A stretch of DNA of 64,000 nt from Halocatena pleomorpha. GTDB lineage: Archaea; Halobacteriota; Halobacteria; Halobacteriales; Haloarculaceae. Position 1 is the first letter of the stretch. Each line of letters opens with the position of its first letter. This document shows positions 1 to 64,000 of this stretch, in pieces. A program made the position numbers and the translations under genes. The notes under the pieces are model-generated. The model did no database searches, was not told the origin of the DNA, and was given only the letters and a program-made list of their open reading frames with translations. Where the stretch lies: NCBI RefSeq assembly GCF_003862495.1, contig NZ_RRCH01000004.1, positions 1-64,000 of the forward strand, written 5' to 3'.

Positions 1-12
1 GGGGGGAAGGAA

Positions 13-619
13 ATGACGTTGCCAGTGTTTCAGTTCTGGGACCGGCTGGGCGAATCGGTGAACATCTCGACGGTCGAGGATCGAGGCCGGATTTCGAAGG
101 CTGAGCTGTACTACGTGATGGACGTAGGGAACGGTGTGTGGTGTCGCCAGAAGCCGAAGGCTTCTGGCTGCTAACCAGAATCTCCGATTCTGGTGATGTA
201 AGCCCTGTCGGAGTACGGGCTGTGCGCACGCCAGCCAGATCGAAGAGATCTTGGCGACAGCCGGGCTTGGCCGGTCACAGACGGACTACGACGATTTGCC
301 CAGCATTGCGAACGTCACACGGTATGAGGCAACGGGCGAGCTGGTCGTCACGGGCTGGTTCGACAATGGCGGGCGCGTCCGCTACCATGAGCAGCGCGAT
401 GGGACCGTCGTCCAGTCGGTGTACACCCCTGAAAACGATCGAGAGCCAACCGAGGTGACCGAACAGCCCGACGCAACGAGTGCCCCAGCCGCGCTGGTCG
501 CACTGTTGGCGGAGTACTGCCACTATCGCCAGCGTGGTGACTTGGACGGATTACGGGCGTGTTATCCCGACGTGGCTCGTGTCGTGGACAAAGCGCCAGT
601 CGTCCACGCCGACGACTGA
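13..619 (+). pseudogene. Interrupted zinc-finger-like protein gene, copy 1
   Basis: An ATG at 13 opens a frame (MTLPVFQFWDRLGESVN...) that stops at 172-174. The rest of the protein continues in another frame from about 211 to the TGA at 619 (...GRVRYHEQRDGTVVQSVYTPE..., ending VVHADD). Removing the 64-nt hairpin segment at 147-210 joins the halves into one 180-codon frame reading WCRSTGCAHA at the junction, a plausible Cys/His metal site. A paralogue at 53193-53799 has the same interruption at the same codon. I do not recognise a named function. Either the gene is dead, or the segment is removed or bypassed during expression. The conserved downstream coding sequence argues that the interruption is recent or tolerated. 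Confidence 0.6.
147..210 (+). repeat. 64-nt double-hairpin insertion, copy 1
   Basis: There are two near-adjacent perfect hairpins. The first has stems CCAGAAGCC (147-155) and GGCTTCTGG (159-167) around a GAA loop. The second has stems ACCAGAATC (174-182) and GATTCTGGT (186-194) around a TCC loop. The codon TGT at 142-144 before the element is matched by TGT at 206-208 at its end. Its 64-nt length shifts the frame, and it brings in stop codons. The layout resembles, from memory, the palindromic 3' ends of haloarchaeal IS200/IS605 TnpB elements and PATE-type miniature derivatives. No transposase is present nearby. Confidence 0.65.
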
Positions 620-678
620 GAACAACAGAGTCGGTGGAGGCGGTCGCGGTGCGGGGGCGGAGCGGGCAAGGTCATTCC

Positions 679-763
679 CCGCGAGCGTCAGCGAGCGGCC
701 TTTTTTGGTCCAGATTTTTTGCGTGAGGGTGGCGCAGCCACCCGAACGGAAAAAAGGTGGTGG
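679..763 (+). repeat. T-tract palindrome module, copy A (terminator-like)
   Basis: The module reads GCGAGCG...GAGCGGCC, then two T6 tracts separated by GGTCCAGA, then the perfect hairpin GGGTGGCGCAGCCACCC at 727-743, and ends GGAAAAAAGGTGG. The outer arms CCTTTTTT and AAAAAAGG are themselves inverted repeats, so T-tracts occur on both strands. It lies exactly between the 3' ends of the interrupted gene (+) and the ferritin-like gene (-), where a bidirectional terminator would be expected. Related copies occur at 52401, 53044, 53869, 54181 and 54457. Confidence 0.7.
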
Positions 764-764
764 T

Positions 765-1397
765 TCAGCAGACAGGCTTGGGATTCACGCCCATCGATTC
801 GAGCTGGTCGGTGTACTCCTCGTAGGCGGTTTGAATCGCGCCCGAAGCGGCCTCTCGTGCCTGCTCTCGTTCCTCGTCGGTCTCACAGTACGCCTCTATG
901 AGCGTGCCCGCCCGGTCGAGTTGTTCTTCGAGATCCGATTTCAGCTCCCGGAACGTCCCCGCAGTCTGGGGATCAGCCTGCCCGACGAAAAACGCAGTCA
1001 CCTGTTCTTTGGATTTCTCCGCGGCGATCGTTCGTCCCACGAAGGCACCGATTCGTTCGACTGTCTCCTCTCGGTCGCGGAGATACGACTGGATCGCCGG
1101 AACAGTTCCGTCGAAATCGTCGTCGGGATCGTCAAGCAGTCCGCTGACCGTCTCATAATGATCCTGTTCTTCGCTCGCGCTGTCAGCGAACGCCTCAGCG
1201 GCCCTCCCGCTTTCGGCGTCGCGCCACGATTCGAACGTCTCCATCGCGGCGTGTTCGGCCGTCGCAACCGCACGGAGCACCGTCTCCGGTTCGAGTTCCC
1301 CCGCCGTGTCGGCGTACAACGCCTTCGAGGAACCCAGCCGCGACAGCGCGGTTTTGTTTCGATCTCGAACAGTCTCGATAAACGCCGAACCTGTCAT
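765..1397 (-). CDS. Ferritin/rubrerythrin-like helical protein
   Basis: This 210-aa acidic, almost wholly helical protein begins MTGSAFIETVRDRNKTALSR. It carries E/H-rich helices (AEHAAMETF near residue 50, EEQDHYETV near residue 75) that resemble the ferritin-like diiron fold, but I cannot confirm a complete four-helix ligand set. Haloarchaeal relatives are often labelled rubrerythrin-like or, from older transfers, transcription antitermination protein. The ATG at 1397 is preferred over an upstream in-frame start at 1445 because the extension reads as non-conserved basic sequence. The protein is cytoplasmic, with no signal or membrane segment. It ends at the T-tract palindrome module, which probably terminates it. 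Confidence 0.6.
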   Translation of the reverse strand: MTGSAFIETVRDRNKTALSRLGSSKALYADTAGELEPETVLRAVATAEHAAMETFESWRDAESGRAAEAFADSASEEQDHYETVSGLLDDPDDDFDGTVPAIQSYLRDREETVERIGAFVGRTIAAEKSKEQVTAFFVGQADPQTAGTFRELKSDLEEQLDRAGTLIEAYCETDEEREQAREAASGAIQTAYEEYTDQLESMGVNPKPVC

Positions 1398-1504
1398 ACG
1401 ACTCTCTACTTGGGCGTGTGATTTGTACCCTCTGGCACGCGCCACTCGTCTACCGCCGATCGGAAGTCAGTCTTTTGATGGCGGCCGTCGTTTTTCACTT
1501 CGAC

Positions 1505-1924
1505 ATGAACCGTCCGTCCAGTGCCGTTGCCGGTGGCGTCGCCGGTACGGCCATCTTGTCGTTGCTAATGATCTTGACCGAGGTACAAACACGGAGCCAG
1601 ATCCGGATCTTCGACGTGATCGCCCGGTTTGTCGGACTGCCCGGCCACGCGGTCATCGGGTTCGTGCTGTTTGTGGCCGCCGGTGTGTTCGCGTGGCCGC
1701 TGTTATTCGTCGCACTAGAACCGTACATCCCAGGCGGTCCCGATCCCGCCCAGCGGGGGATCGTGCTCGCGGCCGTACTCTGGATCGTGTTCGTCATCAC
1801 CGGTCGCGGATCCATCGGCTGGCCGCTCGTGATCGTGTACGCCGGACTGACCCTGATAGCGCATCTCGCGTACGGGTTCACTCTCGGCGCGGTGTACGCC
1901 CATTTCCGGAAACCTTCCACCTAA
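1505..1924 (+). CDS. Four-helix membrane protein (DUF6789-like)
   Basis: This 139-aa integral membrane protein begins MNRPSSAVAGGVAGTAILS. It has about four hydrophobic segments (roughly residues 10-28, 45-70, 85-105 and 112-132). The glycine-rich first helix followed by a VGLPGHAVIGF turn matches the widespread DUF6789 family of small archaeal and bacterial membrane proteins of unknown function. A longer in-frame start lies upstream, but the ATG at 1505 fits the family. It is divergent from the ferritin-like gene and followed by an A/T-rich gap before the oxidase gene. Confidence 0.6.
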   Translation: MNRPSSAVAGGVAGTAILSLLMILTEVQTRSQIRIFDVIARFVGLPGHAVIGFVLFVAAGVFAWPLLFVALEPYIPGGPDPAQRGIVLAAVLWIVFVITGRGSIGWPLVIVYAGLTLIAHLAYGFTLGAVYAHFRKPST

Positions 1925-2074
1925 ATACCGGTAGCCATCTGTTTTGTGCTATTCAATAGAACATTCACCACCATTCCTGTAGTGAATAATAATACGAAAA
2001 ATCATCAATAACACCGATACCACCCACCTATTTCTATCGTGGAGACGTATCCTCCGGCACTGATTTCACCACAT

Positions 2075-3838
2075 ATGTTACCGACAGTTCCTTTCTCAGG
2101 TCTCGTACTCGTCGGTGGACTGCTACTCGCCGTCGCCGTGGTGTTCACCCTCCGGAACGGGTGGCCACCGACGCTTGCACTCCCGGACGGAGGGCATTTT
2201 GTCGGCGGCGAGGAAGCCGAACAACTGGAGACTGAGAAGCCTGGCGGCGTGTTCCGATGGTTCACCACCGTTGATCACAAGGACATCGGACTCCTGTACA
2301 TCGTGTTTGCGACGGCGACCGCCCTCTGGGGTGGGACTGACGCGATGATGATCCGGACAGAGCTGTTGACATCGACGGCAGGACCGTGGGACCCAGTGAC
2401 GTACAACGCCCTGTTCACCACCCACGGATTAACGATGTTGCTGTTTTTCGTCACACCGGCGTTTTTCGGGGTCGGGAACTACTTTCTCCCGTTGTTGCTC
2501 GGTGCGGACGACATGGCTTACCCCCGAATCAACGCGATCGCGTTCTGGGTCCTGCCACCGGCGTATCTACTCGTCCGTGCGGGACTCATCACTGAGGTGG
2601 TAGCGAAAGCGTTCGCAGCCATTGACATCCAACTCACGTCGTTGTTCGCACTCACGCCACCGGCAACGGGTTGGACGATGTACGCGCCGCTGTCGGTAGA
2701 GATGGTGAATCCACAGATCGATCTGCTGTTGCTCGGATTGCACCTGAGCGGGATCGCCACTACCCTCGGAGCGATCAACTTCCTCGTCACGATCTTCACC
2801 GAACGCGCTGCGGACGTCACATGGGCCAGACTCGACATCTTCTCGTGGACGATGCTCACGACCAGCGGTCTTATTCTGTTCGCGTTTCCGCTGCTGGGCA
2901 GCGCGCTGATCATGTTGTTGTTGGATCGGAATTTCGGAACGACGTTTTTCGTCGTCGACGGCGGTGGGCCGTTGCTCTGGCAACATCTGTTTTGGTTCTT
3001 CGGTCATCCTGAAGTGTACATTCTCGTGTTACCGGCGTTTGGGCTAGTGAGTCTCATCCTCCCGAAGTTCTCGGGGCGGAAACTGTTCGGCTTCAAGTTC
3101 ATCGTCTACTCGACGCTGGCTATCGGCGTGCTTTCCTTTGGCGTGTGGGCACACCACATGTTCACGACAGGAATTGATCCCCGTGTCCGACTGAGTTTCA
3201 TGGCGGTATCGTTGGCGATCGCCATTCCGAGCGCCGTGAAAACGTTCAACTGGATGACAACGATGTGGGACGGCCACGTTCGACTCACTGCGCCGATGTT
3301 GTTCTGTGTCGCCGGGGTTGGGATGTTCATCATCGGCGGCGTGACGGGGGTGTTTCTCGCGTCGATCCCGGTCGATATGCTTGTGCACGACACCTACTAC
3401 GTGGTCGGTCATTTCCACTTCATCGTGATGGGGATCATAACGTTCGCGGCCTTCTCTGCGAGCTACTACTGGTATCCTATCCTCACCGGTCGGATGTACG
3501 ACACGCTGCTGGCGAAAGTCCACGCGTGGCTCAGCATCGTCGGGGTGATCACCACGTTCGGTCCGATGCTCATCATCGGAATGGATGGGATGCCCCGCCG
3601 GTATGCCACCTATCCCTCGAAATTCGTAGAACTTCAACAAGTCGCCTCCGTCGGTGCGTTCATCCTGTTCACTGGCGTCATCCTATGGCTGTACAACATG
3701 ATCCAGTCCTATCGCATCGGTCCGGTTGTGTTGGACGCTGATGTCTGGAATCTGAAACCGATCGACCAGTTCACGCCCGAATGGCAGTGGTTCGAAGAGC
3801 GTCTCGAAGAGCGCAGACAGAGGTTCCGGAACGAGTAG
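2075..3838 (+). CDS. Haem-copper terminal oxidase subunit I (A-type)
   Basis: Subunit I of an aa3-type cytochrome c/quinol oxidase, which reduces O2 and pumps protons in the membrane. VDHKDIGLLY is followed by about 12 canonical helices. TTHGLTMLLFF carries the low-spin haem ligand. GHPEVYILVLPAFG supplies the CuB His, the D-channel Glu and the cross-linked Tyr. WAHHMFTTG gives the His-His CuB pair, and VGHFHFIVMG the high-spin and low-spin haem ligands. The loop GADDMAYPR keeps the D-channel entry Asp. The E in GHPEV makes it A1-type. Start is uncertain: ATG 2075 or GTG 2039. No subunit II or III gene adjoins, so the partner must be encoded elsewhere. Confidence 0.93.
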   Translation: MLPTVPFSGLVLVGGLLLAVAVVFTLRNGWPPTLALPDGGHFVGGEEAEQLETEKPGGVFRWFTTVDHKDIGLLYIVFATATALWGGTDAMMIRTELLTSTAGPWDPVTYNALFTTHGLTMLLFFVTPAFFGVGNYFLPLLLGADDMAYPRINAIAFWVLPPAYLLVRAGLITEVVAKAFAAIDIQLTSLFALTPPATGWTMYAPLSVEMVNPQIDLLLLGLHLSGIATTLGAINFLVTIFTERAADVTWARLDIFSWTMLTTSGLILFAFPLLGSALIMLLLDRNFGTTFFVVDGGGPLLWQHLFWFFGHPEVYILVLPAFGLVSLILPKFSGRKLFGFKFIVYSTLAIGVLSFGVWAHHMFTTGIDPRVRLSFMAVSLAIAIPSAVKTFNWMTTMWDGHVRLTAPMLFCVAGVGMFIIGGVTGVFLASIPVDMLVHDTYYVVGHFHFIVMGIITFAAFSASYYWYPILTGRMYDTLLAKVHAWLSIVGVITTFGPMLIIGMDGMPRRYATYPSKFVELQQVASVGAFILFTGVILWLYNMIQSYRIGPVVLDADVWNLKPIDQFTPEWQWFEERLEERRQRFRNE

Positions 3839-3859
3839 TCACGCTCAGCATCGCTCAGT

Positions 3860-4663
3860 CTACGTTATTTTTCCGACAGTGACGTAGAACGGAATCGTCT
3901 CTTGCCGTCGATACGTACCGTTTTGCATTGCATCGATGATCAACCGTCCCATCTCCCGCCACGAAGCCCGGAACGCGTCGTATTCGTCCGGACTCATGCC
4001 GCCAGCGAGCAACGTCTCCCGTTGCTGTGCGATCTGTGACCCGGTCGCTTTCCGCTTTGCGGCCTCGATCGCGTGTTGATCGTACGGTGGTTCGATCGTC
4101 TTCACGTGGTCGTACCGTTGCGTGTGAACGTCGGTCACTTCTCGTCCCGGTTGGCCGTGGCTCCGGAGGAGTTCAGGAACGGTTCCGAGCGTCACGTCGG
4201 TTTGTACACCTTGGATGTAGTGCGAACGTGCTTGTGTAGCCAGTTCACGTTCGAGGGACACCGTCGATTCGACGGTGACGGCGCTGTTGTCCGGTTCGAT
4301 CGCGGCTACGAGATCCGTCGAACACCGAACGAACTCCGCGACTGCGCGGCTGGGATCGGGAAGGTTGATCAACAGCGCTTGACAGACCACGAGATCAGCG
4401 GTTCTCGGTTCGAATGGGAGAGCGGTCGCGTCAGCGCGCACTGCCGGCACGGTCGTCTCTTCGAGGAGTTTGCGATCCCGATCGACGCCGATGACCGTTC
4501 CGTCCGTTTCCTCCGACAGCACTGCCGACAACTCGCCCGTTCCACACCCTACGTCGAGGATCAGCTCCCGGTCGTCGAGCGAGAGCGGAGCCAGTGCTTC
4601 TCGCGAGCGATCCCACATACCGCGTCGTGTTTCTTCGAGATAGTCGGCGGAAAAGCGGCGCAC
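3860..4663 (-). CDS. SAM-dependent methyltransferase (class I)
   Basis: This 267-aa protein has the Rossmann-fold motif I LILDVGCGTGELSAVL near residue 35, the acidic residue GVDRD ending strand 2, and a motif-III-like region DLVVCQALLINLPDP. The pattern fits the Methyltransf_11/UbiE-like group acting on a small molecule; the substrate cannot be told. The GTG at 4663 lies four bases past the stop of nfo, giving tight coupling. The longer in-frame extension runs back through nfo and is not real. It is transcribed with nfo, but a shared role is not evident. Confidence 0.82.
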   Translation of the reverse strand: MRRFSADYLEETRRGMWDRSREALAPLSLDDRELILDVGCGTGELSAVLSEETDGTVIGVDRDRKLLEETTVPAVRADATALPFEPRTADLVVCQALLINLPDPSRAVAEFVRCSTDLVAAIEPDNSAVTVESTVSLERELATQARSHYIQGVQTDVTLGTVPELLRSHGQPGREVTDVHTQRYDHVKTIEPPYDQHAIEAAKRKATGSQIAQQRETLLAGGMSPDEYDAFRASWREMGRLIIDAMQNGTYRRQETIPFYVTVGKIT

Positions 4664-4667
4664 GGTC

Positions 4668-5498
4668 TTACGTTCTGAATTCTCTGACTCGGTCGATGTT
4701 CCATCCGAACCCTTTCCCGTTCTCGGAAGGGGTTTCGAGCACGAACGGCAGGGATCGAAGTTCTGGATGGTTGACGATCGCCCGCATTCCTTCCTCTCCG
4801 ATCTGTCCTTCTCCGATGTGGGCGTGTTCGTCCTTGTTCGTGCCACACTCGTGTTTCGAATCGTTGAGATGGATACACCGCAGGTGTTCGAGTCCGACGA
4901 TGTCATCGAACGCCGCAACGGTCTCGTTCACGCCGTTTTCAGTCGAGAGATCGTATCCCGCTGCGAACGTGTGGGCCGTATCCAGACAGACATCCAGCTC
5001 CTGTTTCGAGCGGTCGAGAACAGCAGCAAGGTGTTCGAACTCTCCGCCCAGTTTCGTCCCACTACCCGCGTCGCTCTCGATGAGCACCGTCACATCGTCG
5101 GGAATCTCTAGTTCGTCAAGCGCGCTCGCGGCGTTGTCGAGTCCGTTTTCGACACCCGCTCCGGTGTGAGCACCCAGATGCACGTTCACGAACTCGATAT
5201 CGAGCGTCTGTGCCGCATCGATCTCCTGTTGTAAACTGTCAATCGACTTCGCGCGGAGATCCGCTTTTGGTGTGCACAGATTCACGAGATAGGACGTGTG
5301 AATGACCCACGGTCCCGCGAGCTGTTCGGCAGTTCCGTTTTGGAACCGGGTCGCCTCTTCCGTGCCGATGTTTGGATCCTGCCACACCTGCGGAGAGTGA
5401 GTAAAGATCTGTCCGCAGTTACCACCGACGTCGAGTTGGTTCGTGACCGCGTTGTCGACGCCGCCAGCGATAGAGACGTGTGCTCCGATTCGTGCCAT
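4668..5498 (-). CDS. nfo: Endonuclease IV (AP endonuclease)
   Basis: This 276-aa TIM-barrel enzyme cleaves DNA 5' of abasic sites in base-excision repair. It begins [13 protein letters not shown], the canonical start for the family. Zinc ligands appear in order: THSPQVW and VIHTSYLVN early, VNVHLGAH (His), [10 protein letters not shown] (Glu), [14 protein letters not shown] (Asp-His), IHLNDSK and [13 protein letters not shown], then [12 protein letters not shown] (Glu). Length and motif order are normal. The in-frame extension upstream of 5498 was rejected. The gene is followed within five bases by a methyltransferase gene. Confidence 0.95.
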
Positions 5499-5548
5499 AC
5501 TCGTGCTTTCAGGCCGGTGAGGATAGGGCTTTGGAGTTCGAGAGATCG

Positions 5549-6367
5549 CTACGCGATGGGATCCGTGGCGTTTTGGTTCCACATCTCAGCACCGAACTTT
5601 TCGGTGGCGATCTCCGCAGCCCGTTCCAGTTCTTCGTCGGTCCACGTTCCTACTTTGGCGTCGGCCCACCTTTCGAGCGCGTCTTCGAGCGCTCCCACCG
5701 CCCCCTGTCGGGAAATATCGCTATGTTCGTCGATCGCAGTGATGCGATCTGTGATCCGATCGAGCGAAACGTCCGGTGTGGCGAAACACGCACGGGTGCG
5801 TTCGGGCGTCGCGTGGTAGGTGAGCGATCCGTGTTGGATTACGCTGTCACGCCGTCGGTACTGGGCGTTGCCGCTGAGCTTCCCGCCTTCGTAGATGATG
5901 TCGTGTGCCGGGTGGATATCCCTGAGATAACAGGCTGGCTCATAGAGCGCATCGGCGCTTTCGTGGGCGAAATCGGCGGGGACACCCATCGCTGCGCAGC
6001 CGTCGAGCAGTGGCTGACAGAGCTGTTCGTAGCTCGCCATCAGATCACCCGGAAGTTCAGCAGCCGGTGCGATGATCGAATAGGAGATGTCGCCGTACTC
6101 GTCGTGGTAGATCGCCCCGCCACCGGTCGGCCGACGGGTGACCGTGATTCCTTCCCGCTCACAAAACGTCCAGTCGATGTCGTCGGAACGTTGGTGATAG
6201 CCCAACGAAAGCGTGGATGGCTGCCATTGATACACCCGAACCGTTCGCGGACCACCGTTGGCAGCGGTTTCTGCTGCCACTACATCGAGTGCCATGCACA
6301 ACGGTCCGGGTAACGATTCTTCGCGGACTAACCGCCACTCCTGTCCGGTAGGGTCGATGTCGGTCAT
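5549..6367 (-). CDS. lplA: Lipoate-protein ligase A family protein
   Basis: This 272-aa protein of the BPL/LplA/LipB fold attaches lipoate to E2 or GcvH proteins through lipoyl-AMP. [20 protein letters not shown] is the lipoyl-adenylate binding loop, and [12 protein letters not shown] carries the catalytic Lys. There is a single catalytic domain, and the separate LplA C-terminal domain is reduced or absent, as in many archaea. The start ATG at 6367 ([17 protein letters not shown]) is chosen because the upstream extension is basic and unlike the family. The gene is on the same strand as nfo, with a 50-nt gap. Confidence 0.88.
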
Positions 6368-6418
6368 ACCGGCCCTTCGGCGGGTACCGACAAAAGAGCG
6401 ACCGTTCATCACAAACGA

Positions 6419-6964
6419 TCAGTTGTTCACCAACGCACGTTCAGCCTGAGAGGTAGATCCTCTGGTTTCATCCTGATACACCCGATGTTCAACGACGAAT
6501 GGGGACGTTCCGACGTTATTCGCTATCTCAGAATATTCCCCGACGCGCTCGGAGTGGTTTTGATAGGCCGACGTGGTCGCGACCGTGATGAAATACGCTC
6601 CCATATCGTCGCTCGCAGGTGTTTCGTACCCGAGTTCCTTGGCGATCTGACTCCACCAGATATCGATCACCGCGTAGTGTGATTCCGATTCGTCTTCGTC
6701 CACGAGACGGGCCATATCGTTGGCAAGCAGTCCGTCGAGGTTCGCCAAGAGTTCGTCGTCGTTGCGCAACAACTGTTGGACTTCCTCGTTCGTGAAGTCA
6801 AACGCCAGTTCGTTGTTGTCTACCACCGGTTCTGGGGTCGTCCCACGGGAACGAGACGAAACGGTGTACCGTCCCACGGCGATCGCTAAGCTGACGATGA
6901 GCACGAGTCCGAGTATCCCGCTGATAGTTTCTACCTGCAGTAAGACGCCGTCCCGCGCTATCAT
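6419..6964 (-). CDS. Membrane-anchored hypothetical protein
   Basis: This 181-aa protein has one N-terminal transmembrane helix (about residues 12-32, GILGLVLIVSLAIAVGRYT) followed by an acidic soluble domain rich in polar residues. I do not recognise the family. A strong TATA-like element lies 27-36 nt upstream of the ATG, and with a 545-nt open frame this supports a real leaderless gene. It is divergent from psmB. Nothing in the sequence suggests an enzyme. Confidence 0.55.
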   Translation of the reverse strand: MIARDGVLLQVETISGILGLVLIVSLAIAVGRYTVSSRSRGTTPEPVVDNNELAFDFTNEEVQQLLRNDDELLANLDGLLANDMARLVDEDESESHYAVIDIWWSQIAKELGYETPASDDMGAYFITVATTSAYQNHSERVGEYSEIANNVGTSPFVVEHRVYQDETRGSTSQAERALVNN

Positions 6965-6990
6965 TGATTCGTATTTTACTGCAGTTGGTT

Positions 6991-7000
6991 TCTATATATA
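6991..7000 (-). promoter_or_regulatory. TATA box for the 6964 gene
   Basis: TATATATAGA read on the minus strand lies 27-36 nt before the ATG at 6964, the spacing of a haloarchaeal leaderless promoter. Confidence 0.6.
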
Positions 7001-7115
7001 CGTTATTATCTCACCGATATTCATAGTTACAAACGGAATACGCCCTATTCCATCACTCCTATCAGCTGATCAAGAGGCGATGGTGGCCCACGGCTAAGGA
7101 ATGTTTTAGCGAGTG

Positions 7116-7121
7116 TTTATT
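7116..7121 (+). promoter_or_regulatory. TATA box for psmB-psmA
   Basis: TTTATT lies 24-29 nt upstream of the psmB ATG at 7145, indicating a leaderless transcript for the proteasome pair. Confidence 0.6.
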
Positions 7122-7144
7122 CGGCACGAGTTCCAATTCGCCGT

Positions 7145-7768
7145 ATGGAAACAGAAACGGGAAATGATGTGACCGTTCAGAAAACGGGCACGACGACGGT
7201 CGGTCTCGTCACCGCCGAAGGGGTGGTGCTCGCAGCCGATCGCCGGGCTAGTCTCGGTGGCCGGTTCGTCTCAAACAAACAGGCGGTCAAAATCGAGCAG
7301 ATTCATCCGACCGCGGCAGTAACGCTGTCCGGTTCCGTCGGTGCTGGACAGGCGTTCATCCGACAGCTCCGGAGCACAGCGAATCTGTACGAAGCGCGTC
7401 GCGGTGAGCCGATGAATATGGACGCACTCGCTCGAACCGCCGGCCGACTTCTCCGGGGCACGCGGTCGATGCCCGTCTTAGGTGGCGTCGACGAAGAGGG
7501 TCCACGAGTGTTCCAGATCGATCCGGCTGGTGGCGTTCTTGAGGACACCTACACCGCGAGCGGCAGCGGCACCCAGCTCGCAACTGGCGCACTCGAACGA
7601 CTGTACGAGGAGGATCTCTCCCTCGCGGAGGGCGCCTCAGTCGCTACGCAGGCGGTCGAGAGCGCGATCGAGCGCGATACCGCAAGCGGTAATGGTATCA
7701 CCGTTGCGCGTATTACGTCCGAAGACGTGATGATCGATATAGACAGTACCAGCGAGGAGGTGCACTGA
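7145..7768 (+). CDS. psmB: 20S proteasome beta subunit
   Basis: This catalytic N-terminal-nucleophile protease subunit of the archaeal 20S proteasome has 207 aa. Autoprocessing would occur in KTG/TTTVG, exposing Thr16 as the nucleophile. The expected Asp and Lys follow in LAADRRASLGG and SNKQAVKIEQI, and GSGTQLATGALE precedes the late conserved region. The propeptide is only about 15 residues, much shorter than the roughly 49 residues I recall for Haloferax PsmB. It sits before psmA with a 1-nt overlap, so the two should be co-translated and may form a matched or paralogous core particle. Confidence 0.93.
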   Translation: METETGNDVTVQKTGTTTVGLVTAEGVVLAADRRASLGGRFVSNKQAVKIEQIHPTAAVTLSGSVGAGQAFIRQLRSTANLYEARRGEPMNMDALARTAGRLLRGTRSMPVLGGVDEEGPRVFQIDPAGGVLEDTYTASGSGTQLATGALERLYEEDLSLAEGASVATQAVESAIERDTASGNGITVARITSEDVMIDIDSTSEEVH

Positions 7769-8466
7769 TGCGGGGACAAGACGACCGTCAGGCGTACGAT
7801 CGCGGGACGAGTCTGTTCTCCCCCGACGGTCGGCTGTATCAGGTCGAGTACGCACGCGAGGCGGTCAAACGCGGTGGTGCGAGTGTCGGCATACGAGCGA
7901 CCGACGGCGTCGTGCTCGTCGCGGAGCGACGAATCCGATCGTCGTTGCTCGAAGCTCGGAGCATCGAGAAGTTGCATAAGATCGATGAGCACAACGGCGT
8001 CGCCAGCGCTGGTCACGTCGCAGACGCACGGCAACTCGTCGAAGAAGCCCGTCAGACCGCTCAGATCGAACAGCTCAGCTACGATCAGCCGATCACACCC
8101 GAACAGCTCACGGGCGACGTGAGCGAGCACGTCCAAGAGTACACGCAAGCGGGCCACACCCGTCCGTTCGGTGCGGCGCTCCTCGTCGGCGGCTACGTCG
8201 AGGGAACGCCGCAGCTGTTCGAAACCGACCCGTCGGGAACGTCGTATGAGTGGCAAGCGACCGCAATCGGCGGCAACAGCGACGAGATCGAGGAAGAACT
8301 CGAATCGGAGTACGATCCTGAAATCTCGCTCGATGCGGCGTCGTCGCTGGCTGTCTCAGTGCTCACCGAGGAGGAAGAAGACGATCCCGAAACCGTCGCT
8401 GTCGCCGTTATCGACGACGACGGCTACCGAACGCTCGATCGAGAAGCGATCGAGGACCTCCTATAA
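7768..8466 (+). CDS. psmA: 20S proteasome alpha subunit
   Basis: This 232-aa alpha subunit forms the outer gated rings of the 20S core. YDRGTSLFSPDGRLYQVEYA is the alpha-type N-terminal signature, with the YD gate residues. EARSIEKLHKID contains the Lys expected in the pocket that receives HbYX tails of the regulatory ATPases. HVADARQLVEEAR and RPFGAALLVGG are typical. The ATG overlaps the psmB stop as TGATG, and GAGGAGGTG just upstream is a good Shine-Dalgarno match for an internal operon gene. The sequence departs noticeably from textbook PsmA1, so it may be a second alpha type. Confidence 0.93.
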   Translation: MRGQDDRQAYDRGTSLFSPDGRLYQVEYAREAVKRGGASVGIRATDGVVLVAERRIRSSLLEARSIEKLHKIDEHNGVASAGHVADARQLVEEARQTAQIEQLSYDQPITPEQLTGDVSEHVQEYTQAGHTRPFGAALLVGGYVEGTPQLFETDPSGTSYEWQATAIGGNSDEIEEELESEYDPEISLDAASSLAVSVLTEEEEDDPETVAVAVIDDDGYRTLDREAIEDLL

Positions 8467-8477
8467 GGACGGCGAGT

Positions 8478-9338
8478 TCACCGCTCGAACACTGACACGA
8501 CTGTTCCGTCTCGTCCGACGAGCAGTTCTAGCTCCTCCTCGTCGATCTCGGTCGTAACGCTCACGCACCACGGATCATCAGACAGGACCGTTTCTCGCCA
8601 CTCTTGTCCCACGTTCCAGATCGGCCGATCGCGGACATCCTCGTCGTGAGCGTGATAAAAGGAGACGACTGCGGGATGATCGAGCACGGCCAGCGTTACC
8701 GGACAGTCGAGCGTGTATCCACACCCGGCACAGTCGAGGTGGAGCTGTACCCGGTCCGGATCGGTGGTTTCGGCGTCGTCAGCGTTCGCGTATCCAATGT
8801 GGGCGCTCGTTTTGCCACCACACTCCGGACAGCTTCCAGCACTCATCAGTGAGACACGATGGCGATAGAGCCGATCCAGTGCGTCCGGAAACGCCTCCTC
8901 AGAGTGGGTTCGGTGACCACTCGGCGGAAACGGCAGCCGGAGTAGTTTCCGTTCACACGACTGACACCGCATCGTGACAGTGTTGTCCGTCGCGGTGGCG
9001 ACGAGCGCATGGTCCGCACAGAACGGACAGGGATCTTTGATCTCGACTGGGTCGCGGTCGACGCTCTCCGTGTACACTCCCGATTCGATCGCGCGGGCGA
9101 TCCGGATTCCTGCGTCGGTGAGTGTGTAGCCCGCTTCGGTCTCACGGAGGTAGTGGTCCGTGAGTTGCCGGAGGTGGTAGGCGAACCCCGCCGTGGTGTC
9201 CGCACCGCTTGCTTCGGCCAGCTCCGAGAACGACAGCGTCACCGGGCCGTCCGCCTCCAGCAACGCCGCGAGTACCCGCGTTCGGATCTCGTTACCGAGG
9301 GGCTGGAACGCCTCGCTCGGGGGGGCTGTGTCGGCCAT
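8478..9338 (-). CDS. ArsR-like winged-helix regulator with zinc ribbons
   Basis: This 286-aa protein has an N-terminal winged helix-turn-helix (about residues 10-85: LGNEIRTRVLAALLE...GFAYHLRQLTDHYL). Next are a CPFC...CQSC zinc ribbon (about residues 103-130) and a CPECGG...CAGCGY ribbon (about residues 172-210). An acidic C-terminal domain ends DGTVVSVFER. This layout is common among haloarchaeal regulators of unknown ligand. It is cytoplasmic and DNA-binding by inference. It converges on psmA with a 12-nt gap. Confidence 0.78.
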   Translation of the reverse strand: MADTAPPSEAFQPLGNEIRTRVLAALLEADGPVTLSFSELAEASGADTTAGFAYHLRQLTDHYLRETEAGYTLTDAGIRIARAIESGVYTESVDRDPVEIKDPCPFCADHALVATATDNTVTMRCQSCERKLLRLPFPPSGHRTHSEEAFPDALDRLYRHRVSLMSAGSCPECGGKTSAHIGYANADDAETTDPDRVQLHLDCAGCGYTLDCPVTLAVLDHPAVVSFYHAHDEDVRDRPIWNVGQEWRETVLSDDPWCVSVTTEIDEEELELLVGRDGTVVSVFER

Positions 9339-9481
9339 AACTGTACTATATTGTTGTTGAGGTTAAGCTCAATCTTTTTTGATGAGCTGATCGCTGTGCC
9401 ACCTACGTGTCTGATACAGGGCGGAACGAGCGGCTAGCCACAGCGGATGATGATATTTGGTGGTGCAGCGTTCGGACACGG

Positions 9482-10075
9482 TCAGGCCGTCCAGCGATCG
9501 TACTCGATTCTCATTGCCACCCGGTCAGCCGTCGCTCCGTCCGCGATCCGTTCGACCAGTTGTAAAGAGAGATCGAGTCCCGACGTGACGCCGCCACACG
9601 TGAGCACTGATCCGTCGTCGACCACACGTTCCGATCGGCTCTCGACGGATTCGAACGACTCGCGCAGTTCATCGAGCGCGCCGGCGTGAGTGGTTGCTGG
9701 CCGACCATCGAGCACCCCGGCGTGGGCCAGAATCATACCGCCAGTACAAACCGACGCCACCGTTGTCCCTGTAGCGTGCAACCCGGCGACCGCCTCCGGA
9801 AGTTCACCGCGAGCGACTTGCTCGCGCGCACCGCCTCGGCCGTCGTTCCATCCCCCGCCCGGAACGATCACCACGTCCGGGTCGGTAAGCGTACCCTCCG
9901 GCTCGATACACAGCCCGTGGTTGGCTCTCACCGCGTCCGTCTCTGCCAGCGTCACAAGCTCCACCGTCAACGCCGCGTCCAATCGGGCTGCGGTGTCAAA
10001 CACCTCATACGGACCAATCGCGTCCAACTCGTCGAACCCATCGAAGAGAACGATTTGGATCTTCGTCTCACTCAC
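9482..10075 (-). CDS. DJ-1/PfpI family protein
   Basis: This 197-aa class-I glutamine-amidotransferase-like protein begins VLFDGFDELDAIGPYEVF, as in the GATase1-like/AraC-ligand-domain branch of the DJ-1/PfpI superfamily. VIVPGGGWND and the nucleophile elbow VASVCTGGMILAHAG carry the conserved Cys. A His occurs in ATTHAGALDEL. Family members include isonitrile hydratases, proteases and deglycases, and the sequence does not separate these. It is a single-gene unit with no clear partner. Confidence 0.85.
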   Translation of the reverse strand: MSETKIQIVLFDGFDELDAIGPYEVFDTAARLDAALTVELVTLAETDAVRANHGLCIEPEGTLTDPDVVIVPGGGWNDGRGGAREQVARGELPEAVAGLHATGTTVASVCTGGMILAHAGVLDGRPATTHAGALDELRESFESVESRSERVVDDGSVLTCGGVTSGLDLSLQLVERIADGATADRVAMRIEYDRWTA

Positions 10076-10383
10076 ACGCGTCGATCATCCGGCGGCTCGA
10101 AATAACTTTGCATCCTCATAAAATTGGATAGAAAATTGGATAGTTATCGACGAATTTCTAACGCCGAAGCATCCGCAGTTAGCGTCGCAGCCCGCAGCAC
10201 CGTCATAGCGGCGCAACGGGGTTTCGGTTTGATCAGCGCTCTCGGTAGGAAGCTCCTGTCGCCGTTTCGCACACCTTCTGTATCGCTTTCCCTACGAATT
10301 CATCGACCGGTTTTCCGTTCGACTTCCATGTGAACACGAAACACATCGAACGGCAGTCTCGCCGCGATGTGGCTGTTTCGGGT
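10076..10383. other. Intergenic region, 308 bp
   Basis: No confident gene is seen. A minus-strand 37-codon frame (10233-10346, MCFVFTWKSNGKPVDEF...) has protein-like composition but no recognisable relatives or promoter. The first part is A/T-rich and probably holds the promoter of the DJ-1 gene. Confidence 0.4.
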
Positions 10384-11544
10384 TCAGTATGGATGGAACG
10401 TGATACTCTGATAGGCGTTGGGTGCCCCGATGATCCCGAGGTTCGAGAGGAGCACGAGGAGAATGACCGTAATGGTGATGCTAAAGGAGGGCGGATCGAG
10501 GTGTGTATCACCCCACGCATAGAACAGCCGTTCCGTGAGTTCACGGAAAAACGCACCGGCAACGCCGAATATGAGTGCCCAGAACGTTGCGTACACGAGT
10601 GGGTTCACCGGTGTACTCTGCATCTGAAAGAACACGGCATGAGCTGCGACCGAAGCGGGCAGCGTGATGTGGTGCGTCACGGGTGTTCCGGAACGATCGG
10701 TATCAGGGCGCAGTCCATAGTTGTTACAGAGAAAGAGCAACGTCGCCGCAGAAATACCGAACATCACCCACGGACTCTGTGTGATAATAGTGATGTATCC
10801 GCTGATGAGACCGACGAGTCCCCCGATAAAAAGCACCTCTCCCCAGTTGAACTGCCAGGGAAGGTGTGGCTCTGCCTCATCGAGATCGAACGAGAGCCAC
10901 GACGTCCCTCCAACGGTCGACCCAACACGCCTAGCCACCTCCTGCCGATCACCGACGAGTGAATAGCCGAAGGCGGCTCGGTGGACGAACGCCGACAAAA
11001 CGATGACCCAAGCGATGTGTGCGAATCCGAGACTCATCTGGGTGCCGGTCACGAAGTCCGTTCCCATCTTCAACAGTTGTCCACCAGCCCCGAACACCGC
11101 ACCGACGGCGAGCACTTTCGGGTTGGTCCCCGTCGGAATCAGGATGTTCTTCGCAGGATGGTATCCCCACCCATCTTGTTCCTGTAGTTCGGGGTGGTAT
11201 TTTGCTGCGTACGCGTGTGCTGCCGCCCCCCCAGCGAACGCTACGTGTGGCCCGAACAACGGACCGAACGCCGCGACGTACAGCGAAGTTGAGGCACCTT
11301 CGAGACCGATCGCTGTGGCGACGGCACCGGCAATAACCATGAACCCACAAAAAGCGAACGCCGGGAGTGCGCCGATCGACGCTCCGAAAGCACCACCACC
11401 AAGCGCGGTGATCACGGCGATTGCGACGATCAGTATGGTGCTGTATCCGCTCTCCGATGGCGGTGCAGACGGATCGATCGGTGGAGCCTGAAGCGGAAAC
11501 AGTAGGGTCGGTAGATCCAACGTTCCGATGGCTTCGAGTGGCAT
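10384..11544 (-). CDS. Polytopic membrane protein, unknown function (DUF7973-like)
   Basis: This 386-aa protein has about ten hydrophobic segments. The first half contains glycine-rich helices (VITALGGGAFGASIGALPAF, FGPHVAFAGGAAAHAYAAKY), a cytosolic or extracytosolic loop with GYHPAKNILIPTGTNPK, and a second helix cluster with FRELTERLFYAWGDTHLDPP. This pattern recalls a haloarchaeal family of unassigned membrane proteins. Nothing establishes substrate or direction. Its ATG directly abuts the stop of a small upstream frame at 11545. Confidence 0.65.
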   Translation of the reverse strand: MPLEAIGTLDLPTLLFPLQAPPIDPSAPPSESGYSTILIVAIAVITALGGGAFGASIGALPAFAFCGFMVIAGAVATAIGLEGASTSLYVAAFGPLFGPHVAFAGGAAAHAYAAKYHPELQEQDGWGYHPAKNILIPTGTNPKVLAVGAVFGAGGQLLKMGTDFVTGTQMSLGFAHIAWVIVLSAFVHRAAFGYSLVGDRQEVARRVGSTVGGTSWLSFDLDEAEPHLPWQFNWGEVLFIGGLVGLISGYITIITQSPWVMFGISAATLLFLCNNYGLRPDTDRSGTPVTHHITLPASVAAHAVFFQMQSTPVNPLVYATFWALIFGVAGAFFRELTERLFYAWGDTHLDPPSFSITITVILLVLLSNLGIIGAPNAYQSITFHPY

Positions 11545-11721
11545 CTACGGCACCTCCGTCGTCGATAGCTCGCCTTGCGGACTGTCCATCTGTCTTCTGT
11601 AGCGTCGTCTGGTTTCGATCATACTGGTTGCGTAGTTTCGATCCTTGATTGCGGATGCTGTGTCCTTCCTTCCTGAGCGCCAAAGCGCAAGCAGTGGGAT
11701 ACAGTGCCGCCGTTGGCGCAT
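11545..11721 (-). CDS. Possible small basic protein upstream of membrane protein
   Basis: This 58-codon frame begins MRQRRHCIPLLALWRSG and has an Arg-rich centre (IETRRRYRRQ). It ends TAG directly before the ATG of the 11544 gene, a zero-gap arrangement typical of translational coupling. No family is recognised and the frame could be chance. An A/T-rich TATA-like stretch about 55 nt upstream gives weak support. Confidence 0.35.
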   Translation of the reverse strand: MRQRRHCIPLLALWRSGRKDTASAIKDRNYATSMIETRRRYRRQMDSPQGELSTTEVP

Positions 11722-11795
11722 ACGTACCGCCTCGGCGTCTCTGGTCTGAACTCTGTTAGAATGTTGATCGAACCCGCATTTATTTTTTGGAAGAA

Positions 11796-11811
11796 TCAAA
11801 CAAATGTTTGA
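11796..11811. promoter_or_regulatory. Perfect 16-bp palindrome, possible operator
   Basis: TCAAACAAATGTTTGA is a perfect inverted repeat with 7-bp arms, next to an A/T-rich TATA-like tract at about 11778-11786. It lies upstream of the 11721 and 11544 genes on the minus strand, so it could bind a dimeric regulator there. The assignment is inferred from symmetry and position only. Confidence 0.35.
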
Positions 11812-11955
11812 TATCGGGAAAATGACGATTCTCTGGGTTCCGATCGCAGGCGCGGTTGACAAACGCCTCTCAGCGCAGCCTCAGGACAAGTGTGTCAATT
11901 TCGTGTTTGCGTAGCGCTGCTGTCGGTCAGAATAAGCGGTCGGTCGAACGATCAG

Positions 11956-12249
11956 TCACGCGTAGAGTTGCTGATCAGGATCTTCGAACTGGAACCGGAG
12001 CGTGTCGCCCGGTTCGACGTGGCTGTCGCTTGTCAGTCGTTGGGGCGTTTCGGACGATTCACGAACAGCGACGGTGTCTGACCGGAGTCGATCGCCTTTG
12101 AGCAGCGCTGGCCGTACCTGTGGCCCACACTCCTGTGACAACGCCTCGACCACGTCGATAGTGGTCGCGCGCTCGGAGACGTGGACGCTCGATTCCTCGA
12201 CGCCCGTGCGCAACGTTAGCACACCATTCAGCTTGACCCGCACACACAT
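11956..12249 (-). CDS. MoaD/ThiS-like beta-grasp protein without C-terminal GG
   Basis: This 97-aa protein begins VRVKLNGVLTLRTGVEESSV and matches the ubiquitin-like sulfur-carrier fold (MoaD/ThiS/SAMP). The expected middle is present (ATTIDVVEALSQECGPQVRPALL), as is the late acidic turn (VEPGDTLRFQF). The C-terminus ends DPDQQLYA, so the Gly-Gly needed for adenylation and sulfur transfer or conjugation is missing. It may be a non-conjugating relative rather than a functional carrier. Its neighbours are not molybdopterin genes. Confidence 0.6.
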   Translation of the reverse strand: MCVRVKLNGVLTLRTGVEESSVHVSERATTIDVVEALSQECGPQVRPALLKGDRLRSDTVAVRESSETPQRLTSDSHVEPGDTLRFQFEDPDQQLYA

Positions 12250-12589
12250 ACCACCATCCTCTGCACTCCATCGGGAAATAATTTACTCACAGCTGAAGTA
12301 GTCATTTGTAGCGGCTCAGTCGTCACTCCACGTAGATGGCGTTCGGTCGCTGTTCTATGGAAGCTATCGATCATATAAAGTTATATTCAATTATAAAATT
12401 ATTGGGTGAGAACCAAGAACAGAGTCAGTTGGTCGTACTTCCTACTTAATGGCTCGTTGGGGGCATTCTCGCTCTGATGGAGTGTATACTCATATTCACA
12501 CTACTATCAACTTATCTATGTTTATGATTGATAATACGTTCGAAACGTAAGGTTGGGCAAAGGGCCACGAACAGGCTGTATACGACCGA
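12250..12589. other. Intergenic region, A/T-rich, no gene seen
   Basis: A 340-bp gap between divergent genes. The middle (about 12370-12405) is very A/T-rich with short TTATA and ATTATAA runs. No open frame with protein-like composition, no tRNA and no clear palindrome was found. It probably holds the promoters of both flanking genes. Confidence 0.5.
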
Positions 12590-12596
12590 TTTTTAT
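12590..12596 (+). promoter_or_regulatory. TATA box for geranylgeranyl reductase-family gene
   Basis: TTTTTAT lies 24-30 nt upstream of the ATG at 12620, the usual leaderless spacing. Confidence 0.5.
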
Positions 12597-12619
12597 GGAG
12601 AGACACGTAATCGGGATAC

Positions 12620-13993
12620 ATGTCTGCGGAAGCCTACGATGTGGTCGTCGTCGGCGGTGGGACGGCGGGTGCGTTCGCTGCAGCGGCCGTTGCTGACGAG
12701 GGTCACTCGGTTGCACTGTTAGAGCGCAAATCCGAGGGTGACGCCGGTCACATCGCGTGTGGCGATGCGATAAAGGGAAAAAGTTCATTTCCGAACACGA
12801 TCGACTTGGAGTATCTCCGTGAGGAGTCGTTTACCAACGACACCATCACCCATGCCCGGTTTGAGAACCCCCAGAGTGGCGAGTCGATGGATATCGGCTT
12901 CGGTGGTGTGACGGGGGCCGTCGTTGATCGTAAACGCTACGGTGAGGTACTGCTTGAGGAAGCGTCTCGGATCGGTGCGGACGTGCGGTACGAGACGGTC
13001 GTTCACGATGTCATTCAGGATTCGGCTGTTCAAGGCGTCAAAGCCACTCGAAACGGTTCTGTGACCAACTACGAGGCCGACATCGTGATCGACGCTGCGG
13101 GAGCACTCTCGTTGTTACAGGACAAGGCCGACTTTTCCGACGCGTCGTTCGACACCAACGTGGATTACTCGCAGTTCTGTTCGGCCTACCGCGAGGTCAT
13201 CGAACTCGAAACGCCGGTCGAGTGGACTGACACGCTCGTGTTCAAGCCAACACAAGAGTTGGGTTATCTGTGGTATTTCCCGCGATCAGCGACGGAGATC
13301 AACGTCGGGCTGGGCTTCCAGATGAACAAGCCCCCGATGAAGCTCGTCGAAGTGCTCAAAGACGATCTCAAAGAACGAGCGGAGTTTGCCGGTGCACGAG
13401 TTAAGGATAAACTCGGAGCGGCGCTCCCGACCCGACGACCGTATGATTCGGCGGTCGCGCCCGGTTATCTCGCGGTCGGTGACGCCGCTGGCCACGTCAA
13501 CCCGATCACGGGCGGTGGCATTCCGGGCGCGGCAAAGGCCGGCCACTGGGCTGCACAGGCCGCTGTCGAAGCGATTTCTGATGGCGTACCCGACGATGAG
13601 GACGCGCTCTGGGAGTACAACCACCGTGTCATGACCGACTTCGGGAAGAAGTTTGCCGCGATGGATCTGTACAACATCTGGGGTGGTGCGACCGATCTTG
13701 ACGAAATTCTCGATGTGATCACGAAACTCCCGGCTGGTCACTTCGCTGAAACGGTCGCCAAGAGCGGTTCGACATCGATGGGGCTCGTTACGAAAGTCAA
13801 AACCGCTGCAAAGACGGTCGGTCACTGGGATATGTTGTACGACCTCTGGCGAGTGAACAGAAAGAGCAGTGAACTCAAAAACATCTACAACGACTACCCG
13901 ACGAGTGCTGACGACTTCGACCAGTGGATCGAAACCCGAGATGAGCTACTAGAGGAAGTGTACGAGATTACCGGTGCTGAGTCCAAATACTGA
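12620..13993 (+). CDS. Geranylgeranyl reductase family FAD protein
   Basis: This 457-aa flavoprotein has an N-terminal dinucleotide-binding VVVGGGTAGAFAA, followed by GHIACGDAIKG, which is typical of archaeal geranylgeranyl reductases. The conserved FAD-binding GDAAGHVNPITGGGIPGA lies near residue 290, and a helical C-terminal cap follows. Family members hydrogenate the isoprenoid chains of archaeal lipids or of menaquinone. Which substrate this copy uses cannot be told. It acts at the membrane surface and forms a single-gene unit with its own TATA box. Confidence 0.87.
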   Translation: MSAEAYDVVVVGGGTAGAFAAAAVADEGHSVALLERKSEGDAGHIACGDAIKGKSSFPNTIDLEYLREESFTNDTITHARFENPQSGESMDIGFGGVTGAVVDRKRYGEVLLEEASRIGADVRYETVVHDVIQDSAVQGVKATRNGSVTNYEADIVIDAAGALSLLQDKADFSDASFDTNVDYSQFCSAYREVIELETPVEWTDTLVFKPTQELGYLWYFPRSATEINVGLGFQMNKPPMKLVEVLKDDLKERAEFAGARVKDKLGAALPTRRPYDSAVAPGYLAVGDAAGHVNPITGGGIPGAAKAGHWAAQAAVEAISDGVPDDEDALWEYNHRVMTDFGKKFAAMDLYNIWGGATDLDEILDVITKLPAGHFAETVAKSGSTSMGLVTKVKTAAKTVGHWDMLYDLWRVNRKSSELKNIYNDYPTSADDFDQWIETRDELLEEVYEITGAESKY

Positions 13994-14112
13994 GGCGTTC
14001 GTTTCGAACTGTACCGATCGGTCGAGATTCCCCGCTGTGTCTGTCGATTCCGTGGTATGAGGGTGCATTCGCGTCCACAACTCCTTTTGAGTCGTCCGCC
14101 GTACGCTCGTGT

Positions 14113-14952
14113 ATGTCTGAAGAGTCGAATATCTCCCCCGAGAGCGTCGATGCCACAGACGGGATGCCGATGCTCGGACTGGGAACGTGGCAGAACGACG
14201 ATCCTGAACAGTGTGTCGAGACCGTACGAACCGCGCTTGAGATGGGGTACCGGTATATCGACACCGCTCAGGCCTACGACAACGAGACGAGCGTCGGTGA
14301 GGGGATTCGAGCGTCGGCTGTCGATCGAGACGAGGTGTTCCTTGCGACGAAGCTCTGGTACGACCAGCTTGACCGCGATACCATTGTCGAATCGGCTCAG
14401 TCCAGTGTCGATCGGCTCGGTGTCGATACGATCGAGCTATTGTATCCTCACTGGCCAGCCGGCTCGTACGACGCCGAGGAGACCATGGACGGGTTTGCCG
14501 AACTCGTCGACACGGGCGTTATCGAACGGATCGGCCTGAGCAACTTCACCCCCGAACTGATCGACGAGGCTCGTTCGGTCTCAGATGAGCCGATTTTCGC
14601 CCTTCAGGTCGAGTGTCATCCCTTGCTTCAGCAAGAGCAGCTGCGGGAGTACTGCGCGGACGCCGGTATCGAACTCGTCGCGTACTCGCCGTTGGCTCGC
14701 GGGGCCGTCTTCGACGTACCTGAAATCGAGGAGATCGCACAGAAACACGGCGTCAGCCAAGCCCAAGTGAGCCTCGCGTGGTTGGGGGAACACGGTATCA
14801 CCGCCATTCCCAAAGCGACCGGTCAGGAGCATCTTCGCGACAATTTAGCGGCAGCGACGCTCGAACTCGACGCGGAGGACGTTCAAGCCATCGACGACAT
14901 CGACCGGGAAGAGCGACAGATCAATCCTTCGTTCGCTCCCGATAGCTGGTAA
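14113..14952 (+). CDS. Aldo/keto reductase
   Basis: This 279-aa NAD(P)H-dependent oxidoreductase has the (beta/alpha)8 fold. The catalytic tetrad is visible: Asp and Tyr in YIDTAQAYDNE, Lys in LATKLWYDQL, and His in LLYPHWPAG. The cofactor region is IGLSNFTPEL, QVECHPLLQQ, YSPLARG and AIPKATGQEHL. It is normal length for the AKR5-like group. The substrate is unknown; haloarchaeal relatives are annotated broadly as 2,5-diketogluconate reductase-like. The start is MSEESNISPES, with a short acidic extension before the core. Confidence 0.92.
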   Translation: MSEESNISPESVDATDGMPMLGLGTWQNDDPEQCVETVRTALEMGYRYIDTAQAYDNETSVGEGIRASAVDRDEVFLATKLWYDQLDRDTIVESAQSSVDRLGVDTIELLYPHWPAGSYDAEETMDGFAELVDTGVIERIGLSNFTPELIDEARSVSDEPIFALQVECHPLLQQEQLREYCADAGIELVAYSPLARGAVFDVPEIEEIAQKHGVSQAQVSLAWLGEHGITAIPKATGQEHLRDNLAAATLELDAEDVQAIDDIDREERQINPSFAPDSW

Positions 14953-14992
14953 CACCCTGAACCGTTATCTTGGTCTCGTTCAAACGGCTCGT

Positions 14993-15178
14993 ATGGAGTT
15001 CGATCAGCCCAAAGCGATCGGATCGTTCCTTGTACTACTGGTCGCCCTACTCGGTGGGACGTTCAGCAGCCCGATGCCGACCAACATCTCGATGATGGTC
15101 AGCGTCGGTCTCATCGTCTTCGGCGTCCTCACGTTCTATATCGGCGTCAGACACGGTGAATTCCGCGCGACACGGTGA
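14993..15178 (+). CDS. Small two-helix membrane protein
   Basis: This 61-aa protein has two hydrophobic segments (about residues 9-26 and 33-52) separated by FSSPMPTNISM, and ends in a short basic tail. It resembles a conserved group of small haloarchaeal membrane proteins of unknown function (DUF7333-like, from memory). The gap to the aldo/keto reductase is 40 nt, so co-transcription is possible. Confidence 0.55.
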   Translation: MEFDQPKAIGSFLVLLVALLGGTFSSPMPTNISMMVSVGLIVFGVLTFYIGVRHGEFRATR

Positions 15179-15188
15179 TCAATTCCGG

Positions 15189-17027
15189 TCAGCCATTCTC
15201 GTTTTCAGCGACAGTGTGCAACGCGTTCGACACCGTTCCGTGTCCAGTCACTTTCGGACGCGTGGTGTAGTCGTCGTAGCCGTGATCGAGGATCCGGTTT
15301 CGGTTGAGACAGAGCTTCGTGAATTCTGGTTTGAACAGATCGAACGTCTCGAACCGCGCTTGGTGCTGGGGAAATCGGGCGTGATAGGTCTCGATCGCTG
15401 CCCTGACCTGAGTCCAGAACTGCTGTTCGTTGTACCCCTCCGCCCGTTCAAGCAGATCGGAGACGTATCTGAAGACACAGATGAACAAGGTTCCGAAGAT
15501 GTGCTGGCAGAGGTCTTCGGGCGGCAGTTGGTGCAGGATGTGGTGTTTGTATCGGTCGTCGGTTCGGAGATCCGAATCGAGTATCTCGTCCAACTCGGTA
15601 AGCTCTCGGTCAGTGATAGCGACTTCGTCTACGAAGTCGGTGAGCGCAATCCGACTCGGAACCCCGTTTTCGAGTACGAGCACCACGTTCGTTCCGTGGG
15701 GCATGAACACGGTACCGTACCGGTACAGATAGTGACACAGCGGGAACAGCAGCACCTTAAACAACTCATCCAACCACGCCCGCAGTGAGAGCGGAGAGCG
15801 CTCGACGAACTCCGTGAGGACCGGCGTTCCGTCGGTGTCTTCGTGGAGCAACGCAGCCAGCGTCACCGGTCGCTCGCTCGGTTCGAGCATCCCTTCGACG
15901 CTTTCGCGCCAGACACAGCCCAGCAGTTCGTGGAACTGATACGGTGCCGCATCGAGTTCCGAGAGCGTTGGATGGTCGTAGTGGACGCTTGCGATCTCGC
16001 CGGGCAACAACAGTTCACACTCCTCGCGGAGGAATCGATCCCGATCACGCACTTCCTTGACGAACGCCGTCACTTTCGGGGCGGCTCTGGCTTGCTCGCT
16101 GAGAATCCCGCGGTAGACGTTCGTGTTCAGAATGCGAAGCGGGAGTTTGACGTGGTGCTTCTCGGGAACGTCGACGTTTGTCAGGGTTCGGATCGACTGC
16201 TGTGGGAGGTACTCGTCCGGTCCCTCACCGACCGAAACGATGGCGTCAGTGGCGATCTCGCCCGCGAAGAACGGGACGATACTGTGAGACCACTGCCAGT
16301 CGTGGACGGGCAACAAGTAGTAGTTCGCCGGATCGAGTCCCTGCCCGACCAACCGATCGACGAACACCGTGTACCGGTCTCCGAGTTCTTCGCGGAGTAG
16401 TGACTCGTGATCGATCGCATCCAGCGCCGAGAACGTCGCCCGATCCCGTCGCGCAGCGATCCACGACAGCGTCTGTGGTTGTTTCATTTCGGGTGCGTAG
16501 TCGAGATACTCGTCGTAGCTGAACCCCACCCGCCCTTTGTTGTAGGTGAACCACGGATGGCCCGTCATCTCCCCTTCGATGGCCGCGTATTCCATGTCGA
16601 CGATCAGCTCACTGTCGTCGCGCGCAGCGGTTCGGGCTGCTAAATGGGCGTCCGCGAGCAGCGTGTTGTTGTACTCGCGGATGAGATACCCCAGCGTTCG
16701 ATCAGAGATCCCGACGTGTGTTTGTGCGTCTACCAACAGCCTCACAGCGTCGTTCGGTTGGATCCAGTTGCCGTCATCACGCCGGTACACCGAGTCTGGA
16801 AGGACTCGATAGCTGTCGAACAGTCGTGCTTGGGCGTCGAACCGGTACTCCACCCCTGTCTCTAATGAGAGTCGGTAGCGCGTCCGCTCGGGATCGGTCT
16901 CGATCGATTCGATCGGTTCCGGCTCGATCAGCTCCTCGTACATGAACTCCGACAGCATCTTTCGGAGGAGCTGACGGTTCACCGTGGTCCAGACCTCCGA
17001 ATCGAATGTGTGCTCTGGTGTTTCCAT
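15189..17027 (-). CDS. IucA/IucC-type (NIS) siderophore synthetase
   Basis: This 612-aa ATP-dependent ligase joins a carboxylate (typically citrate or a derivative) to an amine or alcohol in siderophore assembly. The N-terminal half has GEMTGHPWFTYNKGRVGFS, equivalent to the family's GHPxHPxxKxRxG motif, and LPLRILNTNVYRG. The C-terminal half is the FhuF-like domain with YGTVFMPHGTNVVLVLENG and a final KPEFTKLCLNRNR. Length is normal. Unlike typical haloarchaeal siderophore clusters, no diaminobutyrate aminotransferase, decarboxylase, hydroxylase or second NIS gene lies beside it. It is divergent from a glutamine-synthetase-like gene across 182 bp. Confidence 0.92.
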   Translation of the reverse strand: METPEHTFDSEVWTTVNRQLLRKMLSEFMYEELIEPEPIESIETDPERTRYRLSLETGVEYRFDAQARLFDSYRVLPDSVYRRDDGNWIQPNDAVRLLVDAQTHVGISDRTLGYLIREYNNTLLADAHLAARTAARDDSELIVDMEYAAIEGEMTGHPWFTYNKGRVGFSYDEYLDYAPEMKQPQTLSWIAARRDRATFSALDAIDHESLLREELGDRYTVFVDRLVGQGLDPANYYLLPVHDWQWSHSIVPFFAGEIATDAIVSVGEGPDEYLPQQSIRTLTNVDVPEKHHVKLPLRILNTNVYRGILSEQARAAPKVTAFVKEVRDRDRFLREECELLLPGEIASVHYDHPTLSELDAAPYQFHELLGCVWRESVEGMLEPSERPVTLAALLHEDTDGTPVLTEFVERSPLSLRAWLDELFKVLLFPLCHYLYRYGTVFMPHGTNVVLVLENGVPSRIALTDFVDEVAITDRELTELDEILDSDLRTDDRYKHHILHQLPPEDLCQHIFGTLFICVFRYVSDLLERAEGYNEQQFWTQVRAAIETYHARFPQHQARFETFDLFKPEFTKLCLNRNRILDHGYDDYTTRPKVTGHGTVSNALHTVAENENG

Positions 17028-17209
17028 GAATGTGTACTGGGTGTGTCGCCGTGCCTGCCAGCGATCGTTGCAGTAACCTCACAGCCGGTATTGTAAAATG
17101 TATCGGATTTTCTGGTTATTATTACTGCTGTCCTAGTGCATCAGACAGCTGGGCTGTCACACTATGTGTATCAGAAACGCCTAACGTACTGTCCTCGTTC
17201 GTCTGTCAC

Positions 17210-18541
17210 ATGACTACGGGCTCGGACATCGCCCAGCGGTGTGAGACTGAGGGCATTGATCTGGTACGGCTGTTGTTCGTCACCCCAAACGGGAAGATCC
17301 GCGCGCAATCAGTCGCCAGTACCGACGTCGCTGCCGCGGTCGATACAGGCGTTCCTGCGTCCAAGTTGGTTCACGCCTACAACGCACTCGGATTTCGGGA
17401 CAAAAGCGGCCGGTTCGACGCCGCCGGTGAGGTGTTGTTGTGCCCGGATCCGGAGACGTTCCGAACACTGCCGTACGCGGAGCGATGCGGTGGGCTGTTG
17501 TGCGACGTGCAGACGCTGGACGGCGACCAGTGGGCCGTCGACCCGCGGAGCACGCTTCACTCACTTCTCAAGCGGCTGTCATCGACGGGACTCGCTCCAT
17601 CAGTCGCGTTCGAGAGCGAGTTCCATCTCTTCGTCGAAGACGGGGATGAACTCGTTCCGGCAGACGGACGCGGCGTGTACGACACCGAGTCGACGCGTGA
17701 TACTCACGAATTTGTGCTAGCTGTTCGAGACACGCTCAGCGAACAAGGGATCGCCGTCCGGAAGTACTACCCTGAGTGGGGTGCTGGAAAACACGAGGTC
17801 GTCGTTGATCACGGGCCAGCGCTCGCCGCCGCCGACAAACACGTACTGTTCAAAGAGACGGTCAACAGCGTCGCGGCGAACCACGGGTATCAAGCCACGT
17901 TTCTTCCCAAACCGGCGACACATTCGACGAACGGCTGTCACATTCATCTCTCGCTGTGGGATGGATCGACCAACCAGTTCGCCGGTTCGGACGGGATCAG
18001 TCAGACAGCAGCGTCGTTCATCGCGGGTGTACTCGAACACGCTTCCGGATTGACTGCTCTGACAGCGGGGACGGTCAATTCCTACGCCCGGCTTCGTCCA
18101 CAGGTTGGAGCCACAGCGTTCACGTGTTGGGGGTACGGCAACCGGGAGGCGTTAGTGCGGATTCCGGGCCACGCCCCGAACGACACCGACGCCGTCCGCA
18201 TCGAATACCGGGCTGCGGACAACACTGCTAACCCCTACATCGCCTTGATAGGGCTGCTCGCTGCCGGTCTCGACGGGATCGATCGGGAGCTGACGCCTCC
18301 AGAACCAGTCGACAGTGATCCCGGAGCCATGTCCGCAGACGAACGGGATCAACGGACGATCGAACGGCTTCCGACGACGCTGAACGAAGCCCTCACCGCC
18401 TTGGCAGACAACGATGTGTTGCGAACAGCCCTCGGGGAAGAACTGAGCCGGACGTATCTCGACGTGAAACGAAGTCACTGGAAGGCGTTTACCGAAAGCG
18501 CGGCCACGTGGGAGCGTGACCGGCTCAAAAGCGTGTACTGA
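17210..18541 (+). CDS. Glutamine synthetase-like ligase (GlnA paralogue)
   Basis: This 443-aa ATP-dependent ligase of the glutamine synthetase superfamily has an N-terminal beta-grasp domain. The catalytic domain shows ESEFHLF (metal-binding Glu pair), PEWGAGKHEVVVDHGPA, NGCHIHLSLW (catalytic-loop His), and RIPGHAPNDTDAVRIEYRAADNTANPYIAL (substrate Arg region, split here as the key positions R, E and R). The N-terminal region VRLLFVTPNGKIRAQSV and the divergent active-site loops resemble gamma-glutamylamine ligases more than housekeeping GlnA. The ATG at 17210 (MTTGSDIAQRCE) is chosen; CTAACG 25-30 nt upstream is a weak TATA. Its divergent neighbour suggests a possible role in amide or amine chemistry for a siderophore. 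Confidence 0.85.
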   Translation: MTTGSDIAQRCETEGIDLVRLLFVTPNGKIRAQSVASTDVAAAVDTGVPASKLVHAYNALGFRDKSGRFDAAGEVLLCPDPETFRTLPYAERCGGLLCDVQTLDGDQWAVDPRSTLHSLLKRLSSTGLAPSVAFESEFHLFVEDGDELVPADGRGVYDTESTRDTHEFVLAVRDTLSEQGIAVRKYYPEWGAGKHEVVVDHGPALAAADKHVLFKETVNSVAANHGYQATFLPKPATHSTNGCHIHLSLWDGSTNQFAGSDGISQTAASFIAGVLEHASGLTALTAGTVNSYARLRPQVGATAFTCWGYGNREALVRIPGHAPNDTDAVRIEYRAADNTANPYIALIGLLAAGLDGIDRELTPPEPVDSDPGAMSADERDQRTIERLPTTLNEALTALADNDVLRTALGEELSRTYLDVKRSHWKAFTESAATWERDRLKSVY

Positions 18542-18562
18542 TCGTATTGGAACCGTTCGACG

Positions 18563-18742
18563 CTACACGCCCGCGTTCTCTTCGGAGAGTCCCACGATGA
18601 GCGCACCCGCCGCCATAGCGAGCGAAGCGACGCCCGCAAACGCCGACGGAATGGCGTTCGTCATGGCAATACCGATGATCAGGGCGGTACTGGCGGCTAG
18701 AAGGAGTCCCCCAATTCCTAATCGTTGCTTCTCCGTTTTCAT
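18563..18742 (-). CDS. Small two-helix membrane protein
   Basis: This 59-aa protein begins MKTEKQRLGIGG, followed by two hydrophobic helices (about residues 9-30 and 33-52) and a short acidic tail. Two GTG codons just upstream are alternative starts. The family is not recognised. It is convergent with the glutamine-synthetase-like gene, 21 nt apart. Confidence 0.5.
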   Translation of the reverse strand: MKTEKQRLGIGGLLLAASTALIIGIAMTNAIPSAFAGVASLAMAAGALIVGLSEENAGV

Positions 18743-18872
18743 CACCACTAGCTATCACCCACATCACCATAAGCGCCATCAAACTGAGCGAAACAATTGG
18801 ATCGTTCGTGATGGTTTGGTACTCCTCTTTCCGTGTCGAGAGGGTTTTCATTCGGGGGATCAGAGGGGGGGT

Positions 18873-19367
18873 ATGGATCGGGGAGAACGCGAGCGGCTGC
18901 GGACCATTGCCGATTACCAGTTCGGGAGCGGTGCGGGACGAGCGTTGTTTCCGGCTGACGAAACGCTGTCGGTGGTCCGAACCACTTCCGGACGACCCCA
19001 ACAGATAATGTGTGACGGTGGTCCCCACGACGGTCGGCGGATCGTCTCGTACGGCGTGGATGGTCGATTCACACTCGGTATCGAGGGCGGCCATCGACTG
19101 TTTGAGGCGTTCGGCCGGCCGGCCGTAGCGGTTGGAGACGAAAGCATTCCGTTCGTCACGGACGGGAAAAACGCGTTTGCGAAGTTCGTCCGCGAGGTAG
19201 ACGAGGATATTCGCCCCGGCGATGAGGTGCTCATTACGTGCTCGGAGACGCTGCTCGCCGTCGGTCGGGCCGAACTGTCCGCCACTGCCATGCGGGATTT
19301 TCACACGGGTGTCGCCGTTTCGGTCCGTGATAGTTTCTCGGAGCAAGCGGTCCGATCGGAACCATAG
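18873..19367 (+). CDS. PUA domain protein
   Basis: This 164-aa protein begins MDRGERERLRTIADYQFG. Its C-terminal half (about residues 75-155) has the PUA RNA-binding pattern RPAVAVGDESIPFVTDGKN AFAKFV and DEVLITCSETLLAVGRAEL (shown here in pieces). The N-terminal domain resembles the domain preceding PUA in archaeal tRNA-guanine transglycosylase-related proteins. It probably binds or helps modify RNA. Its position before nac and trmI puts it in a translation/RNA-modification neighbourhood; the 39-nt gap allows either co-transcription or a separate nac promoter. Confidence 0.78.
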   Translation: MDRGERERLRTIADYQFGSGAGRALFPADETLSVVRTTSGRPQQIMCDGGPHDGRRIVSYGVDGRFTLGIEGGHRLFEAFGRPAVAVGDESIPFVTDGKNAFAKFVREVDEDIRPGDEVLITCSETLLAVGRAELSATAMRDFHTGVAVSVRDSFSEQAVRSEP

Positions 19368-19406
19368 AGCAGTACGCTTTTGCCGTTTCCGCCGTTCGAA
19401 GTACGT

Positions 19407-19784
19407 ATGTTTGGTGGAGGCGGTCTCGATCCGCGCAAGATGCAACAGATGATGGAACAGATGGGAATCGAAACGTCGGATATCGACGCCGAGGAGGTCA
19501 TCATCCGAACGGCAGATGAGGATCTCGTCTTTACGTCGCCAGAGGTACAGCGCATTTCCGCGCAGGGCCAGGCGACGTACCAGATCGTCGGTGAACCTGA
19601 CACCCGCGACACCTCGGCCGACGCCGACGCTGACGCCGACGCCGACGAGGGTGGTCGTGAGGAGATTCCCGACGACGACGTTGAGATCGTCGTCGAGCGG
19701 ACGGGCGTCAGCACGGAACAGGCCCGTGAGGCGCTCGAAGCCGAGGACGGTGACCTCGCGGCTGCGGTGTCCCGACTGGAGTGA
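19407..19784 (+). CDS. nac: Nascent polypeptide-associated complex protein
   Basis: This 125-aa archaeal NAC homologue binds nascent chains at the ribosomal exit tunnel as a homodimer. It begins [20 protein letters not shown], followed by the NAC beta-barrel ([16 protein letters not shown]). A halophile-specific acidic linker with alternating Asp-Ala follows (about residues 72-80), and a C-terminal UBA domain ends VSRLE. The ATG at 19407 is the family start. Its stop overlaps the trmI GTG by four bases. Confidence 0.92.
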
Positions 19785-20506
19785 TCCTGCTCGTCTACGA
19801 GGATCGGGAGTACCTCCTCGCACCGGGTGAGACGCTCGAAACTGATCTCGGTGTTCTGGAGGTGCCGGACGATGTCTCGCCCGGCGACACTGTCGAGACA
19901 CATCTCGGCACAGCGTTCGAGGCACGCGCGCTCCGTGGTCCGGATCTCTTCGCGCATTTCGAGCGTACCGGGGCACCGATGATGCCCCGCGACATCGGAT
20001 TAGTGATGGGCCACACCGGCGTCAGTGGCGGTGACCGGGTACTCGACGCCGGGACGGGCACAGGCGTGTTGAGCGCCTATCTCGCCCGGTCGGGGGCATC
20101 GGTGCTCACCTACGAGACAGACCCCGACTTCGCTGACGTTGCCCGCGAGAACATGGCGGTGGCCGGGGTTGAGAACGCTGTCGACGTTCGCACCGGTGAC
20201 GTAACCGAGGCGATCGACGAGTTGTGTGCCGGCGAGCCGTTCGATCTTATCACGCTTGACACCCGCGACGCGCCCAGCGTCGTCAGCCGAGCGCCCGATC
20301 TGCTCGTTTCAGGGGGATTCGTTACCGCGTACGTTCCGTTCGTCGAAGGGACCCGCGACGTGGTCGAGACCGCTCGATCGGCTGGCTTCCAGGATATCGA
20401 AACGTACGAGACGATCCAACGAGCGATGGATATCGACGAGCGTGGAACCCGCCCGTCAACGGCCGGCGTCGGCCACACCGGGTATCTCGTGTTCGCACGA
20501 GCCTGA
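19781..20506 (+). CDS. trmI: tRNA (adenine-N1)-methyltransferase TrmI
   Basis: This 241-aa SAM-dependent enzyme makes m1A at positions 57/58 in the T-loop of archaeal tRNA and works as a tetramer. The N-terminal beta domain ([19 protein letters not shown]) precedes the Rossmann domain, with motif [17 protein letters not shown] and [24 protein letters not shown] carries the catalytic Asp region. The GTG start at 19781 overlaps nac by four bases (GTGA), and no better downstream start preserves the N-terminal domain. Co-translation with nac is expected. Confidence 0.88.
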
Positions 20507-20546
20507 ACCACTGTGGGCCGTTCGCTCGATTGCTCTCTTCACAGCA

Positions 20547-21758
20547 TCAGCGTCCCAGTTGCTCGTGAGCAGACGCGAGGTTGTCAGCGGCGAGCGCGCC
20601 GAGCAACGAGAGTTCACCCGCGAGCGCACCGACAGCGATGCGTTCTGCAAACGCGTCGGCGTTCGTTCCGGGCGGGTCCCCGCCGCCGCGCACCCCGAGG
20701 ATGTCGAGCGCTTCCGCTTGGGTTGGGAGCTTCGTCCCGCCGCCGACCGTCCCGACATCGAGGCTGGCAATCGTCACGCTTGCGTACAGTTCGTCCCCGC
20801 GCACGTCAACGGTCGTGATGGCGTTGCCACCCTCCACGACTTGGGCAGCGTCCTGTCCGGTTGCGAGGAACACGGCGGCGACGACGTTCGCCGCGTGGGC
20901 GTTGAACCCCAAACTCCCCGCCTTTGCGCTACCGACGAGGTTTTTGCGGGTGTTGGCTTCTTCGATTGCTTCGGGTGTCGTGCCAAACCGGTCTTCGACC
21001 TGCTCGCGGGTGAGCACCACGTCCGCGCCGACGGTCCGTCCTCGACCCTCGACCGCGTTGATTGCGGCGGGTTTTTTGTCGGAGCAAAGATTCCCCGAGA
21101 GCGCCACGAGATCCGCGGGGGTTTCTTCTTCGAGCAGCTCACAGGCCGCTTCCGTTGCGATGGTGGCCATGTTCATCCCCATCGCGTCTTTGGTGTCGTA
21201 GCCAAACCGGAGGAACACCGAATCACCGACTACGTACGGCGTCACATCCAGCAGCTCGCCGTGGTTGGTTGTCTCGGCCGCGGCTGCCGCGAGCTCCGCC
21301 TCGTGTTCGCGCACCCACGAGGCGACCGTCTCGGCTTCGTGAACGTTCTCGACACGAAACACGGGTGCACGCGTCATTTTCGACTGAAACACGCTGGCGT
21401 TGGCCCCGCCAGCGGCTTGGATCGCTGAACAGCCCCGGTTCACCGAGGCGACCAGCGCCCCCTCCGTGGTGGCGAGCGGGAGATACGCCGTTCCGTTCGC
21501 GCTCGACCCGTCGACAGTGAGCGGTCCAGCCACACCGACGGGAATCTGAACCGCTCCGAGCATGTTCTCGATGTTCGATTGAGCGTCACCGGCGTCGAAG
21601 GCGTACGCACCGAGCGCGGAGAGGTCGGCGTCGGTCTCTCCCTCGACGAGCCGACGGCGCGCCTCAGCCGCCGTGTCGGCGTCCGCGTGTGCTTCGAGTT
21701 CGTGTAGCGCGAGGTCCCCCGACAGCACCCGATCCGCGAGCGTTTCTGGCGTAGACAT
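20547..21758 (-). CDS. hmgA: HMG-CoA reductase (class I)
   Basis: This 403-aa NADPH-dependent enzyme converts HMG-CoA to mevalonate, the committed step toward archaeal isoprenoid lipids, and is the target of statins. The catalytic Glu is in LATTEGALVASVNRG, Lys in SGNLCSDKKPAAINA, Asp in ATGQDAAQVVEGG and His in NLASAHEQLGR at the extreme C-terminus. GYDTKDAMGMNM and AGSLGFNAHAAN are conserved. It is normal length for a soluble archaeal form without membrane domain. It converges on trmI with a 40-nt gap. Confidence 0.96.
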   Translation of the reverse strand: MSTPETLADRVLSGDLALHELEAHADADTAAEARRRLVEGETDADLSALGAYAFDAGDAQSNIENMLGAVQIPVGVAGPLTVDGSSANGTAYLPLATTEGALVASVNRGCSAIQAAGGANASVFQSKMTRAPVFRVENVHEAETVASWVREHEAELAAAAAETTNHGELLDVTPYVVGDSVFLRFGYDTKDAMGMNMATIATEAACELLEEETPADLVALSGNLCSDKKPAAINAVEGRGRTVGADVVLTREQVEDRFGTTPEAIEEANTRKNLVGSAKAGSLGFNAHAANVVAAVFLATGQDAAQVVEGGNAITTVDVRGDELYASVTIASLDVGTVGGGTKLPTQAEALDILGVRGGGDPPGTNADAFAERIAVGALAGELSLLGALAADNLASAHEQLGR

Positions 21759-21782
21759 ACCGGAATTCTATCTCCCGAGTGA

Positions 21783-22313
21783 CTAAGACCCGTTGTTGTC
21801 CCCGCGTCGGACCAACGACTGCAACTGAGACAGAGAACGCTGAGACAGCAGATCGACGACTACTGCCGACTGGTCGTAGACACGCTTGAGCCGACGCACG
21901 CGTTCGAGATCGCGCTCGGCACGGTCGGCGTCGCTCGCTTCGAGCAACTCTTCGGCGTCTTCGAGCGCCCGAGTCATCGTCTTGATCTCCCGGCGGATCT
22001 CTTGCTGGAGAAACTGCTGGAAAACGTACCACAGATCCGTTTCTGCCTCGAAATACGCCCGTTTGCCTTCGCCCGGAATGCTGCGGCGGTAAACCATGTG
22101 AAACCGTTCCAGCGTCCCCATGGCGTTGCTCACCGTCGATTTCGCGTAGCCGCTTCGATCGACCAGCCCGTCTAACGACAGTGGCTCCGGCTCGAAAAAC
22201 AGGATGCCGTACAACCGTCCGTAACTGCGTTTCAGTCCGTAGATCTCCGCCGAGCGCTCGATCGCTTCGATCACCGTCTCTCGGGCTTCTGTCGTCTCAT
22301 CCGTGGTTCCCAT
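21783..22313 (-). CDS. GbsR/MarR-family winged-helix regulator
   Basis: This 176-aa protein has a winged helix-turn-helix (about residues 25-90: GLKRSYGRLYGILFFEPEPL, DGLVDRSGYAKSTVSNAMGTL, then a basic wing). A long charged helix follows (about residues 95-150) and probably mediates dimerisation. The arrangement is that of the GbsR-like branch of MarR regulators, often linked to osmolyte or stress genes. Its target is unknown. It lies 24 nt upstream of hmgA on the same strand, so it may be co-transcribed with it. Confidence 0.8.
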   Translation of the reverse strand: MGTTDETTEARETVIEAIERSAEIYGLKRSYGRLYGILFFEPEPLSLDGLVDRSGYAKSTVSNAMGTLERFHMVYRRSIPGEGKRAYFEAETDLWYVFQQFLQQEIRREIKTMTRALEDAEELLEASDADRAERDLERVRRLKRVYDQSAVVVDLLSQRSLSQLQSLVRRGDNNGS

Positions 22314-22368
22314 GCCCGATCGTAGCGAGCGAAAGACGTAAAAACATTACATTCGGAATATTCAGTAA

Positions 22369-22956
22369 ATGACGAATATAATGGTCGATTCCACCGCGCT
22401 CGGTGCGCTCACGATCGCGGTCCTCCTCGAAGGATCGGTTATTCTGGGGCTTCTCGTAAGCATCCTGTCCGAAGATCGTCGGTTCTGGCCCCCCGGCAAC
22501 GTTTCGTGGAAATTCTGGTACTACTGGGGTGGCTCAGCGATCACGTTCGCGGCGCTTGCTGTTGTCGGTTATCTGGACGCGGGAAGCTTCGTGTTCACGA
22601 CGCGGCTCTGGGACTGGATTGGAACCGTTCTCCTCGTGCTCGGAACGGGGTTTGCGGGCTGGTCGGGCTATCTTTTTCGCACCCGAGAGAGCTTCGGGCT
22701 GGCAGGGGAGTTGCACACCGGTGGGCCGTATCGGTACTCGCGGAATCCCCAGTACGTCGGTATGGTCGGGATCTTCACAGGGATAGCGCTGATCGTGAAC
22801 GCAACGCTTCTGTTCGTCGGATTTCTGCCGGTTTTCGTCTGGCTGTGGCTGTTGCCGCGGGCAGAGGAGCCGTGGCTTCGGGATCAGTTCGGTGAAGAGT
22901 ATGAGGCGTATCGTGAATCAGTGCCTCGTTTCCTCGGAATCCGGTCGCTCAAGTGA
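22369..22956 (+). CDS. Isoprenylcysteine/phospholipid-type membrane methyltransferase
   Basis: This 195-aa protein has about five transmembrane helices and the PEMT/ICMT C-terminal signature GPYRYSRNPQYVGM, followed later by EEPWLRDQFGEEYEAYRESVPRFLG. These bind SAM at the membrane face. The substrate is unknown; family members methylate prenylated cysteine, phosphatidylethanolamine or small volatile compounds. The first ATG (22369) or an in-frame ATG at 22381 could be the start. It is divergent from the GbsR-like regulator, 55 nt apart, which may control it. Confidence 0.82.
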   Translation: MTNIMVDSTALGALTIAVLLEGSVILGLLVSILSEDRRFWPPGNVSWKFWYYWGGSAITFAALAVVGYLDAGSFVFTTRLWDWIGTVLLVLGTGFAGWSGYLFRTRESFGLAGELHTGGPYRYSRNPQYVGMVGIFTGIALIVNATLLFVGFLPVFVWLWLLPRAEEPWLRDQFGEEYEAYRESVPRFLGIRSLK

Positions 22957-22983
22957 CGAGCGGGCGGTCGGTATCAGTACGTC

Positions 22984-23091
22984 TCACAGCAACCGAGCTT
23001 TGAGAAGCGCTCTGGGGTCGTCGTGAGCAGGGGCATCGTCAGCGAGTGCGACGCCACTGATGCGGATGTCTTCTAGTGATCTGAAACCGAG
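22984..23091 (-). pseudogene. Short protein-like remnant
   Basis: A 35-codon minus-strand frame reads DIRISGVALADDAPAHDDPR then ALLKARLL and stops. It has typical haloarchaeal composition but no start, being closed upstream by TAA. It looks like the preserved C-terminal tail of a lost gene. The parent family is not recognised. Confidence 0.35.
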
Positions 23092-23228
23092 TTAGTTTGT
23101 GCGTCGACCGGTGCTAATCACTGCCGAACATTATAATACAGACATGAAACTTTGTGTATGTGAAATTATCGGCACTGTTTGTCGTCGTCATCCTCTATGT
23201 TTTTACTTGTTCCCGCCGCCGTGGTGGT

Positions 23229-24764
23229 ATGACCGATTCCGCAGACCTGATCGTTACCAACGCGGAGATCCACACGCTCACTGATCCCGATGAGCGCCAC
23301 GAGGCGCTTGCCGTCCGGGACGGCGAGATCGTCCGCGTCGGTCGGCGCTACGAGATCGACTTTCTCGAAGGAATCGACACAACGGTCCTCGATCTCGATG
23401 GCCGTGTTCTCCTACCGGGATTCATCGACGCCCACACCCACATGGAGCAGCTTGGTCGTCGGCTCGTTCACGCTGATCTCTCGGCGGCGGCGTCCGTCGA
23501 GGACGCCGTTGCGCTGTTGTGCGAGGAACGCGAGCGAACACCGACGGGGTGGGTGCTCGGCTACGGCTACGATGAAAGTGCGTGGGACGAGGGTCGTCTG
23601 TTGTGCCGTGAGGATCTCGATCGGGTGAGTGAGGAGCGCCCGGTCGTCGCGTTCCGGGAGGACCTCCACACGGGGAGCCTCAACTCTGTCGCCCTCGACC
23701 GCTACCGATCCGACATGCCGGTTGACGACGTTCAGCGGTCGGGAAGCGAGCCGACGGGTGTCGTCGTAGAGGACGCGCTCGCCGTTATCCGCCAAGAGAC
23801 GGCACCCAGTAGCGAGCGAATGCACGATCTCATCACGGCGGCCCGGGATCGTGCCCACGAACTCGGTGTCACTGGCGTCCACGACATGGTGCGCCTGTCG
23901 ACTGCTCCCCGTGTGTACCGGGAACTCGACCTGGCGGACCGGCTCGATCTCCGAGTGCGGATCAACTACTGGAGCGATCACCTCGACGCACTCGACGAAC
24001 TCGGGAGCGTCACGAATCACGGCAGCAAGTTCGTCAGCGTCGGCGGTGTCAAAAGCTACACGGACGGGAGTTTTGGTGGTCGAACTGCCCAACTTTCCGA
24101 ACCGTACGAGAACGGAGACACCGGTCAGTGGGTCACAGATCCTGAGCGGCTCCATGAGATCGTTACGCGCGCGGATGACGGGGATCGCCAGTGCTGTGTC
24201 CACGCGATCGGTGACCGCGCCGTCGAGGCGGTGCTCGACAGCTACGAAGAAACCGACGATCCCAGTGGCAGCCGTCACCGCATCGAGCACGCTGAACTCC
24301 TGTCACAAGCGTTGCTCGAACGGCTTGCCGAGATGGGCGTCGTCGCCTCCGCCCAGCCGAATTTCCTCAAATGGGCGCGCGAGGACGGACTGTACGAGGA
24401 CCGTATCGGGCGTGAGCGCACGCGACAGACCAACCAGTACCGCGCGCTCCTCGATGCTGGGGTTCCGCTGGCGTTTGGCAGCGACTGTATGCCGCTTGAT
24501 CCGCTCTTTGGCGTCGAGCAGACCGTCACGGCTCCCGCCGAACAGCAACGGCTCACCGTCACCGAAGCCCTCCGGGCCTACACCGCTGGCGCGGCGTACG
24601 CCGGCTTCGACGAACATCGGCTGGGCACCATCGAATCCGGGAACCGCGCTGACCTCGTCGCGCTCGACCAGTCACCGTGGGACGTCGCCCCCGACGCGAT
24701 CGCCGCTATTACAGTTACTCACACGATCGTGGACGGTCGGATCGTCTACGAAAACACTGAGTGA
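23229..24764 (+). CDS. Metal-dependent amidohydrolase (YtcJ-like)
   Basis: This 511-aa protein of the amidohydrolase-3 family is a TIM barrel with a composite beta-sandwich. The metal and catalytic residues are visible: DAHTHMEQLG (HxH), GGVKSYTDGSFGG (Lys), HAIGDRA (His), HRIEHAELL (His) and FGSDCMPLDP (Asp). The C-terminus VTHTIVDGRIVYENTE completes the sandwich. The substrate is unknown; relatives hydrolyse exocyclic amides or formamides. The ATG at 23229 is used because the upstream extension (hydrophobic, Cys- and Arg-containing) is not conserved in the family. A near-identical 3' fragment at 25693 points to a lost tandem paralogue or local rearrangement. Confidence 0.9.
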   Translation: MTDSADLIVTNAEIHTLTDPDERHEALAVRDGEIVRVGRRYEIDFLEGIDTTVLDLDGRVLLPGFIDAHTHMEQLGRRLVHADLSAAASVEDAVALLCEERERTPTGWVLGYGYDESAWDEGRLLCREDLDRVSEERPVVAFREDLHTGSLNSVALDRYRSDMPVDDVQRSGSEPTGVVVEDALAVIRQETAPSSERMHDLITAARDRAHELGVTGVHDMVRLSTAPRVYRELDLADRLDLRVRINYWSDHLDALDELGSVTNHGSKFVSVGGVKSYTDGSFGGRTAQLSEPYENGDTGQWVTDPERLHEIVTRADDGDRQCCVHAIGDRAVEAVLDSYEETDDPSGSRHRIEHAELLSQALLERLAEMGVVASAQPNFLKWAREDGLYEDRIGRERTRQTNQYRALLDAGVPLAFGSDCMPLDPLFGVEQTVTAPAEQQRLTVTEALRAYTAGAAYAGFDEHRLGTIESGNRADLVALDQSPWDVAPDAIAAITVTHTIVDGRIVYENTE

Positions 24765-24775
24765 TACATGACAGA

Positions 24776-25198
24776 TTACTGTTGTTGGAACCACTGAGCG
24801 AGTTCCTGCTGGTACTGCTCGAACCATCGGAGGTCGTTGTGGAGAACGTCGTACACGATGTCGTGGTCGACATCTCCGTACCGATGCGCCAAGATATTTC
24901 TGAACCCGACAGCTTCTGCTAGTCGCTTTTGTGTCTCACGCGAGATGATACCGGCGTTTCCGAGTGCTTCGATGTTTTGTTTGGATGTTCCGCTTTGAGA
25001 TAGATCCTCAGCCGCACGTATGTGTTTTGCAATATCAATACACGCTTGGACTAGATTCATACATGTCCGCTCGACAGCTCGCTGAATGATCACATCGGAT
25101 TTATACTCCTTTTTCGGCAGTCCCTGCATCTCTCTCAGATCGTTGGTGTATTCGTTAATGTGGCGAAGTTTGGTAACAACGATCTCTTCGTCGACCAT
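24776..25198 (-). CDS. hepT: HepT-family toxin (DUF86 RNase)
   Basis: This 140-aa helical HEPN protein has the catalytic motif Rx4-6H visible as FRNILAHRYG (about residues 98-107). An upstream basic/acidic helix RAVERTCMNLVQACIDIAKH is typical of DUF86. HepT toxins act as RNases and are neutralised by their MNT partner, which in studied systems adenylylates a Tyr near the motif; here RYG supplies the Tyr. Its ATG immediately follows the TAG of the nucleotidyltransferase gene, so the pair is co-translated. Confidence 0.9.
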   Translation of the reverse strand: MVDEEIVVTKLRHINEYTNDLREMQGLPKKEYKSDVIIQRAVERTCMNLVQACIDIAKHIRAAEDLSQSGTSKQNIEALGNAGIISRETQKRLAEAVGFRNILAHRYGDVDHDIVYDVLHNDLRWFEQYQQELAQWFQQQ

Positions 25199-25633
25199 CT
25201 ATACGTCACCACGGGCGATTCGATCGATAAACGCCTTCCGCTCTTGTTTGCGCTCTTTCTCTGTCGCCTCATACTGTCGTGTAACCCGTTTTCGATACTG
25301 TGTGACGGCGTCCTCGGTGCCGACGATGAGCCGTCCGTTTCGAACTGCGGCGGACGCAACGGCGATTGGAAGAGTGTCTATATCGCTGACATCAACGAAC
25401 GTGTCGGCGTATTGTTGGAGTTCTGCATCAATGCGGTTACGGCGCCGAAACCGCTCATGATCGTCCAATGATCTCGGAAATCGAAGGGCAACGTCGACAT
25501 CCGACGAGTCGCTCGCTCTCCCCCGAGCAGCCGATCCGAACAGAAGGGCAAAGTCGATGTCCGTCCGAGCGAGGTAATCCCGCATCCCCCCGATATCGAT
25601 ATCATCACGGACTGGTTCGGGCGTGTTCGACAT
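25199..25633 (-). CDS. mntA: MntA-family antitoxin nucleotidyltransferase
   Basis: This 144-aa minimal nucleotidyltransferase has LLFGSAARGRASDSSDVDVA, the GSx10DxD signature that binds Mg-ATP. A later acidic strand VDVSDIDTLP could supply the third Asp. It is expected to neutralise HepT by AMP transfer. The gene comes first in the pair, with zero spacing to hepT. A perfect A/T palindrome at 25656-25669 overlaps its TATA position. Confidence 0.9.
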   Translation of the reverse strand: MSNTPEPVRDDIDIGGMRDYLARTDIDFALLFGSAARGRASDSSDVDVALRFPRSLDDHERFRRRNRIDAELQQYADTFVDVSDIDTLPIAVASAAVRNGRLIVGTEDAVTQYRKRVTRQYEATEKERKQERKAFIDRIARGDV

Positions 25634-25655
25634 GTCCTACTGTTGGTGCTCGTCA

Positions 25656-25669
25656 GTAATATATATTAC
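25656..25669 (-). promoter_or_regulatory. TATA box within perfect palindrome upstream of mntA
   Basis: GTAATATATATTAC is a perfect 14-bp palindrome 23-36 nt upstream of the mntA ATG (25633). It contains the TATA element and could also be an operator for autoregulation. Confidence 0.5.
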
Positions 25670-25692
25670 AGCGAGTGCTCCGAGAGCACGGA

Positions 25693-25752
25693 GTGCTCGC
25701 GTCGACCGACGTGACCCACACGGTCGTGGACGGTCGGATCGTCTACAGCTAA
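25693..25752 (+). pseudogene. 3'-terminal fragment of an amidohydrolase gene
   Basis: Twenty codons read VLASTDVTHTVVDGRIVYS and stop. The last 30 coding bases match the 3' end of the intact amidohydrolase gene (24721-24750) at 29 of 30 positions. No start or upstream portion remains. It sits just beyond the HepT/MntA pair, next to a GTGCTC-CGA-GAGCAC hairpin at 25675-25689. It marks a rearrangement breakpoint. Confidence 0.7.
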
Positions 25753-25974
25753 GGCGGGAGTGTTTTGTGGACAACTCGACCGTATTTTTGCTCCAGTGCC
25801 GGGAACGGTCTTTGTGACTGGCTGTGAGATCATGATATACGGAGTTCGTCCTCCTGTCGAATCAAATACATTGGGGGCAACCGTTCAAAACCGGCTTTTT
25901 TCTTACAGAGGGTGAGTCACACGAGGCCAGATGAAGCTCCCGTACTCTCATCGATTTTTCGATACGAATAATTA

Positions 25975-25980
25975 TTTATA
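25975..25980 (+). promoter_or_regulatory. TATA box for the 26004 gene
   Basis: TTTATA lies 24-29 nt upstream of the ATG. The preceding stretch from 25753 holds no recognisable gene. Confidence 0.55.
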
Positions 25981-26003
25981 GATGGGGACTAAATAAGACT
26001 GCC

Positions 26004-26429
26004 ATGAGTTATGCAAACTCATCAGTTCTCTTCGGCCGCGACCGACAGCTGACACGACGGTTTCTCGTTCTCGCTGCTGTTATTTTCGTTGCGAGTTTTG
26101 TGGTGTACACGAGTTTTCCGGTGTATGAAGGTCTCCCGTTGACGTTTCTGTTGATTGTGCCCTCGATCCCGATCATGGCAGGCACTCTAGCACTCGTCAG
26201 CGCCTACCTCAATGACGGTCTCCTCGTGAGTGCCCTACTGCCAGTCATGGCCGTGCTCGGACTGGAACTCTCACTGGGTATCTGGCTCTATTTTGATCTA
26301 GTTCCTAGTTATGACCCAGCTGGAATCAGTTTCGTACCGTTACTCATCACAGTTGCCTTCGGAATTGGTGTCGGTGTCGCCGCGGTTGGAGCTGGCATAC
26401 GACGGGTTGTCGCTCACATCAGCTCATAA
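26004..26429 (+). CDS. Four-helix membrane protein, unknown
   Basis: This 141-aa protein has about four transmembrane helices (roughly residues 18-38, 45-68, 73-95 and 105-132) and a short polar N-terminus with FGRDRQLTRR. There is no recognised family and no catalytic motif. A clear leaderless promoter supports expression. It is isolated between the HepT/MntA region and nadA. Confidence 0.55.
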   Translation: MSYANSSVLFGRDRQLTRRFLVLAAVIFVASFVVYTSFPVYEGLPLTFLLIVPSIPIMAGTLALVSAYLNDGLLVSALLPVMAVLGLELSLGIWLYFDLVPSYDPAGISFVPLLITVAFGIGVGVAAVGAGIRRVVAHISS

Positions 26430-26740
26430 ACTAGAATCAGAGAGGTAAAGTGTTCAATGCTGACCGCGAGGACGTTGCTCTCGCCGTCACCCCCTAATAT
26501 CTGAAACGCCGGTGTGAGACCGACACGTTGTTAGCTTTACACCAAGCGACCGGGACCACGAATAGATGACAGCGGTCACCCCTGTACAAAGCGATTGGCT
26601 CATCATTTGCACTCACAACAGAAGATTTATGCAGATGAAACAACAGGTATACTGGGAAGGATCATCTACGATCCCTGCTTTTGAAGAAAAAAGTTTATCA
26701 ATACGTCCCATCCTTGAACTAGTAACTTCGGTGCCGACCA
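26430..26740. other. Intergenic region upstream of nadA
   Basis: A 311-bp gap with no confident gene. A frame starting at 26566 runs into nadA in another register and looks accidental. The A/T-rich part near 26680-26705 (AAAAAAGTTTATCAATA) is the likely nadA promoter. No palindromic operator stands out. Confidence 0.45.
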
Positions 26741-27877
26741 ATGGCAGAAATGGAAACTACGGGGTTCGAGACGGAACTCAGTCTGTTCAAATACGACAAC
26801 CTCGAACGCCTCCCGCCGGCGTACCGTGATCTGTCCGAGGCAGACCGGACCGATCGCATTGAGGCAGCTCGTTCAGAACTGGGTGACGACGTGATCGTTC
26901 TCGGGCACAACTACCAGCGTCGAGAGATCGTCGAACACGCCGATTTCATCGGTGACTCCTATGAGTTGAGCAAGCGCGCGGCGAACGCTGACGCGCCGTA
27001 CGTGGTGTTCTGTGGGGTGACGTTCATGGCCGAAAGCGCCGACATCATCACCGACGACGACCAGACGGTGATCTTGCCATCAATGGAGGCGTCCTGTCCG
27101 ATGGCAGGGATGGCGGAGGCCCTACAAGTCGATTCGGCGTGGGCACAGATCACCGACGTGGTCCCCGATGCTGACATCATCCCGATCACGTACATGAACT
27201 CGTATGCGGATCTGAAAGCGTTCTGTGCCGAACAGGGCGGGCTGGTGTGTACCTCCTCGAACGCCCACCACGCTTTCGAGTGGGCGTTAGAACGCGGCGA
27301 CAAGGTGCTGTTTCTCCCGGACAAACATCTCGGGGAGAACACCGCCCACCGGATCGGGTTGGCGGACAGCATCGTGGAGTGGGACCCGTGGGATCCCGAG
27401 AATACGACCACTGACGAGGCAATCCAGGCGGCCGACGTGGTCCTCTGGGACGGCTACTGTCAAGTCCACGAACGGTTCCGCGTTGACCATATCGAGTCGG
27501 TGCGCGAGGCGAATCCCGACGCCAACGTCATCGTTCATCCCGAATGTCGCCGGGAAGTCGTGGACGCTGCCGACGTTGCGGGGAGCACGTCGACGATCTG
27601 CGAGACGGTTGCGAACGCCGATCCCGGCGAGACGTGGGCCATCGGGACAGAAATCCACCTTACCAACCATCTCCAACGGTGGCATCCCGACGTGAACGTG
27701 TTGCCGTTGTGCGGCGATGCGTGTATGGACTGCAACGCGATGCGCCAGATCGATCCCAACTATCTGACGTGGGTGCTCGAAGAGTTGGTTGACGGCCGTG
27801 AGCGGAACGTCATTTCGGTCGCACCCGAGGAGACGGAACTGGCACAGGTCGCACTCGACCGGATGTTGGAGGTGTGA
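26741..27877 (+). CDS. nadA: Quinolinate synthase
   Basis: This 378-aa 4Fe-4S enzyme condenses iminoaspartate with dihydroxyacetone phosphate to quinolinate, the second step of de novo NAD synthesis. VLGHNYQRREI starts the first repeat. The cluster Cys residues are in VFCGVTFMAES, GGLVCTSSNA and PLCGDACMDCNAM. MNSYADLKAF and HPECRREVVD are conserved. Start may be 26741 or the ATG three codons later. It is first in a tight nadA-nadB-nadC operon, and nadB begins seven bases after its stop. Confidence 0.95.
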   Translation: MAEMETTGFETELSLFKYDNLERLPPAYRDLSEADRTDRIEAARSELGDDVIVLGHNYQRREIVEHADFIGDSYELSKRAANADAPYVVFCGVTFMAESADIITDDDQTVILPSMEASCPMAGMAEALQVDSAWAQITDVVPDADIIPITYMNSYADLKAFCAEQGGLVCTSSNAHHAFEWALERGDKVLFLPDKHLGENTAHRIGLADSIVEWDPWDPENTTTDEAIQAADVVLWDGYCQVHERFRVDHIESVREANPDANVIVHPECRREVVDAADVAGSTSTICETVANADPGETWAIGTEIHLTNHLQRWHPDVNVLPLCGDACMDCNAMRQIDPNYLTWVLEELVDGRERNVISVAPEETELAQVALDRMLEV

Positions 27878-27883
27878 CTGCGG

Positions 27884-29380
27884 ATGTCGCTGTCCATTGA
27901 ATCGACGACTGACGTGTTGGTCGTCGGCAGCGGAATCGCGGGTTGTGCGACAGCACTCGCTGCTGCCCGCGAGGGGGCACAGGTCACACTCGTCACGAAG
28001 GCGACCGAACCCGAGGACGCAACGTCGTGGTGGGCACAGGGCGGGATCGCTGTCACACGAACGGATCCCGCCGCATTCAAACAGGATATTCGCACGGCCA
28101 GCGACGACACCGCCGATCCCGAGGCCGTTGACGTGCTCGTCGAGAACGCCCGCGGTGCCGTCGAGAACGTGCTGTTCGAGACGCTCGATGTGTCGTTCGA
28201 CGCCGCCGACGGTGACTACGAGTACGGGCGCGAGGCTGCCCATTCGGAGCGGCGCATCCTTCACGTTGATGCGAGCACGGGCCGTCACATTCTCGGTCCG
28301 TTTCTCTCACATCTCGCGTCACTTGATGCGGTCACCATCCACCAGGATACGGCCGCACTTGATCTACTCACCCACGAAGGACGCGTTCACGGGGCGTATC
28401 TCGAATCCGACAGCGACGTTGCACCAATCTTCGCGGGAACCACTGTGTTGGCAACAGGAGGCATCGGCGCGCTCTATCCCGAATCCACGAACCCTGACGG
28501 CGCAACCGGTGACGGAATCGCCATGGCAGCGCTCGCGGGTGCTGACATGCGGGACATGGAGTACGTCCAGTTTCACCCGACGGTCTGTACCGCGGGCGAG
28601 CCATTCCTCGTGAGCGAAGCTGTTCGCGGAGAGGGCGCACTGTTGCATAACGCCGACGGCGAGCGGTTCATGTCCGACTACCACGAGGACGCCGAACTCG
28701 CGCCACGGGATGTTGTCGCGCGTGCGGTTGCCCGCGAGCGCGAGCGAACTGGGACGGTGACGCTCGACGTGTCGCCACTCCCCTTCTCAGAGACGTTTCC
28801 GGATCTCGTGGCGCTGTGTGACTCTCACGGCGTCGATTGGCAGTCGGGAATTCCGGTCGCTCCTGCCGAACACTTCCTCTGTGGCGGGATCGCCGTCGAC
28901 AGCGACGGCCGGACCTCTCTTGATCGGTTGTTTGCGGTGGGTGAGTGTTCCCGGACCGGTGTCCACGGCGCGAACCGATTGGCCAGCACGAGCCTGCTCG
29001 AAGGGTTGGTATGGGGATTGCGCGCCGGGCGGGCCGCCACCGGTTTCGATCCCCAACCGATCGAGGCTCCCGACCTGCTCGATCGGGATCCAGCGCTCCC
29101 CGCGCAGTTCGGAGCGGAGAAATCGGTGCGACTCCACCGGGTGATGGCCGAGCACGTGGGACTCAAACGGACTCCAGCGGGTCTCAAACGCGCGACGGCG
29201 GCGCTACGGCGACTGAAGGGTGAAGTCGACGCCTACACCCGGACTCGAACGTCGCGTGATCTCTATGAACTCCGGGGAAAAAGCGTGACCGCGCTGCTCA
29301 TCGCCCGCGCCGCAGCCACCAATCCCACATCGACCGGCTGTCACTACCTCACGGAGGAATCCGCTGCCAATGCTGATTAG
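27884..29380 (+). CDS. nadB: L-aspartate oxidase
   Basis: This 498-aa FAD enzyme oxidises L-aspartate to iminoaspartate, the substrate of NadA. It shows VLVVGSGIAGCATALAAA (FAD Rossmann), ATSWWAQGGIAV, GRHILGPFLSHL, VLATGGIGALYPESTNP, MEYVQFHPT, VSEAVRGEGALL, HFLCGGIAVDSDGRTSL and HGANRLASTSLLEGLVWG. These are the full succinate-dehydrogenase-flavoprotein-like signatures. The C-terminal helical domain is complete. The 3' end overlaps nadC by 11 nt, indicating translational coupling. Confidence 0.95.
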   Translation: MSLSIESTTDVLVVGSGIAGCATALAAAREGAQVTLVTKATEPEDATSWWAQGGIAVTRTDPAAFKQDIRTASDDTADPEAVDVLVENARGAVENVLFETLDVSFDAADGDYEYGREAAHSERRILHVDASTGRHILGPFLSHLASLDAVTIHQDTAALDLLTHEGRVHGAYLESDSDVAPIFAGTTVLATGGIGALYPESTNPDGATGDGIAMAALAGADMRDMEYVQFHPTVCTAGEPFLVSEAVRGEGALLHNADGERFMSDYHEDAELAPRDVVARAVARERERTGTVTLDVSPLPFSETFPDLVALCDSHGVDWQSGIPVAPAEHFLCGGIAVDSDGRTSLDRLFAVGECSRTGVHGANRLASTSLLEGLVWGLRAGRAATGFDPQPIEAPDLLDRDPALPAQFGAEKSVRLHRVMAEHVGLKRTPAGLKRATAALRRLKGEVDAYTRTRTSRDLYELRGKSVTALLIARAAATNPTSTGCHYLTEESAANAD

Positions 29381-30185
29381 ACAGAGCCAGATCGAAGCGT
29401 GGCTGGCTGAGGATATCGGTCATCACGACGTGACGAACGACGTGCCCGGCGAGACGACCGGTCGACTGGTTGCGACGGAACCCGCCGTCGTCGCCGGGTT
29501 GGACGCCGCAACTGCGGTGTTCGAACAGCTCGATGCCGAGCTGTCTGTCCGATCGACTGTCGATCCCGGAACAGCCGTCGATCCCGGAACGACCGTGTTG
29601 ACGGTGACCGGACCGGCCACAGGGGTGCTTCGAGGCGAGCGCACCGCGGTCAACGTCGTGGCCCACGCCTCGGGCGTTGCAACACGGACACGCGCGGCCG
29701 TCGACGCCGCCCGAGCGGTGTCTCCCTCGGTCCGGATCGCCGGTACGCGAAAGACGACACCCGGTCTACGGGGACTCGAAAAGCGTGCTGTCGCCGCTGG
29801 TGGCGGTGACACACACCGCCTTGATCTCTCTCACATGGTGATGGTGAAAGACAACCACATCGCTGAGCTGGGACTGGAGCAGGCGATTGAACGGCTGAGT
29901 GAGCGGGCGTCGTTCGCAACCCAAGTCGAGGTAGAAGTCGAAACGCCGGCCGATGGCGCGCGCGCCGCAGACGCCGGGGCTGATGTCGTCCTGTTCGATA
30001 ATATGGTTCCCGAGGACGTCGAACAGGGGGTTTCGACGCTTCCGGCCGACGTGGTGAGCGAGACCAGCGGCGGGATCACGATCGATACGGTTCCCGACTA
30101 CGCGGCGACAGGTGTCGATATCATCTCCATGGGATCGCTGACCCACAGCGCGCCTGCGTGTGATTTCTCGTTCCGGACCGAGTAG
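29370..30185 (+). CDS. nadC: Nicotinate-nucleotide pyrophosphorylase (carboxylating)
   Basis: This 271-aa quinolinate phosphoribosyltransferase forms nicotinate mononucleotide. LAEDIGHHDVTND is the N-terminal signature. GERTAVNVVAHASGVATRTRA, AGTRKTTPGLR, GGGDTHRLDLSHMVMVKDNH and VEVEVETPADG line the active site with the expected Arg, His and Lys residues. The ending GITIDTVPDYAATGVDIISMG is typical. It is the third gene of the operon and overlaps nadB by 11 nt. Confidence 0.95.
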   Translation: MLIRQSQIEAWLAEDIGHHDVTNDVPGETTGRLVATEPAVVAGLDAATAVFEQLDAELSVRSTVDPGTAVDPGTTVLTVTGPATGVLRGERTAVNVVAHASGVATRTRAAVDAARAVSPSVRIAGTRKTTPGLRGLEKRAVAAGGGDTHRLDLSHMVMVKDNHIAELGLEQAIERLSERASFATQVEVEVETPADGARAADAGADVVLFDNMVPEDVEQGVSTLPADVVSETSGGITIDTVPDYAATGVDIISMGSLTHSAPACDFSFRTE

Positions 30186-30273
30186 CTCCGATTTGGTTGA
30201 TCGTTTTGCTGATCTCGCTTTCTTGCCCGGCTCGTCAGTATCCTTTTTCGCGTCGGCTGAGAGAACTACACGC

Positions 30274-31509
30274 ATGGCGGATGATCGGGACAAAAATGGG
30301 GATCGAACCGGCGTCGAGCCGGGTGCGGTCGAATACGAGCCGGTCAGTGTGAAAGATCTCCTCTCGGAGATGAAAGACACGGCGGAGCTACTGATCGATC
30401 TGTCGTACTCGTCAGTGCTGTTCGGGAGCCAGTCGGTCGCCCAAGAGGTGTTGGCGCTTGAACAGCGGATGGACGTGCTCCAAGTGAAAGCGCGGATGAG
30501 CCTCCTGATGGCGGCCCGAAACCCCGCCGACGCGGAGGCCCTCGCGCCGGTACTTGGCGTCGTGGCGGCAACCGAGAAGATCAGCGACGCGGCGGGTGAC
30601 ATTGCAAAGATCGTCACCGAGGAAATCGGGCTGCCCGACGCCGTTCGTGGGGCGCTGCCTGAAGCGCTCGAAACGCTGGTGAGCGTTGAACTCGCTGCGG
30701 ACTCGGCTCTTGTCGACCGAACGCTTGGTGACCGCAACCTCGAAACAGAAACCGGCGTGCGGGTCATTGCGCTCCGCCGGAAGGGTGAATGGCTGTTAAA
30801 TCCCGACCGACAGACAGAACCCAAAGCCGGTGACGTGTTGTTGCTCCGCGGTCCCGAGGAAGGAATCGATACGGTGTACAACGAAGTGACCGGTCAGGAG
30901 TATCCCACGCCAGATCCTCCCGAGACGGCGATCGAGGATGTCGGGCGCGCTGTCGACTCTATCGTGCTCATGAAGAACATGAGCGAGCTTGCGGTCGATC
31001 TGGCGTACGGAGCGGTGCTGTTCGACAACCGAGCGGTCGCTCGGGAAGTCCGAGAGCTCGAAATCGAGGTGGACGCGCTCCAATCGCGGTTCGAGGCGTG
31101 GACGCTTCAGGCGGCGGGCCGTGTCGATGACGCCGTCAGCCTCCGTGGACTGGTGCATCTCGCCCAAGCCTCGGAAGTCATTTCGGACGCCGCCCTCGAA
31201 ATCAGTGACGGCGTGCTCCGGGGGTTAGACACTCACCCCGTGGTCACCGCCGCCGTCGAGGAGAGCGTCGAGATCATCATCCGACTGGAAATCGATTCCG
31301 ACAGCACGCTCGCTGATGAAACGCTTGGCGAGCAGCTGGTGAGCACCAAAACCGGAATGCGAGTGATCGCTGTGCGGCGGGGGACCGGCGCGTCTGCCGA
31401 GTGGATCGTTTCGCCCGGTCCCGATACGCGGCTCAAGGCCGGCGACGTGATCATCGCAAAAGGAACCCGAGCGGGGAGCGATCGGCTCGAAGCAATGACG
31501 AAGGGATGA
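30274..31509 (+). CDS. Tandem PhoU-TrkA_C regulatory protein
   Basis: This 411-aa protein is built of two similar halves. Each has a PhoU-like helical segment (DTAELLIDLSYSSVLFGSQS near residue 30 and MSELAVDLAYGAVLFDNRA near residue 240) followed by a TrkA-C/RCK_C domain (TETGVRVIALRRKGEWLLNP and STKTGMRVIAVRRGTGAS). Such PhoU-RCK_C proteins are thought to regulate potassium or magnesium transport by binding ligand through RCK_C. No membrane segments are seen. The start ATG at 30274 removes an unrelated leader. No transporter gene is adjacent, so it would act in trans. Confidence 0.82.
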   Translation: MADDRDKNGDRTGVEPGAVEYEPVSVKDLLSEMKDTAELLIDLSYSSVLFGSQSVAQEVLALEQRMDVLQVKARMSLLMAARNPADAEALAPVLGVVAATEKISDAAGDIAKIVTEEIGLPDAVRGALPEALETLVSVELAADSALVDRTLGDRNLETETGVRVIALRRKGEWLLNPDRQTEPKAGDVLLLRGPEEGIDTVYNEVTGQEYPTPDPPETAIEDVGRAVDSIVLMKNMSELAVDLAYGAVLFDNRAVAREVRELEIEVDALQSRFEAWTLQAAGRVDDAVSLRGLVHLAQASEVISDAALEISDGVLRGLDTHPVVTAAVEESVEIIIRLEIDSDSTLADETLGEQLVSTKTGMRVIAVRRGTGASAEWIVSPGPDTRLKAGDVIIAKGTRAGSDRLEAMTKG

Positions 31510-31535
31510 TAACTTGTACAGGCTAATATAAAAAA

Positions 31536-31543
31536 TATTTATC
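31536..31543 (+). promoter_or_regulatory. TATA box for VanZ-like gene
   Basis: TATTTATC lies 22-29 nt upstream of the ATG at 31565, within a strongly A/T-rich leader. Confidence 0.5.
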
Positions 31544-31564
31544 TGATAATATTTGATACTCCGT

Positions 31565-32029
31565 ATGCATGAAAAACGACAGTTACCTCTCGCGTCGTCG
31601 TGGGTTCGGTACGGGTTGGTGGTGGTGATCGCCGGTGTCATCTGTGTGTTCACGGTGGCCGACGCAGCGACAGTCGGACTGGAAGCGGACGGCGGTACGG
31701 TCTCACACGGACCGTTCGGCATCGATATCGGCCCACTCGGGTGGTTCGAGACGGCCACCTACGCCCACGGAATGGCGTACGCGGGCTTGACCGCGTCGCT
31801 GGCGTACGCGTTCGTCGTACCCACCGGCCGCGCGAGCCAGCGACGACTCGCCGGATGTGTCGTCGTTGCCGTTGTGTACGGGACCGTGTTGGAACTCCTC
31901 CAAGGGAGTGTCCCCAGTCGCAGCGTAGAAACCGTCGATTTTCTGGCGAACACGATCGGCGCGTCGATGATGGGACTGTGCTGGTGGTGGCTCACTGGCG
32001 TCACCGAGTTCGTTCCTCGAAGCGAGTGA
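31565..32029 (+). CDS. VanZ-like membrane protein
   Basis: This 154-aa protein has about four transmembrane helices. A VanZ-type core is visible: the HGMAYAGLTASLAYAF helix, GTVLELLQGSVPSRSVETVDFLANTIGASMMG read in pieces as the conserved E-L-Q...R...D...N pattern. VanZ relatives in vancomycin clusters confer low-level teicoplanin resistance, but most are housekeeping membrane proteins of unknown function. The ATG at 31565 fits the promoter spacing. Confidence 0.72.
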   Translation: MHEKRQLPLASSWVRYGLVVVIAGVICVFTVADAATVGLEADGGTVSHGPFGIDIGPLGWFETATYAHGMAYAGLTASLAYAFVVPTGRASQRRLAGCVVVAVVYGTVLELLQGSVPSRSVETVDFLANTIGASMMGLCWWWLTGVTEFVPRSE

Positions 32030-32151
32030 TCACTGGCGGCTCCGTGGTTGAAACGTCAATCCATATGGCGATATTAAATATAGATGCTATGTTTGTTTGT
32101 GTGATCGATCAACCGAACGGCTTATCGTCGTATCGTTAGCAGACGATACCG

Positions 32152-33537
32152 ATGACAGTTCGTGTGGTTCAGTACGCTGACATCGAGGCGACGTACGACG
32201 ATCCAGAGCGGATCGCCCGTTTGGGGAGCGCGATCGCCTCGCTTCGGGACGAAGCCACCCTTCTTGTCGGTGCTGGCGACAACGTCGCACCCGGCGCGCT
32301 CGCGCTCCGTACCGAGGGTCAGCAGGCGCTCGCGTTTTTCGACACGATCGAGCCGGCTGTCGACACGCTGGGCAACCACGATTTTGATTACGGACGGGAC
32401 GCACTGCTGTCGGTGGTTCGCCAGTCGCCACAGACGTGGCTGTGTGCCAACGTGTTTGCCGGTAACGAGCGATTCGGCCACGACGCCGGGATCGTTCCGT
32501 GGACGGTGATCGAACGGGCTGGCCACCGCGTCGGGTTGTTCGGGCTTGCACACCCCAAAACGCCGGAGAAATCTCCCGGAGCGCGATCGCTGTCAGTAAC
32601 GGATCCGATCGCGGCCGCGGACGACGCTGTCGCGGCGCTTCGTGACCGATCCGTCGATCACGTCGTTTGTCTCTCTCATCTCGGTGAGTCTGAGGATCAC
32701 GGGCTCGGGGAGGTTGACGACCTCGCGGCAGTCGACATCGACGTGATCTGTGACGGCCACACGCACGATCGGCCCCGAATCGATCGCGTTGACGGCACGC
32801 TGGTGGTACGAACGTCCGGCGAGGGCGCTGATCTTGCCGAACTGCGGTACGAGGGGGAATGGACAGCCACCCGCCACACCGTCGCGGCATTCCCACCAAC
32901 GCCAGCGATCGAGCGGACCTTTCGAGAGCTGCGAACCACAGCCGGGGTGGACGAGACCGTTGCCACGGTTGACGAACCGATCAGTCGATCGATGTCGGAT
33001 CGGTTTCACGGCGAATCTCGGCTCGGAAATTTCGTGACCGACGCCTACCGGTGGGCCACCGGCGCAACGATCAGTCTCCAACACAGCGCCGGAATGCGTG
33101 GAGGCCCGGTGCTGTCCGGCGACGTGACGATTGCGGACCTCATCAGCGTCGTCCCGTTCGATATGGACGTGGTGAAGACGACCGTTCCGGGAACGACCCT
33201 CCTCGACATCTTCGCCTCCGGTGGAGACATTGTCTATCCCGCACAGCCTGCGTTCTGGCACGTCCACCTGAGCGGCGGCTCGGTGACGTTCGATTACGCG
33301 CGGCGGGAGCTAGCCACGGCGACCATCGACGGCGAGCCGATCGATCCGTCGGCGTTCTACCGGATTTGCGCGCCCGAAAACCTCGTACGTTCATTCGACA
33401 TCGAAGCGGAGACCGAATCGGTCGGAGTCCAGTACGAACTGCTCGCGTCGTATGCCCGAGCGCAGGGCGTCGCACCGACACTCGACGACCGAATCACGCG
33501 CACGGGGCTCGCGTCAGTGAGTGTATCAGACGATTGA
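32152..33537 (+). CDS. 5'-nucleotidase/metallophosphatase
   Basis: This 461-aa protein pairs an N-terminal calcineurin-like metallophosphatase domain with a C-terminal 5'-nucleotidase domain. Metal motifs: QYADIEATYDD (Asp-x-Glu variant of the usual DxH), VGAGDNVAPGA (GD), TLGNHDFDYG (GNHD), CLSHLGE and CDGHTHDRP (GHxH). The C-terminal domain has GNFVTDAYRWATGATISLQH and NGG-equivalent HSAGMRGGPV. There is no signal peptide, so it is probably cytoplasmic, unlike bacterial UshA. CTTATC about 30 nt upstream is a possible TATA. Confidence 0.88.
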   Translation: MTVRVVQYADIEATYDDPERIARLGSAIASLRDEATLLVGAGDNVAPGALALRTEGQQALAFFDTIEPAVDTLGNHDFDYGRDALLSVVRQSPQTWLCANVFAGNERFGHDAGIVPWTVIERAGHRVGLFGLAHPKTPEKSPGARSLSVTDPIAAADDAVAALRDRSVDHVVCLSHLGESEDHGLGEVDDLAAVDIDVICDGHTHDRPRIDRVDGTLVVRTSGEGADLAELRYEGEWTATRHTVAAFPPTPAIERTFRELRTTAGVDETVATVDEPISRSMSDRFHGESRLGNFVTDAYRWATGATISLQHSAGMRGGPVLSGDVTIADLISVVPFDMDVVKTTVPGTTLLDIFASGGDIVYPAQPAFWHVHLSGGSVTFDYARRELATATIDGEPIDPSAFYRICAPENLVRSFDIEAETESVGVQYELLASYARAQGVAPTLDDRITRTGLASVSVSDD

Positions 33538-33543
33538 CTCCGG

Positions 33544-33846
33544 TCACGCCGCCCGCCGGACGGCTCGATACGCCGACACGACTGTGAGCACAATCGTGAC
33601 GAGGAGAGCGGTTCCGAACGCGAGGACGAACGCCAGCGCGAGAAAGAGGAACGGTCCACCGACACCGTCTGGGGCCGGGCCGCGGAGTTCGAACACCCGA
33701 ACGACGTACATCAGCGCGGCGAAGGCGACACCCACCCCGATCCCGATCTTGCCGTTTCGGGCGACGCGAAGCGCGTCGAGAAACGCCGCTGTCCCCGAAC
33801 GATCGGCTGTCTCGGACTCGTCGATACTGTCGTCCACGCCCGACAA
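33544..33846 (-). CDS. Small two-helix membrane protein
   Basis: This 100-aa protein has an acidic N-terminus (about residues 1-18) and two transmembrane helices (about residues 33-52 and 64-92), ending RAVRRAA. It resembles conserved haloarchaeal membrane proteins of unknown function (DUF7536-like, from memory). It is convergent with the nucleotidase gene, six bases apart. Confidence 0.6.
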   Translation of the reverse strand: MSGVDDSIDESETADRSGTAAFLDALRVARNGKIGIGVGVAFAALMYVVRVFELRGPAPDGVGGPFLFLALAFVLAFGTALLVTIVLTVVSAYRAVRRAA

Positions 33847-33973
33847 TTGGGCGAGCGAATAGAAATCATCTTCGCAATGGTACGTGGTATGCTGCTCAAT
33901 ATTTCCCCGACGGAGTGCGAAAATCGCCCTTGAATCGAACGGTCTAAGGGTATGGATTTACCGAATATACACA

Positions 33974-34930
33974 ATGACGACGCTCGGCACCGCAACCGCG
34001 TGTCCCAACGAAATCGCAACGGGACGGCTGTCTGTCGGCGAGGCCCGTGATGGCAGCGACGTCGGCCTTCCGGTTGCGGTGATCAACGGTGCGAACGACG
34101 GCAAAACCCTGTACATTCAGGCAGTGAGCGACGGCGACGAACTTAACGGCCTCGGGGTCATCCAACGGCTGGTTCCCCAACTCGATCCCAGCGAGATCTC
34201 CGGACAGATCCTCATCGTTGGGATCGTCAACTACTACGGCTTTCACGTCGCTGAACACCGCAATCCGATCGACGATACGAAACTGAACCGGGCGTATCCG
34301 GGCGACCCCAACGGGATGTCGACCGAGCGCATCGCACACGCTACGTTCAACGCCGTGACGCGGGCTGATCTCGCGCTCGATCTCCACCAAGGCTCGACCA
34401 GCCGTATGATCGATGAAACCCGCGTCAGGTGTGGATCGCGCCACCGGCTTCACACGGAGTGTCTCGAACTCGCAAAAGTGTTCGACTGTGGATTCATCCT
34501 CGATCAGAAGGGACCGGACGGACAGCTCGCGCGAACGGCACCCAACGACGGGGTTCCCACGATCGATCCCGAGTTGGGCGGCTCCGTTGGTTGGGATCAC
34601 GACAGTATCGAGCGCGGTCTCCGTGGCGTGTATCGGGTGCTCAAGTACTACGGGTTTTTAGACGGCTCGATCGACATCAACCCACAGACACGCGCAAACG
34701 CGTTCGAACAGTACGGCTCGCCGGTGGGTGGTTTGGTGACGTTTAAACCTGCTCTCGGTGAGCGGGTCGAAAGCGGTGATCCCCTTTTCGACGTGACCGA
34801 TCCGTTCGGTCGGGTCAAATCCACCGTTACCGCTGATTCGGCCGGCGTGTTCTGGCGCACGCGACGGCTGCCACAGGTTGCAACCGGAGAGTACGTCTGC
34901 TCACTCGGCACCAATCTCGATGAGTACTGA
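33974..34930 (+). CDS. Succinylglutamate desuccinylase/aspartoacylase family (M14) protein
   Basis: This 318-aa zinc-dependent carboxypeptidase-like protein shows AVINGANDGKTLYIQAVSDG DELNG (read in two pieces), with Asp-Glu metal ligands and the usual His replaced by Asp or Ser at the first position. HRNPIDDTKLNRAYPG supplies Arg and Asn, and DLHQGSTS the second metal His. The C-terminal beta domain has FKPALGERVESGDPLFDVTD, a biotinyl-like fold typical of the AstE-like group. The substrate is unknown. It overlaps the next gene by 11 nt. Confidence 0.83.
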   Translation: MTTLGTATACPNEIATGRLSVGEARDGSDVGLPVAVINGANDGKTLYIQAVSDGDELNGLGVIQRLVPQLDPSEISGQILIVGIVNYYGFHVAEHRNPIDDTKLNRAYPGDPNGMSTERIAHATFNAVTRADLALDLHQGSTSRMIDETRVRCGSRHRLHTECLELAKVFDCGFILDQKGPDGQLARTAPNDGVPTIDPELGGSVGWDHDSIERGLRGVYRVLKYYGFLDGSIDINPQTRANAFEQYGSPVGGLVTFKPALGERVESGDPLFDVTDPFGRVKSTVTADSAGVFWRTRRLPQVATGEYVCSLGTNLDEY

Positions 34931-36035
34931 CCACTCTGCCCCTGACCCTGACGCCCTTCGCCTTCGCTGTTCGTCCTGTGGACGCACGTACACCGATCGC
35001 TGGCGGTGTGCGTGTGGCCATCCCCTCGATATCGACGCTCCGCTTCCTGACACAGCGGAGATCGATCCCGAGACGATCGATCTCACCGCTGGGCTATGGG
35101 GATTCGACGCGTTGCTGGCCCTTCCTGCACGACAGCGGGTCTGCCTCGGTGCGGGAGCCACACCGCTGGTCACTGCGCCTGAACCGTGGTCATGTCAGTT
35201 CATGCTCGAATACGTCTCCCCCACCGGCAGTTTCAAAGACCGGGGGGCGGCAGCGGTGCTTTCCCGTGCGGTCGAGTTGGGCGTCGATCGCGTGATTGAG
35301 GACTCCTCAGGGAACGCGGGCGCGGCTATCGCCACTTACGCCGCTCGCGCTGGCCTCGACTGCACGGTGTACGTTCCTGCCAGTGCGCCGTCCGCGAAGG
35401 TGCGCGCGATCGAGCGAACGGGCGCGTCGATCGTCCGCGTCGAAGGATCGCGCCAGGACGTGACTGACGCGTGCGTCGCGGCGGTCGAACGGGGTGAGGG
35501 ATGGTACGCGAGCCACGCGTGGAATCCGTTCTTTTTCGAGGGCACGGCGACCATTGCCTACGAGATTGCTGCCCGCCGGGGCTGGTCGGCTCCCGACGCG
35601 CTCCTCATGCCACTGGGCCACGGCACGCTGTTTCTGGGCGCATACCGGGGCTTCAGACGGCTCGATCAGATGGATCTGATCGATGAGCTACCGCGACTGC
35701 TCGGCGTTCAGGCCGCCGGCTACGATCCTATCGCGCGCGAACTGCACGGCGCGGCAGACGGCGACACGAACGACGCCGCCGACGGCATCCACATCCGTGA
35801 GCCAGTCAGAAAGAACCAGATCATGGACGCGATCGCGGCGACCGATGGTGACTGTATCGCGCTCGGTTCGACGGCGGTCGAAGCCGAACTCGGCGCGCTC
35901 GGTCGCCACGGCTTTTACGTCGAACCGACCAGTGCCATCGCCCCCGCTGCGCTCGAACGGTACCGCGAGCGCGGCGTACTCGATCCTGACGACGATGTCG
36001 TCGTTCCGCTCACTGGCAGCGGATTGAAAAAGTAA
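34920..36035 (+). CDS. Threonine synthase-like PLP enzyme with zinc ribbon
   Basis: This 371-aa fold-type II PLP enzyme carries an N-terminal zinc ribbon (CSSCGRTYTDRWRCACG, about residues 17-33). The PLP Lys is in SPTGSFKDRGAAAV, followed by EDSSGNAGAAIATYAAR (phosphate/substrate loop) and late VVPLTGSGLKK. This is the threonine synthase layout, but a second true thrC often exists in haloarchaea, so the reaction is not certain. The ATG overlaps the previous gene's end by 11 nt, suggesting co-translation with the AstE-like gene. Confidence 0.85.
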   Translation: MSTDHSAPDPDALRLRCSSCGRTYTDRWRCACGHPLDIDAPLPDTAEIDPETIDLTAGLWGFDALLALPARQRVCLGAGATPLVTAPEPWSCQFMLEYVSPTGSFKDRGAAAVLSRAVELGVDRVIEDSSGNAGAAIATYAARAGLDCTVYVPASAPSAKVRAIERTGASIVRVEGSRQDVTDACVAAVERGEGWYASHAWNPFFFEGTATIAYEIAARRGWSAPDALLMPLGHGTLFLGAYRGFRRLDQMDLIDELPRLLGVQAAGYDPIARELHGAADGDTNDAADGIHIREPVRKNQIMDAIAATDGDCIALGSTAVEAELGALGRHGFYVEPTSAIAPAALERYRERGVLDPDDDVVVPLTGSGLKK

Positions 36036-36107
36036 CTCCAGTCTGAATCGTATCAGTAGCTCTAACAGTCTTCCAATTTCTCGATCCGATCAATGCGGTC
36101 ACCGCTC

Positions 36108-36596
36108 TCACTCGAAGAGTGATCGTGCATAGCGGTAGATCGGTGCGCCGAGCCAATCGCGCTCTGTTGCTATCGTTTCGAGTGCAGAGCGAACTTCCGA
36201 TTCGGTGAGAACGCCACGGTCGCAAAGGCTTCGAAGAAGCACCGGAGAGAGAACGACGTCAGTCTCTACGAGCGCCTCCAACTCAGGGAGTGCCCTGAAA
36301 TCGTCTGTGACGAGAATAGACGCATTGGTGTTTCGAACGACAGCGATACAGCTTGCCTCGCCAGTGTCGATGCGATTTGATAGTAGCTCCGGTGCCGTCA
36401 CATCGCGTACTGTAACGTGGTCCATTCGTTCGAGTACGGCTGTCGCACCGCGTCCGTGTGGGTCATCATACGCTGCAGTGTTTTTGAGTTCGTCTACGAC
36501 CCGAGTTGTAGTGGTGATGTCGAACTCCGAGAAGACGAGTTCTAAGCAGTCTCCGACCGCGATCGAAACGAATGCACTGGTATCAACGACGACCAT
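36108..36596 (-). CDS. PIN-domain ribonuclease (toxin-like)
   Basis: This 162-aa PIN protein has MVVVDTSAFVSIAVGD (first Asp), a Glu in RVVDELKNTA, and later Asp residues in IDTGEASCIAV and ILVTDDFRALPEL. Together these form the acidic Mg site of PIN RNases. It is preceded by a ribbon-helix-helix gene with a seven-base gap, a standard VapBC-like toxin-antitoxin layout. The start ATG at 36596 removes an extension that overlaps the antitoxin. Confidence 0.85.
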   Translation of the reverse strand: MVVVDTSAFVSIAVGDCLELVFSEFDITTTTRVVDELKNTAAYDDPHGRGATAVLERMDHVTVRDVTAPELLSNRIDTGEASCIAVVRNTNASILVTDDFRALPELEALVETDVVLSPVLLRSLCDRGVLTESEVRSALETIATERDWLGAPIYRYARSLFE

Positions 36597-36603
36597 CTTA
36601 CGC

Positions 36604-36906
36604 TCACTGTTCTCCGAGTGTGTCCGCGAGTTCATCACTCCGATCGAGCAACCGCTTCGAAGATTGTACTGCTTTCGCGTCCTGACGACCGATGATCAGT
36701 TCCAACGTCTCGACATCAATCTCGTCGGTGAGATACAACTCCACCACAGACTCGCGGAACTCTTCGTCTGATTCGATGTCTGCTATATACTCCCGAAGCG
36801 CCTCAATGAGAAGCTCGGTACGGTTCTTGTGCGTTATTTCGCTCGCAACATCGGCGTGGGTGATGAGTTCCTCCGGAAGCCGGAAGTTCACTTTCTTCGT
36901 GCTCAT
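36604..36906 (-). CDS. Ribbon-helix-helix (CopG-like) antitoxin
   Basis: This 100-aa protein begins MSTKKVNFRLPEELITHADV, a classic ribbon-helix-helix DNA-binding N-terminus, followed by NRTELLIEALREYI. An acidic C-terminal tail is likely to wrap the PIN toxin. It is the first gene of the pair. A perfect palindrome at 36911-36921 lies just upstream and is a candidate operator for autoregulation. Confidence 0.85.
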   Translation of the reverse strand: MSTKKVNFRLPEELITHADVASEITHKNRTELLIEALREYIADIESDEEFRESVVELYLTDEIDVETLELIIGRQDAKAVQSSKRLLDRSDELADTLGEQ

Positions 36907-36910
36907 GTAT

Positions 36911-36921
36911 GTACATTGTAC
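36911..36921. promoter_or_regulatory. Perfect palindrome, candidate RHH operator
   Basis: GTACATTGTAC is an 11-bp perfect inverted repeat 5-15 nt upstream of the antitoxin ATG. It overlaps the expected transcription start, the usual place for antitoxin autorepression. Confidence 0.45.
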
Positions 36922-36984
36922 CCACAGCACCAAAACGATAGCGACGGTCGAGCCTCCCGTTTTGCCCTGTTCTGCCCTGTCAGT

Positions 36985-38346
36985 CTACCGTTCGGGGTGT
37001 ATGGGCGCGTCGAAGCCGCCACGGATCAGCGGTTTAGCGACGTGGCGGCGGGCACACGGCGGCACCTCATACCACCCAGATTCAAGATCGCGCTCGATCT
37101 CCCGTTCGGCTTTTTCAGGCGCGTTCGTGCCACAGTCCCGGCAGCGATAGCCCTGTTCGCGTCCGGCGCTTTCCATCCGGCGGCCGCAGTCGGGACAGGT
37201 CGGCGTGACGCGTTCGGTTGCTCGGAGCGAGCGAACGGCGAACTTCTCTAGCTTGAGTGTCCCTTCCGACACCTCCCCACAGACTGTGATGCGATCGCCC
37301 GGTTTGAGTGCGCGCACGTAATCACGGAATCGCTTCGTCGGCGCGAACGCCACACACTCGATCGTTCCCGAATCGTCTGTGAGTGTCGTAAACACGTGTC
37401 CTCCCCGCTTCGTTTCGGGTGGAGATCCAACCGACCCTTCGACCCGATACGCGCGACCGTCTACGACGGCGTCGAGGTGTTCGACGTCGTGGAGGTGCGT
37501 GTCGGTGCCTTGGTTCGTCACGAACGTCTCACGCGTTGCCACTGGCTCGCTGTCGATCGCCGCGGCAACGCTCACACAATCATCGGGATCGTCTCCGCGG
37601 ACGCCGTACAGAATCGGACAGGGAGTGTGAGGAACACACACCAACTCCCGTTCTTCACGGTCCACCGTGTCCCACACCGCCGGATAGCCCGCTTCGGCCG
37701 CTCGATACACCGATTCGGCGTCGACATCGCGGGGGGTTCCCCAGCGCTCCCGGTCGCGGTAGGAGATACACTCGTACGTCCAGTCGGTGAACCCTCCTGC
37801 GCTCTCTCGATCCGCGACAGTGGTGTCATCGGTGTGTAACGCCCGCTGCCGTCCGATCCACGCACCGATGGCGGCGAGCGCGCCGATCCGGCCGCGACCG
37901 TTGCCCCAATAGTTCGATCGGTAGCCGGTGACATCGAGAACACGCTCGGCGTCGGAGATGGTGAGTCGTTCGCCAAGCGCGGCCCGGGCGAACGCGAACA
38001 CGGCATCAGTAGCGTCAACACTGCTCCACTCGGCAGTGTCGGGTGCGATGACCATCCCCGGATTCGTGTTCGGGTCGTCGACCTGTGCCAGCTGGTCGAT
38101 GCTCTCACTCACGATCGGCACCGCGGTTTCCGGATCAAGCGTGGTGGACAACGCGACTGCGGCGTTCCCACGAGTTTTGTGCTCGACAGCAGGATTCAAC
38201 CGAACGAGCAAGGACCGCTCGTCCGGTGTCGAGCGATCGAGCGCACGCTCACGCTCACGAAAGCGTCGTGCGACCGTGTGAGCGACGTAGGTGGTGCACA
38301 TCCCCGTCTCACGGGAATCCGTATCGTCGATCCCGATAATCGTCAC
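36985..38346 (-). CDS. tiaS: tRNA(Ile2) 2-agmatinylcytidine synthetase
   Basis: This 453-aa archaeal enzyme attaches agmatine to C34 of tRNA-Ile(CAU) so that it reads AUA. It starts MTIIGIDDTDSRETGMCTTY, the conserved TCKD/TiaS opening with catalytic Asp residues. NPGMVIAP and GYRSNYWGNGRGRIGALAAIG (in parts) are typical. An OB-fold follows (about residues 330-400), and a C-terminal zinc ribbon shows CPDCGRR...CRDCGT. The GTG at 38346 is chosen because it begins directly at the conserved VTIIGIDDTD; the longer frame has a non-conserved basic leader. Confidence 0.93.
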   Translation of the reverse strand: MTIIGIDDTDSRETGMCTTYVAHTVARRFRERERALDRSTPDERSLLVRLNPAVEHKTRGNAAVALSTTLDPETAVPIVSESIDQLAQVDDPNTNPGMVIAPDTAEWSSVDATDAVFAFARAALGERLTISDAERVLDVTGYRSNYWGNGRGRIGALAAIGAWIGRQRALHTDDTTVADRESAGGFTDWTYECISYRDRERWGTPRDVDAESVYRAAEAGYPAVWDTVDREERELVCVPHTPCPILYGVRGDDPDDCVSVAAAIDSEPVATRETFVTNQGTDTHLHDVEHLDAVVDGRAYRVEGSVGSPPETKRGGHVFTTLTDDSGTIECVAFAPTKRFRDYVRALKPGDRITVCGEVSEGTLKLEKFAVRSLRATERVTPTCPDCGRRMESAGREQGYRCRDCGTNAPEKAEREIERDLESGWYEVPPCARRHVAKPLIRGGFDAPIHPER

Positions 38347-38451
38347 GAGAGAGCGTTTCAGGCCAGCGTTCAAACGGCTTTCGCCAGCCGATCGAGACAG
38401 ATATCTACAACGACACAACGCATATATGGTCAGAATCGCCTATAATCATCT

Positions 38452-39402
38452 ATGTCTCGGTCTGCACTGGTCGGGAACGTGATAGCCATGCTTGAGGACG
38501 CGGGCTTTCTCGTGAGCGACCGGTGTGCTGTGCGCCCAAAGAGTTTCGATGTCGCAGCACGTCGGGGAAAGGAGATAATCCTGGTAAAAATTCTTGGAAA
38601 TATCGATTCGTTCGACACCCCGATCGGGATGGAGATGCGTCGACTCGGGATGTATCTCGACGCGACGCCGATCGTTATCGGCTTGCGAACCCGCGATGAA
38701 AAGCTCGATCCGGGTGTCGTCTACTTCCGACACGGCGTTCCGGTGCTCAGCCCGGATACGGCGATGGATCTGTTCGTCGAGGAAGTTCCGCCGCTCATTT
38801 ATGCCGCTCCCGGCGGACTGTACGTGAACATCGACGGCAGCGTGCTGGCTGATGCTCGTAAGGATCGTGACTGGAGCCTCGGCCGACTCGCAACGGAACT
38901 CGGCGTCTCACGACGCACGGTTTCGAAGTACGAGGACGGAATGAACGCGAGCGTCGAGGTTGCCGTCCAACTCGAAGGTCTGTTCGAGGCCCCGCTTACG
39001 GATCCGATCGATGTGTTCGATCCCGAGTCGATCCACGACGACGACGACCCTGACGACGCTGAGATTGATCCTGACGACGAGCAACTTGTCACCGTTCTTA
39101 CGCGCGTCGGGTTCGATGTTCATCCAACGCGACGGTCGCCGTTCAAGGCGGTCAGCGAAGACGACCGTGAACGGATCAAGATGCTCACAGGACACTCGGC
39201 GTTCACCCGCACCGCTAAAAAGCGCGCGAAAATCATGAGCTCCGTTGGAAACGTTACACAAACGACATCAGTATACGTGGTTGAGGACACCAACCGCGAA
39301 TCAGTCGAGGAAACGGCGCTCATCCAACGCGAAGAGATCGAAGCCATTGATGACAGCGACTCGCTCCGCGATCTCATCCGCGAACGGGCAAAGACCGATT
39401 GA
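38452..39402 (+). CDS. Archaeal HTH-type transcriptional regulator
   Basis: This 316-aa protein has an N-terminal restriction-endonuclease-like segment (residues 1-115: [28 protein letters not shown]). A central Cro/C1-type HTH (about residues 130-185) shows [23 protein letters not shown]. An acidic linker and a C-terminal domain follow. This matches a highly conserved archaeal family annotated as putative HTH-type transcriptional regulatory protein, whose targets are not known to me. It is divergent from tiaS and abuts the minD-like gene with no gap (convergent). Confidence 0.88.
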
Positions 39403-40386
39403 TCACTCGAAGATGCGTCGAAGCCGGCCGAGCGCGCTCGCTCGCTTTTCCTCCTCACGTTGCTCGGTGAAAAACGACTCCGTCTCCGCTTGTTCTTGGT
39501 CGTATGCGGCTGTCGCTATCGGTCCGCTTTCGCTGTCGGTCTCTGCCGTCGTTTGCTCGCTTTCGGCGGCAGTGTCTGCTGGTTGCGGCGTCCCGTCCGC
39601 TGGACGGTCATCACCAGCAGAATCCGGTTCCGGTTCCGGTTCCGGATCCGGAGCAGGTGCTGCCTGTGTCGCGTACGCTCCGTGAGTCTCTTCGAGTTGG
39701 TTGACGCCGACTAACGTCCCCGCCAGATCCGAGAAGGCAGCCGCTGCGGGACTGGCAGTCCGCGCAACGATGTGTGTCATGGTGATCGTATCGTCTTTTG
39801 GAACCGCAGCGAGCACCTCATCACCCAGTTCGTCGATCAGCTCTCTGGTTTCCTCGTCCTCACGTGCTTGGTTGACAACGACTCCCTCAACGGTTCCCCC
39901 GACTCGGGCAGCGAGTTCTCCCGTCTTTGCCGCGTCTCTGATCGCCACGACATCCGGCGTCGTGACGAGCACGACGCCGTCAGCAATACGCAGCGGAGAG
40001 ATCACCTCATTAGAGAGTCCGGCGCTAGTGTCTAACAGGATGACATCGTACTCTTCCGTTAACGGTCCCGTCGTGTACTGCAGTCGGGAGGGATCGGCGG
40101 CAGCGTACTCATCGAGGGCTTGCGTGCCGGGAATGACCGAAAAGCCCCTCTCTGTCTCATAGGTCGCCTCACTGATGCCAGCGTCTCCTGCGAGAACGTT
40201 GTGAATCGTCGGACCGCCGTCGGGTTGAATTCCGAGCACTGGTCCGAGATTCGACATGCCGAGATCAACATCTAAAGCCACCACATCGTAGCCGGCAGCC
40301 GAGAGCGCGGTTGCGAGATTGCTGACGGCAGTCGTTTTTCCGACACCGCCTTTCCCGCCCCCAATAGCGAAGACCCGCCCACTCAT
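39403..40386 (-). CDS. MinD/ParA-family ATPase with acidic C-terminal extension
   Basis: This 327-aa deviant-Walker ATPase has GGGKGGVGKTTAVSNLA (Walker A with signature Lys), ALDVDLGMSNLGPVL, DVILLDTSAGLS (Walker B) and GVVVNQAR. After about residue 240 comes a low-complexity tail with alternating Pro-Glu and Asp-rich stretches. It ends in a short basic amphipathic-looking helix, ALGRLRRIFE, which could contact membrane. Haloarchaea have several MinD paralogues that position cell-surface machinery; the partner here is unknown. It is divergent from prf1. Confidence 0.87.
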   Translation of the reverse strand: MSGRVFAIGGGKGGVGKTTAVSNLATALSAAGYDVVALDVDLGMSNLGPVLGIQPDGGPTIHNVLAGDAGISEATYETERGFSVIPGTQALDEYAAADPSRLQYTTGPLTEEYDVILLDTSAGLSNEVISPLRIADGVVLVTTPDVVAIRDAAKTGELAARVGGTVEGVVVNQAREDEETRELIDELGDEVLAAVPKDDTITMTHIVARTASPAAAAFSDLAGTLVGVNQLEETHGAYATQAAPAPDPEPEPEPDSAGDDRPADGTPQPADTAAESEQTTAETDSESGPIATAAYDQEQAETESFFTEQREEEKRASALGRLRRIFE

Positions 40387-40468
40387 ACATCCTTTCTCAG
40401 GGGGTGGGACACTAAACTCTTCCCTCGGTGCAAAGGGTACTTACGCCTCATCCATCTATTTCCCCCCA

Positions 40469-41713
40469 ATGAATGATGACGACCAGTCGGATCGACGGAA
40501 ATACGAATTCCGGAAGGTGATCGAGGAACTCACGGAATATTCGGGATCTGGCACACAACTCGTGTCAATCTACGTCCCCCCCGATCGCCAGATCAGCGAC
40601 ATCGTCGCTCATGTAACCCAAGAGCACAGCGAAGCGTCAAACATCAAATCGAAACAGACGCGAACGGCGGTACAGGACGCCCTCACCAGTATCAAGGATC
40701 GACTCCGGTATTACGACAACCCGCCGGAAAACGGAATGGTATTGTTCTCGGGGGCGATCGACGCCGGTGGCGGCCAAACCGATATGGTAACTCGGGTGCT
40801 CGAACATCCTCCCCAGCCGATCGAGTCGTTTATTTATCACTGTGACTCCGATTTTCTCACCGAGCCGCTTGAGGAGATGCTGGGCGATAAGGGACTGTTC
40901 GGGCTGATCGTCCTCGACCGGCGGGAGGCGAACGTCGGCTGGCTCAAAGGGAAGCGAGTCGAACCTGTCAAGAGCGCCTCCTCGCTCGTGCCCGGCAAGC
41001 AGAGAAAAGGCGGTCAGTCAGCCCAGCGGTTCGCCAGACTCCGGCTCGAAGCCATCGATAACTTCTATCAGGAAGTCGCAGGGATGGCAAACGACCTGTT
41101 CGTTCCCGAACGCCACGAAATGGACGGCGTACTCGTCGGTGGTCCCTCGCCAACCAAAGACGAGTTCTTAGACGGCGAGTATCTCCACCACGAGCTACAG
41201 GACATCGTGCTCGGGAAGTTCGATGTCTCCTACACCGACGAATCCGGGTTATCGGATCTTGTCAACGCCGCCAGCGACGTGCTGGCCGAAACGGAAATGA
41301 TGAAGGACAAGTCCCAGATGGACGAGTTCTTCAAGGAACTCCACCAGGGGGAGCTTGCGACCTACGGCTTCGAGTCGACCCGACAGAACCTCCTGATGGG
41401 TGCTGTCGACCGATTGCTGTTGAGCGAAGATCTCCGGAAAGACGTGATCACTTACGTCTGTGAGAACGATCACGAACAGCGCGAAGTCATCGATCGCCGT
41501 AAGAACACGCCGGACCACGAGTGTGAACAGTGTGGGGCTGTCGTCTCTGCCGAAGCCGCTACCCGAGAAGATATCATTGAGCACCTGATCGACATCGCAG
41601 AACAGCGCGGCACCGAAACGAAACTCATCTCTACGGACTTCGAGGAAGGCGAACAACTGATGAACGCGTTTGGCGGCATCGCTGGCATCCTGCGGTACTC
41701 TACCGGCATCTGA
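40469..41713 (+). CDS. prf1: Peptide chain release factor aRF1
   Basis: This 414-aa translation termination factor recognises all three stop codons. NIKS at residues 58-61 is the codon-recognition loop. KGGQSAQRFAR (GGQ at 181-183) reaches the peptidyl-transferase centre, and the C-terminal domain has a zinc-finger-like CEQCG near residue 352. Length and all motifs are canonical. The ATG at 40469 is used; the 50-codon in-frame extension overlaps the divergent minD-like start and is not conserved. Confidence 0.97.
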   Translation: MNDDDQSDRRKYEFRKVIEELTEYSGSGTQLVSIYVPPDRQISDIVAHVTQEHSEASNIKSKQTRTAVQDALTSIKDRLRYYDNPPENGMVLFSGAIDAGGGQTDMVTRVLEHPPQPIESFIYHCDSDFLTEPLEEMLGDKGLFGLIVLDRREANVGWLKGKRVEPVKSASSLVPGKQRKGGQSAQRFARLRLEAIDNFYQEVAGMANDLFVPERHEMDGVLVGGPSPTKDEFLDGEYLHHELQDIVLGKFDVSYTDESGLSDLVNAASDVLAETEMMKDKSQMDEFFKELHQGELATYGFESTRQNLLMGAVDRLLLSEDLRKDVITYVCENDHEQREVIDRRKNTPDHECEQCGAVVSAEAATREDIIEHLIDIAEQRGTETKLISTDFEEGEQLMNAFGGIAGILRYSTGI

Positions 41714-41851
41714 TAGTGCCTGATTGCTGCCGTATCCACTGCCGACTGTGCTCTTCTACCCTTGGTTTTATGGGTGATGGTATGGATAGCAATGAATAGA
41801 GAAACGGAAAATAAGCCCGATGCGGCGTGGTGTTCGTACGGCCGGCTCAGA

Positions 41852-42241
41852 TCAGATAACGCGGTTCTGGAGGTAATCGAGGTGTTTCGCGTTGTAGACG
41901 ATCTTCACTTCGTCGGCACCCGGCGATCCGATGCAGGTCAGTCGCACATTGCGGTCCTCGACTTCCTCATCGGAGAGGATCTGCTGCATGTCCATCTCGA
42001 TCTCTCCTTCCTTGAGGATGGCGGCGCAGTTCGCACACGCACCGGCCCGGCACGAGAACGGCCAGTCGTATCCTTGAGCCTCTGCGGCTTCAAGAATGTA
42101 CTCGCCTGGGTTTACGTCGATCGTGCCGTAATCCTCGTCGTCGAAGTCCTCCTCCGCGGCCTTCTCAAACAGCTCGTCATCTTCCAACGACCACCCCTGG
42201 TCGTCAAGCACTTCGTAGTTTAGGTATTCGACAGTGGGCAT
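41852..42241 (-). CDS. Halophilic 2Fe-2S ferredoxin
   Basis: This 129-aa plant-type ferredoxin has cluster ligands in [14 protein letters not shown] (CxxxxCxxC) and LTCIGSP. The N-terminus [28 protein letters not shown] carries (in pieces) the acidic insertion typical of haloarchaeal ferredoxins, which keeps the protein soluble in high salt. It serves as electron carrier for 2-oxoacid:ferredoxin oxidoreductases. The ATG at 42241 matches known N-termini. It is a monocistronic gene with a strongly A/T-rich upstream region. Confidence 0.95.
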
Positions 42242-42307
42242 CATCGGCGCTTTGATGGCCACAATGTTAGGCCTTGCTGTTGCAGTCTCAGCATATGTGC
42301 CGGTCAA

Positions 42308-43009
42308 AAATGAAGGAATCCGTATGCGCGACTGTTGCCTGTAATATTTTGAATAATAGGTAATTATTTCACGCTGCCAAGTAGGTCCCCTGTTGGTGAC
42401 GGCTGCACCCGGCTTTAATAGAGAGATGCTTCTTGTCTATAATCTCGACAAACAACAAAATAAATAGCGTGTGATGCATTATATATTTCACAAACTGTGA
42501 ATATGACAAACAAGTTATGTTGTTTCGTTATATAAATGGGGGTGCGAATACGATTCTGGGACAGAGGAGTGACACCGATGCTGTTTTCATAGATGATGGA
42601 ATTGAATCCGAGGTTGTTCATAACGGACGAGTCGCCTACAGAGCAGTCAGATTCGGAGCATTGCGTTCTTGGCGACTGTTCTTTCAAGGAGAGAGTCCCG
42701 CCGTTCACGGCGTTGACGAGAGGCGATGCGTCTCGTTCGCACAGCAGAACGCTTCGCGTTCTGCGGACGGGCGTGAATCCGACATGGACGTTCGTTTCCG
42801 CCGTCGCTGGCTGGCCCCCAAACGTTTCGCCCATGCCGTGACAAACGTAGTATCACGGGTTCCGCCATCTCCCCACCGGTAGGCCACCGGGGGAGACGGG
42901 CCCCACTCCACCCATTCGCGAGCGTCCCGACAGCCGGCGCTCTGGCGACAGCTGATCGAACGATTTGTATTCTGAGTGGTTCTCGGTTCACGACGACCGT
43001 ATCCGTCCC
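42308..43009. other. 700-bp intergenic region with strong hairpins
   Basis: No confident protein gene is seen. Part 42308-42560 is A/T-rich, with TTATATAA near 42527-42534 as a possible promoter on either strand. Part 42600-42960 is GC-rich and structured. There is a perfect 9-bp hairpin (stems GCAGAACGC at 42744-42752 and GCGTTCTGC at 42756-42764, TTC loop) of the same design as the 64-nt insertions. A longer imperfect stem sits around 42865-42900 (CTCCCC...CCGGT...ACCGG...GGGAG). It could be a structured RNA or a decayed IS200/IS605 end. No RNase P or SRP signature was recognised. Confidence 0.4.
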
Positions 43010-43010
43010 G

Positions 43011-43015
43011 TTTAA
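43011..43015 (+). promoter_or_regulatory. TATA box for hisA
   Basis: TTTAA lies 25-29 nt upstream of the hisA ATG at 43040, consistent with a leaderless transcript. Confidence 0.5.
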
Positions 43016-43039
43016 CCCGTTGCTCCCCGAGGCGCGAGT

Positions 43040-43762
43040 ATGTTTCCGGAGTTCGAAGTCATTCCCGCAGTCGACGTTCAGGAGGGTCAAGCTGTCCAAC
43101 TCGTCGGCGGCGAACGCGGGACAGGGCGGACGTACGGCGATCCGACCGACGCTGCGACACGGTGGATCGACGCCGGTGCGTCCACGTTGCATCTGATCGA
43201 TCTCGATGGCGCATTCGAGGGGACCCGACGGAACGCCGACGCGATCGCGGCGATCGCCACCAGTCCCGTCGACGTTCAAGTCGGTGGGGGAATCCGCACA
43301 GCGGCAGACGCGATCGGACTCCTTGAGCAGGGAATCGATCGCGTGATTCTCGGAACGGCAGCGGTTGAAACGCCCGAGATCGTCGCGACGATCAGCGAAG
43401 ACCACCCCGGATCGGTGATGGTGAGCCTCGACGCGAAAGACGGCGAGGTCGTCGTCTCGGGCTGGACCGAAGGCACTGGACTTGATCCTGCGACGGCGGC
43501 CCAACGCTACGAGGAACTGGGCGCGGGGGCCATTCTGTTCACCGATGTAGACGTGGAGGGGCGACTCGACGGCGTGCGAACCGATCGGGTTGAGCGCGTC
43601 GTTGAGCACGTCGACATCCCGGTCGTCGCAAGTGGCGGCGTCGGATCGATCGCGGACATCCGTTCGCTCGAACGTGCCGGTGCAGCGGCTGTCGTCGTCG
43701 GCACGGCGTTGTATGAAGGCCAGTTTACACTCGAAGACGCGATGGACGCCGTGAACGAGTGA
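43040..43762 (+). CDS. hisA: ProFAR isomerase (HisA)
   Basis: This 240-aa TIM-barrel enzyme of histidine biosynthesis isomerises phosphoribosylformimino-AICAR-phosphate. EVIPAVDVQEGQAVQLVGG has the N-terminal catalytic Asp, LHLIDLDGAFEGTRRN is typical of HisA rather than HisF, and VQVGGGIRT is the first phosphate loop. ILFTDVDVEGRLDG carries the second catalytic Asp, and VVASGGVGSIADIR the second phosphate loop. It is a single gene; no other his gene is adjacent. Confidence 0.96.
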   Translation: MFPEFEVIPAVDVQEGQAVQLVGGERGTGRTYGDPTDAATRWIDAGASTLHLIDLDGAFEGTRRNADAIAAIATSPVDVQVGGGIRTAADAIGLLEQGIDRVILGTAAVETPEIVATISEDHPGSVMVSLDAKDGEVVVSGWTEGTGLDPATAAQRYEELGAGAILFTDVDVEGRLDGVRTDRVERVVEHVDIPVVASGGVGSIADIRSLERAGAAAVVVGTALYEGQFTLEDAMDAVNE

Positions 43763-43852
43763 ATACGCTGTAGAGTGAACTATTTTCGAGTGGACTCCTG
43801 TTTGAGACGAGTGTTTAACCCGTCCGATACATAATACACCACTGTCACACAG

Positions 43853-44809
43853 ATGACACAGGTCCAAGACGAAACCCGAACCCACCGACTCGATCCATCG
43901 TCGTTCGCGGGCGGCTACTTCCGGAACGCGGTGTATCGCCACTGGGATCCCTACGAAGACATTCCCGAGGAACTCCTTGAACAGGATCGCCAGCGCCTGA
44001 TCGCCCACGAGATGACAGAACCGGCGTTCGACGGTCTCCGCCGGACCCTCGCGCTGTTCGGCGCAGGCGAGGAGTCCGTGACGGAGGACCTCACGCCCCT
44101 GTTGATCGTCACCGAGGACGTGAACAAACAGATGTTTCTCACGTCGCAACTGTACGAGGAGGCGAAACACACCCAGTTTTTCGATCGGTACTGGCGGGAT
44201 GTGATCGATCCGGTCGCAAAAGAGCGTGGCTTCGAGGTGACCGCTCCCACGGATCAGCGGTATTTCAACGACGATTACGTGGCGCTGTTCGAGAAGACCG
44301 AGCAGGCGATGAACCGCCTCCTCACGGAGGATTCACCGACCAGTCGCGCGCGAGCGTACTGCCACTACCACCTCATCGTCGAGAGCGTTCTCGCGCAGAC
44401 CGGCTACTACGGCATCCAGTCGAGTTACAGTCCGACAGGGGCGGATCTCCAAGGCGGCGATCCCGTCCATCTCGAAGGACTCATCGAGGGCATCACTCGC
44501 GTCCGGAGCGATGAAGGCCGTCACGTCGGCTTCGGTATGCACGAAGTCCAGCGGCTCATCGCAGAGGACGACGTCGATCCCGAAATCGTGCGGTCGACCC
44601 TCCAAGAACTGTTGGGACACGTTGTCGGTTCGCTCGATTACGGTGACAGCGCAGGCGAACGACCCGTTGACGCCACACCGCTGATCGAGTACGCCACGGA
44701 GAAGACCACCCGGCGCATCGAGATCATTACCGACGCCGACGCCGATCTTCCACCGGTTGAGGAACTCGTCCACGTCGAAGGTGGACGGGATCTCTCGGCT
44801 GACACGTGA
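43853..44809 (+). CDS. R2-like ligand-binding oxidase (R2lox-type)
   Basis: This 318-aa ferritin-superfamily protein resembles ribonucleotide reductase R2. Metal ligands are visible: Glu73 in GAGEESVTEDL, Glu103 and His106 in YEEAKHTQFF, Glu177 in HYHLIVESVLAQTGYY, and Glu221 and His224 in SDEGRHVGFGM. Val76 (three after the first Glu) and Tyr172 (five before Glu177) fit the Val-Tyr cross-link pair described for R2lox Mn/Fe proteins. No R1 gene is adjacent. It is often mislabelled as ribonucleotide reductase beta. The physiological substrate is unknown, and a fatty-acid-like ligand is inferred from the family. Confidence 0.85.
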   Translation: MTQVQDETRTHRLDPSSFAGGYFRNAVYRHWDPYEDIPEELLEQDRQRLIAHEMTEPAFDGLRRTLALFGAGEESVTEDLTPLLIVTEDVNKQMFLTSQLYEEAKHTQFFDRYWRDVIDPVAKERGFEVTAPTDQRYFNDDYVALFEKTEQAMNRLLTEDSPTSRARAYCHYHLIVESVLAQTGYYGIQSSYSPTGADLQGGDPVHLEGLIEGITRVRSDEGRHVGFGMHEVQRLIAEDDVDPEIVRSTLQELLGHVVGSLDYGDSAGERPVDATPLIEYATEKTTRRIEIITDADADLPPVEELVHVEGGRDLSADT

Positions 44810-44843
44810 TCGTTCTCCGAAATCGGTGGCGGTAGATAACAAA

Positions 44844-44850
44844 TTATTTA
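44844..44850 (+). promoter_or_regulatory. TATA box for the 44875 gene
   Basis: TTATTTA lies 25-31 nt upstream of the ATG at 44875. Confidence 0.5.
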
Positions 44851-44874
44851 TGCAAACTGTAGTGTATTTTATTA

Positions 44875-45270
44875 ATGATTGATTTGAGTGCTGCAGCGAG
44901 TGACGCGACCACCCGGCGACTCCTTCGTGACGTTTTGATGGGCGTTCTCGCCGTACTCACGCCGGCTATATGGATAATCAGTGAATTGACGGTCGTGTGG
45001 CCGTGGGTCGGTTACGGCGTAGGCAGTATCGTAGTCGGATACGCCGTCTCGTGGACGGCTGTCGGCTATCGGATCGGCGCGTGGTTCACACGGATTAGCT
45101 CAGGTGGGCGGTTTCTCTGTATCGTCGTCGCCGCGGTCTGTATCTGGGGCGGGATTTGGACAACCGATCCGGACGTTCCGTCGATGATGAGTTTCGTTTG
45201 TGGTGGCGCGTCTCTCCTCCTTGGAATTTCAGTCGTTCGTCTCTGCAATCGAGTGGTGGCAGGATATTGA
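44875..45270 (+). CDS. Four-helix membrane protein, unknown
   Basis: This 131-aa protein has about four hydrophobic segments (roughly residues 18-38, 43-64, 80-96 and 104-122) and a polar N-terminus with RRLLRD. No family is recognised. A good TATA box supports expression. It is convergent with the Rieske gene, 58 nt apart. Confidence 0.5.
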   Translation: MIDLSAAASDATTRRLLRDVLMGVLAVLTPAIWIISELTVVWPWVGYGVGSIVVGYAVSWTAVGYRIGAWFTRISSGGRFLCIVVAAVCIWGGIWTTDPDVPSMMSFVCGGASLLLGISVVRLCNRVVAGY

Positions 45271-45328
45271 CCTCCTCCCGCGCGGATTCATGGGCCGCCG
45301 GACGTGCTGGCTCGAACCGTGCGATCGA

Positions 45329-45748
45329 TCAAAACTCCACGTTCGAGGTTGACGTGAGATCGAGATCGTCGGTTTCAGCGGGACCAAGGGCGACGAATTC
45401 ATACGCGTCGTCGGTGAGATACACCCCATCGTTTTCGATCGTTACATCGAGTGCGTTGAGATACGCCCCTTCACACGGCCCGTACGTACACTGGCCGGTG
45501 TCGGCGTCGAACATCGCGCCATGGTTGGTACAGACGATCTCGCCGTCGCGCAGTCCGGCTCCAGAGCCTTTGTCTAGGCGAATATGTGTAAGATGCTGAC
45601 AGTAGTTCAACCAACTGGTGATCGTTCCGTTTGAACGGACCAGTATGCCCTCCGTTCGCTCGTCGGTCGCCACCTCCCGAACGGTGAACAGCACTGTCGT
45701 CTCTTCTGGAACCTCATCTACTGGCGCGATGCGCTCACCGACAGTCAT
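45329..45748 (-). CDS. Rieske 2Fe-2S protein
   Basis: This 139-aa protein has the two cluster-binding loops of the soluble Rieske-ferredoxin type: NYCQHLTHIRLD (CxH) and CTNHGAMFD (CxxH). YGPCEGAYLNALDV follows at the usual position. There is no transmembrane anchor, so it is a cytosolic Rieske protein rather than a bc1 subunit. The redox partner is unknown; no oxygenase gene is adjacent. Confidence 0.88.
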   Translation of the reverse strand: MTVGERIAPVDEVPEETTVLFTVREVATDERTEGILVRSNGTITSWLNYCQHLTHIRLDKGSGAGLRDGEIVCTNHGAMFDADTGQCTYGPCEGAYLNALDVTIENDGVYLTDDAYEFVALGPAETDDLDLTSTSNVEF

Positions 45749-45906
45749 TACGGTGTCATTCGATCCGAATAGAGTTCAACGCTCTGTCTTGTATTGTTAT
45801 CTGTAGTGAATATTCAGAACGGTGTTGTGTCGGACTAAAAGGTATTGGAAGAAGCAAACGAACCCTCGGCTGATCCGGTGGCTCCATCGATACGTTTCCA
45901 GTTCAC

Positions 45907-48387
45907 TCAAGCGGTTGCTTGTGCTTGCCATTCCCTGATTCGGTCGGCGCTCACACCAGACACTTCGCTCGCTACCTCCTCAGCGGCTGCGTCTTGAAGC
46001 TCTTCGACCGTTGTGATGCCGGCCGATTCGAGCTTTTCGACGGTTTTCTCACCGACGCCATCGATGTCCTGAAGGGTCGAGACGGCGTGACGGTCCTGAT
46101 ACTCCTCGTAGTTGCAGATCGGACAGCCCAGTTCCCATGGTTCTTCGTCCTCGTCTTCGTCGTGGACTTCGAGATGCGGCAGCTCATGGTCTTCACACAC
46201 CGTGTCAGTGACGACGATCTCACCGTGACGAGGCAGCGGCAGCGAGTACTCACAGTCGGGATACCGGGTACAGCCAACGAGCCGTGAGCCGGTTCGGAGC
46301 TGTTTGATCGCCAGTTCACCACCGTGCTCTTCTCCACACGCGGGGCAGTTGCCGATGATCCGGTCTTCGGTTGCGTCGGCCGCGTCCGCAGCACACTGGG
46401 GGCAGCCGTGGACGAACGTGTCTCGTCCAGCCAACATCTTCACGTGGTGCAACTCGTGTTCATCACACGTCTCGTCCATCACTAGCGGCTCACCCTTGTT
46501 TGGCAGGGGGAGCGTGTACTCACAGTCGGGATAGCCGTCACACCCGATGAAATACGACCCATACCGGGACCGTCGGACTAACAACGTTTCTCCACACACC
46601 GGGCACGGTCCCAACGCTTTGTCTGCTTTCAACGCCTCGCGGAGATGCCTGCCGATCTCCTCGTGGGATCCATGTAGCTCCTCGAACACCCGTTGTAACA
46701 TTTCACGCGACTCGTCGGTCACCGACTCCAACGACGCCTCGCCCTCCGCGATCGCCGTCATATCCCGCTCCAACTGGGCGGTCATCTCCTCGCTCACGAT
46801 TAGGTCCGCAAAGTCCTCGGCGGCTTCTACGACGCCCCGCGCCAACGCCGTCGGTCGAGGCGGATCGTTTTCTATGTACCCCCTATCATATAATTTCTGC
46901 AGAGTGTTATGTCGGGTACTTTTCGTTCCTATCCCAACTGACTCCATCGTTTCGATGAGCCGCGATTGGCCTCGGCGGCGGGGCGGCTGGGTCTGTTTCT
47001 CTTCGAGTCGGACGTTGGTGATGTCGAGTCCGTCCCCTTCTTCGAGTGGCGGAACGTAGTTTTCGCTGGTGGAGCGGTAGGGGTACACGTCGTGGTAACC
47101 GGGATCGACGAGCCGTTTCCCGTTGGCTTTGAGCCGACAGTCGTTTGCGATGGCGACGACTTTGAGATGCTTCCACGTTGCGGGTTCGGCCAGCGTCGCA
47201 AAGAACCGACGGACAACGAGTTCATACACCCGCCATTCGTCTTCGTCGAGATCATCGGGAAACTCTCCGGTGGGATGGATCGGTGGGTGATCGGTGGTTT
47301 CGGTGTCTCCCCGACTGGGTTCGAGGTCCTCCAATTCAAGCAGCGTTCGGGCGTCCTCACCGAAACTGTGGTGGTCAGCGAACGCATCGAGCAATGCTCG
47401 GTGATCGAGATCCTCTGGATACACAGTGTTGTCGGTTCGTGGATACGTGATGTACCCCGCCGTGTACAACTCTTCTGCGATACTCATCGCCCGCTGGGCA
47501 GAAAGCCCGATCGAGCCTGCCGCACGGATGTACTGCGTGGTGTTGAACGGAGTGGGTGGCTCGTCCGTGCGGGTGCGCCGCCGAACGGAATCGACGCGCG
47601 CCTCGGTCGCCTCAGTCAACTGCTCGTTGATCGTCGTCGCAGTCTCTTCGTCCCAAATCCGTTCCTGTTCGGTGCCGTCCTCGCGGTAGAAGTATTGGGC
47701 TTTGAACGGCTCGTCGTCAATGAGGTCGGCAAACAGTTCCCAGTACTCCTCCGGATCGAACGCTTCGATCTCCCGCTCGCGGTCGACGATGAGTTTGAGC
47801 GTGGGTGATTGAACCCGGCCGACGCTGATGAAATCGTTGCCGAGCTGCTTGGCCGATAGTGAGAGAAAGCGCGTGAGTGACGCCCCCCACAACAGATCGA
47901 TGATCTGTCTTGCTTCCCCTGCCGCTGCAAGATCGAAATCGATCTCCTCGGGGGACTCGAACGCCGATTGAACCTCCTCGTCGGTGATTGAGGAGAAGCG
48001 AACGCGTTGGATCGGCCCACTGATCTCCTCGCGGACGAGCTCGTAGGCTTCCTTGCCGATGAGTTCTCCTTCTCGATCGTAATCCGTGGCAATGATCGCG
48101 GTGTCCGCGTTCCGCGCCAGCGACCGGAGTGCGGCGACGATGTTCTCTCGGGTTTCGGTTTTCACAACCTCCGCGTCGACGAGTTCGGACGGCTGGACGT
48201 CTCGCCAATCGGAATACTCCGAGGGAAAGTCCAGTCCGACCACATGCCCCGACAGTCCGATACAACGACGTCCACCCCACGAATACACGTTCACTCCGTT
48301 GTGGCGCTCCGTCGTCGCACTGCCGTCGCTCAGAATCTCCGCGATGCGCCGGGCAGCGTTGTCTTTCTCAGTGATGATCAGTTCCAC
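45907..48387 (-). CDS. topA: DNA topoisomerase I (type IA)
   Basis: This 826-aa enzyme relaxes negative supercoils by single-strand passage. The N-terminal TOPRIM (ELIITEKDNAARR, IIATDYDREGELI) supplies the acidic Mg site. GYITYPRTDN carries catalytic Tyr315, and ISVGRVQSPTLKLI is conserved. Three cysteine-rich zinc modules follow (CPVCGETLL...CDGYPDCEY, CPACGEEHG...CTRYPDCEY, CPICNYEEY). A C-terminal helix-hairpin-helix (LQDIDGVGEKTVEKLESAG) helps bind DNA. Length and order are typical of haloarchaeal TopA. Confidence 0.96.
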   Translation of the reverse strand: MELIITEKDNAARRIAEILSDGSATTERHNGVNVYSWGGRRCIGLSGHVVGLDFPSEYSDWRDVQPSELVDAEVVKTETRENIVAALRSLARNADTAIIATDYDREGELIGKEAYELVREEISGPIQRVRFSSITDEEVQSAFESPEEIDFDLAAAGEARQIIDLLWGASLTRFLSLSAKQLGNDFISVGRVQSPTLKLIVDREREIEAFDPEEYWELFADLIDDEPFKAQYFYREDGTEQERIWDEETATTINEQLTEATEARVDSVRRRTRTDEPPTPFNTTQYIRAAGSIGLSAQRAMSIAEELYTAGYITYPRTDNTVYPEDLDHRALLDAFADHHSFGEDARTLLELEDLEPSRGDTETTDHPPIHPTGEFPDDLDEDEWRVYELVVRRFFATLAEPATWKHLKVVAIANDCRLKANGKRLVDPGYHDVYPYRSTSENYVPPLEEGDGLDITNVRLEEKQTQPPRRRGQSRLIETMESVGIGTKSTRHNTLQKLYDRGYIENDPPRPTALARGVVEAAEDFADLIVSEEMTAQLERDMTAIAEGEASLESVTDESREMLQRVFEELHGSHEEIGRHLREALKADKALGPCPVCGETLLVRRSRYGSYFIGCDGYPDCEYTLPLPNKGEPLVMDETCDEHELHHVKMLAGRDTFVHGCPQCAADAADATEDRIIGNCPACGEEHGGELAIKQLRTGSRLVGCTRYPDCEYSLPLPRHGEIVVTDTVCEDHELPHLEVHDEDEDEEPWELGCPICNYEEYQDRHAVSTLQDIDGVGEKTVEKLESAGITTVEELQDAAAEEVASEVSGVSADRIREWQAQATA

Positions 48388-48537
48388 TGCGCTCTCCCTC
48401 CGTTGTCATTCTGCTAGGCCAACCGCTGCCCTAACTCTTTCGACACTCCCCACGAGAAACCGCACGATGGCGGCGGGATGTTTATGATCTATTGTCACAT
48501 TCGCCGTGAGTCATCGCAAGGAGGTGGGTAGGGCGTG

Positions 48538-50061
48538 TCACTTCTCATTGCTCTGGGAGTCGATCGCTCGGGTGGCGTTCACCATCCCGTAGCCGGATCG
48601 CTCATCGATTCCGTTTGCGCCCACATCCTCGGCCGTGAGAAACAGCGTCGTTCGCACCTCTGTGGGGGTTGCTCCGGGGTTCGCTGCGAGAACGAGCGCG
48701 GCAGTTCCGGCTACGTACGGCGTCGAAAATGACGTTCCGTCTTCGACAGTGATGCCGTCGATCGCCACCAAGTCGGGCGCAACCACGTCAGCACCACGGG
48801 CGCTAAACGATTTCACTGCTCCGTTGTCGACTGCACCAACGGCGATCACCCCCCGCGCGGTAGCCGGTGCTGCCCGGCCCCCGCGCGATCGGTACTGTAA
48901 CTCCTGATTGGCGAACAACTCAAGCCGGTCCATCGTAGCGGTGTCGGATTCGGATCGGATTGACACGTAATACTGCCCTTCGGGGACTGTCGTTTGAAGG
49001 TGTTCGAACGGCCGGCCGTCGTGGCCCGTCGCCTGTGCGACGACTGCATCAGTGCCGGGCTGGGCGCGGAGGAGATACAGATCGTAGTTCGTCTCAGTTG
49101 TGGGCCAGCTGTCCCATCGGAGTGTGAGCCGTACTGATCCACTGAGTGGTTCACCGTTGTTTAAGGGATTTATCTGCGTGTCATTCCGGAACGACACCCA
49201 GCTGTCCGTGGATCGATTGCCCGACCAGTACCGTTCGGCGTGGTTCCCGACGGAGGTGATGAACACTGTCTCCGAGGCGGCCTGTTGGGCGATCCGAGTG
49301 AGATTACTGGTTCTGTTTCCGGGGTGGGCGTAGTAACTGCCAGCGTCGACGATAATGTCGGCTCCTGAGCGCTGAAGCCATTTTACGGCGGCCGCATACT
49401 CTTCGGCTGTCGTTGTCGTCCCGACTGCAGCGAGCTGCAGCGTCGCGTTCGGTGCGGTGTCAGCGATGACGCTCGCTACTGCTGTCCCGTGTTTCCCGTC
49501 TCCGTTCGGATCAATCGTGGCGTAGCCACGGACCTGCGACGCGACGGCTGGGTGACTCGGTCGGAAATCGCTGTCGATGATGCCGACCGTGACGTTCTCT
49601 CCAGTGAGTCCACGCTGGTGAAGGCGCTCCGCAGCGATCTCGCTGACGCCTGACGCGATACGCCCGTCTCCGGCGGTTGTTGGGTCCGTGATCCGTATCC
49701 GGTCTGCGTGTGAGGATTTGAGAAACGGCCGAACGTCCGACATCGCCATCGAACCGTGGGCGTACCGTTGTCCGTTCTCGGTGGAACGGTGATTGAGCAC
49801 GAATGATCCGGAATAGTTCTCGCTGTGTGCGCTCGGTATGGTTCCGCCATTGATCGGTACGACGACCTCGACCTCGTTGTCGAGGGTCGGTGGCGGTTGA
49901 TACGGTTCCCGGTCGATGTGGTGTTTTAGACTCTCGATCACGTCGACCGACGATTCTGCTGGTCGATCGAATGCGAGTGAGGAATGAGAGAACGGAAACA
50001 CGAACGACGCACAGAAAAGTAGGGTGATCACGCCAACTGCGGCTTGCTCGCGTCGGATCAT
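48538..50061 (-). CDS. Subtilisin-family (S8) serine protease
   Basis: This 507-aa exported protease has a hydrophobic N-terminus (about residues 8-24, then an Ala/Phe-rich stretch) that acts as signal or membrane anchor, followed by an acidic pro-region. The catalytic triad is Asp163 in VGIIDSDFRPSHP, His191 in GDGKHGTAVASV and Ser in DGTSFSTPYVAG. The oxyanion Asn is in TSVGNHAERY. A beta-rich insertion (about residues 285-375) sits between Asn and Ser. It is probably co-transcribed with the upstream HTH-membrane protein gene (130-nt gap). Confidence 0.88.
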   Translation of the reverse strand: MIRREQAAVGVITLLFCASFVFPFSHSSLAFDRPAESSVDVIESLKHHIDREPYQPPPTLDNEVEVVVPINGGTIPSAHSENYSGSFVLNHRSTENGQRYAHGSMAMSDVRPFLKSSHADRIRITDPTTAGDGRIASGVSEIAAERLHQRGLTGENVTVGIIDSDFRPSHPAVASQVRGYATIDPNGDGKHGTAVASVIADTAPNATLQLAAVGTTTTAEEYAAAVKWLQRSGADIIVDAGSYYAHPGNRTSNLTRIAQQAASETVFITSVGNHAERYWSGNRSTDSWVSFRNDTQINPLNNGEPLSGSVRLTLRWDSWPTTETNYDLYLLRAQPGTDAVVAQATGHDGRPFEHLQTTVPEGQYYVSIRSESDTATMDRLELFANQELQYRSRGGRAAPATARGVIAVGAVDNGAVKSFSARGADVVAPDLVAIDGITVEDGTSFSTPYVAGTAALVLAANPGATPTEVRTTLFLTAEDVGANGIDERSGYGMVNATRAIDSQSNEK

Positions 50062-50190
50062 CGTCGTCGACGCTTCCCCTGTTTCGCTCCTCGATCTTGC
50101 CTGTGTCCGTCTGTAGGGTGTTCATCCTGCCCCAACGGACGTGATACACGAATGACGCCCCGTCTGGATGGTGATTCGAGGGCGTTCATC

Positions 50191-50817
50191 TCATCCTGTG
50201 ATCAGTTCACGGAGCGCCTCCCTGTGCTGTACCACGATCACGAACAGGAGTACGAGCACTCCTCCGGCGAAAAAGATCACGCCGGGCGGGACGCCGAGTG
50301 GTGAGAGTCCCACTGCTCCACTGTTTCCTAGCGCGTCCCCAGCGCGCGGGAGCTGTTCCCCCGTCGTCCTGTCGATCGTCGGCGTGACGATCCACTGAAC
50401 GAGGAGGCTCACGATCCCGAGCAGTCCGATGACCGACATCAGCCCCCGAAGCGAGTCGAGAAAACTGTGTTTTCGCTCCTCTCGGCCGACGAACACCACG
50501 AGTGGTTCCTCGCTCGGCGCGTAGACGCTCATCTCTCGACCTTTCTCCGAATAACGCGTATCAGCAACACGGACAGCGTCCACTTGTTTTAGCTTCGAGA
50601 GATGGTGACGGGCGTTCTGTACCGAGGTATCGACGCGAGTCGCCACCTCTGAAGCGGTTTGTGGTTCCTCATGCAGTGCTGTGAGGATTGCACGTGCGGT
50701 GTCCGAAGAAAGCGAAGCCAACAAGTCTCCTGTATCATCGCTGTCCAGCCACAACGTCCGAGGATCACCGTTCTGCTCCGAACTAGCGTTCGTGCCAGTC
50801 GGCAACAGCCCTGACAT
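50191..50817 (-). CDS. Membrane-bound ArsR-like HTH regulator
   Basis: This 208-aa protein has a winged HTH (about residues 28-105: LLASLSSDTARAILTALHEE, SEVATRVDTSVQNARHHLSKL, then a wing). Two transmembrane helices follow (about residues 122-143 and 175-197), connected by a Gly/Pro-rich loop. It could sense signals at the membrane and regulate the downstream exported protease; this is inferred from position only. Haloarchaea have many such HTH-membrane proteins. Confidence 0.8.
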   Translation of the reverse strand: MSGLLPTGTNASSEQNGDPRTLWLDSDDTGDLLASLSSDTARAILTALHEEPQTASEVATRVDTSVQNARHHLSKLKQVDAVRVADTRYSEKGREMSVYAPSEEPLVVFVGREERKHSFLDSLRGLMSVIGLLGIVSLLVQWIVTPTIDRTTGEQLPRAGDALGNSGAVGLSPLGVPPGVIFFAGGVLVLLFVIVVQHREALRELITG

Positions 50818-50884
50818 TGAATTCCAATAACCGCTGGAAATACAAATAGTTGCGGTAAGTATTTCCGCCCACGTCAGAACGCCA

Positions 50885-52357
50885 TTAAATGAGTTGTTCT
50901 TCTAGCAGTTCATTCACAGTTTGTGGGTCCGCACTGCCGCCAGTAGCGGCCATAACCTGTCCGACGAGGTAGTTGAGCGCGCCGTCTTCGCCAGCGTGGT
51001 AGTCCTCGACTGCCTCTGGATTGTTCTCGATGGCGTTTTCGACAGCACTCGCTACCACATCGTCGTCTGTTTTTCCGAGTCCTTCGCGCTCGACGATCTC
51101 TTCGGGTGTGAGATTCTCGTCTAGCATCGTCCGCAGAACGATTTCTTCCGCGTTTTTCTCGGTGATCTCGTCGGTCCAGACGAGTTCTAACAACCGGACG
51201 AACGCCTCGCGGTCGACCGACGAGAGCGTCATGTCGCGGTAGTTCAACTCCCCGAGAAGCAGGTCAGCAACCCATGTGGCCACGAAGTCGGGATCGAACG
51301 TATCAGCCAGTGACTCATAGAAGTCAGCGATCCGCTTTGTGGAGGTGAGTTTCGAGGCGGTCTCTTCGCCCACGCCGTATTCCGCTCTAAACCGCTCTCT
51401 GCGCGCGTCAGGCAGTTCGGGAATCTCGATCTCGTCTTTCCACGACGCGACGCGAAGCGGCGGGATGTCGGCTTCGCGGAAGTACCGATAATCTTTCTGG
51501 GTTTCTTTCGATCGCATCGACACTGTTACGCCCCGATCCTCGTCCCAGTGGCGGGTTTCCTGTTCGATCGCCCGGCCGCGTTGGATCGCGTTGCGCTGGC
51601 GGGTGATCTCGTAGGCCAGCGCCTTCTCGGCTCCTTTGTGGCTGGAGATGTTTTTCACCTCGGTCCGGTTCGCTGACGCGAGCGTCTCCGCATCGATTGT
51701 GCCGTCGTCTGTCTCGCTGGTCGCTACTAACGAGATGTTGGCGTCGACGCGCAACGACCCGTCGCGTTCGGCGTCGAATACGCCGAGATATTCGAGTACC
51801 TCTTCCAGTTTTGCGAGGAACGCCCGCACTTCCTCTGGACTACGGAAATCTGGTCGTGTGACGATTTCCATCAGGGGCATTCCGGCGCGGTTGTAGTCGA
51901 CTTTCGTGTACTCCGCACGTTCGATGCTTCCCCCTTCGTGTTTTAGACTCCCTGGGTCTTCCTCAAGGTGGGCGCGTTCGATTCCGATCACACGGCGGGC
52001 TCCTGAAACAGAGAGTTCGAGGCTGCCGTCCTGACAGATCGGATTGTCGTACTGGGTGATCTGGAAGTTCTTGGGCAGATCTGGGTAGTAGTAGTTTTTC
52101 CGGTGAAATCGCGTTTGTTCGGGAATCTCGGCGTCGAGCGCCTTCCCGACCATGACGGCCATCTCGACCGCCTGCTCGTTCACCACCGGTAACGCTCCCG
52201 GAAGGCCGAGACAGACCGGACAGGTGTGTGTGTTCGGATCGGCGTCGGCGCTATCGGTCGAACAGCCACAGAAGATTTTCGACTCGGTTTCGAGTTGGAC
52301 GTGCACCTCCAACCCCATAACCGCGGCGAGATCGCGCGTTCGCGTCGCTTGGCTCAT
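50885..52357 (-). CDS. gatB: Aspartyl/glutamyl-tRNA amidotransferase subunit B
   Basis: This 490-aa subunit of GatCAB phosphorylates Glu or Asp on misacylated tRNA and positions it for amidation. The start MSQATRTRDLAAVMGLEVHVQLETESKIFCGC (in parts) shows GLEVHVQL and the zinc Cys pair later completed by CPVCLGLPG. YYYPDLPKNFQITQYD and RAGMPLMEIVTRPDF are conserved. The C-terminal YqeY domain ends MAATGGSADPQTVNELLEE. The ATG at 52357 is chosen: the 44-codon in-frame extension translates an adjacent palindromic repeat and is not protein. No gatA or gatC is adjacent. Confidence 0.95.
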   Translation of the reverse strand: MSQATRTRDLAAVMGLEVHVQLETESKIFCGCSTDSADADPNTHTCPVCLGLPGALPVVNEQAVEMAVMVGKALDAEIPEQTRFHRKNYYYPDLPKNFQITQYDNPICQDGSLELSVSGARRVIGIERAHLEEDPGSLKHEGGSIERAEYTKVDYNRAGMPLMEIVTRPDFRSPEEVRAFLAKLEEVLEYLGVFDAERDGSLRVDANISLVATSETDDGTIDAETLASANRTEVKNISSHKGAEKALAYEITRQRNAIQRGRAIEQETRHWDEDRGVTVSMRSKETQKDYRYFREADIPPLRVASWKDEIEIPELPDARRERFRAEYGVGEETASKLTSTKRIADFYESLADTFDPDFVATWVADLLLGELNYRDMTLSSVDREAFVRLLELVWTDEITEKNAEEIVLRTMLDENLTPEEIVEREGLGKTDDDVVASAVENAIENNPEAVEDYHAGEDGALNYLVGQVMAATGGSADPQTVNELLEEQLI

Positions 52358-52400
52358 TATTGAGTGCAACCGGCCGCGCGCGCTAAAGGCTATCGCACCA

Positions 52401-52564
52401 CCACCTTTTTTCCGCTCGGGTGGCTGCGCCACCCTCACCGCGCGAGACGGTCGCTCACTCCGTTCGCGCTGCGACTCGCTGGTTCCCACTCGCTACCGCT
52501 CGCGGGAACGCAAAAAATCTGGACCAAAAAAGGCCGCTCGCTCCGCTTTGCTACGCTCGCGGTG
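52401..52564 (-). repeat. T-tract palindrome module, copy B (long form)
   Basis: On the minus strand this copy has the same elements as 679-763: GCGAGCG...GGCC, T6, GGTCCAGA, T6, hairpin GGGTGGCGCAGCCACCC, AAAAAAGG. About 75 extra bases lie inside (GCGTTCCCGCGAGCGG... through ...GTCTCGCGCG) and contain further GC-rich inverted repeats. It sits 44 nt upstream of the gatB start, so the gatB promoter must fall within the remaining gap or the module edge. Confidence 0.7.
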
Positions 52565-52750
52565 ACTACACCTGCGTCTTCCGCCGCCGCGACCGCCTCC
52601 GCCCCGCCACCGCCTCCGCTTGCCCCTCCGCTATTCGGAGTGATCCCCTTGAGGGAAAGCTAATTTGGAAGACAATAGCGTCCGATCTCGATGTTCGTGC
52701 AATCCATCGAGCAACCGCTGATGGGATTAATTGTTAGTGTGATATAACAC

Positions 52751-52757
52751 TTTTATT
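52751..52757 (+). promoter_or_regulatory. TATA box for the 26-codon ORF/zinc-ribbon transcript
   Basis: TTTTATT lies 22-28 nt upstream of the ATG at 52779, an ideal leaderless spacing. It is the only good promoter before the zinc-ribbon gene. Confidence 0.55.
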
Positions 52758-52778
52758 CCATCAGTACCTTTATGTGTG

Positions 52779-52859
52779 ATGGGGCAAGGAACGATAGATG
52801 AGAACGCTTGCGTGCGCCATGGGGCGTGTGCGTTCATGTTGAACGCGCCGGGTGTATAG
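52779..52859 (+). CDS. Leaderless 26-codon upstream ORF
   Basis: The frame starts MGQGTIDENACVRHGACAFM and ends APGV before TAG. Its ATG is correctly spaced from a TATA box, so it should be the first ORF on the transcript. It has two Cys and one His but no known family. The 3' part overlaps RNA hairpins (GCGTTC...GAACGC near 52831-52847 and GGGTG...CACCC near 52850-52866), so translating it could melt structure before the downstream gene, as a leader peptide would. Function is inferred from layout only. Confidence 0.45.
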   Translation: MGQGTIDENACVRHGACAFMLNAPGV

Positions 52860-52896
52860 GGCACCCGACGCTGGGGTTCTCACGACAGAGAAACCC

Positions 52897-53043
52897 ATGA
52901 CTGGGAACGAAGCAGAGACATGTAACGGTGTCGAATCGTATCAGAAACGTGACCAGCGCCAGCGATGTCCCCGCTGTGGGCGGCCAGTCCGTACCCGCCT
53001 CGACCATCGGATCGGTTGCCCATTGGGACGGTGGTGGCGATGA
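52897..53043 (+). CDS. Small zinc-ribbon protein, 48 aa
   Basis: This 48-aa protein starts MTGNEAETCNGVESYQKRDQ. It has a CPRCG knuckle at about residues 24-28, further Cys at positions 9 and 42, and a basic Trp-rich tail (PLGRWWR). It probably binds zinc and possibly nucleic acid or a protein partner. From memory, similar tiny genes recur in haloarchaeal genomes next to the MTLPVFQFWDRLGESVN-type gene found here at 53193. The T-tract module begins directly at its stop codon, separating it from that partner. Confidence 0.6.
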   Translation: MTGNEAETCNGVESYQKRDQRQRCPRCGRPVRTRLDHRIGCPLGRWWR

Positions 53044-53186
53044 CCCACCTTTTTTCCGCTCGGGTGCGCTTCGCGCACCCTCCCGCAAAAAATCTGGACC
53101 AAAAAAAGCCGCTCGTTTGACGAGACGGTCGCTCACTCCGTTCGCGCTGCGACTCGTTGGCTCCCGCTCACTTCGTTCGCGGGGGG
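53044..53186 (-). repeat. T-tract palindrome module, copy C
   Basis: Same family as copy B on the minus strand, including AAAAAAGG outer arm, two T-tracts and a variant hairpin (GGGTGCGCGAAGCGCACCC). The GC-rich inner segment is displaced to the distal side. It begins at the last base of the zinc-ribbon gene and ends seven bases before the ATG of the interrupted gene. It therefore looks inserted between two formerly adjacent genes. Confidence 0.65.
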
Positions 53187-53192
53187 CAGGAG

Positions 53193-53799
53193 ATGACATT
53201 GCCAGTGTTTCAGTTCTGGGACCGACTGGGCGAATCGGTGAACATCTCGACTCTTGATGATCGGGACCGGATTTCGAAAGCGGAGTTGTACTACGTCGTG
53301 GACGTGGGGACAGGAACATGGTGTCGCCAGAAGCCTTCGGCTTCTGGCTGCTAACCAGAATCTTCGATTCTGGTGATGTAAACCGTGTCGGAGTACAGGC
53401 TGCGCCCACGCCACCCAGATCGAACAGATTCTAGCAACCGCTGGGCTGGGCCGGTCACAGGTGAACGACGACGACCTACCCGGGATTGCGAACATCACGC
53501 GCTATGAAGCGACGGGGGAAATGGTCGCCACCGGGTGGTTCGAGAACGGTGGCCGGGTGCGGTACCACGAACAGCGCGATGGGACTGTGGTCCAGTCGGT
53601 GTACACGCCCGAGGACGAGCAGGACCCGACCGCGATAACCGAACAGCCCGACGCAACGAGTGCCCCAGCCGCGTTGGTCGCACTGTTGGCGGAGTACTGC
53701 CACTATCGCCAGCGCGGCGATCTCGACGGCTTGCGGGCCTGTTACCCCGATGTGGCTCGTGTCGTGGACAAAGCTCCAGCCATCCACGCCGACGACTGA
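53193..53799 (+). pseudogene. Interrupted zinc-finger-like protein gene, copy 2
   Basis: Paralogue of the gene at 13-619, with the same lengths throughout. The ATG is at 53193, the early stop at 53352-53354, and the second part runs from 53391 to TGA 53799. Deleting 53327-53390 restores a 180-codon frame with WCRSTGCAHATQ at the junction. The downstream part keeps the motif GGRVRYHEQRDGTVVQSVYTPE and ends AIHADD. The two copies differ by many mostly conservative substitutions, so both descend from an ancestor and have been under some constraint. No named function is recognised. Confidence 0.6.
53327..53390 (+). repeat. 64-nt double-hairpin insertion, copy 2
   Basis: The stems are identical to copy 1 (CCAGAAGCC/GGCTTCTGG and ACCAGAATC/GATTCTGGT). 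The first loop is TTC where copy 1 has GAA, its exact reverse complement; the second loop is TTC versus TCC. Flanking GTGTCG occurs at 53321-53326 and 53385-53390, placing matching TGT codons at 53322-53324 and 53386-53388. Confidence 0.7.
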
Positions 53800-53868
53800 G
53801 AACAGCAGAGTCGGCGGTCGCGGAAGCGGAGCGGAGGTGGGGCGGAAGCGGTCGCGGGCAAGGTCACT

Positions 53869-54025
53869 CACCGCGAGCGCCAGCGAGCGGCTTTTTTTAG
53901 TCCAGGTTTTTTGCGTTCCCGCGAGCGGTAGCGAGTGGGAACCAGCGAGTCGCAGCGCGAACGAAGTGAGCGACCGGCTCGCGTGGTGAGGGTGGCGCAG
54001 CCACCCGAGCGGAAAAAAGGTGGGC
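53869..54025 (+). repeat. T-tract palindrome module, copy D (long form)
   Basis: Plus-strand copy with GCGAGCG...GCGGC, T7, AGTCCAGG, T6, about 75 bp of GC-rich inner repeat, the GGGTGGCGCAGCCACCC hairpin and AAAAAAGG. It follows the stop of the interrupted gene and leads directly into the first tandem 3'-end remnant. Confidence 0.7.
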
Positions 54026-54124
54026 TGGTATCGCCAGCGCGGTGATCTCGATGGACTGCGGGCCTGTTACCCTGACGTGGCTCGTGTCGTGGACAAAGCG
54101 CCAGTCGTCCACGCCGACGACTAA
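54026..54124 (+). pseudogene. Tandem 3'-end remnant 1 of the interrupted gene
   Basis: A 32-codon stretch reads WYRQRGDLDGLRACYPDVAR followed by VVDKAPVVHADD and TAA. It matches the C-terminus of the genes ending at 619 and 53799. No start codon or upstream body is present. It joins the preceding module at a sharp boundary. Confidence 0.7.
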
Positions 54125-54180
54125 AAACACAAAGGCGGCGGAGGCGGTCGCGGTGCGGGGGCGGAGCGGGCAAGACGCAG

Positions 54181-54265
54181 CACCGCGAGCGTCAGCGAGC
54201 GGCCTTTTTTGGTCCAGATTTTTTGCGGGAGGGTGGCGCAGCCACCCGAGCGGAAAAAAGGTGGG
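54181..54265 (+). repeat. T-tract palindrome module, copy E (short form)
   Basis: Nearly identical to copy A at 679-763: GCGAGCG...GGCC, T6, GGTCCAGA, T6, GCGGGA, the 17-nt hairpin GGGTGGCGCAGCCACCC, and AAAAAAGG. It separates the two tandem 3'-end remnants. Confidence 0.7.
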
Positions 54266-54266
54266 C

Positions 54267-54365
54267 TGGTATCCCCAGCGCGGCGATCTTGATGGACTGC
54301 GGGCCTGTTACCCAGACGTAGCACGCGTCGTCGGTGAGCCGCCAGCTGTCCACGCCGACGACTAA
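54267..54365 (+). pseudogene. Tandem 3'-end remnant 2 of the interrupted gene
   Basis: A second 32-codon remnant reads WYPQRGDLDGLRACYPDVAR followed by VVGEPPAVHADD and TAA. It is diverged from remnant 1, so the duplication is not recent. No start codon is present. Confidence 0.7.
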
Positions 54366-54456
54366 AAACAACAGAGTCGGTGGAGGCGGTCGCGGCGGCG
54401 GAGACGGTTGCGGCGGCGGAAGCGGTCGCGGCGGCGGAAGACGCAGGTGTAGTCAC

Positions 54457-54537
54457 CGCGAGCGGTAGCGAGCGGCTTTTTTAGTCCAGGTTTTTTACAC
54501 GAGGGTGGCACAGCCACCCTCGTGTAAAAAAAGTGGG
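54457..54537 (+). repeat. T-tract palindrome module, copy F
   Basis: Last copy: GCGAGCGG, T6, AGTCCAGG, T6, then a longer perfect hairpin (arms ACACGAGGGTGGC and GCCACCCTCGTGT around ACA) and A7. It is preceded at 54376-54450 by a GC-rich stretch with repeated GCGGCGGCGGAAGCGGTC-like units. It lies 16 nt from the stop of the next gene (minus strand), fitting a terminator for both sides. Confidence 0.65.
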
Positions 54538-54553
54538 TGAGTAGCGCCCCCTT

Positions 54554-54802
54554 TCACTCCCCGTCGGGTTTGTCACCGGTTTGTACCGACTGTGGCCCTG
54601 TCCGGTCTTCCATAAACCCACCACGGAACGCGAGCCACCCCAGTACCGACATGAACAAGATCGGTGGGAGGATCATGATCGCCCAGAGCGGACTCAGCCC
54701 CCACTGTAACAGAAAGACGACGCACATGAGTCCTAACGCCAAAAACGGAACGATAGCGAGTAACGCCCGCTTCCCCGAGATCCCCCGGTCGTTGCCATCC
54801 AT
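54554..54802 (-). CDS. Small two-helix membrane protein
   Basis: This 82-aa protein has two transmembrane helices (about residues 12-33 and 38-59) and an acidic C-terminal tail. It resembles small haloarchaeal membrane proteins of unknown function. It is divergent from the P1B ATPase gene, with a shared A/T-rich promoter region of 143 bp. Confidence 0.6.
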   Translation of the reverse strand: MDGNDRGISGKRALLAIVPFLALGLMCVVFLLQWGLSPLWAIMILPPILFMSVLGWLAFRGGFMEDRTGPQSVQTGDKPDGE

Positions 54803-54913
54803 ACTGTCGATCAGACGAGGACGGACAAAAACGCCCCGTTCACAGTGAGTTATTAATTCGTGTCCTATATATTAATAGAGATTATTTCTAAAACCGGGAT
54901 TCATAACAGCTGG

Positions 54914-54921
54914 ATTAATAA
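54914..54921 (+). promoter_or_regulatory. TATA box for the P1B ATPase gene
   Basis: ATTAATAA lies 25-32 nt upstream of the ATG at 54946, in leaderless spacing. Confidence 0.5.
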
Positions 54922-54945
54922 CTCTGCGTCGATTTTCAGTAGATA

Positions 54946-57234
54946 ATGACTGATGGAACGACGGATACTGTAGGGCAGTTTCACGTGCCGGACATGGATT
55001 GTCCATCGTGTGCCCAAACGGTCGGGTCCGCACTCGACGACGTATCGTCGGTAGCGGAGTACGAACTCAATCCGACGACCGGGCAGGTGTCCATCACCTT
55101 CGACGGATCGCCGTCGCCGGAGTCAGCCGTCGACGCGATCGAGCGCGCGGGATACACCGTTGATCACGACAGAGAGCTTCGGAGTGAGCCGGTGTGGCGC
55201 AGTTCCCGTGCGATCAAAACCGGCGTCAGTGCTGTGCTCGCGGCGCTCGCACTCATCGGATTCGTCGTTCCGGCGTTCGACGCGACGCTGGTGACCGTTG
55301 CCGGACAGTCGTTTTCCGTCTCTGATGTGCTGTTTCTCGGGTCGGTCGCAGTCGGTGGCGAGGTCATCCTATCAAGTGGCTACCGGTCACTCCGGACGAT
55401 GTCGCTAGATATGGATCTCCTGATGAGCACCGCCATCCTCAGTGCGCTGCTTATCACGATGCTTACGTCCCGCGAGCTGTACATCGAAGCCGCGTCGTTG
55501 GCGGTGCTCTTTAACGTCGCAGAGTTGCTCGAACGCTACTCCGTTGATAGAGCGCGCAACTCTTTGGCCGAACTGCTCGAACTGTCACCGGAAACCGCCG
55601 TCGTCGATCGTACTGATCAAGCCGCCGGTCCAGACGAACCGACCGAAGTCCCCGTCGAGGAGGTCGAAGTGGGTGAGACGGTGATCGTCGAACCGGGTGA
55701 GAAGATCCCGCTGGACGGCGTGGTCGTGGCGGGCGAAAGCGCCGTCGACCAATCGCCCGTGACAGGCGAAAGCGTCCCCGTCGACAAGACCGATGGCGAC
55801 ACCGTCTACGCGGGGACGGTGAACACCAACGGTTATCTCGAATTCGAGACGACGGCGACCAGCGAAGACTCGACGATCACGCGCGTCATCGATCTGGTCG
55901 AGAGCGCACAGGAGCGTCAAACCGACCACGAGCAGTTCATCGAACGGTTTGCGGGCTACTACACCCCGGTCGTGGTCATCGCGGCGCTGCTGGTCAGCGC
56001 GGTCCCCCCGTTGGCGTTCGGACAAGCAACGGTGCCGTGGCTCGTTCGGGGTATCGAACTGCTGGTGATCGCTTGTCCGTGTGCGTTCGTGATCAGCACG
56101 CCCGTGACGGTCGTCTCGGGGCTGACGAGCGCGGCGAACAACGGTGTGCTCGTGAAAGGCGGTGATCACCTCGAAGCGATGGGTGCTGTCGATGTGGTTG
56201 CGTTCGACAAGACGGGGACACTCACGGAGGGTGAACTGGATGTGACCGACGTCGTTCCCTTCAACGGACACACGGAATCGGACGTGCTGCGCTGTGCCCG
56301 AGGTGTCGAACGGCGCAGCGAACACCCGATCGCCGCCGCCATCACAGCCCACGCAGCGACTGAACCCGCCGGCACCGATCACGGCGAGGGAATCGCGGCG
56401 TTCGAAACGCTCACCGGGCGGGGCGTTCGCGCCGACATCGGTGGTCACACCCATTATGCGGGCGCACCGACGCTGTTCGAGGAACTCGGCTTCGATCTCG
56501 AACGCATTCGAGCCATCGACGCCGACGCGCTGCCCGCGGAACTCCACGGCGAACGGGCTGACGGCGTGGCAATCGAGGACATCGTTGCCCACCTTCAGGC
56601 CGAGGGTAAAACCGTCGTTCTCGTCGGTACGTCCGAGCAGCCCACTGCGGACGGTGAGACCAGCGACGGCGAACTGGAGGGACTCATCGCTGTCGCGGAC
56701 ACCGTCCGCCCCGGTGCCGCTGAAACCGTCCGGACGCTGTCAGAGCGGGGACTCCACACTGTCATGCTCACGGGTGACAACGAGGGCACTGCGCGCGCTG
56801 TGGCCGAAACGATCGGCGTCGACGACTACCGAGCTGGACTGCTCCCTGAGGAGAAAGTCGACGCGGTCGAAGCACTCCGGACCAGTGACAGCGTTGCAAT
56901 GATCGGTGACGGGATCAACGACGCGCCCGCGCTTGCGACGGCCGACGTGGGCATCGCAATGGGAGCGGCCGGCTCCGACACCGCTATCGAAACCGCCGAC
57001 GTTGCGCTGCTCGGTGACGACATCGATCGGCTGCCGTATCTCGCGGCGCTCGCTGACCGTGGTTCGAGCGTCATTAAACAGAACATCTACGCGAGCCTCG
57101 CTGTGAAGGCGGTGCTCGCGGTGCTCATCCCTGTGTTTTTCATCCCCGTTTATCTCGTTATCCTCCTCGGAGACGTTGGCATGACGCTGCTCGTCACTGG
57201 CAACGCGATGCGGCTCTCGCGGCTCACTCCCTAG
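54946..57234 (+). CDS. Zn/Cd/Pb-type P1B ATPase
   Basis: This 762-aa heavy-metal exporter has an N-terminal HMA domain with MDCPSC (Cys19, Cys22). Six or more transmembrane helices precede the CPC motif (ACPCAFVISTP, Cys377/379). The phosphorylation site DKTGTLTEG starts at Asp421. SEHPIAAAI is the nucleotide-binding HP motif, and MLTGDNEGTARAVAE and IGDGINDAPALATADVGIAMG complete the actuator/hinge. The last helix GDVGMTLLVTGNAMRL carries the D-x-G of the P1B-2 (Zn/Cd/Pb) subgroup rather than the Cu type. It pumps metal out of the cytoplasm. Its stop overlaps the convergent GYD gene by four bases (CTAG). Confidence 0.92.
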   Translation: MTDGTTDTVGQFHVPDMDCPSCAQTVGSALDDVSSVAEYELNPTTGQVSITFDGSPSPESAVDAIERAGYTVDHDRELRSEPVWRSSRAIKTGVSAVLAALALIGFVVPAFDATLVTVAGQSFSVSDVLFLGSVAVGGEVILSSGYRSLRTMSLDMDLLMSTAILSALLITMLTSRELYIEAASLAVLFNVAELLERYSVDRARNSLAELLELSPETAVVDRTDQAAGPDEPTEVPVEEVEVGETVIVEPGEKIPLDGVVVAGESAVDQSPVTGESVPVDKTDGDTVYAGTVNTNGYLEFETTATSEDSTITRVIDLVESAQERQTDHEQFIERFAGYYTPVVVIAALLVSAVPPLAFGQATVPWLVRGIELLVIACPCAFVISTPVTVVSGLTSAANNGVLVKGGDHLEAMGAVDVVAFDKTGTLTEGELDVTDVVPFNGHTESDVLRCARGVERRSEHPIAAAITAHAATEPAGTDHGEGIAAFETLTGRGVRADIGGHTHYAGAPTLFEELGFDLERIRAIDADALPAELHGERADGVAIEDIVAHLQAEGKTVVLVGTSEQPTADGETSDGELEGLIAVADTVRPGAAETVRTLSERGLHTVMLTGDNEGTARAVAETIGVDDYRAGLLPEEKVDAVEALRTSDSVAMIGDGINDAPALATADVGIAMGAAGSDTAIETADVALLGDDIDRLPYLAALADRGSSVIKQNIYASLAVKAVLAVLIPVFFIPVYLVILLGDVGMTLLVTGNAMRLSRLTP

Positions 57235-57518
57235 ATGTCCTCGACGAGCTGGCCGAACTCGTCGGTCGGGACGATCTCCATCGTCTGCATATCCAGCCCC
57301 CGGCGCTCGATGATGAGCGAAATCCGAAACGCCTGATTCCGATCGTCTGCCTCGAACAACACTAGGAAATCGTACTCGCCAAGGATCGCGTACGATTCGA
57401 GCAGATGTCCACCGTGGTCGTTGATCTCAGTCCGGAGATCACCCCAGACCGTCGCCAGCGACTGAACGTTCTGGATGCGGGCTTCGTTCACCGTGACCAA
57501 CGACATGTACACGCCCAT
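57231..57518 (-). CDS. GYD domain protein
   Basis: This 95-aa dimeric alpha/beta-barrel-type protein begins MGVYMSLVTVNEARIQNVQS, with the family-naming GEYDFLVLFEADD region and a final MEIVPTDEFGQLVE. The start could also be the Met four codons in. Function of GYD proteins is unknown; small ligand-binding or sensor roles are suggested by the fold. It is convergent with the metal ATPase and shares a palindromic CTAG at the stop codons. Confidence 0.85.
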   Translation of the reverse strand: MGVYMSLVTVNEARIQNVQSLATVWGDLRTEINDHGGHLLESYAILGEYDFLVLFEADDRNQAFRISLIIERRGLDMQTMEIVPTDEFGQLVEDI

Positions 57519-57637
57519 ACCATGATTATTGGTAACAAATACTAAAACAGTTCCGGCGAGCAGGTTGCCATCCCCACGATCGTCTTATTCGATGGGTATC
57601 GGGTTAGCTTTTCATAGTTCCTTGCTGAATGTATCGT

Positions 57638-58075
57638 ATGGTACAGACCGCCACCGTTCATGGGGTTGGTGTGAGCACGTCCGAAGAGGGTAAGGAGGTC
57701 CCCGTGGTGTTGCTCGACGCAAACGAGCAGATCGTTCCGATCTATATCAGTCCGGATCAAGCGCGATCGATTCAGTTCGCTTTCAACGGTGAATCGTTTG
57801 ACCGGCCGTTGACGCAGGATCTTTTAGTTGAGATGGTGACAGAATTCGGTGCCGCCATCGACAACATCTGTATCGATGATCTCGCTGGACAGACGTTCTA
57901 CGCGAAAATACACACCGAACAGTACCGCGATGGCGAACGGCGAACAAGGACGTTCGACGCTCGGCCCAGCGACGGCATCGCCATCGCGCTGCGCGTTGAC
58001 TGTCCGATCGAACTCGAAGACAGCGTGATCGAAGAGGCTGGACAGCCGCCGTCTTCCTACGAATCCTCGATGTGA
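57638..58075 (+). CDS. Bifunctional nuclease (BFN/DUF151) family protein
   Basis: This 145-aa protein has the DUF151/BFN core: VVLLDANEQIVPIYISPDQARSI and DNICIDDLAGQTFYAKIH (in parts), with the family signature DARPSDGIAIALRVDCPI near residue 110. Plant and bacterial relatives show RNase and DNase activity. The ATG at 57638 (MVQTATVHGVGV) is chosen, with a CTTTTCATA TATA-like element about 29 nt upstream. It is convergent with the PIN-PilT-KH ATPase gene. Confidence 0.88.
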   Translation: MVQTATVHGVGVSTSEEGKEVPVVLLDANEQIVPIYISPDQARSIQFAFNGESFDRPLTQDLLVEMVTEFGAAIDNICIDDLAGQTFYAKIHTEQYRDGERRTRTFDARPSDGIAIALRVDCPIELEDSVIEEAGQPPSSYESSM

Positions 58076-58102
58076 ATCGTCGGTCTCTCTGTTTTGCTTT
58101 CG

Positions 58103-59965
58103 CTACGAGGACGCCACGGTGATCTCACGCCGATCGTCGATGGCGCGTTCGAGTTCTTCCGCGATGGCGCTGCCGCGTGAAACCTGCACCTCACCCCCAC
58201 GACTCACCGTCGCGGTGAACAGGTATTCGCCGTCGGCGTTGATCTCGACCGTCTCCCCGGCATACTCTTCGAGCGGGATGACGATGTGGCGAGCAGTGAC
58301 TTCGGGAGTGACGATATCGCCGGTCTGCTGTGTTCCGCCACTCACAGCGTCGGGACTGGGGCGCTCTTCGAACGACCGCACGTCGATGTCGATACCGAGA
58401 CGGTTTTCGATCTGCGAGATGCGCCCGCCACCTTTGCCGATGACAGCGGAGATGTCGTCGTCCTCGACGTAGACGATGGCGCGGTTTTCGCCCTGCAGTT
58501 CAACTTGGACGTGTCCCCGAGCGACGGATCGGATCTCGCGCTCGATCTCCTGTTTGGCGAGTTGGCCGACTCCTGACTCCTTGCTTTCGCCGTCCTCGAT
58601 CGGCACTGTTACGACCTGCCGGTTGAACGTGTACATTTCATAGACAGGGCGTCCGGTTTCGTGATCGCGGACAACGATAACGGGACGGGCGAGATCCTCC
58701 TCCATCAGTCCTTCGGGCACTTTGACCTGCGTGGAGACATCGTACATCGTCGCCACGTCACCGGACTCGACGTACGCCACGGTGTCGACGACTTGCGGAA
58801 TCAATCCGAGTTCGACCCGGCCAACGAGCCGCTGGAGCGCGTCGATCGCCCGCGTCGCGTGGACAACGCCGACCATCCCGACGCCGGCCAGCCGCATGTC
58901 GGCAAACGTCTCGAAGTCGCTGGTCTTTCTGACCTCGTCGTAGATGGTGTAGTCGGGCCGGACCATCAACAGCGAGTCCGCCGTTGCGTCCATCCGGCCA
59001 CCGAGTTCGGTGTACTGGGTGATCTCTGGACCAACCTGTAGGTCCCGTGGTTTCTCCATCGTCTTCACCGAGTACTCACTATCTGAAAGGAATTCAGCGA
59101 CGGCTTGGGCCAGGGTCGACTTGCCTGCGCCGGGTGAGCCGGCGATCAACACGCCGCGTTGGCTGTCAAGCAACCGCTCTTTCATCTCCTCGTCGTAGCT
59201 GTAGTCGCCAATCTCCGTTTTAACGAGCGGACGGACCGCCGTAATCTCAAGCCCGTCGGAGAAGGGCGGTTGGGCCATCGCGATCCGGTAGTTGCGGAAC
59301 TGCACAATGGTCATTCCCGGTTCCGACAGCTCAATGAAACCGTCTTCGGAGCTTTGTGCGGCGTTTCGGATCTCGTTCGCGTGTTCGCGCAGCGTCTCAT
59401 CGTCGAGTTCCGTTTCCGCAACCGGTCCGTACGACACCTCCGTCACGTCGCCACGCTTTGCCATCGGGCGAACGCCGGATTTCAGGTGGACGCTGAGCGT
59501 CTCCGAATCGAAATACGTCTCGATGGCGAGCGTCTCGATCGTCGTCTCATACGGTTCGAGATAGAGGGTGTCGATGTCTTTGGCTTTCGCCACCTCGCTT
59601 TGGACGAGATCACTCGTGACTAGTGTCGCGTCGTGTTCGGTGGCCATATCGCGGATGGCCGCGTCGACCTCGCCTTGCTCGGCGCGTTCGATCTCGTCGG
59701 GGGTCGCTCTGCGACCGACGTACGTGATCTCGATGTGTCCGTCGTTTTCCAGCTCCACGAGCCGCTGTAACTCCTCGATCCCACGCCACCCGATCGCTCG
59801 ACCGGCGTTTGCCTGCGATTCCAGTTCACCGACGACCGCTTCCGGAACGTAGACGTGGACACCAGTGAAGTCGACGTCGTCCTCGGTTTCGTCGGGGGTC
59901 TCCGGGCTAACACGCTCGGACACGCGGCCATCGATGACCACGCTCGTGTCCGGAACGACATTCAT
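58103..59965 (-). CDS. PIN-PilT-type ATPase-KH protein
   Basis: This 620-aa conserved archaeal protein has three modules. The N-terminal PIN domain (MNVVPDTSVVIDGRVSE with first Asp, later TLVTSDLVQSEVA) is followed by a PilT/VirB11-like ATPase with P-loop GSPGAGKSTLAQAVAEF and RPDYTIYDEVRKTSDFETFADM. A KH RNA-binding domain near residues 480-540 has AVIGKGGGRISQIENRLGI. It probably couples ATP hydrolysis to RNA or nascent-chain processing. It is annotated as PINc/VapC-family ATPase in archaea. The ATG at 59965 removes a 25-codon non-conserved leader. It is divergent from the M20 peptidase gene. Confidence 0.93.
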   Translation of the reverse strand: MNVVPDTSVVIDGRVSERVSPETPDETEDDVDFTGVHVYVPEAVVGELESQANAGRAIGWRGIEELQRLVELENDGHIEITYVGRRATPDEIERAEQGEVDAAIRDMATEHDATLVTSDLVQSEVAKAKDIDTLYLEPYETTIETLAIETYFDSETLSVHLKSGVRPMAKRGDVTEVSYGPVAETELDDETLREHANEIRNAAQSSEDGFIELSEPGMTIVQFRNYRIAMAQPPFSDGLEITAVRPLVKTEIGDYSYDEEMKERLLDSQRGVLIAGSPGAGKSTLAQAVAEFLSDSEYSVKTMEKPRDLQVGPEITQYTELGGRMDATADSLLMVRPDYTIYDEVRKTSDFETFADMRLAGVGMVGVVHATRAIDALQRLVGRVELGLIPQVVDTVAYVESGDVATMYDVSTQVKVPEGLMEEDLARPVIVVRDHETGRPVYEMYTFNRQVVTVPIEDGESKESGVGQLAKQEIEREIRSVARGHVQVELQGENRAIVYVEDDDISAVIGKGGGRISQIENRLGIDIDVRSFEERPSPDAVSGGTQQTGDIVTPEVTARHIVIPLEEYAGETVEINADGEYLFTATVSRGGEVQVSRGSAIAEELERAIDDRREITVASS

Positions 59966-60134
59966 AGTTTCGCTACGGCCCCACGGCGCTATAAGGGTGT
60001 CCACACGTTTCGTCGGACGCCGTCGATTTGATCGAAACACACGGTGAGGGAGACACTATTGTGCTGTCGACTGTTGGGGTCGATATGGACTGTCCGTTCC
60101 TGTGGACCGCACGCGCGTATGAGGTGAGCGTTCG

Positions 60135-61202
60135 ATGACTGTCCGTGCGCTGACTCGACAGCTCGTTTCCATTCCAAGCCACGACGATCCGACGGCGGCG
60201 GGTAGCGCCATCGAAGCGTGGCTCCGGTCGGAGACGGACGCCACTGTTGAGCGGACCGATGCCGGTGTGATCGCCCGGCGTGACGGCGGCGGTCGGTGTG
60301 CGCTCGTTGGCCACCACGACGTGGTTCCGCCCGCCGACGAACAGACTGACGACGGCGAATACGTGATTCATGAACGGGATGATCGGCTGTCCGGTCGCGG
60401 CAGCGCAGACATGAAAGGATCGCTCGCGGCCGCGCTGTGTGCGTTCCGGGACGCGGACGGTCCCTGTACCATTGCCAGCTTCCGAGGCGAAGAACAGGGC
60501 GGAGTGGGTGCTCAACGAGCCATCGAAGCGGGCTTTGCCCCTGAGTACGCCGTCGTCATTGAAGGATCGACCGGCTACTCCGCCGACGGCGTGACCGACG
60601 TAGCGGTCGCTCACAAGGGGCGTCGAGCGAGCACGATTCACGCTACCGGCACGGCGGCCCACGCGAGCGAACCCGAGCACGGGACGAATGCGGTGTACCG
60701 GGCGACGGAAGCCGTCGGTGTGCTACAGGAACTGTTACCGCCCGAGACGAGAGTGCTCGGCCACGATCTGCGCGGACGCCTCTGCGTAACGGGGATCGAG
60801 GGCGGCAGCGCGTGGAACGTGGTGCCCGACTCCTGTGCGATCACCGTCGACGAACGGACTGTGCCCGACGAGCGCGCTGACATCGGGCGCGTGACGGCGA
60901 TCGATGGCGTCACGTGGGATGTCGAGCAGGATCTGCCACCGATGGCGTGCGACGACGACGCGTTCGCTCACGCAGTGCTCGACGCCGCCACTGCAGCACA
61001 ATCCAGCTCCCCGGCGTTGGTAACGAAGCCCCACGCGACTGACGCCGGATGGCTCGCCCAAGCCGGGACGACCTGTGTCGTCTGTGGCGCGGCCGAACCC
61101 GGTGAGGCACACACCGACGACGAGAGCGTTTCCCTTCCGGTTCTCGAACGGTGTTACCGAATCTATCGGAACCTTCTCTCGCGGATCGAGGGGTGGGATT
61201 GA
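60135..61202 (+). CDS. M20 metallopeptidase (ArgE/DapE/LysK-like)
   Basis: This 355-aa dizinc hydrolase has first metal His and catalytic Asp in VGHHDVVPP, bridging Asp in LSGRGSADMKGSLAAAL, catalytic and metal Glu in FRGEEQGGVGAQR, metal Asp/Glu in VIEGSTGYS, and final His in EAHTDDESVSL. A dimerisation lid with KGRRASTIHATGTAAHASEP lies between. Substrate could be N-acyl diaminopimelate, lysine or ornithine; the neighbours do not decide. It is followed by an M32 carboxypeptidase 25 nt downstream. Confidence 0.9.
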   Translation: MTVRALTRQLVSIPSHDDPTAAGSAIEAWLRSETDATVERTDAGVIARRDGGGRCALVGHHDVVPPADEQTDDGEYVIHERDDRLSGRGSADMKGSLAAALCAFRDADGPCTIASFRGEEQGGVGAQRAIEAGFAPEYAVVIEGSTGYSADGVTDVAVAHKGRRASTIHATGTAAHASEPEHGTNAVYRATEAVGVLQELLPPETRVLGHDLRGRLCVTGIEGGSAWNVVPDSCAITVDERTVPDERADIGRVTAIDGVTWDVEQDLPPMACDDDAFAHAVLDAATAAQSSSPALVTKPHATDAGWLAQAGTTCVVCGAAEPGEAHTDDESVSLPVLERCYRIYRNLLSRIEGWD

Positions 61203-61227
61203 TAGCCCCGGGTATCCTGTCACCAGT

Positions 61228-62721
61228 ATGGCAGCCCAATCCTACGACGAATTCATCGATCACGTCAAGCGCTTTTCGAACGTCGAACACGCGATCCAGA
61301 TCCTCAACTGGGACCAAGAGGTGATGATGCCGGAGGGCGGAACCCCTGCCCGATCGCAGCAGGTTTCGACGCTTTCGACGCTCCACCACGAGCTGCTCAC
61401 GAGCAAAGAGACCAAAACGTATCTCTCGGCGGCGGAATCGTCGTCGCTGACCGACGAGCAATCGGCGGTCGTCAGGGAGGTCAGACGCAAGTACGAACGC
61501 GCCGATCGGGTTCCGAGCGAACTGGTCGAGGAAATCGCCCATACCACGAGCTCGGCGCTTCCGGTGTGGAAAGAAGCAAAAGAGAACGACGATTTCGAGG
61601 CGTTCGCACCGACGCTGTCGAAACTCGTCGATCTCAAACGCGAGTACGCTGAACAGATCGATCCGGACGAAGATCCCTACGCCGTGTTGTTTGCGGAGTA
61701 TGAGCCGTATCTCGGGTTGGACACCGCAGAACGCGTTCTCGACCGACTGCGAGACCGCCTTGTCGATCTCATCGACTCGATCGAAGAGAGCGACGCCACA
61801 CTCGAAACGGACGCCTTCTCCGGAACGTACCCCGCCGACGAACAGGAGGCGCTCTGTCGGTCGGCGTTGGATCGTCTTGGCTATCCATGGGAGCACGGAC
61901 GGCTCGACACCGCACCGCATCCGTTCTCTACCGGCTCACAGTTCGACGCGCGGGTGACGACGCGGTTCAGCGACGACGATCCGATCGACGCGCTCACCTC
62001 CACTATCCACGAGTTCGGTCACGCGATGTACACGCTTGGACTCCCCCGTGAACAGTACGGCACGCCGCTTGGGCAGAACCGTAACCTCTCGGTTCACGAG
62101 TCCCAATCACGGCTGTGGGAGAATCATGTCGGACGCTCGCTTTCCTTCTGGGAGCAGTTCCTCCCGGCTGTCACCGAACGGTTCCCCGAAACGAGTGGTG
62201 TGTCCCCGCGTGCGGCCTACGAGACCGCCAACCAAGTGTATCCGGACAACCTGATCCGCGTCGAGGCGGATGAGTTGACCTATCATCTGCACATCGTGCT
62301 TCGGTTCGAGATCGAGAAGCAGCTCATCCACGGCGCGATCGATGTCGAGGAGGTGCCCCACGTGTGGAACGAGAAGATGGAGGAGTATCTCGGCGTTCGG
62401 CCCGACACCGACAGCGCCGGCTGTCTACAGGACATCCATTGGACACACGGCAGCTTCGGGTATTTCCCGACGTATTCACTGGGGAGCGTGCTCGCCGCAC
62501 AGCTGTATGCCACTGCTACAGCCGACATCGAGGCGCTCGACGAGCAGATCCAACACGGCGAGTTCGACGCGCTTCAGGAGTGGCTCACCGACAACGTACA
62601 CCAACACGGACAACGCTACACCACGCCTGAGCTGATCGAACACGCGACCGGCGAGTCGCTCACCGCCGACTACTTCCTCGATTACGTCGAGCGGAAATAC
62701 GGCGCGTTGTACGACCTGTAG
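61228..62721 (+). CDS. Carboxypeptidase M32 (Taq family)
   Basis: This 497-aa helical metallocarboxypeptidase shows the zinc motif STIHEFGHAMYTLG (HExxH form HEFGH). NLSVHESQSRLWENHVGRS contains the third ligand Glu, and family-specific regions include DTAPHPFSTG (DxRxT-like vicinity), TTRFSDDDP and HWTHGSFGYFPTY. Length and order fit thermostable M32 enzymes that trim C-terminal residues. The ATG at 61228 lies 25 nt after the M20 stop, suggesting a peptidase operon. The extended frame through the M20 3' end was rejected. Confidence 0.94.
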   Translation: MAAQSYDEFIDHVKRFSNVEHAIQILNWDQEVMMPEGGTPARSQQVSTLSTLHHELLTSKETKTYLSAAESSSLTDEQSAVVREVRRKYERADRVPSELVEEIAHTTSSALPVWKEAKENDDFEAFAPTLSKLVDLKREYAEQIDPDEDPYAVLFAEYEPYLGLDTAERVLDRLRDRLVDLIDSIEESDATLETDAFSGTYPADEQEALCRSALDRLGYPWEHGRLDTAPHPFSTGSQFDARVTTRFSDDDPIDALTSTIHEFGHAMYTLGLPREQYGTPLGQNRNLSVHESQSRLWENHVGRSLSFWEQFLPAVTERFPETSGVSPRAAYETANQVYPDNLIRVEADELTYHLHIVLRFEIEKQLIHGAIDVEEVPHVWNEKMEEYLGVRPDTDSAGCLQDIHWTHGSFGYFPTYSLGSVLAAQLYATATADIEALDEQIQHGEFDALQEWLTDNVHQHGQRYTTPELIEHATGESLTADYFLDYVERKYGALYDL

Positions 62722-62803
62722 GCACCCGTCGAGTGCAGTCACACAATAGTGCCTTGACAATACATGCCGTGTGCTCAACGGGACGAGCCTCGTCTGTGGT
62801 GAC

Positions 62804-63022
62804 ATGGATCGACTCGGAGACGACTCGGCGTGTCCTGTCTGTAAGCGATCGACACCCACGAAACGAACGTGGCACCCGACGTACAACCACGTGTGTGGGA
62901 GCTGTGGCGTGTTGTTCAACACATTCGACAGCGGAATGGAGCTTGCGACAAACATCACCCGCTCACAGGAGCGCTTGGAGCGTGATGTAGACACCATAGC
63001 TCCCGACGATAGCGATCGCTAA
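62804..63022 (+). CDS. Small zinc-ribbon protein
   Basis: This 72-aa protein starts MDRLGDDSACPVCKRSTPTK, with a second knuckle HVCGSCGVLFNT about 20 residues later, giving a CxxC-CxxC zinc ribbon. The acidic C-terminal tail overlaps the end of the convergent phosphate transporter gene by 60 nt. No catalytic features are seen; it is probably a nucleic-acid or protein adaptor. Confidence 0.6.
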   Translation: MDRLGDDSACPVCKRSTPTKRTWHPTYNHVCGSCGVLFNTFDSGMELATNITRSQERLERDVDTIAPDDSDR

Positions 63023-64000
63023 CGATCCGATCCACGCTATCACGGTGTTGCGCATTTTCGACTGACTGACGCTGCTCGTTCCACCCGCAGCGAAGCCGCT
63101 GCCGATGATCGCGCTGAGTATGATCTCGTTGAACGACACCGGAATTCCGTACAACACCGCGGTCTGTGCGAGCGCGAACGACGGCACGAGCGCGGCGATC
63201 GAACGCCGCGGTCCGAGCGAAGAGTAGTCCTGTGCGAGTGCTTTGATCATCCGAGGCGCACCCATCCACGAACCGGCGAGCAACCCGATTCCTCCGCCGA
63301 TGAGCAGCATCACAAGCGTGATCGGTAGCACTTCGAGCAGCGGGATCAGCGGTCCGACCGCCAGCCCGACTTGGCTTGCACCTGCGGAGAACGCGACGAG
63401 TCCCCCGAGTACCAACAGGAAGTGGCGCAGTCCCCGGTCCGCGTCGGCCATGTCCCACGCGAGCAACGCGGCGGCGATTGCGCCGATCCCGACTGTGATC
63501 ACCACCACGGCGATCCCATCACTCAGCCCCGACAGCACTGGCCAGTTCGTGCCCGTTGTGGCGACCGACTGACCGCCCAGAAAGACGAACGACATGTTTG
63601 CGATGATCGCCCCGACAACACCACCGAGCACCGGAACGCTCACGCGTTCTGGAACACGTTTGTGACGCAACAGTCGGGCCGTGACGTACGCGATGGCGCT
63701 TCCCACGAACGGCACGAGCACCCACATGGTCCCGATCTCTTGGTAGGTACTCCACGCGGGTAATCCACCCATCGCCAACCCGACGCCGATAACCGCGCCT
63801 GTCGCCGTGAATCCCGTCGGGATCGGATAGCCTGTGAAGATTCCGATCGAAACGAGCAGTGCCGCCACGAACAGGCCGACTGCGATCGCGCCGGGAGACA
63901 GCGTTACCTCGCGGATCAACCCTGTGCCGACCGTCCCCGCAACGTTCGCACCCTGAAACACCGCTCCCGCGAACCCGAGAATCCCGACGAGAAACCCGGC
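62963..64000 (-). CDS. PiT-family inorganic phosphate transporter (5' end outside window)
   Basis: The frame is open to the window edge, giving at least 345 residues. About nine transmembrane helices are visible. The two PiT signatures appear as FQGANVAGTVGTGL near the edge and GSGFAAGGTSSVSQSKMRNTVIAWIG (in parts) near the C-terminus. The family usually has GAND or GANN with a following Val-Ala, so GANVAG is a variant. It imports phosphate with sodium or protons. The start lies beyond 64000, and a PhoU-like partner, if any, would be upstream of it. Confidence 0.85.
   Translation of the reverse strand, partial: AGFLVGILGFAGAVFQGANVAGTVGTGLIREVTLSPGAIAVGLFVAALLVSIGIFTGYPIPTGFTATGAVIGVGLAMGGLPAWSTYQEIGTMWVLVPFVGSAIAYVTARLLRHKRVPERVSVPVLGGVVGAIIANMSFVFLGGQSVATTGTNWPVLSGLSDGIAVVVITVGIGAIAAALLAWDMADADRGLRHFLLVLGGLVAFSAGASQVGLAVGPLIPLLEVLPITLVMLLIGGGIGLLAGSWMGAPRMIKALAQDYSSLGPRRSIAALVPSFALAQTAVLYGIPVSFNEIILSAIIGSGFAAGGTSSVSQSKMRNTVIAWIGSLAIAIVGSYGVYITLQALL

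Follow-up and report, generated by a model that had tools for sequence, protein, structure and literature searches.

A palindromic double-hairpin repeat at one shared codon of a multicopy gene in Halocatena

The analysed window, a stretch of 64,000 nt from Halocatena pleomorpha, contains two paralogous gene copies, W1 and W2, each interrupted by a short double-hairpin insert (Table 1). As written, translation of both copies ends after 53 codons (for W1 in the frame from the ATG at 13), at an in-element TAA that stands ten codons 3' of TGT and lies at 53352-53354 in W2. In W1, 43 codons before the insert and 140 behind it can be aligned with element-free paralogues. With the insert removed, the protein comprises 183 residues, reads W-C-K-P-C-R-S-T-G-C-A-H-A across the junction and carries the invariant zinc-type ligands C44, C47, C52 and H54. 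The initial annotation had foreseen correctly that cutting the insert restores one frame with a Cys/His site, while its count of 180 codons has to be replaced by 183. A split copy that ends at the TAA loses most of the zinc site and the entire C-terminal part, and would be expected to lose its function. Searches of Pfam, NCBIfam, PADLOC and the PDB sequences gave no match to the host protein, and its AlphaFold model was only moderate (pLDDT 70, pTM 0.57). A small ORF with zinc ligands (CPRCGRPVRTRLDHRIGCPLGRWWR) lies 5' of many gene copies, e.g. at 52899-53045 of the window; its stop appears to overlap the gene start (ATGA) in the related genome G005, and at W2 the two are about 150 bp apart, the gap being filled with hairpin sequence. 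Two partial 3'-end gene copies, comprising the last ~32 codons, are arranged in tandem 3' of W2 (window 54026-54121 and 54270-54362), and comparable 3' fragments occur at C10:826, at C18:21329 and in other genomes.

Table 1. Features of the split genes, their inserts and related gene copies. Plain positions refer to the window; G000 is the present genome, C denotes its contigs, and G003 and G005 are other Halocatena genomes.
Feature	Position	Strand	Remark
Split gene copy W1	13..619	+	intact frame of 183 codons = 13-141 + 197-619
Split gene copy W2	53193..53799	+	53193-53321 + 53377-53799, minus insert
Inserted unit in W1, 55 nt, TG-TC-hairpin-TGCTA-hairpin-GA	142..196	+	missing from element-free paralogues (TGG^TGY)
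Inserted unit in W2, 55 nt	53322..53376	+	alignment with element-free paralogues
W1 hairpin 1	146..168	+	10-bp stem, GAA loop
W1 hairpin 2	174..194	+	9-bp stem
W2 hairpin 1	53326..53348	+	TTC loop
W2 hairpin 2	53354..53374	+	
Insertion target TGG^TG in W1, Trp-Cys codons	139..143	+	
TAA stop in W1 upstream frame	172..174	+	created by inter-hairpin linker
Third match to element model	42711..42769	+	weak (28 bits); decayed or related palindrome pair
Split copies in G000	window 13, window 53193, C23:148159, C61:59185-, C33:36789		
Element-free copies in G000	C59, C9, C10, C31, C40		C9 runs off contig
Decayed pseudogene in G000	C23:340881		with half an element
Element-free copies at W1/W2 orthologous loci	G003 1560836, 1432892; G005 2407328, 2136184		

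Double-hairpin inserts at one shared codon of two paralogous genes, as the initial annotation had described them, were confirmed at 142 and 53322. Their length had been given as 64 nt. The alignment of intact homologues across the junction, which had been proposed as a check, yielded element-free copies and corrected the borders to 55 nt: intact copies read ...VWCKPCRSTGCAHA and element-free paralogues TGG TGY AAG CCC TGT CGG... Since the latter contain TGY AAG CCC TGT, the nine bases TGTAAGCCC (197-205) are gene sequence, wrongly cut with the element. The insert of W1 can equally be placed at 144-198, with TG standing at both ends. The matching TGT triplets noted earlier at 142-144 and 206-208, and at 53322-53324 and 53386-53388, do exist; the nearest landing TGT, however, is 197-199 and not 206-208. 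As the unit starts and ends with TG at nearly all of the ~60 listed sites, the recurring TG(T) belongs to the element itself, and the terminal TG may be either a 2-bp target duplication or part of the element sequence. Both hairpins of the W1 insert are far above chance, with a DNA fold of -19.3 kcal/mol (z = -7.3, reached by 0/200 shuffles). The hairpin 1 loops of W1 and W2 are exact inversions of each other; hairpin 1 of W2 and C33 is inverted exactly relative to W1, C23a and C61, in units that are otherwise identical, and a comparable loop flip was found among the copies of G005.

The gene belongs to a multicopy family. In the present draft genome (G000), a DNA search found at least 11 copies, of which five were split, five element-free and one a decayed pseudogene. 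Six other genomes of the genus Halocatena (G001 to G006) were compared. G005 had about 31 copies, in five of which a different unit, 51 nt long, interrupted the same codon. None of 17 places read in Halocatena salina AD-1 (G003) was split; one of these was frameshifted and one decayed. A protein search of relatives found the gene in this genus only (7/59 genomes). Fragments included, four of the other six Halocatena genomes gave 20-39 matches each, and each of the remaining two gave a single one. A GTDB contig scan and a search of plasmids gave no relatives, and in complete genomes the family sits on the largest contig. In G003 and G005, orthologues of the genes adjoining W1 and W2 stand beside an element-free copy, which makes gain in the G000 lineage the best reading of the two inserts. 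In the gene tree the split copies are polyphyletic, and copies group by species despite the synteny of at least two loci. As judged from the sequences, this clustering is concerted evolution, and it indicates exchange between paralogues.

After removal of the insert, nine of the ten split copies were otherwise open; the copy at 930941 of G005 had a further nonsense codon. Private substitutions, counted as nonsynonymous to synonymous, were 20:31 in split versus 9:16 in intact copies of G000 and 11:5 versus 85:61 in G005, thus relaxed selection was not detected in the split copies, in a comparison of low power. The similar ratios speak neither for decay nor for constraint, because the inserts are young and exchange between paralogues refreshes their sequence. 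All the same, open frames and substitutions that look unrelaxed count against the interpretation favoured below, in which the insert inactivates the gene.

A covariance model built from ten units matched all seven genus genomes searched, with 13-151 matches per genome, both palindrome strands often being counted, and 124 of 195 haloarchaeal genomes across the order. An Rfam search of window positions 1-700 gave no match. The consensus at the listed sites is TG[TC-GCC..GGC-TGCTA-ACC..GGT-GA]TG. Units are 45-59 nt long and dispersed, single or in arrays, in intergenic regions and within genes on either strand; repeats in arrays are joined at GATGTC, and other hairpin modules occur in arrays as well. 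The exact unit was found, in G000, in the present gene family only. Many unrelated sites were thus found, an outcome named beforehand as support for mobility. Among the genes that contain units are tnpB, tnpA, a GNAT-like gene and an acyl-CoA synthetase-like gene. Phase and length decide whether the result is a frameshift, a stop or an in-frame peptide, the last being seen in L232 (tnpA) and in the ORFs at L127 and L131. IS605-type targets comprised tnpA (L228, L232), tnpB (L093, L095, L127, L130) and an IS605 left end (L227). Mixed hairpin modules (CACGAGAGC, GAGGCGC and CCGGCC types) form long arrays at L123, L117, L135 and window 53800-54520, and at the same places T-rich hairpin tracts adjoin gene copies.

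The stems vary strongly in sequence and keep their pairing. Over 114 distinct rows fitted to the covariance model, 98% of the pairs were standard, and 412 two-sided changes stood against about 28 one-sided ones; a ten-row MAFFT alignment gave 29 against 1. The scarcity of G-U intermediates points, as far as the alignments can tell, to DNA palindromes or to the exchange of whole palindromes rather than to pairing in RNA.

Every one of the 61 copies examined had TGGTG at the insertion codon, against ten copies at most for any other position. The shorter GGTG was likewise universal at this codon, the next most frequent position being occupied in 27 of 61, and a copy contains GGTG about five times in sense and three times in antisense orientation. 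At isolated sites outside the family, GG preceded TG in 9 of 32 cases against a background of 11.5% (P = 0.008). One strict TGGTG target for every site was considered and rejected, as only GG was enriched. The universal presence of TGGTG allows the shared codon to be accounted for by target preference together with exchange between paralogues. With about eight GGTG sites per copy, it would be unlikely for ten independent insertions to fall on a single one, so that either such exchange or a longer target motif is needed. Recurrent use of one site was also seen outside the family. The tnpA genes of G004 (L228) and G005 (L232) carry a 45-nt double hairpin at HFVW^CPKYR, again within TGG^TGT, the empty site being known from element-free tnpA; the insert of L232 is translated in frame as a peptide, that of L228 is interrupted by TAG. 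In the tnpB of G002, G004 and G005 (L093, L095, L130), an antisense unit lies at the same His-Arg codons, and the genes are open after its removal.

The insert is very probably a dispersed, transposase-less palindromic mobile repeat that truncates the gene. Defined borders, empty sites, dispersal, arrays, insertion into unrelated genes, two-sided stem changes and a conserved target all support the repeat. It would consist of two hairpins joined by TGCTA and flanked by TG, and would insert preferentially at GG^TG. TGG^TG at Trp43-Cys44, which alone among such sites is shared by all copies of the family, would have been hit in copies of at least two species, in a single orientation, and some of the inserts probably spread by exchange between paralogues. 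The loss of split copies is presumably tolerated because many intact copies persist. Movement may follow a single-stranded, IS200/IS605-like route with an enzyme supplied in trans, as suggested by insertion 3' of G[G/A]TG, by GATG as the right end and as the site of tandem arrays, and by the right ends of resident TnpA/TnpB elements, which consist of a hairpin and GATGTC. The likeness of the hairpins to the 3' ends of TnpB elements, pointed out in the initial annotation, was recovered by eye in the same genome. Its favoured reading, a miniature mobile insertion, agrees with the unrelated sites and with the empty paralogous and orthologous sites; movement by an IS200-type TnpA is the conjectural part. 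Y1 transposases were found in four of the seven genus genomes, but G001, G002 and G006 contain units and gave no Y1 transposase match.

How the inserts came to share one codon could also be explained by a single insertion per species, followed by gene conversion to paralogues instead of repeated targeting. We consider this a serious though tentative possibility, and it does not exclude a mobile repeat. The elements within a species are nearly identical, the grouping by species despite synteny indicates exchange, left-flank codons track the loop orientation in five G000 copies, and the exact unit of G000 is restricted to this family. A shared flanking haplotype as a sign of conversion was, however, not seen among the split copies of G000: they were no more alike near the insert (P 0.33 to 0.998 for windows within 240 nt), and several pairs differ already 3-6 nt from the border. 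In G005 a single window (+33 to +63) was more alike (P = 0.002). The recurrent same-site inserts in tnpA and tnpB also argue for targeting.

Could the insert serve the cell? An adaptive role, through a regulated or truncated protein form of 53 residues, appears improbable. The short product does end in Cys-stop in both species by the same element design, but this ending is set by the TGC-TAA linker of the element itself, and the insert is not conserved at orthologous loci. A slightly lower probability still is given to translational bypassing, in which the ribosome would leave TGT 142-144 and land on TGT/TGC at 197-199, in the manner of mobile byps or of phage T4 gene 60. In 10/10 copies the true insert of 55 or 51 nt stands between matched Cys codons (TGT, TGY), hairpins occur together with a nearby stop, an identical codon is used in two species, and the open frames and unrelaxed private substitutions described above would fit. 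However, matched codons follow from the TG at both unit ends, whatever the site, and are expected anywhere. The unit is also intergenic, antisense in genes or plainly translated in frame, orthologous loci lack it, and one split copy has its second nonsense codon. The two-sided stem changes with few G-U pairs fit DNA better than RNA. In T4 gene 60 the stop is next to the take-off codon (PMC8211752), whereas here it follows ten codons after the supposed take-off. A wider proposal sees in the repeats mobile elements of archaea that are bypassed or remove themselves: ribosomes or RNA processing would skip them, and full-length protein would still be made. It is judged equally remote, as is its corollary that for this reason the copies stay open and matched Cys triplets mark the codon at which inserts persist. 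Both alternatives, bypassing and RNA-level removal, had been raised in the initial annotation; the nine open split copies leave them a small probability, but positive support for them did not emerge, and the proposed take-off and landing spacing had been derived from the wrong borders. Removal at the RNA level, e.g. by the archaeal bulge-helix-bulge intron mechanism, is the least credible of all: excision restores the reading frame and archaeal introns of similar size exist, but the insert forms two self-contained hairpins, by inspection its centroid fold has no helix joining the exon-intron borders, Rfam gave no match in this region, and the unit is also antisense and intergenic.

A palindromic mobile repeat with variants in haloarchaea thus recurrently strikes one codon of homologous genes, in the present family, in tnpA and in tnpB, across species. 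The recurrence makes its target rule and the putative mobilising enzyme directly testable. Inserts at the same codon with matched triplets can mimic programmed bypassing, and the gene family supplies ready empty and filled alleles for a bypass test.

Several known systems resemble the unit in part. Rickettsia palindromic elements (RPE) are palindromes within ORFs, some of which are translated as an in-frame peptide, as in an example from R. conorii; the unit shares the position within ORFs and the occasional in-frame reading, but sequence, host and size differ, and the gene here receives a stop. Byps interrupt genes as short, mobile hairpins with matched codons on either side. Such elements exist in the mitochondria of Magnusiomyces capitatus (PMC8211752). 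Both are short hairpin inserts with matched codons, whereas the present unit is also extragenic and antisense and is an improbable bypass element. With IS200/IS605 elements it has in common the hairpin followed by GATGTC, seen by eye at right ends in the same genome, and a tag-adjacent insertion without clear duplication; unlike them, it has neither a transposase nor a left end with a spaced guide sequence and consists entirely of hairpins.

Bacterial REP, BIME and REPIN sequences with their RAYT transposases offer paired or arrayed short palindromes with conserved unpaired tags, dispersed and sometimes intragenic, as here (PMC3733652, PMC2817692, PMC3116915). Their tags are GTAG or CGTC (PMC3733652), in contrast to GATGTC and TGCTA in the unit, which therefore lacks the REP tag, and a dedicated RAYT for the unit was not found in the genus genomes. 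The small mobile repeats (SMR) and palindrome-associated transposable elements (PATE) of Haloquadratum walsbyi are transposase-free and favour IS605-type targets (PMC3119063). Like the unit, they are haloarchaeal, short, multicopy and palindromic, with a strong target preference and frequent insertion into IS605-type elements (PMC3119063); the unit is too short for a transposase gene, multicopy, dispersed and frequent in IS605-type elements. Target duplication is absent from the SMR/PATE class, and the TG at both ends of the unit may be a 2-bp duplication or element sequence. SMR-A, of about 110 bp, has terminal inverted repeats and occurs in few types (PMC3119063), compared with 45-59 nt for the unit; a 52-bp terminal-only PATE also exists (PMC3119063). 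The unit differs from SMR and PATE by its two independent hairpins, its highly variable stems, its arrays and its recurrence at one codon of a cellular multicopy gene. It is closest to the SMR/PATE of Haloquadratum, a placement made by description, and to the bacterial REP and RPE.
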